64,000 nt of DNA, from assembly GCA_030267565.1 (NCBI GenBank), contig BRXU01000041.1, forward strand, positions 1-64,000. Reading direction: 5' to 3'. The notes beneath the pieces are model-generated. The model was not told where the DNA came from and made no database searches. It worked only from the letters and a program-made list of their open reading frames with translations. Position 1 is the stretch's first letter, and every line of letters begins with the position of its first letter. Below are positions 1 to 64,000 of the stretch, piece by piece. A program made the translations under genes and the position numbers. The DNA comes from Pleodorina starrii (taxonomy: Eukaryota > Chlorophyta > Chlorophyceae > Chlamydomonadales > Volvocaceae).

Positions 1-3000
1 TGTGGACTGTGGACTGTGGACTGTGGACTGTGGACTGTGGACTGTGGACTGTGGACTGTGGACTGTGGACTGTGGACTGTGGACTGTGGACTGTGGACTG
101 TGGACTGTGGACTGTGGACTGTGGACTGTGGACTGTGGACTGTGGACTGTGGACTGTGGACTGTGGACTGTGGACTGTGGACTGTGGACTGTGGACTGTG
201 GACTGTGGACTGTGGACTGTGGACTGTGGACTGTGGACTGTGGACTGTGGACTGTGGACTGTGGACTGTGGACTGTGGACTGTGGACTGTGGACTGTGGA
301 CTGTGGACTGTGGACTGTGGACTGTGGACTGTGGACTGTGGACTGTGGACTGTGGACTGTGGACTGTGGACTGTGGACTGTGGACTGTGGACTGTGGACT
401 GTGGACTGTGGACTGTGGACTGTGGACTGTGGACTGTGGACTGTGGACTGTGGACTGTGGACTGTGGACTGTGGACTGTGGACTGTGGACTGTGGACTGT
501 GGACTGTGGACTGTGGACTGTGGACTGTGGACTGTGGACTGTGGACTGTGGACTGTGGACTGTGGACTGTGGACTGTGGACTGTGGACTGTGGACTGTGG
601 ACTGTGGACTGTGGACTGTGGACTGTGGACTGTGGACTGTGGACTGTGGACTGTGGACTGTGGACTGTGGACTGTGGACTGTGGACTGTGGACTGTGGAC
701 TGTGGACTGTGGACTGTGGACTGTGGACTGTGGACTGTGGACTGTGGACTGTGGACTGTGGACTGTGGACTGTGGACTGTGGACTGGTGACTGTGGACTG
801 TGGACTGTGGACTGTGGACTGTGGACTGTGGACTGTGGACTGTGGACTGTGGACTGTGGACTGTGGACTGTGGACTGTGGACTGTGGACTGGACTGTGGA
901 CTGTGGACTGTGGACTGTGGACTGTGGACTGTGGACTGTGGACTGTGGACTGTGGACTGTGGACTGTGGACTGTGGACTGTGGACTGTGGACTGTGGACT
1001 GTGGACTGTGGACTGTGGACTGTGGACTGTGGACTGTGGACTGTGGACTGTGGACTGTGGACTGTGGACTGTGGACTGTGGACTGTGGACTGTGGACTGT
1101 GGACTGTGGACTGTGACTGTGGACTGTGGACTGTGGACTGTGGACTGTGGACTGTGGACTGTGGACTGTGGACTGTGGACTGTGGACTGTGGACTGTGGA
1201 CTGTGGACTGTGGACTGTGGACTGTGGACTGTGGACTGTGGACTGTGGACTGAGGACTGTGGACTGTGGACTGTGGACTGTGGACTGTGGACTGTGGACT
1301 GTGGACTGTGGACTGTGGACTGTGGACTGTGGACTGTGGTGACTGTGGACTGTGGACTGTGGACTGTGGACTGTGGACTGTGGACTGTGGACTGTGGACT
1401 GTGGACTGTGGACTGTGGACTGTGGACTGTGGACTGTGGACTGTGGACTGTGGACTGTGGACTGTGGACTGTGGACTGTGGACTGTGGACTGTGGACTGT
1501 GGACTGTGGACTGTGGACTGTGGACTGTGGACTGTGGACTGTGGACTGTGGACTGTGGACTGTGGACTGTGGACTGTGGACTGTGGACTGTGGACTGTGG
1601 ACTGTGGACTGTGGACTGTGGACTGTGGACTGTGGACTGTGGACTGTGGACTGTGGACTGTGGACTGTGGACTGTGGACTGTGGACTGTGGACTGTGGAC
1701 TGTGGACTGTGGACTGTGGACTGTGGACTGTGGACTGTGGACTGTGGACTGTGGACTGTGGACTGTGGACTGTGGACTGTGGACTGTGGACTGTGGACTG
1801 TGGACTGTGGACTGTGGACTGTGGACTGTGGACTGTGGACTGTGGACTGTGGACTGTGGACTGTGGACTGTGGACTGTGGACTGTGGACTGTGGACTGTG
1901 GACTGTGGACTGTGGACTGTGGACTGTGGACTGTGGACTGTGGACTGTGGACTGTGGACTGTGGACTGTGGACTGTGGACTGTGGACTGTGGACTGTGGA
2001 CTGTGGACTGTGGACTGTGGACTGTGGACTGTGGACTGTGGACTGTGGACTGTGGACTGTGGACTGTGGACTGTGGACTGTGGACTGTGGACTGTGGACT
2101 GTGGACTGTGGACTGTGGACTGTGGACTGTGGACTGTGGACTGTGGACTGTGGACTGTGGACTGTGGACTGTGGACTGTGGACTGTGGACTGTGGACTGT
2201 GGACTGTGGACTGTGGACTGTGGACTGTGGACTGTGGACTGTGGACTGTGGACTGTGGACTGTGGACTGTGGACTGTGGACTGTGGACTGTGGACTGTGG
2301 ACTGTGGACTGTGGACTGTGGACTGTGGACTGTGGACTGTGGACTGTGGACTGTGGACTGTGGACTGTGGACTGTGGACTGTGGACTGTGGACTGTGGAC
2401 TGTGGACTGTGGACTGTGGACTGTGGACTGTGGACTGTGGACTGTGGACTGTGGACTGTGGACTGTGGACTGTGGACTGTGGACTGTGGACTGTGGACTG
2501 ATGACTGTGGACTGTGGACTGTGGACTGTGGACTGTGGACTGTGGACTGTGGACTGTGGACTGTGGACTGTGGACTGTGGACTGTGGACTGTGGACTGTG
2601 GACTGTGGACTGTGGACTGTGGACTGTGGACTGTGGACTGTGGACTGTGGACTGTGGACTGTGGACTGTGGACTGTGGACTGTGGACTGTGGACTGTGGA
2701 CTGTGGACTGTGGACTGTGGACTGTGGACTGTGGACTGTGGACTGTGGACTGTGGACTGTGGACTGTGGACTGTGGACTGTGGACTGTGGACTGTGGACT
2801 GTGGACTGTGGACTGTGGACTGTGGACTGTGGACTGTGGACTGTGGACTGTGGACTGTGGACTGTGGACTGTGGACTGTGGACTGTGGACTGTGGACTGT
2901 GGACTGTGGACTGTGGACTGTGGACTGTGGACTGTGGACTGTGGACTGTGGACTGTGGACTGTGGACTGTGGACTGTGGACTGTGGACTGTGGACTGTGG

Positions 3001-3080
3001 ACTGTGGACTGTGGACTGTGGACTGTGGACTGTGGACTGTGGACTGTGGACTGTGGACTGTGGACTGTGGACTGTGGACT

Positions 3081-3460
3081 TGGACTGTGTCTGTTGGTCT
3101 GTGGTCTGTGGACTGTGGGACTGTGGACTGTGACTGTGGACTGTGGACTGTGGACTGTGACTGTACGTGACTGGTGGGACTGTGACGGTGGACTGTGGAC
3201 TGTGACTGTGGACTGTGGACTGTGGACTGTGGACTGTGGACTGTGGACTGTGGACTGTGGTCTGGTGGACGTGGACTTGACTGGTGACTTGGACTGTGAC
3301 TGTGGACTGTGGACGTTGACTGTGGACTGTGACTGTGGACTGTGACTGTGGAGACTGTGGACTGTGGACTGTTGACTGTGGACTGTGGACTGGTGGACGG
3401 TGGACTGTGGACGGTGGACTGGAACTGTGGAACTGTGGAACTGTGGAACTGTGGAACTGT
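3081..3460 (+). repeat. Degenerate block inside the heptamer satellite
   Basis: The regular heptamer breaks down for about 380 bases into truncated and expanded units (runs of TGTGACTG, TGTGGTC, GGTGGAC), ending in five tandem copies of the 8-mer TGTGGAAC at about 3421-3460. A similar irregular stretch lies at about 4735-5000. These are the most diverged parts of the array and separate near-perfect blocks on either side. Confidence 0.85.
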
Positions 3461-6400
3461 GGACTGTGGACTGTGGACTGTGGACTGTGGACTGTGGACT
3501 GTGGACTGTGGACTGTGGACTGTGGACTGTGGACTGTGGACTGTGGACTGTGGACTGTGGACTGTGGACTGTGGACTGTGGACTGTGGACTGTGGACTGT
3601 GGACTGTGGACTGTGGACTGTGGACTGTGGACTGTGGACTGTGGACTGTGGACTGTGGACTGTGGACTGTGGACTGTGGACTGTGGACTGTGGACTGTGG
3701 ACTGTGGACTGTGGACTGTGGACTGTGGACTGTGGACTGTGGACTGTGGACTGTGGACTGTGGACTGTGGACTGTGGACTGTGGACTGTGGACTGTGGAC
3801 TGTGGACTGTGGACTGTGGACTGTGGACTGTGGACTGTGGACTGTGGACTGTGGACTGTGGACTGTGGACTGTGGACTGTGGACTGTGGACTGTGGACTG
3901 TGGACTGTGGACTGTGGACTGTGGACTGTGGACTGTGGACTGTGGACTGTGGACTGTGGACTGTGGACTGTGGACTGTGGACTGTGGACTGTGGACTGTG
4001 GACTGTGGACTGTGGACTGTGGACTGTGGACTGTGGACTGTGGACTGTGGACTGTGGACTGTGGACTGTGGACTGTGGACTGTGGACTGTGGACTGTGGA
4101 CTGTGGACTGTGGACTGTGGACTGTGGACTGTGGACTGTGGACTGTGGACTGTGGACTGTGGACTGTGGACTGTGGACTGTGGACTGTGGACTGTGGACT
4201 GTGGACTGTGGACTGGACTGTGGACTGTGGACTGTGGACTGTGGACTGTGGACTGTGGACTGTGGACTGTGGACTGTGGACTGTGGACTGTGGACTGTGG
4301 ACTGTGGACTGTGGACTGTGGACTGTGGACTGTGGACTGTGGACTGTGGACTGTGGACTGTGGACTGTGGACTGTGGACTGTGGACTGTGGACTGTGGAC
4401 TGTGGACTGTGGACTGTGGACTGTGGACTGTGGACTGTGGACTGTGGACTGTGGACTGTGGACTGTGGACTGTGGACTGTGGACTGTGGACTGTGGACTG
4501 TGGAACTGTGGAACTGTGGAACTGTGGAACTGTGGACTGTGGACTGTGGACTGTGGACTGTGGTCTGTGGACTGTGGACTGTGGACTGTGGACTGTGGTC
4601 TGTGGTCTGTGGCCTGTGGACTGTGGACTGTGGACTGTGGACTGTGGACTGTGGACTGTGGACTGTGGACTGTGGACTGTGGACTGTGGACTGTGGACTG
4701 TGGACTGTGGACTGTGGACTGTGGACTGTGGACTGTGTGGACTGTGACTGTGGACTGTGACTGTGGACTGTGGACTGTGGACTGTGGTCTGTGGACTGTG
4801 ACTGTGGACTGTGACTGTGGACTGTGGACAGTGGGACTGTGGACTGTGGAATGTGGACTGTGGACTGTGGACTGTGGACTGTGGACTGTGGACAGAGGAC
4901 TATGGACTGTGGACTGTGTACTGTGGACTGTGGACTGTGGACTGTGGACTGTGGACTGTGGACTGTGTACTGTGGAGTGGTGGACTGTGACTGTGGACTG
5001 TGACTGTGGACTGTGGACTGTGGACTGTGGACTGTGGACTGTGGACTGTGGACTGTGGACTGTGGACTGTGGACTGTGGACTGTGGACTGTGGACTGTGG
5101 ACTGTGGACTGTGGACTGTGGACTGTGGACTGTGGACTGTGGACTGTGGACTGTGGACTGTGGACTGTGGACTGTGGACTGTGGACTGTGGACTGTGGAC
5201 TGTGGACTGTGGACTGTGGACTGTGGACTGTGGACTGTGGACTGTGGACTGTGGACTGTGGACTGTGGACTGTGGACTGTGGACTGTGGACTGTGGACTG
5301 TGGACTGTGGACTGTGGACTGTGGACTGTGGACTGTGGACTGTGGACTGTGGACTGTGGACTGTGGACTGTGGACTGTGGACTGTGGACTGTGGACTGTG
5401 GACTGTGGACTGTGGACTGTGGACTGTGGACTGTGGACTGTGGACTGTGGACTGTGGACTGTGGACTGTGGACTGTGGACTGTGGACTGTGGACTGTGGA
5501 CTGTGGACTGTGGACTGTGGACTGTGGACTGTGGACGGGGGACTGTGGACTTTGGACTGTGGACTGTGGACTGTGGACTGTGGACTGTGGACTGTGTACT
5601 GTGGACTGTGGACTGTGGACTGTGGACTGTGGACTGTGGACTGTGGACTGTGGACTGTGGACTGTGGACTGTGGACTGTGGACTGTGGACTGTGGACTGT
5701 GGACTGTGGACTGTGGACTGTGGACTGTGGACTGTGGACTGTGGACTGTGGACTGTGGACTGTGGACTGTGGACTGTGGACTGTGGACTGTGGACTGTGG
5801 ACTGTGGACTGTGGACTGTGGACTGTGGACTGTGACTGTGGATTGTGGACTGTGGACTGTGGACTGTGGACTGTGGACTGTGGACTGTGGACTGTGGACT
5901 GTGGACTGTGGACTGTGGACTGTGGACTGTGGACTGTGGACTGTGGACTGTGGACTGTGGACTGTGGACTGTGGAATGTGGACTGTGGACTGTGGACTGT
6001 GGACTGTGGACTGTGGACTGTGGACTGTGGACTGTGGACTGTGGACTGTGAACTGTGGACTGTGGACTGTGGCCTGTGGACTGTGGACTGTGGACTGTGG
6101 ACTGTGGACTGTGGACTGTGGACTGTGGACTGTGGACTGTGGACTGTGGACTGTGGACTGTGGACTGTGGACTGTGGACTGTGGACTGTGGACTGTGGAC
6201 TGTGGACTGTGGACTGTGGACTGTGGACTGTGGACTGTGGACTGTGGACTGTGGACGGTGGTCTGTGGACTGTGGACTGTGGACTGTGGACTGTGGACTG
6301 TGGACTGTGGACTGTGGACTGTGGACTGTGGACTGTGGACTGTGGACTGTGGACTGTGGACTGTGGACTGTGGACTGTGGACTGTGGACTGTGGACTGTG

Positions 6401-9400
6401 GACTGTGGACTGTGGACTGTGGACTGGGGACTGTGGACTGTGGACTGGGGACTGTGGACTGTGGACTGTGGACGGTGGACTGTGGACTGTGGACTGTGGA
6501 CTGTGGACTGTGGACTGTGGACTGTGGACTGTGGACTGTGGACTGTGGACTGTGGACTGTGGACTGTGGACTGTGGACTGTGGGATGTGGTCTGTGGACT
6601 GTGGGGACTGTGGACTGTGGACTGTGGACTGTGGACTGTGGACTGTGGACTGTGGACTGTGGACTGTGGACTGTGGACTGTGGACTGTGGACTGTGGACT
6701 GTGGGACTGTGGACTGTGGACTGTGGACTGTGGACTGTGGACTGTGGACTGTGGACTGTGGACTGTGGACTGTGGACTGTGGACTGTGGACTGTGGACTG
6801 TGGACTGTGGACTGTGGACTGTGGACTGTGGACTGTGGACTGTGGACTGTGGACTGTGGACTGTGGACTGTGGACTGTGGACTGTGGACTGTGGACTGTG
6901 GACTGTGGACTGTGGACTGTGGACTGTGGACTGTGGACTGTGGACTGTGGACTGTGGACTGTGGACTGTGGACTGTGGACTGTGGACTGTGGACTGTGGA
7001 CTGTGGACTGTGGACTGTGGACTGTGGACTGTGGACTGTGGACTGTGGACTGTGGACTGTGGACTGTGGACTGTGGACTGTGGACTGTGGACTGTGGACT
7101 GTGGACTGGTGACTGTGGACTGTGGACTGTGGACTGTGGACTGTGGACTGTGGACTGTGGACTGTGGACTGTGGACTGTGGACTGTGGACTGGGGACTGT
7201 GGACTGTGGACTGTGGACTGTGGACTGTGGACTGTGGACTGTGGACTGTGGACTGTGGACTGTGGACTGTGGACTGTGGACTGTGGACTGTGGACTGTGG
7301 ACTGTGGACTGTGGACTGTGGACTGTGGACTGTGGACTGTGGACTGTGGACTGTGGACTGTGGACTGTGGACTGTGGACTGTGGACTGTGGACTGTGGAC
7401 TGTGGCGTGTGGACTGTGGACTGTGGACTGTGGACTGTGGACTGTGGACTGTGGACTGTGGACTGTGGACTGTGGACTGGGGACTGTGGACTGTGGACTG
7501 TGGACTGTGGACTGTGGACTGTGGACTGTGGACTGTGGACTGTGGACTGTGGACTGTGGACTGTGGACTGTGGACTGTGGACTGTGGACTGTGGACTGTG
7601 GACTGTGGACTGTGGACTGTGGACTGTGGACTGTGGACTGTGGACTGTGGACTGTGGACTGTGGACTGTGGACTGTGGACTGTGGACTGTGGACTGTGGA
7701 CTGTGGACTGTGGACTGTGGACTGTGGACTGTGGACTGTGGACTGTGGACTGTGGACTGTGGGGACTGTGGACTGTGGACTGTGGACTGTGGACTGTGGA
7801 CTGTGGACTGTGGACTGTGGACTGTGGACTGTGGACTGTGGACTGTGGACTGTGGACTGTGGACTGTGGACTGTGGACTGTGGACTGTGGACTGTGGACT
7901 GTGGACTGTGGACTGTGGAACTGTGGAACTGTGGAACTGTGGAACTGTGGAACTGTGGAACTGTGGACTGTGGACTGTGGACTGTGGACTGTGGACTGTG
8001 GACTGTGGACTGTGGACTGTGGACTGTGGACTGTGGACTGTGGACTGTGGACTGTGGACTGTGGACTGTGGACTGTGGACTGTGGACTGTGGACTGTGGA
8101 CTGTGGACTGTGGACTGTGGACTGTGGACTGTGGACTGTGGACTGTGGACTGTGGACTGTGGACTGTGGACTGTGGACTGTGGACTGTGGACTGTGGACT
8201 GTGGACTGTGGACTGTGGACTGTGGACTGTGGACTGTGGACTGTGGACTGTGGACTGTGGACTGTGGACTGTGGACTGTGGACTGTGGCCTGTGGACTGT
8301 GGACTGTGGACTGTGGACTGTGGACTGTGGACTGTGGACTGTGGACTGTGGACTGTGGACTGTGGACTGTGGACTGTGGACTGTGGACTGTGGACTGTGG
8401 ACTGTGGACTGTGGACTGTGGACTGTGGACTGTGGACTGTGGACTGTGGACTGTGGACTGTGGACTGTGGACTGTGGACTGTGGACTGTGGACTGTGGAC
8501 TGTGGACTGTGGACTGTGGACTGTGGACTGTGGACTGTGGACTGTGGACTGTGACTGTGGACTGTGGACTGTGGACTGTGGACTGTGGACTGTGGACTGT
8601 TGACTGTGGACTGTGGACTGTGGACTGTGGACTGTGGACTGTGGACTGTGGACTGTGGACTGTGGACTGTGGACTGTGGACTGTGGACTGTGGACTGTGG
8701 ACTGTGGACTGTGGACTGTGGACTGTGGACTGTGGACTGTGGACTGTGGACTGTGACTGTGGACTGTGGACTGTGGACTGTGGACTGTGGACTGTGGACT
8801 GTGGACTGTGGACTGTGGACTGTGGACTGTGGACTGTGGACTGTGGACTGTGGACTGTGGACTGTGGACTGTGGACTGTGGACTGTGGACTGTGACTGTG
8901 GACTGTGGACTGTGGACTGTGGACTGTGGACTGTGGACTGTGGACTGTGGACTGTGGACTGTGGACTGTGGACTGTGGACTGTGGACTGTGGACTGTGGA
9001 CTGTGGACTGTGGACTGTGGACTGTGGACTGTGGACTGTGACTGTGGACTGTGGACTGTGGACTGTGGACTGTGGACTGTGGACTGTGGACTGTGGACTG
9101 TGGACTGTGGACTGTGGACTGTGGACTGTGGACTGTGGACTGTGGACTGTGGACTGTGGACTGTGGACTGTGGACTTGGGACTGTGGACTGTGGACTGTG
9201 GACTGTGGACTGTGGACTGTGGAGTGTGGACTGTGGATTGTGGACTGTGGACTGTGGACTGTGGACTGTGGACTGTGGACTGTGGACTGTGGACTGTGGA
9301 CTGTGGACTGTTGGACTGTGGACTGTGGACTGTGGACTGTGGACTGTGGACTGTGGACTGTGGACTGTGGACTGTGGACTGTGGACTGTGGACTGTGGAC

Positions 9401-12400
9401 TGTGGACTGTGGACTGTGGACTGTGGACTGTGGACTGTGGACTGTGGACTGTGGACTGTGGACTGTGGACTGTGGACTGTGGACTGTGGACTGTGGACTG
9501 TGGACTGTGGACTGTGGACTGTGGACTGTGGACTGTGGACTGTGGACTGTGGACTGTGGACTGTGGACTGTGGACTGTGGACTGTGGACTGTGGACTGTG
9601 GACTGTGGACTGTGGACTGGGGAGTGTGGAGTGTGGACTGTGGACTGTGGACTGTGGACTGTGGACTGTGGACTGTGGACTGTGGACTGTGGACTGTGGA
9701 CTGTGGACTGTGGACTGTGGACTGTGGAATGTGGACTGTGGACTTTGGACTGTGGACTGTGGACGGTGGACTGTGGACTGTGGACTGTGGACTGTGGACT
9801 GTGGACTGTGGACTGTGGACTGTGGACTGTGGACTGGGGACTGTGGACTGTGGACTGTGGACTGTGGAATGTGGAATGTGGACTGTGGACTGTGGACTGT
9901 GGACTGTGGACTGTGGACTGTGGCCTGTGGACTGTGGACTGTGGACTGTGGACTGTGGACTGTGGACTGTGGAACTGTGGAACTGTGGACTGTGGACTGT
10001 GGACTGTGGACTGTGGACTGTGGACTGTGGACTGTGGACTGTGGACTGTGGACTGTGGACTGTGGACTGTGGACTGTGGACTGTGGACTGTGGACTGTGG
10101 ACTGTGGACTGTGGAATGTGGACTGTGGACTGTGGTCTGTGGACTGTGGACTGTGGACTGTGGACTGTGGACTGTGGACTGTGGACTGTGGACTGTGGAC
10201 TGTGGACTGTGGACTGTGGACTGTGGACTGTGGACTGTGGACTGGGGACGGGGGACTGTGGACTGTGGACTGTGGACTGTGGACTGTGGACTGTGGACTG
10301 TGGACTTTGGACTGTGGACTGTGGACTGTGGACTGTGGACTGTGGACTGTGGACTGTGGACTGTGGACTGTGGACTGTGGACTGTGGACTGTGGACTGTG
10401 GACTGTGGACTGTGGACTGTGGACTGTGGAGTGTGGACTGTGGACTGTGGACTGTGGACTGTGGACTGTGGACTGTGGACTGTGGACTGTGGACTGTGGA
10501 CGGGGGACTGTGGACTGTGGACTGTGGACTGTGGACTGTGGACTGTGGACTGTGGACTGTGGACTGTGGACTGTGGACTGTGGACTGTGGACTGTGGACT
10601 GTGGACTGTGGACTGTGGACTGTGGACTGTGGACTGTGGACTGTGGACTGTGGACTGTGGACTGTGGACTGTGGACTGTGGGCTGTGGACTGTGGACTGT
10701 GGACTGTGGACTGTGGACTGTGGACTGTGGACTGTGGACTGTGGACTGTGGACTGTGGACTGTGGACTGTGGACTGTGGACTGTGGACTGTGGACTGTGG
10801 ACTGTGGACTGTGGACTGTGGACTGTGGACTGTGGACTGTGGTATGTGGACTGTGGACTGTGGACTGTGGACTGTGGACTGTGGACTGTGGACTGTGGAC
10901 TGTGGACTGTGGACTGTGGACTGTGGACTGTGGTCTGTGGACTGTGGACTGTGGACTGTGGACTGTGGACTGTGGACTGTGGACTGGACTGTGGACTGTG
11001 GACTGTGGACTGTGGACTGTGGACTGTGGACTGTGGACTGTGGACTGTGGACTGTGGACTGTGGACTGTGGACTGTGGACTGTGGACTGTGGACTGTGGA
11101 CTGTGGACTGTGGACTGTGGACTGGTGACTGTGGACTGTGGACTGTGGACTGTGGACTGTGGACTGTGGACTGTGGACTGTGGACTGTGGACTGTGGACT
11201 TTGGACTGTGGACTGTGGACTGTGGACTGTGTACTGTGGACTTTGGACGTGGACTGTGGACTGTGGAATGTGGACTGTGACTGGGGACTGTGGACTGTGG
11301 ACTGTGGAACTGTGGAACTGTGGACTGTGGACTGTGGACTGTGGACTGTGGACTGTGGACTGTGGACTGTGGACTGTGGACTGTGGACTGTGGACTGTGG
11401 ACTGTGGACTGTGGACTGTGGACTGTGGTCTGTTGACTGTGGACTGTGGACTGTGGACTGTGGACTGTGGACTGTGGACTGTGGACTGTGGACTGTGGAC
11501 TGTGGACTGTGGACTGTGGACTGTGGACTGTGGACTGTGGACTGTGGACTTTGGACTTTGGACTGTGGACTGTGGACTGTGGACTGTGGACTGTGGACTG
11601 TGGACTGTGGACTGTGGACTGTGGACTGTGGACTGTGGACTGTGGACTGTGGACTGTGGACTGTGGACTGTTGGCTGTTGAGTGTGGAGTGTGGACTGTG
11701 GACTGCGGACTGTGGACTGGGGACTGTTGACTGTTGACTGTGGACTGTGGACTGTGGACTGTGGACTGTGGACTGTGGACTGTGGACTGTGGACTGTGGA
11801 CTGTGGACTGTGGACTGTGGACTGTGGACTGTGGACTGTGGACTGTGGACTGTGGACTGTGGACTGTGGAGGGTGGACTGTGGACTGTGGTCTGTGGACT
11901 GTGGACTGTGACTGTGGACTGTGGACTGTGGACTGTGGACTGTGGACTGTGGACTGTGGACTGTGGACTGTGGACTGGTGGACGGTGGTCGTGGACTGTG
12001 GACTGTGGACTGTGGACTGTGGACTGTGGACTGTGGGACTGTGACTGTGGACTGTGGACTGTGGACTGTGGACTGTGACTGTGGACTGCGGAACTGTGGA
12101 ACTGTGGACTGTGGACTGTGGACTGTGGACTGTGGACTGTGGACTGTGGACTGTGGACTGTGGACTGTGGACTGTGGACTGTGGACTGTGGACTGTGGAC
12201 TGTGGACTGTGGACTGTGGACTTAGGACTGTGGACTGTGGACTGTGGACTGTGGACTGTGGACTGTGGACTCGGGACTGTGGACTGTGGACTGTGGACTG
12301 TGGACTGTGGACTGTGGACTGTGGACTGTGGACTGTGGACTGTGGACTGTGGCATGTGGACTGTGGACTGTGGACTGTGGACTGTGGACTGTGGACTGTG

Positions 12401-12449
12401 GACTGTGGACTGTGGACTGTGGACTGTGGTAAGTTGACTGTGGACTGTG

Positions 12450-15400
12450 ACTGTGGACTGTGGACTGTGGACTGTGGACTGTGGACTGTGGACTGTGGAC
12501 TGTGGACTGTGGACTGTGGACTGTGGACTGTGGACTGTGGACTGTGGACTGTGGACTGTGGACTGTGGACTGTGGACTGTGGACTGTGGACTGTGGACTG
12601 TGGACTGTGGACTGTGGACTGTGGACTGTGGACTGTGGACTGTGGACTGTGGACTGTGGACTGTGGACTGTGGACTGTGGACTGTGGACTGTGGACTGTG
12701 GACTGTGGACTGTGGACTGTGGACTGTGGACTGTGGACTGTGGACTGTGGACTGTGGACTGTGGACTGTGGACTGTGGACTGTGGACTGTGGACTGTGGA
12801 CTGTGGACTGTGGACTGTGGACTGTGGACTGTGGACTGTGGACTGTGGACTGTGGACTGTGGACTGTGGACTGTGGACTGTGGACTGTGGACTGTGGACT
12901 GTGGACTGTGGACTGTGGACTGTGGACTGTGGACTGTGGACTGTGGACTGTGGACTGTGGACTGTGGACTGTGGACTGTGGACTGTGGACTGTGGACTGT
13001 GGACTGTGGACTGTGGACTGTGGACTGTGGACTGTGGACTGTGGACTGTGGACTGTGGACTGTGGACTGTGGACTGTGGACTGTGGACTGTGGACTGTGG
13101 ACTGTGGACTGTGGACTGTGGACTGTGGACTGTGGACTGTGGACTGTGGACTGTGGACTGTGGACTGTGGACTGTGGACTGTGGACTGTGGACTGTGGAC
13201 TGTGGACTGTGGACTGTGGACTGTGGACTGTGGACTGTGGACTGTGGACTGTGGACTGTGGACTGTGGACTGTGGACTGTGGACTGTGGACTGTGGACTG
13301 TGGACTGTGGACTGTGGACTGTGGACTGTGGACTGTGGACTGTGGACTGTGGACTGTGGACTGTGGACTGTGGACTGTGGACTGTGGACTGTGGACTGTG
13401 GACTGTGGACTGTGGACTGTGGACTGTGGACTGTGGACTGTGGACTGTGGACTGTGGACTGTGGACTGTGGACTGTGGACTGTGGACTGTGGACTGTGGA
13501 CTGTGGACTGTGGACTGTGGACTGTGGACTGTGGACTGTGGACTGTGGACTGTGGACTGTGGACTGTGGACTGTGGACTGTGGACTGTGGACTGTGGACT
13601 GTGGACTGTGGACTGTGGACTGTGGACTGTGGACTGTGGACTGTGGACTGTGGACTGTGGACTGTGGACTGTGGACTGTGGACTGTGGACTGTGGACTGT
13701 GGACTGTGGACTGTGGACTGTGGACTGTGGACTGTGGACTGTGGACTGTGGACTGTGGACTGTGGACTGTGGACTGTGGACTGTGGACTGTGGACTGTGG
13801 ACTGTGGACTGTGGACTGTGGACTGTGGACTGTGGACTGTGGACTGTGGACTGTGGACTGTGGACTGTGGACTGTGGACTGTGGACTGTGGACTGTGGAC
13901 TGTGGACTGTGGACTGTGGACTGTGGACTGTGGACTGTGGACTGTGGACTGTGGACTGTGGACTGTGGACTGTGGACTGTGGACTGTGGACTGTGGACTG
14001 TGGACTGTGGACTGTGGACTGTGGACTGTGGACTGTGGACTGTGGACTGTGGACTGTGGACTGTGGACTGTGGACTGTGGACTGTGGACTGTGGACTGTG
14101 GACTGTGGACTGTGGACTGTGGACTGTGGACTGTGGACTGTGGACTGTGGACTGTGGACTGTGGACTGTGGACTGTGGACTGTGGACTGTGGACTGTGGA
14201 CTGTGGACTGTGGACTGTGGACTGTGGACTGTGGACTGTGGACTGTGGACTGTGGACTGTGGACTGTGGACTGTGGACTGTGGACTGTGGACTGTGGACT
14301 GTGGACTGTGGACTGTGGACTGTGGACTGTGGACTGTGGACTGTGGACTGTGGACTGTGGACTGTGGACTGTGGACTGTGGACTGTGGACTGTGGACTGT
14401 GGACTGTGGACTGTGGACTGTGGACTGTGGACTGTGGACTGTGGACTGTGGACTGTGGACTGTGGACTGTGGACTGTGGACTGTGGACTGTGGACTGTGG
14501 ACTGTGGACTGTGGACTGTGGACTGTGGACTGTGGACTGTGGACTGTGGACTGTGGACTGTGGACTGTGGACTGTGGACTGTGGACTGTGGACTGTGGAC
14601 TGTGGACTGTGGACTGTGGACTGTGGACTGTGGACTGTGGACTGTGGACTGTGGACTGTGGACTGTGGACTGTGGACTGTGGACTGTGGACTGTGGACTG
14701 TGGACTGTGGACTGTGGACTGTGGACTGTGGACTGTGGACTGTGGACTGTGGACTGTGGACTGTGGACTGTGGACTGTGGACTGTGGACTGTGGACTGTG
14801 GACTGTGGACTGTGGACTGTGGACTGTGGACTGTGGACTGTGGACTGTGGACTGTGGACTGTGGACTGTGGACTGTGGACTGTGGACTGTGGACTGTGGA
14901 CTGTGGACTGTGGACTGTGGACTGTGGACTGTGGACTGTGGACTGTGGACTGTGGACTGTGGACTGTGGACTGTGGACTGTGGACTGTGGACTGTGGACT
15001 GTGGACTGTGGACTGTGGACTGTGGACTGTGGACTGTGGACTGTGGACTGTGGACTGTGGACTGTGGACTGTGGACTGTGGACTGTGGACTGTGGACTGT
15101 GGACTGTGGACTGTGGACTGTGGACTGTGGACTGTGGACTGTGGACTGTGGACTGTGGACTGTGGACTGTGGACTGTGGACTGTGGACTGTGGACTGTGG
15201 ACTGTGGACTGTGGACTGTGGACTGTGGACTGTGGACTGTGGACTGTGGACTGTGGACTGTGGACTGTGGACTGTGGACTGTGGACTGTGGACTGTGGAC
15301 TGTGGACTGTGGACTGTGGACTGTGGACTGTGGACTGTGGACTGTGGACTGTGGACTGTGGACTGTGGACTGTGGACTGTGGACTGTGGACTGTGGACTG

Positions 15401-17571
15401 TGGACTGTGGACTGTGGACTGTGGACTGTGGACTGTGGACTGTGGACTGTGGACTGTGGACTGTGGACTGTGGACTGTGGACTGTGGACTGTGGACTGTG
15501 GACTGTGGACTGTGGACTGTGGACTGTGGACTGTGGACTGTGGACTGTGGACTGTGGACTGTGGACTGTGGACTGTGGACTGTGGACTGTGGACTGTGGA
15601 CTGTGGACTGTGGACTGTGGACTGTGGACTGTGGACTGTGGACTGTGGACTGTGGACTGTGGACTGTGGACTGTGGACTGTGGACTGTGGACTGTGGACT
15701 GTGGACTGTGGACTGTGGACTGTGGACTGTGGACTGTGGACTGTGGACTGTGGACTGTGGACTGTGGACTGTGGACTGTGGACTGTGGACTGTGGACTGT
15801 GGACTGTGGACTGTGGACTGTGGACTGTGGACTGTGGACTGTGGACTGTGGACTGTGGACTGTGGACTGTGGACTGTGGACTGTGGACTGTGGACTGTGG
15901 ACTGTGGACTGTGGACTGTGGACTGTGGACTGTGGACTGTGGACTGTGGACTGTGGACTGTGGACTGTGGACTGTGGACTGTGGACTGTGGACTGTGGAC
16001 TGTGGACTGTGGACTGTGGACTGTGGACTGTGGACTGTGGACTGTGGACTGTGGACTGTGGACTGTGGACTGTGGACTGTGGACTGTGGACTGTGGACTG
16101 TGGACTGTGGACTGTGGACTGTGGACTGTGGACTGTGGACTGTGGACTGTGGACTGTGGACTGTGGACTGTGGACTGTGGACTGTGGACTGTGGACTGTG
16201 GACTGTGGACTGTGGACTGTGGACTGTGGACTGTGGACTGTGGACTGTGGACTGTGGACTGTGGACTGTGGACTGTGGACTGTGGACTGTGGACTGTGGA
16301 CTGTGGACTGTGGACTGTGGACTGTGGACTGTGGACTGTGGACTGTGGACTGTGGACTGTGGACTGTGGACTGTGGACTGTGGACTGTGGACTGTGGACT
16401 GTGGACTGTGGACTGTGGACTGTGGACTGTGGACTGTGGACTGTGGACTGTGGACTGTGGACTGTGGACTGTGGACTGTGGACTGTGGACTGTGGACTGT
16501 GGACTGTGGACTGTGGACTGTGGACTGTGGACTGTGGACTGTGGACTGTGGACTGTGGACTGTGGACTGTGGACTGTGGACTGTGGACTGTGGACTGTGG
16601 ACTGTGGACTGTGGACTGTGGACTGTGGACTGTGGACTGTGGACTGTGGACTGTGGACTGTGGACTGTGGACTGTGGACTGTGGACTGTGGACTGTGGAC
16701 TGTGGACTGTGGACTGTGGACTGTGGACTGTGGACTGTGGACTGTGGACTGTGGACTGTGGACTGTGGACTGTGGACTGTGGACTGTGGACTGTGGACTG
16801 TGGACTGTGGACTGTGGACTGTGGACTGTGGACTGTGGACTGTGGACTGTGGACTGTGGACTGTGGACTGTGGACTGTGGACTGTGGACTGTGGACTGTG
16901 GACTGTGGACTGTGGACTGTGGACTGTGGACTGTGGACTGTGGACTGTGGACTGTGGACTGTGGACTGTGGACTGTGGACTGTGGACTGTGGACTGTGGA
17001 CTGTGGACTGTGGACTGTGGACTGTGGACTGTGGACTGTGGACTGTGGACTGTGGACTGTGGACTGTGGACTGTGGACTGTGGACTGTGGACTGTGGACT
17101 GTGGACTGTGGACTGTGGACTGTGGACTGTGGACTGTGGACTGTGGACTGTGGACTGTGGACTGTGGACTGTGGACTGTGGACTGTGGACTGTGGACTGT
17201 GGACTGTGGACTGTGGACTGTGGACTGTGGACTGTGGACTGTGGACTGTGGACTGTGGACTGTGGACTGTGGACTGTGGACTGTGGACTGTGGACTGTGG
17301 ACTGTGGACTGTGGACTGTGGACTGTGGACTGTGGACTGTGGACTGTGGACTGTGGACTGTGGACTGTGGACTGTGGACTGTGGACTGTGGACTGTGGAC
17401 TGTGGACTGTGGACTGTGGACTGTGGACTGTGGACTGTGGACTGTGGACTGTGGACTGTGGACTGTGGACTGTGGACTGTGGACTGTGGACTGTGGACTG
17501 TGGACTGTGGACTGTGGACTGTGGACTGTGGACTGTGGACTGTGGACTGTGGACTGTGGACTGTGGACTGT
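12450..17571 (+). repeat. Perfect heptamer block, about 5.1 kb
   Basis: About 730 consecutive TGTGGAC units with no visible variant, bounded on the left by irregular sequence near 12430-12450 and on the right by a cluster of changes at 17572-17600. Neighbouring blocks on both sides carry a variant every 50-200 bases. Such uniformity suggests recent amplification or homogenisation, or an assembly consensus effect. Confidence 0.9.
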
Positions 17572-19965
17572 GAAATCTGGACTGAGTACTGTGGACTGCT
17601 GACTGTGGACTGTGGACTGTGGACTGTGGACTGTGGACTGTGGACTGTGGACTGTGGACTGTGGACTGTGGACTGTGGACTGTGGACTGTGGACTGTGGA
17701 CTGGGACTGTGGACTGTGGACTGTGGACTGTGGACTGTGGACTGTGGACTGTGGACTGTGGACTGTGGACTGTGGACTGTGGACTGTGGACTGTGGACTG
17801 TGGACTGTGGACTGTGGACTGTGGACTGTGGACTGTGGACTGTGGACTGAGGACTGTGGACTGTGGACTGTGGACTGTGGACTGTGGACTGTGGACTGTG
17901 GACTGTGACTGTGACTGTGGACTGTGGACTGTGGACTGTGGACTGTGTGACTGTGGACTGTGGACTGTGACTGTGGACTGTGGACTGTGGACTGTGGACT
18001 GTGGACTGCTGACTGTGGACTGTGGACTGTGGACTGTGGACTGTGGACTGTGGACTGTGGACTGTGGACTGTGGACTGTGGACTGTGGACTGTGGACTGT
18101 GGACTGTGGACTGTGGACTGTGGACTGTGGACTGTGGACTGTGGACTGTGGACTGTGGACTGTGGACTGTGGACTGTGGACTGTGGACTGTGGACTGTGG
18201 ACTGGGTACTGTGGACTGTGGACTGTGGACTGTGGACTGTGGACTGTCGACTGTGGACTGTGGACTGTGACTGTGGACTGTGGACTGTGGACTGTGGACT
18301 GTGGACTGTGGACTGTGGACTGTGGACTGTGGACTGTGGACTGTGGACTGTGGACTGTGGACTGTGGACTGTGGACTGTGGACTGTGGACTGTGGACTGT
18401 GGACTGTGGACTGTGGACTGAGGACTGTGGACAGTGGACTGTGGACTGTGGACTGTTGACTGTGGACTGTGACTGTGGACTGTGGACTGTGGACTGTGGA
18501 CTGTGGACTGTGGACTGTGGACTGTGGACTGTGGACTGTGGACTGTGACTGTGGACTGTGGACTGTGGACTGTGGACTGTGGACTGGGGACTGTGGACTG
18601 TGGACTGTGGACTGTGGACTGTGGACTGTGGACTGTGGACTGTGGACTGTGGACTGTGGACTGTGGACTGTGGACTGTGGACTGTGGACTGTGGACTGTG
18701 GACTGTGGACTGTGGACTGTGGACTGTGGACTGTGGACTGTGGACTGGGGACTGTGGACTGTGGACTGTGGACTGTGGACTGTGGACTGTGGACTGTGGA
18801 CTTTGGACTGTGGACTGTGGACTGTGGACTGTGGACTGTGGACTGTGGACTGTGGACTGTGGACTGTGGACTGTGGACTGTGGACCGTGGACTGTGGACT
18901 GTGGACTGTGGACTGTGGACTGTGGACTGTGGACTGTGGACTGTGGACTGTGGACTGTGGACTGTGGACTGTGGACTGTGGACTGTGGACTGTGGACTGT
19001 GGACTGTGGACTGTGGACTGTGGACTGTGGACTGTGGACGGTGGACTGTGGACTGTGGACTGTGGACTGTGGACTGTGGACTGTGGACTGTGGACTGTGG
19101 ACTGTGGACTGTGGACTGTGGACTGTGGACTGTGGACTGTGGACTGTGGACTGTGGACTGTGGACTGGGGACTGTGGACTGTGGACTGTGGACTGTGGAC
19201 TGTGGACTGTGGACTGTGGACTGTGGACTGTGGACTGTGGACTGTGGACTGTGGACTGTGGACTGTGGACTGTGGACTGTGGACTGTGGACTGTGGACTG
19301 TGGACTGTGGACTGTGGACTGTGGACTGTGGACTGTGGACTGTGGACTGTGGACTGTGGACTGTGGACTGTGGACTGTGGACTGTGGACTGTGGACTGTG
19401 GACTGTGGACTGTGGACTGTGGACTGTGGACTGTGGACTGTGGACTGTGGACTGTGGACTGTGGACTGTGGACTGTGGACTGGTGACTGTGGACTGTGGA
19501 CTGTGGACTGTGGACTGTGGACTGTGGACTGTTGACTGTGGACTGTGGACTGTGGACTGTGGACTGTGGACTGTGGACTGTGGACTGTGGACTGTGGACT
19601 GTGGACTGTGGACTGTGGACTGTGGACTGTGGACTGTGGACTGTGGACTGGGGAATGTGGACTGTGGACTGTGGAACGTGGACTGTGGACTGTGGACTGT
19701 GGACTGTGGACTGTGGACTGTGGACTGTGGACTGTGGACTGAGGACTGTGGACTGTGGACTGTGGACTGTGGACTGTGGACTGTGGACTGTGGACTGTGG
19801 ACTGTGGACTGTGGACTGTGGACTGTGGACTGTGGAATGTGGACTGTGGACTGTGGACTGTGGACTGTGGACTGTGGACTGTGGACTGTGGACTGTTGAC
19901 TGTGGACTGTGGACTGTGGACTGTGGACTGTGGACTGTGGACTGTGGACTGTGGACTGTGGACTG

Positions 19966-20052
19966 TGGACTGTGTGGACTGTGGACTGTGGACTGTGTGG
20001 ACTGTGTGGACTGTGTGGACTGTGTGGACTGTGTGGACTGTGGACTGTGTGG
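19966..20052 (+). repeat. Cluster of 9-base TGTGTGGAC variants
   Basis: Seven or so units with an inserted TG lie close together, five of them in direct succession. The same variant occurs twice at 23967-23990 and once near 4735. Local runs of a shared variant point to small tandem amplification within the satellite. Confidence 0.85.
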
Positions 20053-22555
20053 ACTGTGGACTGTGGACTGTGGACTGTGGACTGTGGACTGTGGACTGTG
20101 GACTGTGGACTGTGGACTGTGGACTGTGGACTGTGGACTGTGGACTGTGGAACTGTGGAACTGTGGAACTGTGGAACTGTGGACTGTGGACTGTGGACTG
20201 TGGACTGTGGACTGTGGACTGTGGACTGTGGACTGTGGACTGTGGACTGTGGACTGTGGACTGTGGACTGTGGACTGTGGACTGTGGACTGTGGACTGTG
20301 GACTGTGGACTGTGGACTGTGGACTGTGGACTGTGGACTGTGGACTGTGGACTGTGGACTGTGGACTGTGGGAAGTGGAGGGTGGACTGTGGACTGGGGA
20401 CTGTGGACTGTGGACTGTGGACTGTGGACTGTGGACTGTGGACTGTGGACTGTGGACTGTGGACTGTGGACTGTGGACTGTGGACTGTGGACTGTGGACT
20501 GTGGACTGTGGACTGTGGACTGTGGACTGTGGACTGTGGACTGTGGACTGTGGACTGTGGACTGTGGACTGTGGACTGTGGACTGTGGACTGTGGACTGT
20601 GAACTGTGGACAGTGGACTGTGGACTGTGACTGTGGACGTGGACTGTGGACTGTGGACTGTGGACTGTGGACTGTGGACTGTGGACTGTGGACTGTGGGA
20701 CTGTGGACTGTGGACTGTGGACTGTGGACTGTGGACTGTGGACGGTGGACTGTGGACTGTGGACTGTGGACTGTGGACTGTGGACTGTGGACTGTGGACT
20801 GTGGACTGTGGACTGTGGACTGTGGACTGTGGACTGTGGACTGTGGACTGTGGACTGTGGACTGTGGACTGTGGACTGTGGACTGTGACTGTGGACTGTG
20901 GACTGTGGACTGTGGACTGTGGACTGTGGACTGTGGACTGTGGACTGTGACTGTGGACTGTGGACTGTGGACTGTGGACTGTGGACTGTGGACTGTGGAC
21001 TGTGGACTGTGGACTGTGGACTGTGGACTGTGGACTGTGGACTGTGGACTGTGGACTGTGGACTGTGGACTGTGACTGTGGACTGTGGACTGTGGACTGT
21101 GGACTGTGGACTGTGGACTGTGGACTGTGGACTGTGGACTGTGGACTGTGGACTGTGGACTGTGGACTGTGGACTGTGGACTGTGGACTGTGGACTGTGG
21201 ACTGTGGACTGTGGACTGTGGACTGTGGACTGTGGACTGTGGACTGTGGACTGTGGACTGTGGACTGTGGACTGTGGACTGTGGACTGTGGACTGTGGAC
21301 TGTGGACTGTGGACTGTGGACTGTGGACTGTGGACTGTGGACTGTGGACTGTGGACTGTGGACTGTGGACTGTGGACTGTGGACTGTGGACTGTGGACTG
21401 TGGACTGTGGACTGTGGACTGTGGACTGTGGACTGTGGACTGTGGACTGTGGACTGTGGACTGTGGACTGTGGACTGTGGACTGTGGACTGTGGACTGTG
21501 GACTGTGGACTGTGGACTGTGGACTGTGGACTGTGGACTGTGGACTGTGGACTGTGGACTGTGGACTGTGGACTGTGGACTGTGGACTGTGGACTGTGGA
21601 CTGTGGACTGTGGACTGTGGACTGTGGACTGTGGACTGTGGACTGTGGACTGTGGACTGTGGACTGTGGACTGTGGACTGTGGACTGTGGACTGTGGACT
21701 GTGGACTGTGGACTGTGGACTGTGGACTGTGGACTGTGGACTGTGGACTGTGGACTGTGGACTGTGGACTGTGGACTGTGGACTGTGGACTGTGGACTGT
21801 GGACTGTGGACTGTGGACTGTGGACTGTGGACTGTGGACTGTGGACTGTGGACTGTGGACTGTGGACTGTGGACTGTGGACTGTGGACTGTGGACTGTGG
21901 ACTGTGGACTGTGGACTGTGGACTGTGGACTGTGGACTGTGGACTGTGGACTGTGGACTGTGGACTGTGGACTGTGGACTGTGGACTGTGGACTGTGGAC
22001 TGTGGACTGTGGACTGTGGACTGTGGACTGTGGACTGTGGACTGTGGACTGTGGACTGTGGACTGTGGACTGTGGACTGTGGACTGTGGACTGTGGACTG
22101 TGGGCTGTGGACTGTGGACTGTGGACTGTGGACTGTGGACTGTGGACTGTGGACTGTGGACTGTGGACTGTGGACTGTGGACTGTGGACTGTGGACTGTG
22201 GACTGTGGACTGTGGACTGTGGACTGTGGACTGTGGACTGTGGACTGTGGACTGTGGACTGTGGACTGTGGGCTGTGGACTGTGGACTGTGGACTGTGGA
22301 CTGTGGACTGTGACTGTGGACTGTGGACTGTGGACTGTGGACTGTGGACTGTGGACTGTGGACTGTGGACTGTGGACTGTGGACTGTGACTGTGGACTGT
22401 GGACTGTGGACTGTGGACTGTGGACTGTGGACTGTGGACTGTGGACTGTGGACTGTGGACTGTGGACTGTGGACTGTGGACTGTGGACTGTGGACTGTGG
22501 ACTGTGGACTGTGGACTGTGGACTGTGGACGGTGGACTGTGGACTGTTGACTGTG

Positions 22556-25500
22556 GACTGTGGACTGTGGACTGTGGACTGTGGACTGTGGACTGTGGAC
22601 TGTGGACTGTGGACTGTGGACTGTGGACTGTGGACTGTGGACTGTGGACTGTGGACTGTGGACTGTGGACTGTGGACTGTGGACTGTGGACTGTGGACTG
22701 TGGACTGTGGACTGTGGACTGTGGACTGTGGACTGTGGACTGTGGACTGTGGACTGTGGACTGTGGACTGTGGACTGTGGACTGTGGACTGTGGACTGTG
22801 GACTGTGGACTGTGGACTGTGGACTGTGGACTGTGGACTGTGGACTGTGGACTGTGGACTGTGGACTGTGGACTGTGGACTGTGGACTGTGGACTGTGGA
22901 CTGTGGACTGTGGACTGTGGACTGTGGACTGTGGACTGTGGACTGTGGACTGTGGACTGTGGACTGTGGACTGTGGACTGTGGACTGTGGACTGTGGACT
23001 GTGGACTGTGGACTGTGGACTGTGGACTGTGGACTGTGGACTGTGGACTGTGGACTGTGGACTGTGGACTGTGGACTGTGGACTGTGGACTGTGGACTGT
23101 GGACTGTGGACTGTGGACTGTGGACTGTGGACTGTGGACTGTGGACTGTGGACTGTGGACTGTGGACTGTGGACTGTGGACTGTGGACTGTGGACTGTGG
23201 ACTGTGGACTGTGGACTGTGGACTGTGGACTGTGGACTGTGGACTGTGGACTGTGGACTGTGGACTGTGGACTGTGGACTGTGGACTGTGGACTGTGGAC
23301 TGTGGACTGTGGACTGTGGACTGTGGACTGTGGACTGTGGACTGTGGACTGTGGACTGTGGACTGTGGACTGTGGACTGTGGACTGTGGACTGTGGACTG
23401 TGGACTGTGGACTGTGGACTGTGGACTGTGGACTGTGGACTGTGGACTGTGGACTGTGGACTGTGGACTGTGGACTGTGGACTGTGGACTGTGGACTGTG
23501 GACTGTGGACTGTGGACTGTGGACTGTGGACTGTGGACTGTGGACTGTGGACTGTGGACTGTGGACTGTGGACTGTGGACTGTGGACTGTGGACTGTGGA
23601 CTGTGGACTGTGGACTGTGGACTGTGGACTGTGGACTGTGGACTGTGGACTGTGGACTGTGGACTGTGGACTGTGGACTGTGGACTGTGGACTGTGGACT
23701 GTGGACTGTGGACTGTGGACTGTGGACTGTGGACTGTGGACTGTGGACTGTGGACTGTGGACTGTGGACTGTGGACTGTGGACTGTGGACTGTGGACTGT
23801 GGACTGTGGACTGTGGACTGTGGACTGTGGACTGTGGACTGTGGACTGTGGACTGTGGACTGTGGACTGTGGACTGTGGACTGTGGACTGTGGACTGTGG
23901 ACTGTGGACTGTGGACTGTGGACTGTGGACTGTGGACTGTGGACTGTGGACTGTGGACTGTGGACTGTGTGGACTGTGGACTGTGTGGACTGTGGACTGT
24001 GGACTGTGGACTGTGGACTGTGGACTGTGGACTGTGGACTGTGGACTGTGGACTGTGGACTGTGGACTGTGGACTGTGGACTGTGGACTGTGGACTGTGG
24101 ACTGTGGACTGTGGACTGTGGACTGTGGACTGTGGACTGTGGACTGTGGACTGTGGACTGTGGACTGTGGACTGTGGACTGTGGACTGTGGACTGTGGAC
24201 TGTGGACTGTGGACTGTGGACTGTGGACTGTGGACTGTGGACTGTGGACTGTGGACTGTGGACTGTGGACTGTGGACTGTGGACTGTGGACTGTGGACTG
24301 TGGACTGTGGACTGTGGACTGTGGACTGTGGACTGTGGACTGTGGACTGTGGACTGTGGACTGTGGACTGTGGACTGTGGACTGTGGACTGTGGACTGTG
24401 GACTGTGGACTGTGGACTGTGGACTGTGGACTGTGGACTGTGGACTGTGGACTGTGGACTGTGGACTGTGGACTGTGGACTGTGGACTGTGGACTGTGGA
24501 CTGTGGACTGTGGACTGTGGACTGTGGACTGTGGACTGTGGACTGTGGACTGTGGACTGTGGACTGTGGACTGTGGACTGTGGACTGTGGACTGTGGACT
24601 GTGGACTGTGGACTGTGGACTGTGGACTGTGGACTGTGGACTGTGGACTGTGGACTGTGGACTGTGGACTGTGGACTGTGGACTGTGGACTGTGGACTGT
24701 GGACTGTGGACTGTGGACTGTGGACTGTGGACTGTGGACTGTGGACTGTGGACTGTGGACTGTGGACTGTGGACTGTGGACTGTGGACTGTGGACTGTGG
24801 ACTGTGGACTGTGGACTGTGGACTGTGGACTGTGGACTGTGGACTGTGGACTGTGGACTGTGGACTGTGGACTGTGGACTGTGGACTGTGGACTGTGGAC
24901 TGTGGACTGTGGACTGTGGACTGTGGACTGTGGACTGTGGACTGTGGACTGTGGACTGTGGACTGTGGACTGTGGACTGTGGACTGTGGACTGTGGACTG
25001 TGGACTGTGGACTGTGGACTGTGGACTGTGGACTGTGGACTGTGGACTGTGGACTGTGGACTGTGGACTGTGGACTGTGGACTGTGGACTGTGGACTGTG
25101 GACTGTGGACTGTGGACTGTGGACTGTGGACTGTGGACTGTGGACTGTGGACTGTGGACTGTGGACTGTGGACTGTGGACTGTGGACTGTGGACTGTGGA
25201 CTGTGGACTGTGGACTGTGGACTGTGGACTGTGGACTGTGGACTGTGGACTGTGGACTGTGGACTGTGGACTGTGGACTGTGGACTGTGGACTGTGGACT
25301 GTGGACTGTGGACTGTGGACTGTGGACTGTGGACTGTGGACTGTGGACTGTGGACTGTGGACTGTGGACTGTGGACTGTGGACTGTGGACTGTGGACTGT
25401 GGACTGTGGACTGTGGACTGTGGACTGTGGACTGTGGACTGTGGACTGTGGACTGTGGACTGTGGACTGTGGACTGTGGACTGTGGACTGTGGACTGTGG

Positions 25501-28252
25501 ACTGTGGACTGTGGACTGTGGACTGTGGACTGTGGACTGTGGACTGTGGACTGTGGACTGTGGACTGTGGACTGTGGACTGTGGACTGTGGACTGTGGAC
25601 TGTGGACTGTGGACTGTGGACTGTGGACTGTGGACTGTGGACTGTGGACTGTGGACTGTGGACTGTGGACTGTGGACTGTGGACTGTGGACTGTGGACTG
25701 TGGACTGTGGACTGTGGACTGTGGACTGTGGACTGTGGACTGTGGACTGTGGACTGTGGACTGTGGACTGTGGACTGTGGACTGTGGACTGTGGACTGTG
25801 GACTGTGGACTGTGGACTGTGGACTGTGGACTGTGGACTGTGGACTGTGGACTGTGGACTGTGGACTGTGGACTGTGGACTGTGGACTGTGGACTGTGGA
25901 CTGTGGACTGTGGACTGTGGACTGTGGACTGTGGACTGTGGACTGTGGACTGTGGACTGTGGACTGTGGACTGTGGACTGTGGACTGTGGACTGTGGACT
26001 GTGGACTGTGGACTGTGGACTGTGGACTGTGGACTGTGGACTGTGGACTGTGGACTGTGGACTGTGGACTGTGGACTGTGGACTGTGGACTGTGGACTGT
26101 GGACTGTGGACTGTGGACTGTGGACTGTGGACTGTGGACTGTGGACTGTGGACTGTGGACTGTGGACTGTGGACTGTGGACTGTGGACTGTGGACTGTGG
26201 ACTGTGGACTGTGGACTGTGGACTGTGGACTGTGGACTGTGGACTGTGGACTGTGGACTGTGGACTGTGGACTGTGGACTGTGGACTGTGGACTGTGGAC
26301 TGTGGACTGTGGACTGTGGACTGTGGACTGTGGACTGTGGACTGTGGACTGTGGACTGTGGACTGTGGACTGTGGACTGTGGACTGTGGACTGTGGACTG
26401 TGGACTGTGGACTGTGGACTGTGGACTGTGGACTGTGGACTGTGGACTGTGGACTGTGGACTGTGGACTGTGGACTGTGGACTGTGGACTGTGGACTGTG
26501 GACTGTGGACTGTGGACTGTGGACTGTGGACTGTGGACTGTGGACTGTGGACTGTGGACTGTGGACTGTGGACTGTGGACTGTGGACTGTGGACTGTGGA
26601 CTGTGGACTGTGGACTGTGGACTGTGGACTGTGGACTGTGGACTGTGGACTGTGGACTGTGGACTGTGGACTGTGGACTGTGGACTGTGGACTGTGGACT
26701 GTGGACTGTGGACTGTGGACTGTGGACTGTGGACTGTGGACTGTGGACTGTGGACTGTGGACTGTGGACTGTGGACTGTGGACTGTGGACTGTGGACTGT
26801 GGACTGTGGACTGTGGACTGTGGACTGTGGACTGTGGACTGTGGACTGTGGACTGTGGACTGTGGACTGTGGACTGTGGACTGTGGACTGTGGACTGTGG
26901 ACTGTGGACTGTGGACTGTGGACTGTGGACTGTGGACTGTGGACTGTGGACTGTGGACTGTGGACTGTGGACTGTGGACTGTGGACTGTGGACTGTGGAC
27001 TGTGGACTGTGGACTGTGGACTGTGGACTGTGGACTGTGGACTGTGGACTGTGGACTGTGGACTGTGGACTGTGGACTGTGGACTGTGGACTGTGGACTG
27101 TGGACTGTGGACTGTGGACTGTGGACTGTGGACTGTGGACTGTGGACTGTGGACTGTGGACTGTGGACTGTGGACTGTGGACTGTGGACTGTGGACTGTG
27201 GACTGTGGACTGTGGACTGTGGACTGTGGACTGTGGACTGTGGACTGTGGACTGTGGACTGTGGACTGTGGACTGTGGACTGTGGACTGTGGACTGTGGA
27301 CTGTGGACTGTGGACTGTGGACTGTGGACTGTGGACTGTGGACTGTGGACTGTGGACTGTGGACTGTGGACTGTGGACTGTGGACTGTGGACTGTGGACT
27401 GTGGACTGTGGACTGTGGACTGTGGACTGTGGACTGTGGACTGTGGACTGTGGACTGTGGACTGTGGACTGTGGACTGTGGACTGTGGACTGTGGACTGT
27501 GGACTGTGGACTGTGGACTGTGGACTGTGGACTGTGGACTGTGGACTGTGGACTGTGGACTGTGGACTGTGGACTGTGGACTGTGGACTGTGGACTGTGG
27601 ACTGTGGACTGTGGACTGTGGACTGTGGACTGTGGACTGTGGACTGTGGACTGTGGACTGTGGACTGTGGACTGTGGACTGTGGACTGTGGACTGTGGAC
27701 TGTGGACTGTGGACTGTGGACTGTGGACTGTGGACTGTGGACTGTGGACTGTGGACTGTGGACTGTGGACTGTGGACTGTGGACTGTGGACTGTGGACTG
27801 TGGACTGTGGACTGTGGACTGTGGACTGTGGACTGTGGACTGTGGACTGTGGACTGTGGACTGTGGACTGTGGACTGTGGACTGTGGACTGTGGACTGTG
27901 GACTGTGGACTGTGGACTGTGGACTGTGGACTGTGGACTGTGGACTGTGGACTGTGGACTGTGGACTGTGGACTGTGGACTGTGGACTGTGGACTGTGGA
28001 CTGTGGACTGTGGACTGTGGACTGTGGACTGTGGACTGTGGACTGTGGACTGTGGACTGTGGACTGTGGACTGTGGACTGTGGACTGTGGACTGTGGACT
28101 GTGGACTGTGGACTGTGGACTGTGGACTGTGGACTGTGGACTGTGGACTGTGGACTGTGGACTGTGGACTGTGGACTGTGGACTGTGGACTGTGGACTGT
28201 GGACTGTGGACTGTGGACTGTGGACTGTGGACTGTGGACTGTGGACTGTGGA
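22556..28252 (+). repeat. Perfect heptamer block at the right end of the array, about 5.7 kb
   Basis: About 810 heptamer units are uniform apart from one interruption at 23967-23990, where two units are expanded to TGTGTGGAC. The perfect run continues right up to the junction with unique DNA at 28254. The edge of the array is therefore not decayed, unlike what is typical of old satellite borders. Confidence 0.9.
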
Positions 28253-28992
28253 CTCCTAACCAAAGTGCAGAATCTCGGCCAACGGAAAGGCTGCATAAGT
28301 AAAAGATTACATTCTTTATTGCATGGTAAATTTATTATAGGAACCCAACATCGCATGAGTAAAAACCAGTTTGGCAGTCTCCATGGACCGAGGCCGAGGT
28401 CAAACCAACACCTCTCGGCCTATAATTAATTCCAGAAGATTCATCGTTCCTCAAAGTGGATTTCTGACATGACGGCGTGAAATGAATCTTCGTTTCGGCG
28501 ACCAACTAAGTTTGCATTGCGAACATTCTTCCCGCGACCACACCACAGCAGCTCTGCTAGCCGGTCCGACCGACTTGACGCACACTTGTATTACAAAGGT
28601 GGCAAGGAGCAAACCATGAGGGGCAAACTGCTGGTTGTTGGACGCCAAGCCGCAAATAATGCACGCATGATGCAGCGGTCTTCTGCGGGCCGCCCAACAA
28701 GTCCAGTCGGCAACCTAGGGGATCCCTGTCATAATGTTAAAGCATTCAAGCCTCCTCTACGGCGAATACCTCAGTAGCGAAGCCTGTGCACTCTCGTCGG
28801 CAACTGCACGTCGTCGCAATCAACCCTCGCAAACAGTTCCGCTGTCCTTCTATTGGCAAGTCAGCCTGCGTAATGTGTAAATGATACACTCCATGTCTAC
28901 TGTCAAGTAACTTCAGCCAATGCGTTGGCCGGAAGAGTTGCACAGTGCCGAGACGGCGCGCGATGCTAAACATGGGTCGGATTGCTGAAGCC

Positions 28993-29252
28993 GCAGGCAT
29001 TTCAGATATAAAGCTCTGGCTGCCTATCAGCAGGAATGTCGACACTCTCACAGTTGACGCCCTCGCCGCTCGCTTTGGAAATGCCGTATTTCGGTCGATG
29101 CGCACATGCGCTCATGCACTCGGCGGGATGACGCGCTTCGCGCGGCGCCGGCAGGCCTTGCTAACGACTCGGCTAGCAGGCATTTCGGGAAAAAGCTCTG
29201 GCTGTCTATCAGCAGGAATGTCGACACTCTCACACTTCACGCCCTCGCCGCC
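28993..29252. repeat. Diverged direct repeat, two 77-bp copies 183 bp apart
   Basis: 28993-29069 and 29176-29252 share the core AAGCTCTGGCTG, then TATCAGCAGGAATGTCGACA, then a shared CTCTCACA and GCCCTCGCCG, with a few mismatches and one small gap. The segment between the copies shows no similarity to them. Origin unknown. Confidence 0.85.
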
Positions 29253-29317
29253 CTAGCACTCAACCTAACCCGTACGGATTTAGTGGGGCCCCGCCCTTTT
29301 TCCGGCTTCAAGGAAGC

Positions 29318-29376
29318 CGACACCAACCCCCTGTCTGCTTCGTTTTGCTAATGCAGATAGGGTTGGATTGGTGTCG
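29318..29376. other. Imperfect inverted repeat / hairpin
   Basis: Arms 29318-29338 (CGACACCAACCCCCTGTCTG, one more base) and 29353-29376 are reverse complements with a few mismatches and indels, around a 14-base T-rich loop. It could be a foldback remnant. No adjacent T-run marks it as a terminator, and it lies next to no recognised gene. Confidence 0.6.
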
Positions 29377-30567
29377 ATTATTAGTCTGAGTGACGGAACT
29401 GAGCATGCAACAGCGTTTTCGGGTTTGCTTGCATGTGAGAGGATGGCGTGCAGCGGAGGGCCGTGCGTGAGGGAGCACATTCCCCTCGGCGCCCTGCCCT
29501 GCGACGCCTAGTTTGGTCTAGGTCTACGAGAAGGCTGGATCTTGGACGAAGTATCACCTTGTCGTACCTCGGACATCGGAGTTTATCTACGTAAACGATC
29601 TTCGCAGGAACGGCTATTCGCCGTGTTGTGGGTACCGCCTTTATTATTTGGTGAGGGCCGTAGAATGTTGAGATGTCATGTGCAGCAGACGGCACGCATG
29701 CGTCCCCGACACCGGGGATGTGGATCCCCCCCCCCGCACGCAGCCAGTAAGACTGGCAAAGGAGGTGCCGGTTCGTGCTCCGCTCACGCATGCAAGCCCT
29801 GGGCCGCAGTATCTGCGTTGAGCCAGTGCCAGGTTCGCTCCGCCACGCACGCAACGCCGGTCGTTCAGGTGGTCCAGGGAAGCCGAAGTCATGCATCCTG
29901 GAACGTCTCAAATGCTGCACCCTGTCGCACACCCGTGAGGTAGCGCCGCACGGTGGGCAGACGTACACACAACGACACCACTACCGGGGCCACAGCCAGA
30001 GCGCTCTGGCCAGCAACCAAAGCCCCCAACACCGCAGCAAAACCAGCGACTTCACGGACGCACGGAGGAAGCTGCGCCACCCTGCACGGCGGGGGTGGGT
30101 TTAAAACACCAACAAGCTACATCCACGCTACAACAGAACTACGTAGTTACGAAGCGCCGACAAACAGCAAGGCGCGCTACGGTCCGCCAAGGGCTTCGAG
30201 AACGCTTGGGGAGGTCGCCTACTGGGTCGGACACGCGCTACAAACCGCTGCTCATAGCCTGCCGGCTGTCCGGTCCTGTGCTGGTGATCTGCTGCTACGA
30301 CGCGCGCGGCGGCAACACGTAACTACTCTAAACGCACTGAACGCCAGCCCTGCGACGCAGTACATGCTACTATGCCGCCCGCTGACAAATGGCAGTCCAG
30401 ACGGGCGAACGTTTTCAAGGCCCCCCCAGATCTCTGCGTGCCAGGCCCTTCATGGCCGCAGGGCGGCGCGCTGTGACGGCGCCAACAGCTGACCCCCTGA
30501 GTGTCGCTCCTCCGCACCCCTCGTTGGAGCCCTTGAGAGCTGGTTCCGATGCCACCAATTCCCCCAA

Positions 30568-30716
30568 CCGCTGTGCGACACCCCATCCCTCCACCGAAGC
30601 CCGTTCGCCGAGGCTCCAGAGAAACACACCGCCCAAGCCGCTGTGCGGCACCCCAGCCATCCATCTGCCGAAGCCCGTTCGCCAAGGCTCCAGAGAAAAG
30701 AGTCCCTTGTAGCACA
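30568..30716. repeat. Two-copy 70-bp tandem repeat
   Basis: Two adjacent copies begin with CCGCTGTGCG at 30568 and 30638, and share GAAGCCCGTTCGCC and GGCTCCAGAGAAA. A partial third start (CCGCTGCAG) occurs near 30717. On the minus strand it reads a repeated L-E/G-RA-W motif, but there is no sign that it is translated. Confidence 0.75.
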
Positions 30717-30730
30717 CCGCTGCAGTCCGC

Positions 30731-31327
30731 TCATGCCACGCCCCCCCGCGCCCCCCCACGCGGTGGGCCACCAAGAGTTATGCGTCCTGCGCTGCCCATC
30801 GTGGCAGTCCGTCCTTGCGCTGAGCCCCCGTTGCGGTGGCCCCATGGACTCATGCCTCCCCACCTGCTCCTAACTACATACTCAGTCAAGTCACCAGCAG
30901 GCGCTTGATTGGCGGCCTCGAGGCCGATCTGCTCCGCCGACCCCCAATCCCACTCGAGGGAGGAGTAGTACGGCCGCGCCATCCAGGGCCCCACGGTAAC
31001 GCAACGTGCCCCATACAACCACACGTCGGTGCTACCCAGCCTGATCCGTGCTGACAACACTCTTGACCCGCTTGCCGTCGAGGGCCGCGGCCTAATTGTC
31101 CCGCCGCTTGGTGGTGGCGTTGGGATAGAGGACAGCCGCAGCCTCCGGCAGAGCCATCTCTGGGCCTGGAGCCGAGAAGTGAGCTCCAACATACCGCGAG
31201 ACGTCTCCGTGCAGGCTGCTTGAGATGGTGGAACACCGTCCTCATCAAAATGCTCGGACAGGCCATCGGCTGGAGGCAGCCCCAACATCGTGTCGGTTCC
31301 GGTGCAATGTGTCGGAACGGTGAACAC
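30731..31327 (-). CDS. Unassigned open frame, weakly protein-like
   Basis: A 198-codon minus-strand frame. Its middle (about 30890-31060) reads like protein rather than random GC-rich sequence, for example GPWMARPYYSSLEWDW and EQIGLEAANQAPAGDL. The first part is rich in Ser/Arg/Pro and may be off-frame, and the end runs into low-complexity Gly. No domain is recognised. It could be one exon of a lost gene or a mobile-element fragment. I give it low confidence and no function. Confidence 0.2.
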   Translation of the reverse strand: MFTVPTHCTGTDTMLGLPPADGLSEHFDEDGVPPSQAACTETSRGMLELTSRLQAQRWLCRRLRLSSIPTPPPSGGTIRPRPSTASGSRVLSARIRLGSTDVWLYGARCVTVGPWMARPYYSSLEWDWGSAEQIGLEAANQAPAGDLTEYVVRSRWGGMSPWGHRNGGSAQGRTATMGSAGRITLGGPPRGGARGGVA

Positions 31328-32054
31328 CGAGAGAGGTGACTTGATCAGCAGCTGGACCAGTCGCCTTGCAGAAGCCTTCGTGGCCCTGCAGCTTTATAGA
31401 TTTGCCGCCTTCGAGGCGGCTGTCGTCGTGGCGTGTGGACCTGGCCGGGTCCGAAAGCTGCTCGGAAGCAGCAGCAGTAGTGTTGGGCGCTCATGGCCCG
31501 AATCGTCACAGCGTCGTGCCGTCACGGCGTATGCCACAGCTGGGCGCCAAAGCCCGAGAGTAAGTCGCGAGAGATCGCAACGACCCAGCCTCGCTTGGTG
31601 AGAGTTGGTGCGGGGCGGTGCAGCAGCAGCTAGACTACAGCTCGGGCAAATGTACGTATCTAGTGCTGGCCCCGTGGCCCGGCCTTCGGGACGAGACCGT
31701 GCACCTTCTTCCTACACAATGCTACGTATGACTCCGTCGGTGCAGGTCGCACCGAAGCCGCACAAAACTAGTCAGTTGTGGCTGGGTCTTGATGACGTTA
31801 GCCAGCCAGGGTGATGATCAGGCCTGGCCGGCGCGTCACTAGTGTCGGAACATGTCGGCTGGCCTGTGCGGATGCCCAAACGCAGCCCAATGGAGACTAC
31901 TCAACTATTGTTACAGTCATTCCGCTTGAAGCATCATCATTGTACTTCCGCATGTACTGATACTGTATGACCAAGCGAAGTGCTTCACACTGGAAGCGCT
32001 TGCGCCTAGGTAGGACTCGCACTGGAGTTCTTCAAAGCCCGTTGATTATTGGGG

Positions 32055-32100
32055 TTGTCCGCCTTGCTTGCTTCAATATTGAAGCAAGCAAGGCGGGCAA
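32055..32100. other. 46-bp near-perfect palindrome
   Basis: The central 38 bp (32059-32096) is a perfect palindrome with no spacer, centred on CAATATTG, with arms built from CCGCCTTGCTTGCTTC. It extends three more pairs on each side across one mismatch. It may be a cruciform, the end-to-end remnant of a small inverted-repeat element, or a fold-back artefact. It lies 215 bp upstream of the adenylate-kinase-like exon. Confidence 0.9.
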
Positions 32101-32314
32101 ATTTGCTCTACGTAGGGATGGAGACGTTATTGTTAAACGAATGCCGTACGTATTTGTGCCGTAGCTACTTAGACTGCCCTTAATTATATATGCCATATGT
32201 ATGCTCGTACATACATACCGTACCATACGATACCACTGCCCACACAAACCCAACGCACCGCGCGCCGCATGCTATGCATTTGCTTGCCCTCCGTCGTCCC
32301 GCCCGTGTGTGCAG

Positions 32315-32440
32315 CGCGTCCGGGACGTGTCAGTTCCACAGCGACACCGGATCGGGCTGAGCACACAGATCCTGGTGCCCGATGACATAGTGCTGGAGCT
32401 GCTGGATGAGCGGGTGCTCAAGGCCCAAGTTTCCGTCCAG
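32315..32440 (+). CDS. Isolated exon resembling adenylate kinase (NMP-binding region)
   Basis: A 126-nt open segment bounded by ...GTGTGCAG and GTGCGTGG, so it has good acceptor and donor and is in phase 0 at both ends. It encodes 42 residues including RIGLSTQILVPDDIVLELL then DERV. Adenylate kinases carry a similar stretch, G-x-LVPDE-I/V-V followed by a KERL-like motif, just before the conserved DGFPR/DGYPR loop. A candidate next piece, at 32965 onward, contains DGFPRS. No P-loop exon (GxPGSGKGT) was seen upstream. This could be a broken gene, a captured exon, or chance resemblance. The (AAT)n tract would lie in the following intron. Confidence 0.35.
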
Positions 32441-32584
32441 GTGCGTGGCTGGGGCGGGGGAGAGATGTGTCGCCTGCCGGCTGACACTGCTTAATCAAAA
32501 GCAAATCAAGCAGGTAGGGGCGGGAGAGCTAGCTAGCTTGGCGTTTAGGGAAGGCGAGCAACTGAAGCCAGCAAGGGGCGCCGC

Positions 32585-32831
<247 letters not shown>

Positions 32832-32964
32832 TAGTTGTTCATTAATGATAACAACAATAATACAATAAGAAGGATAAGAAGAATAAGAAAATAGTGATAG
32901 TGATGATGATAATGATCATGATAATACGCCCGACCAGAGGCCGAGGCGTGGGTTAGGGGAGTAG

Positions 32965-33075
32965 AAGCGGTGGGGTGACGGGTTTCCCCGGTCCAAGTCC
33001 TCCCCCGCCACCGCTGCAAAAACACAGCAGCAACGTATGCTGTTGGTGCTCAATGTTAGTTGGGGCGCAGCTTAA
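32965..33075 (+). pseudogene. Candidate second adenylate-kinase-like exon with DGFPRS
   Basis: After an AG at 32963-32964 the plus strand reads KRWGDGFPRSKSSPATAA in phase 0, then continues to a stop near 33075. In adenylate kinases the W/F-LLDG-F/Y-PRS motif follows the LVPDE motif by about the distance found here when the preceding exon is joined. One residue of the usual WLLDG is missing and the downstream LID region is not visible. The same bases form an inverted repeat (AGCGGTGG at 32966 with CCACCGCT at 33008), which offers a non-coding explanation. Confidence 0.22.
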
Positions 33076-33280
33076 GGCTCTCTGGGCTAACGTTAAGTCC
33101 ACAAATACTGAAGCATAACAGAGTACTCTTACACGAAGCATCCGATGTGTACGGTTCAAACGTCTGTCTATGTGTCTGAGACAGCTTTCACCCGCTCGCC
33201 CCTAGCAGCGTGAAATATCCCAGCATCAAGACGTCAATAATACGCTCAACATTACAATACCTTTTGAGATGAAGCCGGTG

Positions 33281-33620
33281 AACTTCCCTTTATGGAAAAG
33301 TGTACACAAGGGCTGTGCCTGCACTACATATTCCTCGTACGTTATCTTGATCATAACCTATATTGATCTGTATACCTATACTTGCGGAAACAGGGTATGG
33401 CGAATATGCTGGCTGCTAAGAACCCCGTAAAGTCGGCGGGGATCTGAAGTTTACGGAAAAGTTGTACATGGAAAGTGATGGGCTGTGCCTGCGCTATGTA
33501 TCTTTCATACGTACTTCTGAGTATCTACAAAAATGCTATGTATTGAATACTTGCACAAACATGGTATGTGCTTTGGATGGCTCCCCAAACTCCGTAAAAT
33601 AGGAAAATGGAAGTTTACGG
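33281..33620. repeat. Diverged tandem duplication, period about 170 bp
   Basis: GGGCTGTGCCTGC occurs at 33310 and 33480, each followed by similar TATNTTNCATACGT-like sequence. Then ATACTTGC...CATGG/CAGGG and GAAGTTTACGG recur at the same offset. Divergence is considerable, so the duplication is old. It is more AT-rich than the gene regions. Confidence 0.7.
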
Positions 33621-34090
33621 CGTCCAAACTGCACTTTACGGAGAAAAAAATCTTTACGGAGAGAATCCTTTCCCAGAGTGCCAGGCAGCCACGAATGAAC
33701 AGGGCCAACAACCCCACGCAGCAGAGATTCAAATTCTATATAAGCTTCAGTGCTGCTGCCCTCGCGAGGTCGCTTGGAAGTGTCAAATCGTTATACGCTC
33801 TGCCGTACCGAATAATCGAACAACATTATGGGCCCCCCATGGTGCCGGCCCCCCATGGTAAGACCGGTGGTTTCGGCTGTTGGCGCAGGATTCAGGGCCC
33901 TGATCGCCACAGTCCCGGGATCAAAACCCATCCCAGTGAACTGGGTATAGGTGCTGAACATACTTGCGCTGAACCGCTGAGCTACTGCTGCCTAGGCTGA
34001 CAGCCTCTGGGGCTCAGTGTGTACGCTGACAAAGTGGTTTCGGGCAGTTTCACCACGGGAGGTTCGAGATGCAATCGGACCGAGTCAGCT

Positions 34091-34110
34091 GGCGGGGCTT
34101 CGGCCCCGCC
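34091..34110. other. GC hairpin with TTCG loop
   Basis: GGCGGGGC-TTCG-GCCCCGCC forms a perfect 8-bp stem capped by a TTCG tetraloop, an unusually stable form in RNA. No gene or terminator context was recognised. Confidence 0.8.
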
Positions 34111-35136
34111 CGGGGAGTGGGCCTCGTGAACAAAGTGGCCGTCTGATGACACGTTGACATGTAGCCGAAAGGCGGCGCGGAATGTCCGGAACAGGTTGGC
34201 TCCTGCCCACTTAAGACCCCCACCCCACATCCTAACAAGGCCCCCCCACCCCACATCCTAACAAGGTGCAACGGCAATGCGGTACACTTTCGACGAGGCA
34301 TCACCGTAACGTAGGATCGGTCTGCCGGCTGCTGGCGAGGTGGATGCGTGGGCTCCATGCAGAACGGCTGACCACATGATGCTCAGCATTGCACAAATGG
34401 TGAAAATACGAGGATGATGGAAGTGTCTCGGCCACATGAAGGAGAAGTGGCGACGATGCATGAAAGACCTTACAGGTCTCTTCCGCTAGGCCTGGTCCAT
34501 AACCCAACGAAAGGGGCCTATCTACTAGTTGCTCACAGGCGACTGCCTGAGAGCAAATCGAGACAAGGCAACAAGCCAAAGACTCGACTAAAATACACGA
34601 AACAATTGTACGACATCCTACTCCCGAGATCTTCATTTAAGCCATACTATATATGTTACTAACTCGAAAGCAAACAACCTGCTGGACTGACGTAGAAACT
34701 ACAAACTACGCAAATCCGCAAGAACAGGATATACGGACGGTAAACTGTCGGTGACGGTGAACTGACCCGACATCCAAACCCCTGCTTCAGCAATCCGGTG
34801 CGTAGGCGGCCGCGACCTTTCCCCAGTACCCAGTGGTGGGAATCCTATGGCCGGTCGCGGGAAATCCGACAGGGGATGGATGGCGGGAACCGCATATTCG
34901 TTGGACGCCAAGAAAACATGAATTGTATCTTGAGTTCAATTTGGTTTATAATTCAGAACCAGGTATCCCGTGACACCACACTTCCGGGAATCCGTGAGTT
35001 CCCTCTGGATCGTCAATTGCTAGGGGGCGCACAGGTACGTAGGGGCGGGCTTCATTCAACTAACACGCCGTCCCCTGCATCGCACTAACGCATCCCTTGT
35101 ATCAACAGCATCTGCATGCATGCGTTATTCCATGCA

Positions 35137-37834
35137 TTAAACAGTACCATCCGGCACCTGACTGACTGGGCAGCAGCTGAAGTCCGAGTTAATGAGCGAG
35201 TAAACGCAGCTATTGCCGTAGCACAGCCGCTCCGGTGCTGCACACGTGCTCTGGCGGGCCATTTCCATGCACATTGTCAGACCGCCGGTGGGGGTGAGCG
35301 GAAACGTGTCGGCCAGCTTGCTAATGCCCATGAGTCCATACGTCTCGCCACGCCATGTCTTGAGGCTGTAAAAGGGGTACACGGTCACCCCGTTGATGGT
35401 GACCAGACGAGCAGCCTTGGGACTCTCCTCCACACAGGCACGGTCTGTGATCACGTACAACATAGCAAAGGGGTCGATCGGGGAGAGCGAGTGTGAGGCC
35501 GTGTAGAAAGACACAAACGAAGGTAACTGAACTAACGGGCCCCTGGGAAGTGGGAGAAGAGGCCCGAAACCTCGGCTGGACCAGGGGGCTTCATAAAATA
35601 GGCTGGCTGGGACCCATGTCCATGTGGCATTAGTCTGTAACGTGATACTCATTACTTACTGTTGCTGGGGATTATTGCAGGGACAGTGATATATAATGGT
35701 GATCCGTTGGTATTGGCGCCTAGCTAGCTAGGGTGCGGGGCTGCACAAGTGGCGGTAGGTGTTTGGTGCATTGTATAGCGGCCGTGCGGTCAGACCTGCC
35801 CCAAGTATCTAGTTGCATCTGTGAATGCCCCTGCTGAAAGTGAAGCGGCCACACATCCAAACATTGCACCAAACTGCAAAAGGCTGGTCGGCGACCACAT
35901 GCCATGCCCACACACAACGAATAAGGTTTAGACCTCAAATGAATGAAGGGGCCGCCGGCCGTCTCCCATCCGACCACGGGTATCACCCTGCAAACACTCC
36001 TCCGCCGCCAGCCCCTTAAACGGACGACCCGGTCATGTTTTCACTTACTGACGATTAGCTCAATCTTGTTTATTACGATGGATGAACACGGGCTGACACT
36101 GTCTGCCGCCTCCACAGCAGCAACCCGAAAGCAGTACGTGGCTTTGGAGGAAGTCGAGTTGAAGGGGCCGACCGGTGAGGACATACGGTACGGGGTCCGA
36201 GCGGCATCTCGCGTGTCACAGGAGGAAAAGGGGAAGCTCCTGACCAGCGCATCATTGCTGGGTGCCCGGGGGGACTTGGGTGGTGCACGGAAGGGTCGTG
36301 GGGGTGGTGGTGTGGGAGGCGACGAAGGTGGGGGGGACGAAGGACGAGGAGGCGGTGGTGGAGATGGGGACGATGGACGTGGTGGTGGTTGTGGAAATGG
36401 GGATGGAGGGCGCGGCGGCGGTGGTGGGGTTGGGGTTGGAGGGCGCGGCGGCGGCGGTGGGGATGGGGATGGAGGGCGCGGTGGTGGCGATGGGGTTGGG
36501 GATGGAGGGGATGGTGGTGAAGGTGCGGATGGAGACGGAGGACGTGGCGGCGGCGATGGTGACGACAATGGGAAAGGTGGATTTGGTGAAGGTGGAGAAG
36601 GGGAAGGAGGGGGAGGCACTGGAGGAACCGGTGGAGGCTGTGGTGGGGGAGGTGTAGGAGGAGAAGGGGAAGGGGAAGGATGAAGTGGGGTTGAGGGTTG
36701 CAATAGAGGGGGTTGAGGAGAAGATGGAAGTGGTGCTGTGGCAAAGGGGGGAGAGGGTGAGGGACCGGAATGTGGCTTTGGTGGAGGGAATAATGGAATG
36801 ACCGTAAGAGATGGCGGTGGGGGTGGGGGTGGAGGTGGAGGTAACGGTGGCCTGGGTGGTGGTGGTGAAGGTGGCCTCGGTGGATTGGGTGGAGGTGGTG
36901 ATGGGGGAGGGGATGGAGACGGGGGTAATGGGGACGGTGGGATAGGAGAGGGGGGGCTGGGTGGCAATGGGGAAGGTGGCTGTGGTGATGGTGGCAGAGG
37001 TGGTGGAGGGCTGGGTGGGCTGGGTGGCAATGGGGAAGGTGGCTGTGGTGATGGTGGTAGGGGTGGTGAAGGGCTGGGCGGGCTGGGTGGCACTGGGGAG
37101 GGTGGCTGTGGCGATGGTGGTAGGGGTGGTGAAGGGCTGGGCTGGCTGGGTGGCAATGGGGAGGGTGGCTGTGGTGATGGTGGCAGGGGTGGTGAAGGGC
37201 TGGGTGGGCTGGGTGGGTTGGGCGGTGGCGGATAGGGGCAGCAGTCGACCCCGAACCTGACATAGCCAAAAGATTGTTCGAGGCAACCAATCGTACCAAT
37301 TGCCCAAATGGGTGCATTGATATTCCGGTCAACCGCGCTGCCCATGAGGACTAGCCGTGTCACCGAGGAGCAGTTGATGGTCGGCATCGTACTGATCGAG
37401 CTAGACATCGGGCGGACGGATACTTGATTGCTGGCCGTTAAATCATAATTAAAATACATAACCCCGTAAGGGTCAGGGCATTTATTTTCAGGAAAGTAGG
37501 AGGCAAACTCATCCTCGGTGAAAAATCGCAAAATGGACTCATATCTGTCGGCGGGTCCTGCTTTTAAATACCAGGATGGTTCTGTATTTGTGAAGGTGCC
37601 ATCGGCGTTAGGCACGTCCACGAGAAGCTTTGACATGTTGGCGCGGACGTCACGGGTGTACTCATTCATCCCATTCAAGACAAGCTCCGGCACACGTTCT
37701 CCAGTAGTCGAGTTGTAGAGACGGTACTGGCAGGGTGCTGCCAGAGCAAACGATTCCAGGAGCGACATGACTGTGAGCATCATCAGCAATACTTTATGAG
37801 CAGTGGCGCGCGGGTAGCCGCCCTTGGCACACAT
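35137..37834 (-). CDS. Pherophorin-family extracellular matrix glycoprotein
   Basis: Two exons are proposed: 37834-36049 and 35444-35137, joined across a GTAAGT...AG intron in phase 1, giving 697 residues. Residues 1-33 are a signal peptide (hydrophobic [18 protein letters not shown]). A Cys-bearing N-terminal domain spans about 34-199, with N-x-S/T sites (NSTT, NMS, NCSS). A Pro/Ser-rich rod ([16 protein letters not shown]) spans about 200-526. The C-terminal pherophorin (DUF3707-type) domain runs from FPFSSC and YCFRV through KIEL to the end. The splice joins ...KIELIV to [19 protein letters not shown], and the domain closes with CAAPERLC...CVYSL...CCPVS. Pherophorins are secreted hydroxyproline-rich glycoproteins of the volvocine cell wall and matrix. 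ATG at 37834 is followed directly by the signal sequence. The opposite strand has long Gly-rich frames, which are shadows. Confidence 0.9.
36155..37232 (-). repeat. Pro/Ser-rich rod coding repeat of the pherophorin
   Basis: Coding minisatellite of short imperfect units such as [17 protein letters not shown]. The 5' part (about 36950-37210) has about 60-bp units repeated four times with few changes, and the 3' part is more degenerate. Hydroxyproline-rich rods of this type are expected to be glycosylated and extended. Length is likely to vary between strains by unequal recombination. Confidence 0.85.
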
Positions 37835-38722
37835 TTTTTACGCCACGTTGCCAAGCAACTGAGTTATTTTGCTCTGCTGCCCGATATTCGTTTGCTATTC
37901 CGGAAAATGCCAGGTGAGCGTTAAACTACTTGTTATTTTTTTCCCAGATGCTGTGTCGTGTGACTCAACACGCTGACGATATTAGATACAGACAACAAAG
38001 GGGCACGTGTGAAGATGACTGAGAGACTGCTGCGATGAGTCGGACTTCAATACCCGGCACTGGTCTCAGACCAATGAAGGGTTAAGCACCAGAGGAGTTG
38101 CGGGCTCAATATGTTAGCCAGCAGTACACATGTGGGCGGTAACGGGGCGGTACAATCGCATTGTCAGCGGCACCGATGCACGCTGAGAACAGGGTGCAAT
38201 ACAGTGAATGGCAAGGGCGGAAGTATGTGAGTCAGAAGCGAGGATCGGCGAGACGAAACGGAGTCACACAAGGAAATAACGGAGTCATACAAGGAAACGG
38301 AGTCGTACGGAGTCATACGGAGTCATATACGGAGTCATACGGAGTCATACGGAGTCATACGGAGTCATACGGAGGAGTCATACAAAGTGCCTTGAGGACG
38401 CCAGTGCAGGTCGCACAGCACTGTGCGCCTGCGAGGGCCCGTACAAGCGCATGTCAAAGGCGACAGGCTTTTGAATTGAAGTCGCCCATCATTTGCCCGA
38501 ACGGACAACAATAGCAAACGCGTACTGCGCAGGAAGGAGAACCAAGCGCCCCGAGGACGTAAGCGTTGCGTATCAACACATGCAAGAATGGCATAAACAA
38601 TGGAATTTATTTGTGCGAGGCAAAGCACGGTAGCGCGAACAGAAGGAAGGAGAAGGCCGAAACCGGCGGGAAGCGGGCCATGCACAAACGAAAGCGCACA
38701 ATGCAGAGGCAGCGCAAAAGAG
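37835..38722. other. Upstream flank of the pherophorin, no gene
   Basis: This 888-bp stretch contains the presumed pherophorin promoter. No clear TATA motif or regulatory site could be assigned. A 10-bp minisatellite lies at 38258-38393. The few short open frames have no recognisable features. Confidence 0.5.
38258..38393. repeat. 10-bp minisatellite, unit GGAGTCATAC
   Basis: About a dozen units of GGAGTCATAC, some with an AAGGAAA or AT insertion at the 5' side and five perfect consecutive units at about 38331-38370. A period of 10 gives no stop-free coding logic. Confidence 0.92.
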
Positions 38723-39677
38723 TACGGGTAGGTTGCCCTATTATGGGCCGTCCGAGCGTTGTAACCGTCTCTGAAATCGGTAGACGTACTCGACAAATGC
38801 CAGGAAAATTAAAAATTACGGAAGGTTCTTACATATGTACTGGACATATCCTAAACCGTTCAGCTGCAAATGGACATGGTAGCACGCTGTCAGGTAAGGA
38901 ACGCGGTGAGGGGTATGTTTGCCCTTGCGCCCGGCAGTTGTCCCTATTATGGACGCGAGTGCAGAACAGTACGGAAACACCGCCAAAACGTCGCGCGCAG
39001 CCTGCCAAGGTCCTATAACTACCCTATTGTAGCTAACACTCAGCATGAGACGCGAACTTGAACATTATATCGTTGGTTATCCTCCCTGCGCGCCGCTTGC
39101 CCGGCTTGCCCGACACCCGGCCCCGGTTGCGGTTGGCGGCCCCGCTCCCACTGCCGACAGCATCGTTACCCGCGCTGCCGCCCGCGCCCCCGGCGTCGCT
39201 GCTGTCAGTTTGTTAGTTTGAATGTCCTTTAGACACTGTTGTAGCAGTTTCTTCTGCTGCTGCCTGGCGACTGCAAGCGGGACCTTCGCGTTCGCTTTCC
39301 TGCGCGACTTCTTGAGCGACCCGCCGGGTCGGGTGTCAGGAATTTTATTTGCTTGTCCGGAAGTGCTTCTAGTCTTAACCATCTTGCTTATGCTATTGAA
39401 TACTATCAAAGGGACTCTGTAAAATTGAGAACTGCTCTCTACGGCCCCGTAGTCGCTCCCGCCCTTTGCATTTGCAACGGCATAAAACTTCCGAGCAGAC
39501 TGAGATGTCACAAAGTGATATTGGACGGCATACATGTGTCGTAAAATATTCTTGCATGTAGGCCGTACAATTGTACGCTTGTCTGATTTTTCCTGAGATT
39601 TATGCTTGCATGGTCGCGACAGGAAAAAATGTTCGTCCATAATAGGTACGTGTCCATAATAGGGCAACCTACCCGTA
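38723..39677. mobile_element. 955-bp element bounded by perfect 24-bp inverted repeats
   Basis: 38723-38746 (TACGGGTAGGTTGCCCTATT, then ATGG) is the exact reverse complement of 39654-39677. The core CCTATTATGG recurs in the same orientation at about 38943 and inverted at about 39637, giving a nested symmetric layout. A small basic open frame lies inside on the minus strand. No target-site duplication is visible immediately outside the repeats (GAG versus TCA), so either the true ends lie elsewhere or the insertion scar has decayed. It could be a non-autonomous TIR element or a foldback. Class not assigned. Confidence 0.55.
39077..39382 (-). CDS. Small basic protein inside the inverted-repeat element
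   Basis: From ATG at 39382 the frame reads MVKTRSTSGQANKIPD, then a Lys/Arg-rich stretch (SLKKSRRKANAKV) and a Gln-rich helix (RQQQKKLLQQCLKDIQTN), then Ala/Gly-rich sequence to a stop at 39077 (101 aa). Halfway, the +2 frame looks more protein-like (SDAGGAGGSAGNDAVGSGSG, then RNRGRVSGKPGKRR) and runs to a stop at 39033. A one-base indel or a spliced form may therefore give the real C-terminus. The basic character fits a nucleic-acid-binding element protein. No family recognised. Confidence 0.35.
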   Translation of the reverse strand: MVKTRSTSGQANKIPDTRPGGSLKKSRRKANAKVPLAVARQQQKKLLQQCLKDIQTNKLTAATPGARAAARVTMLSAVGAGPPTATGAGCRASRASGAQGG

Positions 39678-40759
39678 TCAACAAATAATATCGAGGGAAG
39701 GCAGCACGACTTATAGACCAGATGGCGAGCTGTGACGGTTACGCGAACGGTTGACGCAATACGCGGAGACCTCTGGACTGCCACCGCGATTAGAAGAACA
39801 ACTCCTATATAAATGACGCTGTGATGCAAAGTGACCGTTACGCATGCGCGAGGCGCAGGACGTAGGATGCTGAGCAGGTTCACACGCGTCCTCCGAAGGC
39901 TGTTTGCGGGGTAACGAAAACGACGCAGGAAACGGTGCGTGAACCTAATGTTTACACGCGAGGGTGAAATACAGGCGGGTGATGAACAGGTAAAGCGACC
40001 AAGCGCACGTATCCGCAAAAGAGCGGTCCGTCAAAGGAAACCCCAAACCTCCCTCAGGCAGCAAGAAAAGTGTCGCCGGTATGAGCGATGCGGCAAAGGC
40101 GGCTTGCCGAACGCTATACGTGGTTGTCACTGTCAGTATAGGTGTTCTCCTTACGCTGTCACAGCCTACAGACGCTTTTTGGGGACGCACCTGGCGGACG
40201 GCCATCAGCTGCACGGCCGTCTACTAGGAGCGCCATCGACACATACCTGGGGCAAATCGTGCTTCTTCAGGCGCGCGGCGGTGTCGCGTCTATCATTCGG
40301 TCGCGGCCTGAGCAGGAATGGCTTGCTTATGGGGCAGGTAGGGTGGCCCCACCTGGGCGAACTCGTTAGGGTTCGACGATTACAAGGGGAACCGGTTTTC
40401 ACACCAGTTGCTAGCCGTACAGGCTAGACAGACTGTTCATCCTACCCCACGCAGGGGCTCGTTCGTTAGTATGCAAGGATAGCAAGGGGAACCGATGTTC
40501 ATATCGGTTGCTAGCCGTACATGCTAGACGGACTGTTCATCCTACCCCAGGGGCACGCACCCACGGTGGGGTGCCGAAAGCAAAGCCTCCAAGGCCCACC
40601 AGCACCAAGCCCGCACGACACACAAAGTGTGAATAGGCAGAATACAGAGCCCCAGAAGCACAGGGCCCGCAAGAGGTGCAGGCTCAAGAAGAACGAAACT
40701 CGACAAGCAAGAGAGGGACTACGAGGTCCACCAGCACCGAACCCGCAGCGCCACCAGGC
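39678..40759. other. Gene-free stretch
   Basis: No supported gene. The minus-strand frame that continues upstream of the small basic protein to 40018 lacks recognisable features and has no reason to be coding. The main structure is the duplicated hairpin pair at 40382-40550. Confidence 0.45.
40382..40550. repeat. Two 68-bp copies, each with two hairpins, 100 bp apart
   Basis: Copies at 40382-40449 and 40482-40550 share AAGGGGAACCG, TTGCTAGCCGTACA, GCTAGAC and GACTGTTCATCCTACCCC. In each copy an AACCGNT...ANCNGTT arm pair brackets a 6-base loop, and CTAGC(C)...(G)GCTAG forms a second hairpin. Copy 2 has a perfect first stem (AACCGAT/ATCGGTT) and copy 1 has one mismatch. The structure survived where the loop sequences changed, which suggests folding matters or that the unit derives from a structured element end. 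Confidence 0.7.
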
Positions 40760-42843
40760 CTACCAAAACCCTAGGCGACCCTGGGACAAGTGGGGCCCCA
40801 CCGCGACCAAGACAATCACACACACTGCAAGCAAGGTCAAAAACAAACACAGGGCAACCCACAGGCACCCACGGAACACTCCCGTCGAAACAGTCAGAGG
40901 GAGCCGGGAGGGGAGACAGAGTCCGGAGGGCCGACAAACACAACACGGCCCGCCTGGTTGGCAAGGAAGGGGTGATCCGCCGGGACCGCCTCCCAACCAG
41001 CCGGCGCGGCCCCTAGGGCCGCGAACGACGCGACACGGGCCCAGAAGAGGCGGCGCTGGGTGGTTTGCGTGTGTTGTGTGGGGCGGAGAGTCACAGGGTC
41101 GAGTGTGACTCGTGGTCTCGCGAGGCGAGATGCACCCAGCGGACCTATACGTTTGCGTTTCAGGGCTTACCGAGGTTCCCGGCCGCGCTGCACCCCTAGT
41201 GGCTGCTGTGGTTGCCTCAACTCCTGGTGCAGCAGCCGTTATCACGACGTCGACTGACGCCGTTGCGGCGGCCGCCGCCTCCTCAGCTTCAGCCACGGCA
41301 CTGACTACCGCGTCCACGTTGCCTTCTTCCGCCGCCGTGGCCGCCGCCTCCGCGGCGGCTGCTGCCGCCGCAGCGGCTCTCTCTGTGCCTGCCGCCAACG
41401 TAGCGCCTGCAGTCGCTCCGGCGGCTGCCGCCGCCGCAGCGGCTGTCTGCGCCGAGGTTGCTGCTGCAGCCACCAGTGCGGTGACGTCGGGCGCTGCGGC
41501 TGCATCGAACTGCGCTGCGAGCTGCCGGCGCAGCTCTGGCAGTGGCTCCACCTGCCGGTCCTTCCAGTGGAACACTGGGGAGGGAAGCTCGGCTTCTGGA
41601 TCAGCCGCCAGTTGGATATCGACCGTTCGTGCTGCCGCTGATGATAAGGTGGCAGGCCTCTCACATGGCCCCTGGTATCCATCCGTGCCGCTGTTAGATA
41701 GTTGTACGGCAGACCGGCGACGGCCTTTATCACCTTCAGGGCGGCGGCCTTACTTGTTGCCGATCCCCGCACTCGTGTCGCCCCGCATGATGGTTGGGGT
41801 TGAGGGCCCTGGCGGGTAGCTGCTGCCCACGCGCGCCAAACTGCACCATGTAGCTGAGCGGGGCTGCCGCTACCGGCATCCGCCGGGATACGGTAACCAA
41901 GGCGCAGCCCCGCTTGGGTCGCAGGACCCTGTACGTCTGAAGTGCCGCGAGGCCGGCCGCCAGCAGGCCCGTGGCCGTCACAAACTCCAGGACCGGGTAT
42001 GGTAGGGGGTCGCGACGAGCTTACGCGGCCCTGGCCCGGCTTTGTCCGGCTTGATCGGCCGCTCCCAGACGGGCTGCGGTGTTTGCTGCACGGGTGGGTC
42101 TGTCAAGATGGTCTGCGTCTGCCCGTCAGCGCATAGCCACTTAATAAACAGGTAAGGCAGCCGTCCATCAGGGGTCGTCCAGTCGTCGTATAGCTCAACT
42201 GCCCAGTCACCATACGCGCTGACAATCTGTGCGCTTACGTATGCGGCCGAGTGGTCGACTACACCCGCGGTGTGCTCACCCGCCCTCGTGCGGATGTCCG
42301 GGAGCTGGCTTTTGTGCCCCTCAGTAAGGGCCGAGGCAAATCCTGTCAGCAGCCTTAAGGTGATTTGCGGGCTGGCAACGCTGGGGCAGCTAACGTCCAT
42401 GATCAGGAGGTACGACCCCTCAGGCGGCAGAGCAGGGTTTCGACCAGCAGGTAGGGGCAGTGTGGTTAGGCTGATGGCGCCACCCCCCTCTACCCCCCGG
42501 TTCCACGCCTTGCCGGCTACTAGGAGCTCCTTTGCTGCTTTGGTGGGGTACTGCAGCGCCAGTACGCTCTCTCGCAAGTATTTTGGAATTCCCTGCTCCT
42601 TCAGGTGCTTCTTTTCCGCCGGGTGCCTACCGTCGGGTTGGGCGCGCGCGTTCCGTCGTGCGTGAGAATTACCACCGGGTTGGTGCTGGAAGAGTTGAGG
42701 GCGCTGATCACCTCGGGCTGAGAGACACATGGCGAAGCCGTCAGAGCTGGCGGGAGGGGGCTGAAGGCTCCGTGGCTGGTAGTAGCAGTAGCGGGGCTGG
42801 GTCTTGGCGGTGAGGCTGCGCCGGGGGTAGAAAGCAGCTCTAT
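40760..42843 (-). pseudogene. Frameshifted coding relic, family unknown
   Basis: Several minus-strand segments look like authentic protein but lie in different frames, reading from high to low coordinate. They are: after an acceptor-like TGTAG at 42844, ...VSQPEVISALNSSSTNPVV; from about 42610 a long frame to 41978 with GIPKYLRESVLALQYPTKAA and AYGDWAVELYDDWTTPDGR; then YPVLEFVTATGLLAAGLAAL (possible membrane helix); then LKVIKAVAGLPYNYLTAARM; then VFHWKDRQVEPLPELRRQLA followed by an Ala-rich tail. At least four frame changes within about 1.3 kb argue for a decayed gene, most likely from a mobile element, though assembly errors or unrecognised introns could contribute. No domain identified. 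Confidence 0.45.
41270..41510. repeat. Ala-codon-rich low-complexity tract
   Basis: GCN-rich sequence reads as poly-Ala on both strands (minus: TSAQTAAAAAAAAGATAG; plus: a similar Ala-rich frame). It forms the tail of the coding relic if that relic is read on the minus strand. Strand assignment from this tract alone is not possible. Confidence 0.6.
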
Positions 42844-44801
42844 CTACAGTCGAGAGAGTAGGGAAGGAAAGGTGCCCTGGCGTGGGAGGAGCACGGTACC
42901 AGCATATGTGGATGGATGGGCGGACGAGGATTAGGGCTGGCATGTGCATGGTGATGCATGGGTTGTTGGGGAGATGCCACCTTCCGGCAATCACTGGTGA
43001 TGATGAACGCCTTGGGCGGGGTAGGGTGTGATATGACAGCTAGCTGGCTAAAGTGAGGAACCGTCTCACAGATGCACGGGGCGAGATGAGGGAAGGAGGA
43101 GAGGGACGGTACGGCACCTTGATTGGGGCACGCATATATGGACGGCGGGCTCGATAGTTACAGGCGGCCGGAGGCGGCCTAATTAACCTGGGCCGCCCCA
43201 GCATGCCCTCTAACCACGGCCGACAAACAGAGAGGCCTTGGCAGCCGATACCTTGCCAGGCCGGGGCCGTGTGAACGGCGGGCACCTAGGAACCGCAGAG
43301 ATACGGTAGCCATCCAGCAGGCGATGTGTTCGGGACCACCATTGATCCTCCGTCGCTGGTGGCTGAAGCTGTGGCTGCCGATCCAGCACCAATAACCGCA
43401 CGTGTGGAGCTGCTGTATTTTAGGCATGCGTGCCTGCCTACCGGTATCTGTCCCCTGTAGCACCTTTCTAGTCGTACGATACAGATGGTGCAAGCAAGAG
43501 GCACCGACCTTGCCTGCAGAGTGCCCCGTCCGTCCCCAACTGAGGCAGGATGGACTCGCTCTGCTGATACCTTCCTAATCATATGGTGATGGGTGGGTGG
43601 GACCACTACGTAGCTACCGGTAGCTGTAGCCCCCTTGTGTTACCACTCCTTCCTGCCACACACCTTCCTGCCTGCTTGCACCACCTGCCTGCCTGCCTGC
43701 ACCACCTGCCCAACCAAGCAACCCATATGCACACAGACCAGCACCCAGCTGCAGCAGTATATATATATCGTGTGCGTGTACACCATATCACACATGACGT
43801 GACGTGACATACGAATCCAGCCGCCAGAGAAGCAACCCTCAGGTAGGGTAGGGTGTATGTGCGTCCATAATCCGATGCTTCATTGTCACAGCACGGACGC
43901 GTGTATGTGTATGTGTGCAAATTGATTCAGAACATCCATCCTGGAACGTACGTACAGCGAACATCATCCGTCGTGCGTGTATCGGTGCGGGCGTGCAAGT
44001 GCCCCCGCGCAGTTAGATCAAGCCCCGACCTGCTAGCTCGATACAGCGCAGGCGAACCTGATGAGCGAAATAGCTACGTACCATAATAATGACCGGAAAG
44101 AGCAGCAGCAGCAGCAGCAACCCACCTTCAGTCACGAGGCCTCATACGGTATCTTTTGCTGACCCAAATCTAGCTACATGTATGTATGGGCATGTGGTTT
44201 TCTTAGCGGCAGTGAACCCACGATCAATGATAATAAAGGGCCGTCGTCGGTGCATACCGAATCTATCCAACACCAACACCCTATCGCTGTCTATCTGTCG
44301 CGGCCACGCACAGCAACGGTAGCTCAAGGTCGTTTGATGTGTCACACCGACAGCATTCATACACGTCTGTGAAATAGTAGTGAATTGATTCTGGAAGATA
44401 GTCTTAGCACGCAGACGGCGACATGCATGGTTCCGACGGATGGACGGGAGTTCGGCGACGTGCGTACAGAATCTTCGAGCTCCCAGCCCACCACCTCACT
44501 GCAATGCTGCAATGCAAGCAAACGATGATACCCAGTTGTCCAACCCTTAGAGTACCATACCACGTATGTTCTGCTATGAACGTTACCACCAGCTTAGCTC
44601 TACGTTCCACCCACCCTCCGTTGATTGCGCGACATGCCGCCAGCCAGCCTGCCTGCCTGCGCTGCGCTGCAGCTGCCGCAAAACCTGCATGGTAAGATAC
44701 GTACGCCCGGCACTACTTCATTCGTTCATTCCTTCATCATCCACTTACTTGAATCATTCGCTCAGTAGGCCCATGCCCCCCACCTCCGAAGTGAATATTA
44801 C
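42844..44801. other. Intergenic stretch, no gene seen
   Basis: About 2 kb downstream of the potassium-channel gene. It contains short simple repeats only: CTGC/CCTG units at 43660-43715, a TATATATATA run at about 43758, TGACG repeats at 43795-43808 and a GCA run at 44102-44119. No open frame looks like protein. The 3' UTR of the channel gene should start at the right end of this stretch. No TGTAA motif was found on the minus strand close to the stop. Confidence 0.5.
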
Positions 44802-47800
44802 TCACACCCCCTCGGAACCGCCGCACTGCCCAACATTATTGCTGCCGCTTCCGGCGACTGCTCCGTCGTCAGCAGGGGTTGCTGCGGCGACGCCGCTGGC
44901 GTCGCCGCCGCACCCAAAGTACGACATGAAATTCTGGTAGCGCTTCTGACTGCTGACCGCCTCTTCCGCCGCGCTGTCGTACGGTCCGCCGACGTTGGCG
45001 GCGTCGGCGTCGGTCGCGGACAGGGACATGGCGCGCGGTGCGCGGCCGCCCTGGAGGCACAACCGCAGTCGTTCGCGCTCGCGAGCACCGTACTCCTCGC
45101 ACCGCTGGCGGGCGGTTGTGACGGGCGGGCGGGCGGGCAGCAATTGGTATTAGTTTGGAATAAAAGGTATTAGGGTTTTAAGGCGGCGTTTGGCATTGGT
45201 TAGGGTCCCGCAACGGGGAGCGGTTCATCAACGCAGCAGCAGGCAAGGGCCCACCGGCAAGGGACCGGAGCCGGGACCTCAGAACGCCGTTGCGCCCGGG
45301 TATCGCTGTACCAAACAACGGCAGCAACCACACCCGCTCTGTTCGTCCCGCCAGGCAAACACATCAATGACGCTACTCTGCGGACGGCGGCCGCCACCCC
45401 GCCCGCTCGCTATCTACACCCCAATACGGTACCGTACCGTACCGTACCGCACCGCACCGCACCGCACCGCCCCCGCCCCCGCCCCCGCCCCCGCCCCCGC
45501 CCCCGCCCCCGCCCCCGCCCCCGCCCCCGCCCCCGCCCCCGCCCCCGTACCTTCCAGGCGGCGTCAAGCTCCGGCCACCTGCCCAGTGCTTCCATCAGCG
45601 CACCCCTCCGCATGCCGTACACCTCCGTCATGCGCACAGCCACCACGCTGGCGGTGCGGGGGCAGCCGGTCAGACAGCCGTACTCTCCAAAGTAGTGACC
45701 GGGCTGGGGGGCCGGGAATGAGATGACGGGAGATAACGGGGGAATGAAGAACAGGGCAGGGCAGGGCGGGGCAGGGAGCCGCAGGAGCGAGGGACGGGGC
45801 AAGGCACATACGCAGGGTAGGAAGGAAGGAGGAAAGGAAGGAAGAAAGGAAGGAGGATAGGAAGGAGGATAGGAAGGTGCGGGGGCTGTGCTTCATTCTG
45901 CTTCGCGTTGTTAGTTGGTGGCCAGTGTTGGCGCAGGTGAGCGCGGTCTGATGAGGCGGTTGATTGGTTGGTGCGTTCGTACCGAAAATCCGGAATCTAT
46001 CGAAGGAAAGCGAGCCCATCCATGCAAACGGCACGCAGGCACGACGGAATCGCAAAATGCAGTGTACGACAACAGTAGTTTATCGTCGTAGTAAACTATC
46101 GGGGCACGACGCAACACGTAACAAGATGTATGTCGCATCATGCCTTTTGAAAAGGACCGGCCAGCGATGCCAGATCAGTGCATCTTGGCATCGCATGTAC
46201 AAATCGCGTATATACGGTACATGTGAGGAACGAGCCCACAATTAAGTAAGCAAGGGCCCAGCCGCTTGTGTGGTGTATACATACATGGGCCGCATGTCTT
46301 ATAATATGTACCTTGAGCGTGCGAACCGGTTTGTACGGCACTTTACAGTCGTACGACATCCGCCATCTGCGTCGGAACTCCGTCTGCGACTTGATACACG
46401 CCGACGACGACGACGAGCGGGCCCGCGGCGGCGGCGTCAGCGTCTCGTCGCCATCGGGACGAGCCGCCAACGGCGACGACGCAGAAGCCCCGGCGGAAAA
46501 CATCCTGGATCCAGATCCGGATTCAAATGCTGCAGCAACATCCGCCGCCTCTGCTGCTGCTGCAGCTGCCGCGCGGGGGTCGTCATTCATTGGCGCCGGT
46601 CCCCCCTGAACCGAGGCCTGAGGCGGCGGCGTTGCCGTTGGCGGCGTCAGCATCGCCGCGGATCCACCGTACATCTCAAGTACGACGTCACCCCTGCGGC
46701 CGCGCGCTTGCAGGCCGCCGCCGGCGACGCCGCCGCCGCTGCTGCTGCTGCCAGCGGCGGTGCCGAGCCGTAGCTGCACCGAGGACACCGAGTTCGGGCA
46801 GGCCGCGGCGGCCGCCGGCTGCTGCGAAGCCGGCCTCCCGCCGCCGTCCCTCAGCTCGCCCGCTGGCGTGCTTGACGTTGCGGCGTTGGTGGCGGTGTGG
46901 ATCGCAGTCCCTGATGGGCCTTTGGTGCCCAGTTGCTGCTGCTGCTGCGTGGGCACTGACAACTGGCCAGCAGCAGCAGCAGCAGCAGCCTCCCGCCCGC
47001 CGCCACAGCAGCGAAGGTACTGCCGGACCTGCAGTCGGCCCTCTACGTGCACAAGAGGCAGCGGCCCGATGGGGCGAAAGCAGGCGCAGGCGCAGGCGCG
47101 GGCGCGGGCGCAGCGGTATGTTATTATGTGGGATGAAGTACTCTAGTAGCAGGGGACGTCATGGTTGCCGGCAACCCGGTGCTGCACCCACACGGGCCCA
47201 AGTCCATGCCGTGCGTCCTCGATGCATGTGTGCCTTTGTCCGTATGTACAGGCGTACTCAGCCAGGCCCACCCACCACTCCCAACGCATCCACAACCCCT
47301 CCACGCGCCCCTCCACGCACCCCTCCACACACCCCTCCACGCACCCGTCACAAAGTACATCTCCGTGTCCCAGCCGCCCTCCATGACCACGCACTCCCCT
47401 TTGCCGTAGAACTCCAGCTTGAGCGCCGCCGACAGCTCCAGAACCAGCGCCTCGTGGTGCCGGGAGGCGTCGCGAAGAAACGGCACCCGAGCGATGAGGC
47501 GGGCGTGGCAGCTTCGGAGCACGTCGCGGCGCAGTTCGCACGGCAGGGCTGCGGAGGCAAGGGGAGAGGGGGCAGAGGAGCCCATCTGATCGGACCTGGC
47601 CGGGCCTGCCCGGGTCGGCGGTTCCTGTCCCCGGCGCGCATCATCCTGCCTTCTCCCGAACCCGGACGGAACTGCTCGCGCGGCCCTGATGCATTTCCAT
47701 CCTCCTCTTCCTCCTCCTACTCCTTCTCCATCCTCTACAGCAGCCACCCTTACTTCAGAAGCGAGCCGGCATCAATCATTAACCAACGACCCTTCCCATC

Positions 47801-50800
47801 TATGTCCCTACCTTCCTCTCTCCCTTTCCCACCCCGTGCCACGCCCGCCCCACACCCGCCCCACCTCCCCTCCGCCCCTTACTCCTCACCCGCCGCCCTC
47901 CCCCCCACCCACCCGCCACCATGTCCTCGTCCTCCTTGTCGTTGAACTGCTTGGCCGCCACGTAGCAGTAGTAGCTCTTGACGCGGGTGGCCAGAGCGGT
48001 GGGCAACGACTGGGCACTCAGAAAGTCCTCCACACAATCCATCAGCTCCGACCGGGAGATCTGAAGGGAGGGAGGGAGGGAGGGAGGGAGGGAGGGAGGG
48101 AGGGAGGGAGGGAGGGAGGGAGGGAGGGAGGGAGGGAGGGAGGGAGGGAGGGAGGGAGGGAGGGAGGGAGGGAGGGAGGGAGGGAGGGAGGGAGGGAGGG
48201 AGGGAGGGAGGGAGGGAGGGAGGGAGGGAGGGAGGGAGGGAGGGAGGGAGGGAGGGAGGGAGGGAGGGAGGGAGGGAGGGAGGGAGGGAGGGAGGGAGGG
48301 AGGGAGGGAGGGAGGGAGGGAGGGAGGGAGGGAGGGAGGGAGGGAGGGAGGGAGGGAGGGAGGGAGGGAGGGAGGGAGGGAGGGAGGGAGGGAGGGAGGG
48401 AGGGAGGGAGGGAGGGAGGGAGGGAGGGAGGGAGGGAGGGAGGGAGGGAGGGAGGGAGGGAGGGAGGGAGGGAGGGAGGGAGGGAGGGAGGGAGGGAGGG
48501 AGGGAGGGAGGGAGGGAGGGAGGGAGGGAGGGAGGGAGGGAGGGAGGGAGGGAGGGAGGGAGGGAGGGAGGGAGGGAGGGAGGGAGGGAGGGAGGGAGGG
48601 AGGGAGGGAGGGAGGGAGGGAGGGAGGGAGGGAGGGAGGGAGGGAGGGAGGGAGGGAGGGAGGGAGGGAGGGAGGGAGGGAGGGAGGGAGGGAGGGAGGG
48701 AGGGAGGGAGGGAGGGAGGGAGGGAGGGAGGGAGGGAGGGAGGGAGGGAGGGAGGGAGGGAGGGAGGGAGGGAGGGAGGGAGGGAGGGAGGGAGGGAGGG
48801 AGGGAGGGAGGGAGGGAGGGAGGGAGGGAGGGAGGGAGGGAGGGAGGGAGGGAGGGAGGGAGGGAGGGAGGGAGGGAGGGAGGGAGGGAGGGAGGGAGGG
48901 AGGGAGGGAGGGAGGGAGGGAGGGAGGGAGGGAGGGAGGGAGGGAGGGAGGGAGGGAGGGAGGGAGGGAGGGAGGGAGGGAGGGAGGGAGGGAGGGAGGG
49001 AGGGACGCCTTGCCGCGGGTTTGTTTTTTGATGTCGACGAACCCTTATATTGATTCTCCTCGCTAATCTTACCACCCTCCAGAACGAACCCTAAACCAAA
49101 CGGTGCAAGCCGCCTCGCAGCGATTCTGTCTTCTGCCACTACTGTCGCCTTGCTGCTCCGCTCCGGCTCTCCCTGCTCCCACCTGCCGTGTCGGCTATTA
49201 GGGGGGCCACACCGGACCCGCCCCAAAATCAGGCCCCCCGCCCCTCTTTCAGTTCGTAAAGCAAAACCTGTTCAGATGCCTGGCCAAGCAGGCCGCTGCC
49301 CAGCTGGCCCACCGTCCTTTCCCCCTCTATCTGCTTCCCACCCTCCAACTCTCCACCTCCCCCCCACCATCCCCACCTGTCCTCGCGCCCGCCTACCTCG
49401 TACTTGTTCGCCCTCCCCGCGATTGAGTTTGCGGTGGATATGATGTATCCCAGCGTGACCACCCCGATCAGCATGCCCACACACGCCATGCAGCGCTCAG
49501 CGGTGGTAACCGGGAACACGTCGCCGTAGCCCACCGTGGTGTAGGTGATGACCACAAAGTACAGAGAGGTGAGGTACCTGCGTTGCGTCGCGTTGCGTTG
49601 CGTTGCGTTGCGTTGCGTTGCGTTGCATCCCCGGTCCGTGCGTTGGCACCAGCGGGACAGGCTGTGCGGCGGCGCGCGGCGAGCACGGCACGGCGTGTGC
49701 ATGATCAACAACAAATTTCGTATTGGTCAGCTGTACCTCCTCATGTTTTAAAGCACGAGGTACAGCTTGACATGCCCCTGGTGGGAAAGTAGGAGCGTCG
49801 GGATCACGCGGTCCCAACCCACGCCTCGCGGCATGCTGCTTGCTGGAGACAGGGTAACGAGCCAGCCAATCAAGCAAGCCGACGCTGCTGATGGAGCCCC
49901 CCCGCCCAAATCACCGACGACCGACCCCGCCCCACCCCTCAGTGCGTGCCCCACCTCTCAAAGTTGCCTGCGTCCTGCAGCCCCGCCGCCTCGGCCCAGG
50001 TCCCCGTCAGGCCCTTGTCCTGAATGACCGCCAGGAAGAACCAGGCCGAGGCGCTCATGTGCAGCACGAGCACGCCGCCAATGATGTACGCCAGCACGCG
50101 CACCACGGCGGCGCCCTGGCTCTGCTCCACGTTCTGGTACAGAGCGCTCCGCTGCGGAAGGGCGGAGCCGAGCAGCGGATTGCGGATAGCGGGGGGGGGG
50201 GAGAGAAGCCGGCGGGAGTGTCACCAGCTAGCTAGCTAGCTCGCTAGCTGGCTAGGAGGAGGAACACTACTGTGACTTGGGTCACGGCTGTACGGTATGT
50301 GGTAATGGCTAGGTAGGCATGCAGGATGTGCCAAGGTGCCACCACCCTGCACGTCGCCTAACCCCTGCCTGCCCTCCCTCCCTCCAGCCTCCGCCCTCCG
50401 GCCACGGCACCCGCTACCGTGCTGGCCAGCGCCGCCTTTCCCCCCGGCACAAACCCTACCGCTGCCTGCCTGCCTGCCTGCCTGCCGGCCTGCGACCTCA
50501 CCTATCTTGACCACCACACACACGCAAGCTCACACACGCTCCCTGCCTGCCGGCCTGCGACCTCACCTATCTTGACCACCACACACACGCAAGCTCACAC
50601 ACGCTCCCTGCCTGCCGGCCTGCGACCTCACTTATCTTGACCACCACACACACGCTCAAGCTCTCACACGCTCTTACGTGCATCCTCTTGGACACCTCGA
50701 GCAGCCGCGCCAGGCGTATCAGCCGCAGCAGTTTGAGCAGCTGCATGAAGGAGGACAGAGAGCTGGTGATCTGCGGGGATAGGAGGGAGGGAGGCAGGTA

Positions 50801-53452
50801 GGGACATACAGGGGTGGCGCAGAGGAGTAAGGGAGCGGAGGGTAAGGGGGGCTCAGCCTAGGGAGGAGGGTTGACTGCTGACGTGACAGCAGCAGGGGGA
50901 TATCGAGTACTGGTGCTGGGTATGGGGCGACACGCATAGGCAAGCGGGGCTGCAGGGGGAGGGGGTTAAACAGGCGGGTCAACAGGAGCGTACTCGGGAG
51001 CAGATATACACTGCCAGAAAAGGCGCGGACTGCACCTTTCTGGGTGATCCGTTTGGGTTTCCACTGCTGAAAAACGATTCATTCATCCATTCATTCATTT
51101 ATTCATAAGGAAAACCACGGCACCAGCCACCAGCCCGCTCTGAACCAACACCAGACCCGGCATCTGGCAATGCGCCACCATCCAGGCTGATACAACCCTA
51201 AACACCCTGCTGAAGCCCTTAAACCCCGAAGCCCCTATAGATGCTAAGAACGAGTACTCAGCCAGGCCTCTCGCTCTCGCTTACATTCCCCCAGGGCAGT
51301 GCCGCCAGCACGTCGACCACGAACCAGCCGGTGAGGTAGTTTGCTGCGATGAGTCGGCGGGAGGTGAGGACTGTGTGGCGCCGGGCTGCGTCCTCGCCCC
51401 TCCGCAGCGCGGTTCGGAAGTTGAAGGGAATGTCCAGCAGGAAGGCTCCCCAGATGAGAAAGTCGATAGCCTCTTTGGAGGGGCAGGCAGAGTGGGAGGA
51501 CGGAGAGGTGGGGTGGGTGGAAGGTAAGGGAAGGCAGGCAGGCAGCGAGGCGGGGGAAAGGTTGGGTTGGTGCGGTATGTGGCTGGGTGCGTTGCTCACC
51601 GCGGCGAGGACGGAAGGAGGGGAGGTAGGTACGATACGGAGGCAACCTCCGCCACATCTCAGGCTCCCAGCAGCTTACGGCTCAAATTGTTTCATAAACA
51701 AGGACAGTGGGTGGGGCCTTGCATTAGGTGAGACCCATACAGTAAAGTAGCACGCGCATCGAGGCTGGTAAGCATTGCATCCCGACGGGCGGCACGGCGG
51801 CGCTGTGTTGTACAAAGGCTAGGCGCCCACCACGACGCGCACCGCAAAGTGCATACGTCACATCGTACCGCACGCGCGCGGGCAATCATCAACGGGTCTG
51901 GACTGCGGGCTCGCTCACCGAATGCGCTGATGCGGTTTTCGTCTTCGTAGTGGAAGCACAGCAGAAAGGTGGTGACGAATGCAACGTACATCAGGCAAGC
52001 AACGATGAACCCGTCCCTGGAGCGCGAGAGGGGGACAGGAGGGGACAAGGGAGGGTAGGCAGGGGCGAGAGGGGCAGAGGATGGCCGGGTCGGGAGAGAG
52101 GACGCAGACGGGTTGGGAGCAGGCAGGGCAAGCGGCACGTGCGCAGCGGTGCACGTGCGCAGCGGCAGCAAGCGACACATGCGCAGTGGCGAAGGCTAAG
52201 TTGCGCTCTCCCTACGTAGGGGTACGTAGGGAGAGCACAACATTGCCTCGCCACTACGCACGATTCCCTCATTACCGGCCGAGCACGCAGGAAGGAAGCT
52301 TCAGCTAGCGCCTTGCCCACCCTCTGCAGGCCGCCGCACACCGCACCTGCCCACATCCAGTCCCTTGCCCAGCCAGACCACCGAGTTCCGACCGAACGTC
52401 ACGGTTCGATCACGTCCGTCATGCACATGACGACAGCAGCCTGATCGCGGCGCGACTCCATCCCCACCGTCCGCCGCCCTCCCCACCTCCACCCCTCAGC
52501 TCACCAGTAGCTCCGAAACCTGGAGTCCGGGTGGATAATGTCCCAGGCAGCCACCAGCAGCAGCTGCCGCAACCCCTCCAGGAGGGATATCGGCGGCTGC
52601 GGCAGGGAAGGGTGCGCCGTCGCGCCGCCGCCAACTCCGTCGCCGTCAACGCCGTCGCCATCTGGGTCCCCATCTGGGTCGGCGGGAGGCCACTCGATGG
52701 CGCTGCGGGCGGCTGCCACGAAGCGCGACCAGCCGCGTGCGACCCGGTGGCCGCAGGCGCGCCGCCTGCCGTGACAGGTGCGTCCACGACCATCCTGGCG
52801 ATGCCAGGCGAGGGCACGGGCAAGGACGGTTTTCTTTTTTGTTGACCAAGCGTTTCAAGGAGAGGGTGAAGAGCGCACTGCATTGGGCCCGTGCACGATC
52901 ATTCCGGTGGAGGGAGCCCCCCCTGCTTACCAGGGCAGGCAGCACAATCGGCGGCCAGCGCCTGGCCGAGCCAAGTTGTTTGTGTCAGTGATGACACACA
53001 CCCCGGGTGCAACCGCAACGCCCGTCGTGCGCGCAGCAGGCCGCTTGCGGCGGGGCCCTGAGCTTTCCGCTCGCAAGTAATGTTGCGCCACCGAGCACAG
53101 CACCACAGCTCCAGGCAAGGGCACTGCAATCTGCCCCGTCGTACTTCGTCGGTGGGTCACTTACTTCGTCGCTGGAGTCCTCGCTGGATTGGAGCTCAAT
53201 GGATTCGCCCAGAGGCCGAGCTCTGATGATCCTGGGGGGGCGGGCCCACCGCTGCTGTGCAGTGGAGCATGGCGGCGGCGCTGGTTCGCGCAACGGCAGG
53301 AGGGGCCCATCCACGGCAGAGGCGGGCGGTCGTTGTACAGCAAGCGATTCTCTGCCGTCGTTTGCCCAGCACGATGTCGGGTTAAGATTGCATGTGCCGT
53401 GCTGGCTGAAGTCTGCCATGCCGCTGCTCGGACGAAGAACCATACCGTCCAT
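44802..53452 (-). CDS. Voltage-gated K+ channel with cyclic-nucleotide-binding domain
   Basis: Twelve exons proposed: 53452-53165, 52794-52505, 52016-51919, 51472-51285, 50770-50678, 50151-49955, 49577-49397, 48060-47913, 47548-47345, 47042-46312, 45703-45551, 45104-44802. All junctions are GT-AG and phase-compatible, and the total is 2,874 nt (957 aa plus stop). S1 is at about 194-216, S2 229-245, S3 270-287 and S4 300-316 (KLLRLIRLARLL, a basic residue every third position). S5 is at about 334-354, the filter TVGYGD at 399-404 and S6 at 413-435. A C-linker follows, then a cyclic-nucleotide-binding fold from about 517, with the cassette FGEYGCLTGCPRTAS (Glu813, Arg822). It belongs with plant Shaker/HCN/EAG-type channels and acts in a membrane. 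The 3' end of exon 10 and the exon 2 acceptor are the least certain parts. Confidence 0.9.
45426..45547 (-). repeat. (GGGGGC)13 plus GGTAC repeat at the 5' end of intron 11
   Basis: On the coding strand the donor AAG|GTAC at 45551/45550 is followed within six bases by about 13 copies of GGGGGC (45547-45469) and then by CGGTG/CGGTA pentamers to 45426. The G-runs could form quadruplexes in the pre-mRNA or in DNA. Confidence 0.95.
45800..45885 (-). repeat. CCTT/CCTCC-rich tract in intron 10
   Basis: Irregular GGAA and AGGA units on the plus strand (CCTTCCTT on the coding strand), about 100-180 bp upstream of the exon 11 acceptor. This is another pyrimidine-rich simple repeat in this gene. Confidence 0.85.
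46312..47042 (-). other. Low-complexity insert exon inside the cyclic-nucleotide-binding domain
   Basis: Exon 10 starts by completing Glu563 and the strand EGRLQVRQYLR, then adds about 230 residues rich in Ala, Gly, Ser and Gln (QQQQQ, runs of Ala, Ser-rich acidic parts) before exon 11 resumes the fold with PGHYFGEYG. Ordinary domains have only a short loop there. The proposed donor AAG|GTACAT at 46312 keeps phase 0. Other in-phase GT sites would shorten the insert, for example near 46680, where GDVVLEMY could run more directly into PGHYFG-like sequence. Confidence 0.6.
47297..47344 (-). repeat. 12-bp tandem repeat creating serial splice donors (intron 9)
   Basis: Directly after exon 9 the coding strand reads GTGCGTGGAGGG, GTGTGTGGAGGG, GTGCGTGGAGGG, GCGCGTGGAGGG. 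Three of the four units begin with a usable GT donor. Twelve is a multiple of three and the units have no stop, so using a later donor would add AWRG-like tetrapeptides to the domain without a frameshift. Confidence 0.9.
48065..49005 (-). repeat. (CCCT)n array, about 235 copies, forming the acceptor tract of intron 7
   Basis: 941 bp of uninterrupted AGGG on the plus strand (CCCT on the coding strand). It ends three bases before the AG at 48062-48061 that precedes exon 8 (ISRSELMDCVEDF). The whole array is therefore a polypyrimidine tract abutting a 3' splice site. It reads as P-S-L-P or E-G-G-R in every frame and is not coding. Confidence 0.98.
49581..49625 (-). repeat. (CAACG)9 at the acceptor of intron 6
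   Basis: Nine pentamers (CGTTG on the plus strand, one with CGTCG) end three bases before the acceptor AG at 49579-49578. A purine-containing repeat here replaces the usual polypyrimidine tract. Confidence 0.9.
50478..50677 (-). repeat. 65-bp minisatellite, three copies, at the donor of intron 5
   Basis: GCCGGCCTGCG occurs at 50484, 50549 and 50614, each followed by ACCTCACNTATCTTGACCA and CACACACGC. The third copy is slightly altered and runs into the donor GTAAGA at 50677. Copies 1 and 2 are nearly identical. Confidence 0.93.
52205..52236. other. Perfect 14-bp-stem hairpin in intron 2
   Basis: GCTCTCCCTACGTA, loop GGGG, TACGTAGGGAGAGC. It lies in the intron between exons 2 and 3 of the channel gene, just after two copies of GCACGTGCGCAGCGG (52136-52168). 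It may be a tiny foldback insertion. Confidence 0.85.
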
Positions 53453-54911
53453 TTCGTTGTAGTTCGTAACACTGTGACTGGGATGTTACGCCATGTACCC
53501 AAGCTTCATGATTTGTGTGTCAAGATCTTTCATGGTTGCAAATTCGAAAAGGACACGAGCACTACTCAAGAGGAATTGGCATCGCACAAGCCGTAATACA
53601 AATCCACGGCATCATGCCTCTATACAGGCAGCATCCTATAACAGATGCACATCGATAAGATAATAACTCCAAGAGCTAGATGACAATATTCGGTGCACGT
53701 TCAGCTGCGTGGAGGTATGTGGCAAAAGGCAAATAGACGTGCCGCTAGAGAGGTATAATCATTGGAATTCAGCAGCCACGGCACTGTGTTCCTTTGCAAA
53801 AAATGCTCGCGTATCAGACTTCCGGCCCACTTCTGAAGCCGTTGCGCGCCGAAACCATGCAACCGCCTAACCACTTTGTCCGCAGCTGCACTCGAGGTCT
53901 CGAGCACACCCATTCCCCACTTCATTTCTAGATTGCCTTTTGAAGTGTCAGATAATGTTGATTTGAATATCAGCGGTGCATGCATTCCGGCAGCCCCGGC
54001 TGCCACACAGGGCCTCACCAGGCCTCACCCAGTTTCAAGCCATGCCAAACGAATTGTCCAGTGTGCTGGTGCGTGCTGGTCTCCCCAGGTGAAGTGCAGC
54101 ATTCTGAAGGTGCAGCTCACAGTCCCTATGCTCCCCTCAACAGTCCGTGAAGCGTTCCGCGACGTCAGCTACGACTTGAACAGAGCGCGCGGGAAGGATC
54201 AGCGCTATGTGCTTATTAGGCAGGGCTTCCTAACCTTCGGACCTTCGGAACAAGTATACAACCTTGCGCAGCAGCGCAGATGGCGTGGTATCCCGTGTGC
54301 TGCGGAAATTCCCTGCGGTATTTCCTTCCCCGCGTCAGGCACCCAAGCCCTTGGGCCTTGGCTGTTTCCCTCAGTCCCGTACTTTTTACCGCCTTGGTAA
54401 TAATGCGCAATTCATTGCAGACCTTTGTATATTGGGGGTGGGGCAGACGGCGAGGCGCAAGGTCCAAGGCGGACTCGGCCCCAAGGTCGCATTAACGGGC
54501 CCTAACGGGCGCACGCGAACCGCGGGGGAAGTACGACACAACTGCCGCCGCCACCAATGGCACACAGCGCAACGGTAATAGCCAAAGACAAAATATCTTA
54601 AGAGTTATTTCTGTACGAGTTTATGTCGTGTAGTGGCTGCGGTCATCGCCGAACATTTTGCGCTAACTACCTTTGTGTTTTGACTCCGACAGACAGTTAA
54701 GGCTCCGCCTTCAACGCTCAAAAGTATAATAAGGGCACATATTACCTATTGAAAACTCAATCAACAGTTTCGCTTCCATCAGGGCGACCACGGTAGCTAC
54801 CCATCGTCGCGAAGACAGCCTGAAAACGTCTCAGCGCGGGACTGAACTCAACAGCGGCGATATACCGGTAGATATGATGCGTTCACAGCTCACTTGCAGC
54901 CCGTAAAGGTC
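53453..54911. promoter_or_regulatory. Shared intergenic region between two divergent genes
   Basis: The channel gene reads left from 53452 and the LOTUS gene reads right from 54912, so both promoters should lie in these 1,459 bp. No TATA box or operator can be named with confidence. A plus-strand open frame at 53876-54400 (no ATG; contains VREAFRDVSYDLNRARGKDQ) has some protein character but no recognised domain and is left unassigned. AT content is higher near 54590-54780. Confidence 0.45.
54874..54906 (+). CDS. Possible upstream open reading frame of the LOTUS gene
   Basis: Two consecutive ATGs at 54874 and 54877 open a frame that stops with TAA at 54904-54906, giving a ten-residue peptide that ends five bases before the main ATG at 54912. 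If it is in the mature 5' UTR it could reduce translation of the main frame. An AG at 54898 offers an alternative reading as a 5' UTR splice acceptor, which would remove it. Confidence 0.3.
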   Translation: MMRSQLTCSP

Positions 54912-57900
54912 ATGGACCCGAGGTTCGTGCACCGCGTGCGGCGCTTGCTGCTGCACCATCGGGACGGTCTGCCCCTCAGCAGGGTTCCGCAGGAATGGCA
55001 GGCAGCTTACGGGGCTCCCTTGGACCCTGCCGTCCACGGCCATACGACATTCTACCACTTGCTCGCTGCGGCGCCGGAGGCAGTCCGATTGGTGCCGAAA
55101 TCTCCAGAGCCCATTGCAACGGCGGTCCTGACAGCAGCTGGAGCCGAGGAGCTGGTTCAATATGTGTGGAAGGAGCTTCTTGACTCCGATGCAGCAGGCG
55201 GCTCCAGGGCCGGGGCTCGGGGTGCCCAGCCTCGGGGGCGCCACTTGTCTTTCGAGGCGGTCACAGCCTGGCTCGATTACTACCTGGCCGGAGGGTGAGG
55301 ACCCTGGAGGCCTCTGTTTGTGTATGTATGTGTGTAGGCGTGTGGATCTCGGGGGAAAGCGGGGTTTCGGTCGTTGCTCGGCCCCCCGCCGCAGCGCAGA
55401 AGTCCCGTTCTTCGCTTCTTTGTCGGTTTCGGAGCCTGGTCCCGACGTGCCTCTGCGTAACCTCTGCGTAGCCAGGGCTGCTAGCATCCTCCCAGCCGCC
55501 CGCCACCTGTTGTAAGACATTTTGACGAACGGCCCGCAGGCACCTCGAGGTGCCCGGCCGTCGGTCGGACATCCAGGCGCTCCAGACCCGTTGTCAATGG
55601 ATGGCGAAGGCAGCCTTGTGGAATGGCGAAGGCAGCTTGTCACGTCGCCGCTCATATCGCGCGCGGTGAAATGTAGCCAGTATTAACTGATATCTATCCG
55701 TGTGCGCATCTTCACTCCTCCTCTGCAAGGGCTTACTTTGTACGCCTCATGATGCGCACAACCCCCTCCCCTCCTCCTTCCCCTCCCCTCGCCCCCCCCC
55801 CTACCAGGACGTTTGCGTCACTCGGCCTGGCCCCGCCGCGCGCCCTGACGGAGCTGATGCGCCTGGACCGGCGCGTGAGTACGGCAATCACGGCATACTG
55901 CGCTTCCAGGTACGGCCCGGGGAGCGGGATATGTCGTACACACTGCCCTTGGTTCTGGAGCTTGGTTTTGGCTTCCGTACCTGGAAGCACTGGTGCCAAC
56001 CCAAGACAGAGTTCAAGAGCGGGTCCGTGTGGATCACACCACCCATCACCCACCACCCACGCGCCGGGTGGCCACCCACACGCCCATGCTGGCATGCACG
56101 GAGCCACCCTCTCTCCCCCATCCCACGCGCCCATGCTATGCACGAAGCCACCCTCTCTCCCCTCCCCCCTCCCCCCGTGCCCCCAGGTGTGTGGTCACTC
56201 TGTGGGACCTGGAGCGACACATCTGTCGAACGGAGGTCGTCAGCGCCTATGAGGACCTGCGCCTGGGGCCCCTGGCGGAGCATCCGGAGGTGCGGCGCAT
56301 CTTCTTCGTCATGCCATCCCAGCCCCCGCAACAGCCCCGGCGGCAGCAGCAGGGCAAAGCCCAGGCGCCGGCCGCCGCCGCCGCCTCCGGCGGCGGCGGC
56401 GGCGGCGGCGGGAGGAAGCACACGCACAAGCCGAGCCAGGGCCCCCAGCAGCAGCAGCAGCAGGAGGCGGCGGAGCCGCCGCCGGCGCCGCCGGGCCCGT
56501 TCCCGCGCGTCACGGCGTATGATGTGGCAGCTGCCGTACGTCAGCAGATAGCCGAGCATGGCCTTGAGTACTGCCGCAATTGCGCCGCGGCTGGTGTGGC
56601 GGCGGGGGGCGGCGATAAGCAACTGCGGCAGGTACTGCGGCGAGTCGCGGCGGCGGTAGCGGCGGCGGCGGACGCGCAGGTGGCTGGCGGCGGCGGTTTC
56701 GCTGACCTGGTTTCAGAGGATCGCGCCTGGGCGCTGCAGTGGCGGTTGGGGGTGGTTATCAACGACCTGCTCCTGTACGTCAATATCGCCGCAGCAGCGA
56801 TCCAGGACGAGCAGAAGGCGGCGCTGCGCGGCGTCTCGGGGGCGCCACGAGAGCCGCCGCCGTCGACGGCGGCGGCGGCGACGGCGACGGCGGGCGGCGT
56901 TGCGGGCTCGCGCGACCTGCCGCTACCGGTTGACCAGGAGACCTACGGCTTCTTGACGCCGGAGCAGCAGACGGCGATGGGCCGTCGAGAGCCGAAGGTG
57001 GGGCGGGGCGGGAGGGGGCCGGGAGTGGAGTGGGGCCAGAATGGAGTGGGATGTGGGGAGATAAGGCCCCCCTGCAGGTCAGGGCGTAGGCGTATGCTTC
57101 TCTGCAGGAGTTGGGGCCTGGTAGTGGCTTAAGGTTTTAGTTGGCTTAAGGTTTTAGTGTTTTAGGGTCTTTTTAGGGTTTTAGGGTTTTAGGGCTTCAG
57201 TTTCCCTGTGGTAGTTGGGCCTGGTGCGCGATGGCTTCGACCGTTGGGGCGGGGGGGCTCGTCCTGCTCGATGGGTCGTCGTACCAGCGGGCGGTACGAT
57301 GAGTTTGCAGTACGATGGGCGAGGGGTGGTGGAGGGGAGTTGACCACCTTGAGGTTAGGAGAGACAGCCCCCAAGATGCGAGCGGTAGACCGCATCCCTC
57401 CCTTTGGCTTTGCAAGGCGTTGGACCTGGTCCAAACGCCCTCTCTCCCCTTCCCCAGCTGGCCCCCCCACGAGTACAAAAACCAAACCAGCCAGCCATAT
57501 TTCCTCCAGGTCTCCAGGCAGAAAGCAAGGACCCGATCAATCAATCCTCCTCTCCCTCATCTTTCCCCTTTCGCGTTCTTTCGCCCCCAATCAGCGGGTC
57601 AACGACCGAGTGGCGGAGAGGGACTTGCCGAGGATGTCAGGGCGGGTTTCGGAGGCTCTGAGAACGATCCGCAAGGAGCGGCAGGTCGACGTGGCGGGGG
57701 CTGATGTGGCTGATGGTGGCGGTGGCGGCGGCGGCAGCGGCGGCGGCGGCGCCTGCAGCCTGGGAAGCGGGAAGCGGGAGCGGAAGCAGAGGGCGTTGCG
57801 GTCGCAGGAGGCGGAAGTGGAGAAGGCTGTGGAAGAGCCCGCCGGGAAGCTGCCGTCAGCTAGAGTCCTAATTAGGAAGCACCTCGAAAAGGTAAGAGCG

Positions 57901-58118
57901 CTGCGAGTCCGCCGGGGCGGGGTGGGGGCCGCTGCCGCTGCCGCGGCTGCGGGGCGGTAGCTGCCGGAGGTGAGCGAGAGCTGCAGCGGGAGAGACATTG
58001 GCGGGAAGCGCGGTGAAGGATCCAAAAGAAACCGTGTCGTCTGTCCCCGTCGCACGCCACGCCTGCCTGTGTTTGTGGGTGGGTGGGTGGGTGGGTGCGG
58101 CGTGCATGACCCAGCTGT

Positions 58119-58194
<76 letters not shown>

Positions 58195-61100
58195 GCTGCT
58201 TCGGTGCGCGATCTGGCCACGATTTGATGCGCGGCGGCGTTGCAGCGCTAGACGACAAGGAGGAGAGTCATTTGAGTCATTCATTCATTGATTCATTTAT
58301 GCAATGATTCACTTCATTGATTCATGGATTACCATTTCCCGTAGCAGCTTGCGGTACCGGTCCAGCCCTGCCCCTCCCCCCACTCCTTCCGGTTCACCTC
58401 TGAGGTTTCATCATCAATTATCCCCCCGCTCCCGCGCTTTCTCTCATCTCTCTCTCCCTCCTCCAGTCTTACAAAGTTCGGGGCCGCTTGGGGAAGCCTC
58501 AACTGCAGGTGCGCGCTTGCGTGCGTGTGTTCGTGCGAGGCGCCTTGCTTGAACGCGGCCCCCAGTGGCTCAAACCACGACACGGAATGTCTGTGTGTGT
58601 GTGCGCCCGCGGCCGGGTAACGCAACGCCGCGGCAACGCAACGCGCCTGGAGCCTGGCACGCCGTGTTGCTCCTCCCGCGGCCTTGTCGTGCTGTGACCC
58701 CTTTGGGCTTTTGTTGCGGAGTTGCGGTGACTTCGGGTTTTAGGTTGTGCTTCCAGCGCGCGCGCGATGTATCAACTAACCCCAGCCGTGACATACGTAT
58801 GTACAGCCAATTTAGGCACTTCAGTATCGGCACCGCCAACTGACACGCAGCCATCCCGAGGCGCCCGAATCGCACGGTCCCGGCGCCCCTGCTCCTTGTC
58901 GTTGGTATTGTGGTGGTTGTTGCCGTTGTTTCAGTTGGAGCTTTCGTTGCATCTTTGGATCCATTGGGCCCAACCAACGGCACCAACGAACCGAAACACG
59001 ACAGGTCGTCCTGCAGCGGATCATTCGGGAGGCGCTGAGCCGGCCCCGCTCGCAGCGCCAGTCCGAGGCCGATTACTTCAAGGCGGCGGCGCTGGAGGTG
59101 GCACGCAAATTCCTGGGTGGGTGGGTGGGTGTGCGGGTGGGTGGGTGGGTGGGTGTGCGGGTGATGAGAGCCCTCGACAATCTGCTCCCGACTGGATATC
59201 TCTTCTGGTCACTTATTAGGGTGCTCCTTGGTTTCGGGTTTATTGATTATTTCTGGTTCGATGTATTTCGATGGAAAAGGTGGCGAGAGCGCCCTGCAGT
59301 GCTAGAACAATAACCCAGTAGTACGGCGGGTTTGCGGCAGTATGGAAGACCGTACGCCGCAGTCAACATCGTACGGTCTCGTAAAACCTGTCCACCATCC
59401 ATTCCTCATCCATTCTTCATTCATCTCGTTTTTTTTCCACTGCACAATCAGCCCTGCCCATTCGTTGATTCATTTATTCCTTTTCTTCCACTGCACAAGG
59501 AACCCCGAAGTCGGAGCCCTCTTAAAAGTCAGAAGTCGTGCTGGCGCGCGCTTACGCGCCGTGTTTCCAATCCTGTGAACTTCCCGTCTCACGCCGCCTT
59601 GACCTGCCGCACGACCGGCACACATACATGACGCGGAAAGGACGCGGCCTGCCCGCCCCTCCCCGGCATACCAACACGCCATTCGCCCGCCCGGCCGCCC
59701 GCAGTCCCCATCGCGCATGTGAAGGCCGTGCTCAAGCCCGGCGGCATCAGCTCCAAGCACCTGGGGGCGCTGGCGGAGCTCGCGGCCGGCGGCCGCGACC
59801 GCGTCGCGCGGTTCGAGGCTTCGCTGCCTGAGGGCGCGCGCAAGGGCGTCGAAGTCCTCGGGCCCAAGCTGTCGATGCACGAGGGTTTCCTCATGATGCT
59901 ACGGGCCATACACGCCGCCATGCGCGGCGAGACGCCGCCGGTGCAGGAGACTCAGATGGCGGCGTTTCGGAAGTGGGAGGCAGCGGCAGGCGGCGGCGGC
60001 GGCGGCGGCGGAGACGGCGGCGGCGGGCAGCGGCAGGGGGCGGGTGTGTCCGGGGGCGGTGACGCTGGCGACGGCGGAAAGGGGAAGGGCGGCGCCGGCG
60101 CGACGGCGGCGACTATGGAGGAGGAAGAGGAGGAGGAGGCGTTTTGGAGCCGCCTGTCCTCGGTGATGCCGTACCCGGCCATCGCACTGAAAGCCAAGCT
60201 GTCTTCGAAGCAGGGCGTGACCCGGAAACACATCGCGCAGGTGTGTGCTACTGAGCGTACAGCTAGTAACCGTCCGCTGCCTTGGGCTCGACGGTCACCG
60301 TATGCGCGGACTTGGCTTCGATACCCCTGTGGGTACGGCAAGTGCGTGCCACTGAGTGTACCGCTACCTGCCTTGGGCTCGCTCCTCGCTGGTCACCGTA
60401 TGCGCGGACTGTACCCCCGCTGTACCTTTCTTCGTTTGGCTCCCTACCTGCACATACGCAGCACATCTGTGGCACATCTGCTGGAATAAAGGCCTGGAGC
60501 TCCAGTGCCGTCTTTTACCAACACCCAACCCGCATACCTAAGTCCAACGCCCCCGCGACAAATGATGATGATGATTATTGTGACGATGTTGTGGATGGTG
60601 GTGATGTTGATGGTGATGTTGATGATGTCCAGGCGTTCGGAGTGCCCGCTGACACACTGGACGAGGCGCAGCTGCAGGTACGGCAATGCGCAGCTGAAGG
60701 ACCCTTGTCTGCCCCGCGTCTGCCCCCTGGCCGCCCCTGCCCCCCCCTCCCTGTGACGAGACGGCCTTCTTCTGTTACTTTTGCCGTTCACGGGCTCCGG
60801 CCTATACGTGGATAACCCCTACCCCCTTGTGGCATATGGGTGTTGCACGCCGCGGGCAAGAATTCCCCGGAGGATCAGGACCGGGCGCCGACGACGGGGC
60901 CGGGCTTTGTTTCGGGCGGGCCTGGATAACGAAGTCAAAACAAATGCATGTGCCAGAGGGCCGCGGTTTTGCACCTCTGCACCTCTGACCGTATCGGTAT
61001 ACGGTGTTGTTGCCAGTCCACACGAAAAGAGTGCTTGGTGGTTCAGGGTCCGCTCGCTGACGCCGTCTCTGTCCCCTTGTTGTGGTACCGTATCTTTTTT

Positions 61101-64000
61101 CCTTACACCCGAAGGAAAAGACGTCGCCACCCGGGCTTCAAAACCCCAAAACGCATGCTGTTTTCCTCGCCGCCGTCTTTCCACGTCCACCCCCCCTCTC
61201 CCCCTCATGTTTATATAAAGGAGCATATCACGTCCACTCCCCCTCTCCCCCTCTCTCCTGTTGCAGCTGGTCTTCAATCGTCTGCTCTCTGAGGCCCTGG
61301 GGGGCGCCCGAGTGCAGCCGCAGCCCGAGGACGCCTTTTACAAGTCCGTGGCGTCGCTGCTGGGACAACACTTCTTCGGTGCGTGCGGTGCGGTGTGGTG
61401 TGGGGTGTGGTGGGGAATGGAATGTGGTTTCACGGTTGTAGGTTTTTTATATGGTTTCACATTTCCTGTGCTCCATTCGCTTCCCTCCCACACGCATCCC
61501 TACTCCCGCACACCCTCGCACGCCCCCGTCGTCTGCTGCAACCCCCACCCCCCCGGACTGCGATCCCACCCGCCACCCCGCCACCCCACACACCCCAATC
61601 GCCCGGGCCTCTGCTACGGCACCTCAGCCAGGTGTTGCTGGGCGCGCAGCACCTCAGCGAACGCTGGGCCCTGGATCCATCCTCCAGCGCCGTCCCCCTC
61701 TCTCTCCGCTTCGACAGCTCCTTTACCTATCTACCCCACATCTCAATCCCCACATCCCAAACCCCCACATTCGCCCTCTCGCCTGCTGCTGCCATTCGGG
61801 CGCAGGAACCATCCTGGAGGGTGAGGCCGCGGGACGACGCGGAGGAGCCGGGCTGGTCAGCAGCGGCCTGGGGCAGTACCAGGACCAGGGCCAGGATGAG
61901 GGCCAGGGATGGATGCCGCGCTTGCCGGTGGCGCCCAGCAACAAGTATTTTACGTCCGAGAGGACGGCGCAGCGGATCAGCTTCTTCGAGCGCCAGTTGG
62001 TGGACTGCGAGCTGTTTGGGATGCTGCTGCGTGTCGTACATGCCGCGATGCGCGGGCAGATGCCGCCGCTGCAGGTCGCCCGGGGCGGCGAGGCAGCGGC
62101 GGCGTCGGCGGCGGCGGCGGCCGGAGGCTCGGAAGCCAGCAGCAGCAGTAGCAGCGGCGACAGCAGCAGCAGCAGTAGCGACAGCGATGGCAGCAGTAGG
62201 AGTGGTGGTAGCAGCAGTGAAGATGACGACGATGGTGATGCGCCGTACATCCGGGACGCGGCGGGCCGAGCGGCTGTGCGGGCCTTGGCTGGCGCATCGA
62301 GGCGCGTCCGGGTCGGGAAGCGCGGCGGCGGCGGCGGCGGTGGTGGTGGCGGCGGCGGAAGGGCCGCCGGGGCGACGGCGGCGGCGGCAGCGGCAGCGGA
62401 CCCGACGAACTCCGCCGCAGGTGAGGTCTCCAGCGATGGTAACCACCAACCTATCCAACCTGGTATCATTTTAAAATTAAAAAAAAGAGCTCTTAACGGT
62501 TGCTCGGTCGGCAACGTTTCGCTAAAACAAAGCCCGTTTGTGTCGTACTTTCTGAGCCCAGCGCCTAGCCCAGCGTAGCGTAATGTACCGGCTCCCGCAG
62601 GTACGACACCGGAGGTACGACACCGGAGGTACGGGAGAAGATAGCCGTACTTGGCCGCCCTCGCCGCACCCTACCTCCTCGCCTCCTCCTCGCCTCCTCG
62701 CCCTCCTACGGTCTCGCGCGCTTCCGTCTTTCTTACCCCTCCTCGCCTCCTTTCCCCACCCGGATGCTCGCCATCATCCCAGCCCTGCGCGGTGTCGTGA
62801 CGGCATTTGAGCTGGTCCAGTCTGCGCTGGCGACCGCCCGACCCGCCGCGGGATGGAGCTCCGAAACCCTGGCGGCGCTGCGGGAGGCGCTGCTGGGCGG
62901 CGGAGCGGCTGGTGCCGCCGCCAGCGACGGGAGCGGGCCAGGCGGCAGCGGCGGCGGCGGCGGCGAGGGCGGCGGCAGCGGCGGCGGTGGCGGTGGCGAG
63001 GGCGGCGGGAAGGGCAAGGCGCTCTTGGGCCATGAGAAGTGAGTGAGAGCAAAATGCTTTTGGTTTCGCACGGCACGGCACGGCACGGGGAAGCGGCATG
63101 GCGAGTGCGTGCGGGTAGTGGTAGTGGTTTTGTTAATCTCCCACGGCATCGGGAGGCGAACGGTGGTGGGAGGCGGGCCGAGCTTGCGGGTCGGGGGGCT
63201 GCGGGGTAGGGAGGGTTTGTTATGCGCATGTGGTTCCGTGGAACGATTCCTGGGAATCACACGCCCTTGGGACTGCGCCAATGAACAGCCTCGTCGTCTT
63301 ATCGGGGGCATCGTCGTCTCATGGTGGCCGGGACCGCGACGGCTGCTTCCTCTGCCTTCGCCTCCTTTCCGCTTCCGCCACTATCGGTATAGCTATGCGA
63401 CGTTTCGCAGCACCACCGACAATCCGCCCTTAAATAACCCTTAAACCCTTAAACAACCCTAAACCTTTAAAACCCTAAAACCCCCGCACAACGGTACCCT
63501 AAACCATGCAACCGACCTTCCAACCTTGAAAGGCAACCTGGTCCCGTCGCCGCCTGCAGGCTACGGGCACTGGCGACCTTCCTTGACTTCCTGCTGCTGC
63601 GTAAGGCCCACCAGCCGCCCGCGCCCGCACCCGCGCTGCCTCAGTCCGGTGCAAGGGCCCCTGCGGCAGCAGCTCCGCCGCAGCCACACCCGCAGCCGCA
63701 GCCAGCCGTCCGGCTGCCCGACGCGCTGGCGGCGCTGCGCTCCGCGGTTTCGGAGCTGCGCGGCGGCTGCTCCCTGGCGGCCCTGGCGGAGTTGGAGCGG
63801 CGAGTGGCGGGGCGCCTGGAGGGGCTTCTACACCTGGACATCAATCCCAACCCCAACCTCAGCCTCAACCTGTCCACCGTGACCGCGCCCCAGTCGGCCG
63901 CAGCGGCAGCAGCAGCAGGATCTGCAGAGGGGCATGCGGGGCGGGGTGCCGCGGCCGCCTGGCGGCCCTCTGCGGTTTTTTCGGCGGCGGGGCTAGGCTG
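54912..64000 (+). CDS. OST-HTH/LOTUS-domain protein with duplicated module (3' end outside window)
   Basis: Exons proposed: 54912-55294, 55808-55909, 56187-56997, 57595-57891, 58467-58508, 59005-59116, 59705-60240, 60633-60677, 61267-61378, 61806-62420, 62615-63038, 63560 to beyond 64000. All junctions are GT-AG and phase-compatible, about 1,306 residues in the window. Residues 4-60 (VHRVRRLLLHHRDGLPLSRV, then PLDP, HGHTTFYHLL and VRLV) match the OST-HTH/LOTUS fold, which in animals and plants binds RNA or germ-granule partners. The rest has no domain I recognise. It includes poly-Gly, Gln and Ser-acidic linkers and two related modules (exons 5-7 and 8-10). The start is the first in-frame ATG before the domain. 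A cytoplasmic or nuclear RNA-related role is inference from the LOTUS domain only. Confidence 0.75.
57131..57199 (+). repeat. Interstitial telomere-type repeat (TTTTAGGG) in intron 3
   Basis: Three perfect contiguous TTTTAGGG units at 57171-57194, one at 57160-57167 and degenerate relatives from 57131. TTTTAGGG is the telomere unit of Chlamydomonas and relatives. It sits in the intron between exons 3 and 4 of the LOTUS gene. Confidence 0.88.
58120..58192 (+). repeat. (GA)36 microsatellite in intron 4
   Basis: 73 bp of uninterrupted GA, preceded by five GGGT units at about 58077-58096. It lies mid-intron, about 270 bp before the acceptor of exon 5. Confidence 0.99.
58467..60000 (+). other. 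Module copy 1 in the LOTUS-gene product (exons 5-7)
   Basis: A short exon ending ...GKPQLQ (42 nt) is followed by a 112-nt exon with LQRIIREALSRPRSQRQSEA and FKAAALEVARKFL, then an exon containing EGFLMMLRAIHAAMRGETPP. The same order, phases and the 112-nt exon length recur in copy 2. A poly-Gly and acidic linker follows. Confidence 0.75.
59113..59162 (+). repeat. GGGT repeat starting at the donor of intron 6
   Basis: Exon 6 ends ...TTCCTGG and the donor GTGGGT is immediately followed by GTGG units, TGTGC, and another GTGG run to about 59162. The donor motif itself is repeated every four bases, so alternative use would shift frame. Confidence 0.88.
60244..60412 (+). repeat. Diverged direct repeat in intron 7
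   Basis: GTGCTACTGAGCGTAC at 60244 and GTGCCACTGAGTGTAC at 60344 start two copies that both contain CTGCCTTGGGCTCG and end in GGTCACCGTATGCGCGGACT. Spacing is about 100 bp, and copy 2 has a small insertion. Confidence 0.85.
60633..62075 (+). other. Module copy 2 in the LOTUS-gene product (exons 8-10)
   Basis: A 45-nt exon (GVPADTLDEAQLQ) is followed by a 112-nt exon with LVFNRLLSEALGGARVQPQP and FYKSVASLLGQHFF, then an exon with ELFGMLLRVVHAAMRGQMPP. This mirrors copy 1 residue by residue at the conserved points (AQLQ/PQLQ, EAL, HAAMRG-x-x-PP). A Ser-rich acidic linker follows. Confidence 0.75.
62601..62628 (+). repeat. 14-bp tandem duplication carrying the exon 11 acceptor
   Basis: GTACGACACCGGAG is present twice in tandem after CCCGCAG. 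AGs at 62600, 62614 and 62628 are all possible acceptors. Only the middle one puts the downstream frame (TTPEVREKIAVL) in register with exon 10 and with the long frame to 63038. The first leads to a stop within 15 codons. A further intron from GTACTT at 62647 to AG at 62811 is possible and also keeps frame. Confidence 0.7.
63428..63500 (-). repeat. Second interstitial telomere-like tract (CCCTAAA) in intron 11
   Basis: Degenerate CCCTTAAA, CCCTAAAC and CCCTAAAA units, that is TTTTAGGG-like on the minus strand, opposite in orientation to the tract at 57131-57199. It is more decayed than that tract and lies in the intron before the last exon in the window. Confidence 0.75.

Follow-up and report, generated by a model that had tools for sequence, protein, structure and literature searches.

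A pure CCCT array of 941 nt as the probable polypyrimidine tract of a 3' splice site in a channel gene of Pleodorina starrii

In Chlamydomonas, the 3' ends of introns are enriched in C, and constitutive introns, i.e., those that are not retained, are marked by di- and trinucleotide repeat motifs (PMC2830987). Tandem repeats cluster toward the ends of introns, notably in C. reinhardtii and V. carteri (PMC3887541). In a further study, which deals with repeats around gene bodies, splice sites are not mentioned in the available main text (PMC11686069). In human PKD1, intron 21 contains a polypyrimidine tract of 2.5 kb according to a cited title and of about 2 kb according to the text (PMC11696556). 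Among the titles and abstract openings of the literature matches listed, which mostly left subscription papers outside, none described an acceptor tract formed by a pure tetranucleotide array of kilobase length.

Introns with distant branch points are also known; in these, a pyrimidine tract lies adjacent to the branch point and is followed by a long AG-free zone. The available text describes them as located up to 400 nt away, and in front of a human tyrosine phosphatase sigma exon, AG is absent from a zone of 1126 nt, and potential branch points reach as far as -1079 (PMC1431707). Normally, AGs further than ~8-12 nt from the branch point are used (PMC7969005). Natural lariats with C branches were reported in rat, where 12 of the 14 introns branched at C and 2 at G; the consensus was CC, at a distance of 17-49 nt from the acceptor (PMC6879206).

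Here, we describe an intron in P. starrii that may be relevant to both types of branching. The assembly of the bisexual strain NIES-4479 comprises 95 contigs and 136.1 Mb (PMC10256686). The window, i.e., the whole stretch of DNA that was analysed, is 64,000 nt long. It contains a gene with the following features, given by window coordinates and strand:

44802..53452, minus strand: gene of 12 exons, encoding a 958-aa channel that bears a cyclic-nucleotide-binding domain; 11 of 11 introns are GT-AG
49397..49577, minus strand: exon 7, encoding the pore and the following helix (...YTTVGYGD...NKYE)
47913..48060, minus strand: exon 8, 148 nt, encoding ISRSELMD..., the region after the pore helix
49579..49626, minus strand: tandem repeat ending at the 3' splice site of intron 6, period 5, without internal AG
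45467..45547, minus strand: tandem repeat rich in G, 13.5 copies of a 6-nt period, located 3 nt into intron 11 from its 5' end

The 12 exons (53452 to 44802) translate into 957 residues and one terminal stop, i.e., 958 codons. Pfam matches above cut-off, on 801 of the 958, were to PF00520, PF07885 and PF00027 (Ion_trans, pore and cNMP_binding, respectively), which together define a voltage-gated channel with a cyclic-nucleotide-binding domain, and the PDB chains that align to the protein include SKOR, HCN1, KCNH2 and AKT1. Elsewhere in the window, positions 1-28254 at the contig start are occupied by a 28-kb satellite of the heptamer TGTGGAC (4034 copies, 98%; longest exact run, 731 copies), and a pure (AAT)82 array at 32585-32831 lies in a 2-kb stretch of 44% GC, the rest of the window being richer in GC. 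A search of positions 28000-64000 against Rfam at gathering scores gave no match.

The junction between exons 7 and 8 is backed by an annotated P. starrii protein, P0001, which is 91% identical and contains the same junction, RANKYEISRSELMD. Its locus tag is PLESTM, which we take to denote the male strain of P. starrii. An insert at this junction is also absent from four relatives of three other species (two proteins of Volvox africanus and those of Edaphochlamys debaryana and Chlamydomonas schloesseri). A fifth relative, the V. reticuliferus model P0006, begins at exon 8; proline-rich residues precede exon 8 in this model, and the predictor perhaps failed at intron 7 there too. When P0001 was compared with the genome, 14 matches were found, 12 of which are the channel exons in order, and the other 2 are weak and located elsewhere. 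Since the exons match P0001 in order, the idea that exon 8 belongs to a mis-joined neighbour was rejected. The 18 residues that open exon 12 (window 45051-45104) are missing from P0001, which may reflect an alternative acceptor or a difference between the models. A search for split gene models ending by exon 7 yielded five proteins, 29-36% identical, none of them named. The paper on the assembly, as far as available, names RNA sequencing as support for its gene counts (PMC10256686).

Intron 7, which separates these exons, is organised as follows:

48061..49396, minus strand: intron 7, 1336 nt, from GTAGGC to CCCTTCAG
48065..49005, minus strand: (CCCT)235 array (AGGG on the plus strand), polypyrimidine tract of intron 7; 100% pure by TRF and by a unit check
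48061..48064, minus strand: TCAG, end of intron 7 and predicted 3' splice site of exon 8; junction also present in P0001
49009..49012, minus strand: CAAG, the next AG upstream of the acceptor
49010..49034, minus strand: 13 As, located upstream of the array and downstream of the next-but-one AG; candidate distant branch sites
49291..49390, minus strand: 5' part of intron 7, rich in G (GC skew +0.66)

An earlier, sequence-only reading had proposed a 941-bp pure (CCCT)n array that abuts the acceptor of exon 8. Both statements were upheld. TRF reported a period of 4, 235.2 copies, 100% matches and 0% indels for 48065-49005, which on the plus strand is a pure (AGGG)235.25; in a unit-by-unit check, the first 940 bases consisted of AGGG units throughout, followed by a single A. 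A chance origin of a pure tetranucleotide array of 941 bases was ruled out, as it is far too long. On the coding (minus) strand, the (CCCT)n of 941 nt ends in CCCTTCAG, directly followed by the ATC of exon 8, and the junction formed there is the one present in P0001. With more sequence included, the coding-strand end of intron 7 reads CCCTCCCTTCAG, followed by ATCTCC. Exon 7 ends at 49397, after which GTAGGC follows, and exon 8 starts at 48060. Thus, the pyrimidine-rich tract and the YAG of a canonical 3' splice site are found at the start of exon 8; the branch A expected ~17-40 nt upstream is missing, the nearest A being located at -950. The purine run on the plus strand extends over 943 nt (48063-49005) and is a kilobase polypurine/polypyrimidine tract in an intron of the type known from PKD1. 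Judged by its letters, the plus strand with its 235 GGGA units would have the capacity to form triplex or G4 structures.

Among the CCCT tracts at acceptors, which form a genome-wide class, the array is an extreme case. The genome contains 805 ends (139 + 143 + 171 + 352 in the four edge phases) of uninterrupted CCCT stretches that are 32 nt long or longer, on which ground the option that the array is specific to the channel gene was rejected; a pure CCCT pattern of 192 nt matched the genome 9121 times, overlaps counted. The sequence-only reading had presented the array as a feature of one gene; it is real at channel exon 8, but such tracts form a class across the genome. A CAG located 0-8 nt after (CCCT)7 was found in 137 genome matches, compared with 37 matches of the mirrored pattern. 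Placing CAG on the 5' side of the array gave 52 matches, and on the same side GAC gave 45 and GCA, in many cases as part of GCAG, gave 76; in these counts, one array may be counted up to three times, the controls alike. Directly 5' of AGGG arrays, donor-like GTG was found 33 times vs. 14 times in the mirrored pattern.

For closer inspection, 60 loci were sampled, all on contigs C1 to C4 and belonging to two of the edge phases; they represent 49 distinct tracts, one of which was dropped as it was near the locus end, leaving 48. A CAG within 5 nt of the tract end was present in 11 of the 48, the mean at offset positions being 4.5 (p 0.007). This excess is modest, and it fades when up to 14 nt are allowed (17 of 48, compared with 5-15 at the offset positions and 14 when the 5' side was reverse-complemented). 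CTG was found within 5 nt of the tract ends in 20 of the 48 and was commoner than CAG, partly because half of the sample was chosen by T followed by non-C. Codon scores oriented 30 of the 48 tracts as sense and 17 as antisense, a result that was not relied upon. On contig C3 of the genome, the loci L080 to L088 (6.06-6.13 Mb) represent one CCCT tract that was copied with a shared downstream flank in both orientations within 70 kb, with up to 698 nt of uninterrupted pyrimidine; this looks like a segmental duplication. On contig C4, a cluster of CCCT stretches covers almost 6 kb (3241292-3247142), which far exceeds the array in the window.

It is very improbable that the array owes its length to an error in assembly or polishing. 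The output of two assemblers was merged and the gaps were filled, but the assembly was made from high-fidelity PacBio reads (PMC10256686). The longest pure arrays among the 48 other sampled tracts, of 1144 and 948 nt, show that arrays of similar size are present elsewhere in the same assembly. High-fidelity PacBio reads as a rule span 1 kb. Still, the true length of the array may differ from the assembled 941 nt.

Homology indicates that several other tracts are located at acceptors as well. Pfam was run on 40 ORFs that flank 38 of the 48 tracts and were chosen by codon score, the other 10 tracts being left out. Matches at or above cut-off were found at eight tracts. At six of these, the C-rich strand is sense (cyclophilin, Rpb1 repeats, TPR, RINGv, pherophorin and ABC transporter), and at two, L069 and L036, it is antisense (glycosyl hydrolase 85 and class I tRNA synthetase); this difference is not significant (p 0.29). 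Weaker matches at six tracts were divided into four sense and two antisense. Ten short exon peptides were then picked by eye from 16 loci. In Pfam, five had no match, that of PPIL2 gave a weak off-target match, and those to APH (0.0061) and to a propeller family (0.033) were below cut-off; three of the six peptides that were run against NCBIfam had no match. At the exon itself, the matches of the ABC transporter (0.0069) and the propeller-like peptide (0.033) are weak. For others, the support is better. The PPIL2 peptide aligns from its first residue after the acceptor (E 1.3e-21), and the peptides of methylthioribose kinase (NCBIfam E 2.8e-13, PDB E 1.3e-7) and HflX (E 1.5e-7) match too, their NCBIfam matches being below the full-length cut-offs of those models. 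Matches were also obtained for peptides of pherophorin (E 4.1e-12) and an RCC1 repeat (E 6.3e-5). The putative acceptor lies 2 nt beyond the tract in PPIL2, methylthioribose kinase and RCC1, 12 nt in pherophorin and 22 nt in HflX, and the Rpb1 ORF, which bears the C-terminal repeats, begins 2 nt past its tract. The tracts themselves measure 63 nt at PPIL2, 300 nt at methylthioribose kinase and 465 nt at pherophorin, vs. 943 nt at the channel.

The array in intron 7 is probably the polypyrimidine tract of a true 3' splice site of the spliceosomal type that was expanded as a microsatellite from the C-rich 3' end of a volvocine intron and now stands at the extreme of the genome-wide class. Slippage would have expanded the pre-existing C-rich tract. 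Such growth would presumably be tolerated, and the repeat could lengthen without damage to the gene, because each unit stays polypyrimidine, introduces neither A nor stop and, having no AG, creates no cryptic acceptor. U2AF would bind at any point along the array, and the terminal CAG would serve as the sole acceptor within the last 948 nt. The repeats that survive at acceptors would then be those that add no AG. Within the channel gene, 5 of the 11 introns (5, 6, 7, 9 and 11) have a tandem array no more than 5 nt away from a splice site, and the two arrays on the acceptor side (introns 6 and 7) have no internal AG. The last 100 nt are C-skewed in all 10 introns measured (introns 2-11), and the first 100 nt are G-skewed in 9 of these 10.

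The position of the branch point is constrained by the composition of the array. Apart from the terminal CAG, the As nearest to the end of the intron are bases 950 and 951, with no A in the 947 nt between. The sequence-only reading had stated that the branch point must lie upstream of nearly 1 kb or inside the repeat, which is correct insofar as any A is at least 950 nt upstream and the alternative would be a non-A base within the repeat. Thirteen As are found near the array (-950, -951, -960 to -962, -964 to -969, -972 and -974). The nearest upstream AG, an AAG, is followed by 948 nt, and the AG upstream of the 13 As by 983 nt. The AG exclusion zone of 948 nt thus far exceeds the 150 nt by which distant branch points are recognised, but a branch consensus is lacking at its upstream end beside the tract: the 60 nt upstream of the tract contained no YTNAY motif, the AG-free sequence before the tract is just 3 nt long, and the first YTNAY motif is located at -1138, behind other AGs. 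Strict AG scanning from a distant A would select the AAG as acceptor and create an insert of 316 codons. Since the relatives do not have the insert, either the AAG is bypassed from a distant A, or a C inside the repeat branches. Provided that the acceptor is used, a C in CTCCC near the acceptor has a little less than an even chance of being the branch, the unit fitting YTNCY, i.e., the consensus with A replaced by C. Under the same proviso, branching at one of the As between -950 and -974, followed by skipping of the AAG, is a plausible though minority choice, and branching by something else has a small share.

Taken on its own, the proposal that U2 picks one of the many CTCCC sites 17-49 nt from the CAG is a tentative one. 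The geometry would then be normal at any length of the array, and the lariats would carry C branches resisting debranching. The last 950 nt of intron 7 contain 234 YTNCY sites, 8 of which are in the window from -17 to -49 with the C in a CC context. Together with the 947 nt without A before the terminal CAG, this fits the placement in the rat lariats mentioned above, but it remains a match of motifs. Known systems use C branches in a small minority of cases, and CTCCC pairs with U2 more poorly than the consensus does. The branch-site problem recurs in the genome, because at four other tracts an acceptor-like AG is preceded by 313-473 A-free nt; one of these, at methylthioribose kinase, is homology-backed. 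If C were the branch there as well, Pleodorina would have a class of 3' splice sites built from repeats, with every CCCT unit acting as tract and as C-branch site at once, A-free for hundreds of nt and indifferent to length, a generalisation that is rather unlikely.

The other possibility, i.e., branching at one of the As at -950 to -974 beside the 5' end of the array, after which the spliceosome passes the AAG and ~950 nt to reach the CAG, is doubtful. The distant-branch introns discussed above provide a precedent, including the long zone at tyrosine phosphatase sigma, but their described distances are shorter, and the AAG should compete as an AG at normal distance. Furthermore, the 3 AG-free nt and the lack of YTNAY beside the channel tract, as mentioned, do not favor it. 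The evidence from other tracts is mixed. The methylthioribose kinase tract has YTNAY motifs 21 and 30 nt upstream in an AG-free zone of 108 nt, and YTNAY occurs in the upstream AG-free zone at 7 of 20 acceptor-like tracts vs. 4 of 29 others, with none at channel intron 7. However, the AG-free sequence upstream of the tract has medians of 13 nt in acceptor-like tracts and 20 nt in the others (p 0.93, 20 vs. 29 tracts), a noisy test as the 20 include the window array and L036, which is antisense by Pfam. Folding predicted that upstream intron 7 sequence pairs with the first ~200 nt of the array and that the 3' 746 nt stay unpaired; hence, structure does not obviously shorten the distance between branch and acceptor.

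The upstream AAG might also be used at times, yielding a channel with a Pro/Ser/Leu-repeat insert of 316 residues between the pore helix and exon 8. The added 948 nt are in frame, and no repeat frame contains a stop. However, the insert is absent from P0001 and the four other relatives, AAG is a weak acceptor, and an insert of 316 residues is expected to break channel gating. Occasional use of this AG is therefore among the least probable of the options considered.

The sequence-only reading had also suggested that the length of the repeat tunes the inclusion of exon 8. The array does touch the acceptor, and tandem arrays as a rule vary in length. However, exon 8 is 148 nt long, and its skipping changes the reading frame and terminates the protein ahead of the matched cyclic-nucleotide-binding domain, so that length could be at most an on/off or efficiency control. 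Moreover, the simple-repeat motifs of Chlamydomonas mark constitutive introns, as mentioned above. Such tuning is thus improbable.

If the predicted exon 7/8 junction is made, intron 7 either branches at a non-A within the repeat or bridges ~950 nt between branch and acceptor, and either solution, if true, would widen the known choice of 3' splice sites. With natural copies at 63, 300, 465 and 943 nt, the limits on distance and branch base are directly testable. A rule is suggested as well, i.e., that the repeats able to grow at acceptors are those without AG.

As in the introns of C. reinhardtii and V. carteri (PMC2830987, PMC3887541), repeats in this GC-rich genome are located toward intron ends, and a C-enriched 3' end replaces the usual polypyrimidine tract; in those accounts, in contrast, the repeats are generally di- and trinucleotides, and the available texts mention neither a kilobase acceptor tract nor a branch-site problem. 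With PKD1 intron 21 (PMC11696556), the locus shares a kilobase polypurine-polypyrimidine tract in an intron that is G4-capable. The human tract is, however, discussed in the available text for replication inhibition and breaks, whereas the Pleodorina tract is a pure tetranucleotide array that ends exactly at an acceptor. The rat neuron free circular introns with C-branchpoints (PMC6879206) resemble it in the CC-type context 17-49 nt from the acceptor, here as a motif fit. The distant-branch introns, e.g., of tropomyosin, PTB exon 11 and the OGDH megaPPT (PMC1431707, PMC7969005), share the long AG-free stretch before the acceptor; the verified examples described have a branch motif at the far end of this zone, whereas Pleodorina intron 7 runs through 947 nt without A and without a motif beside the tract.
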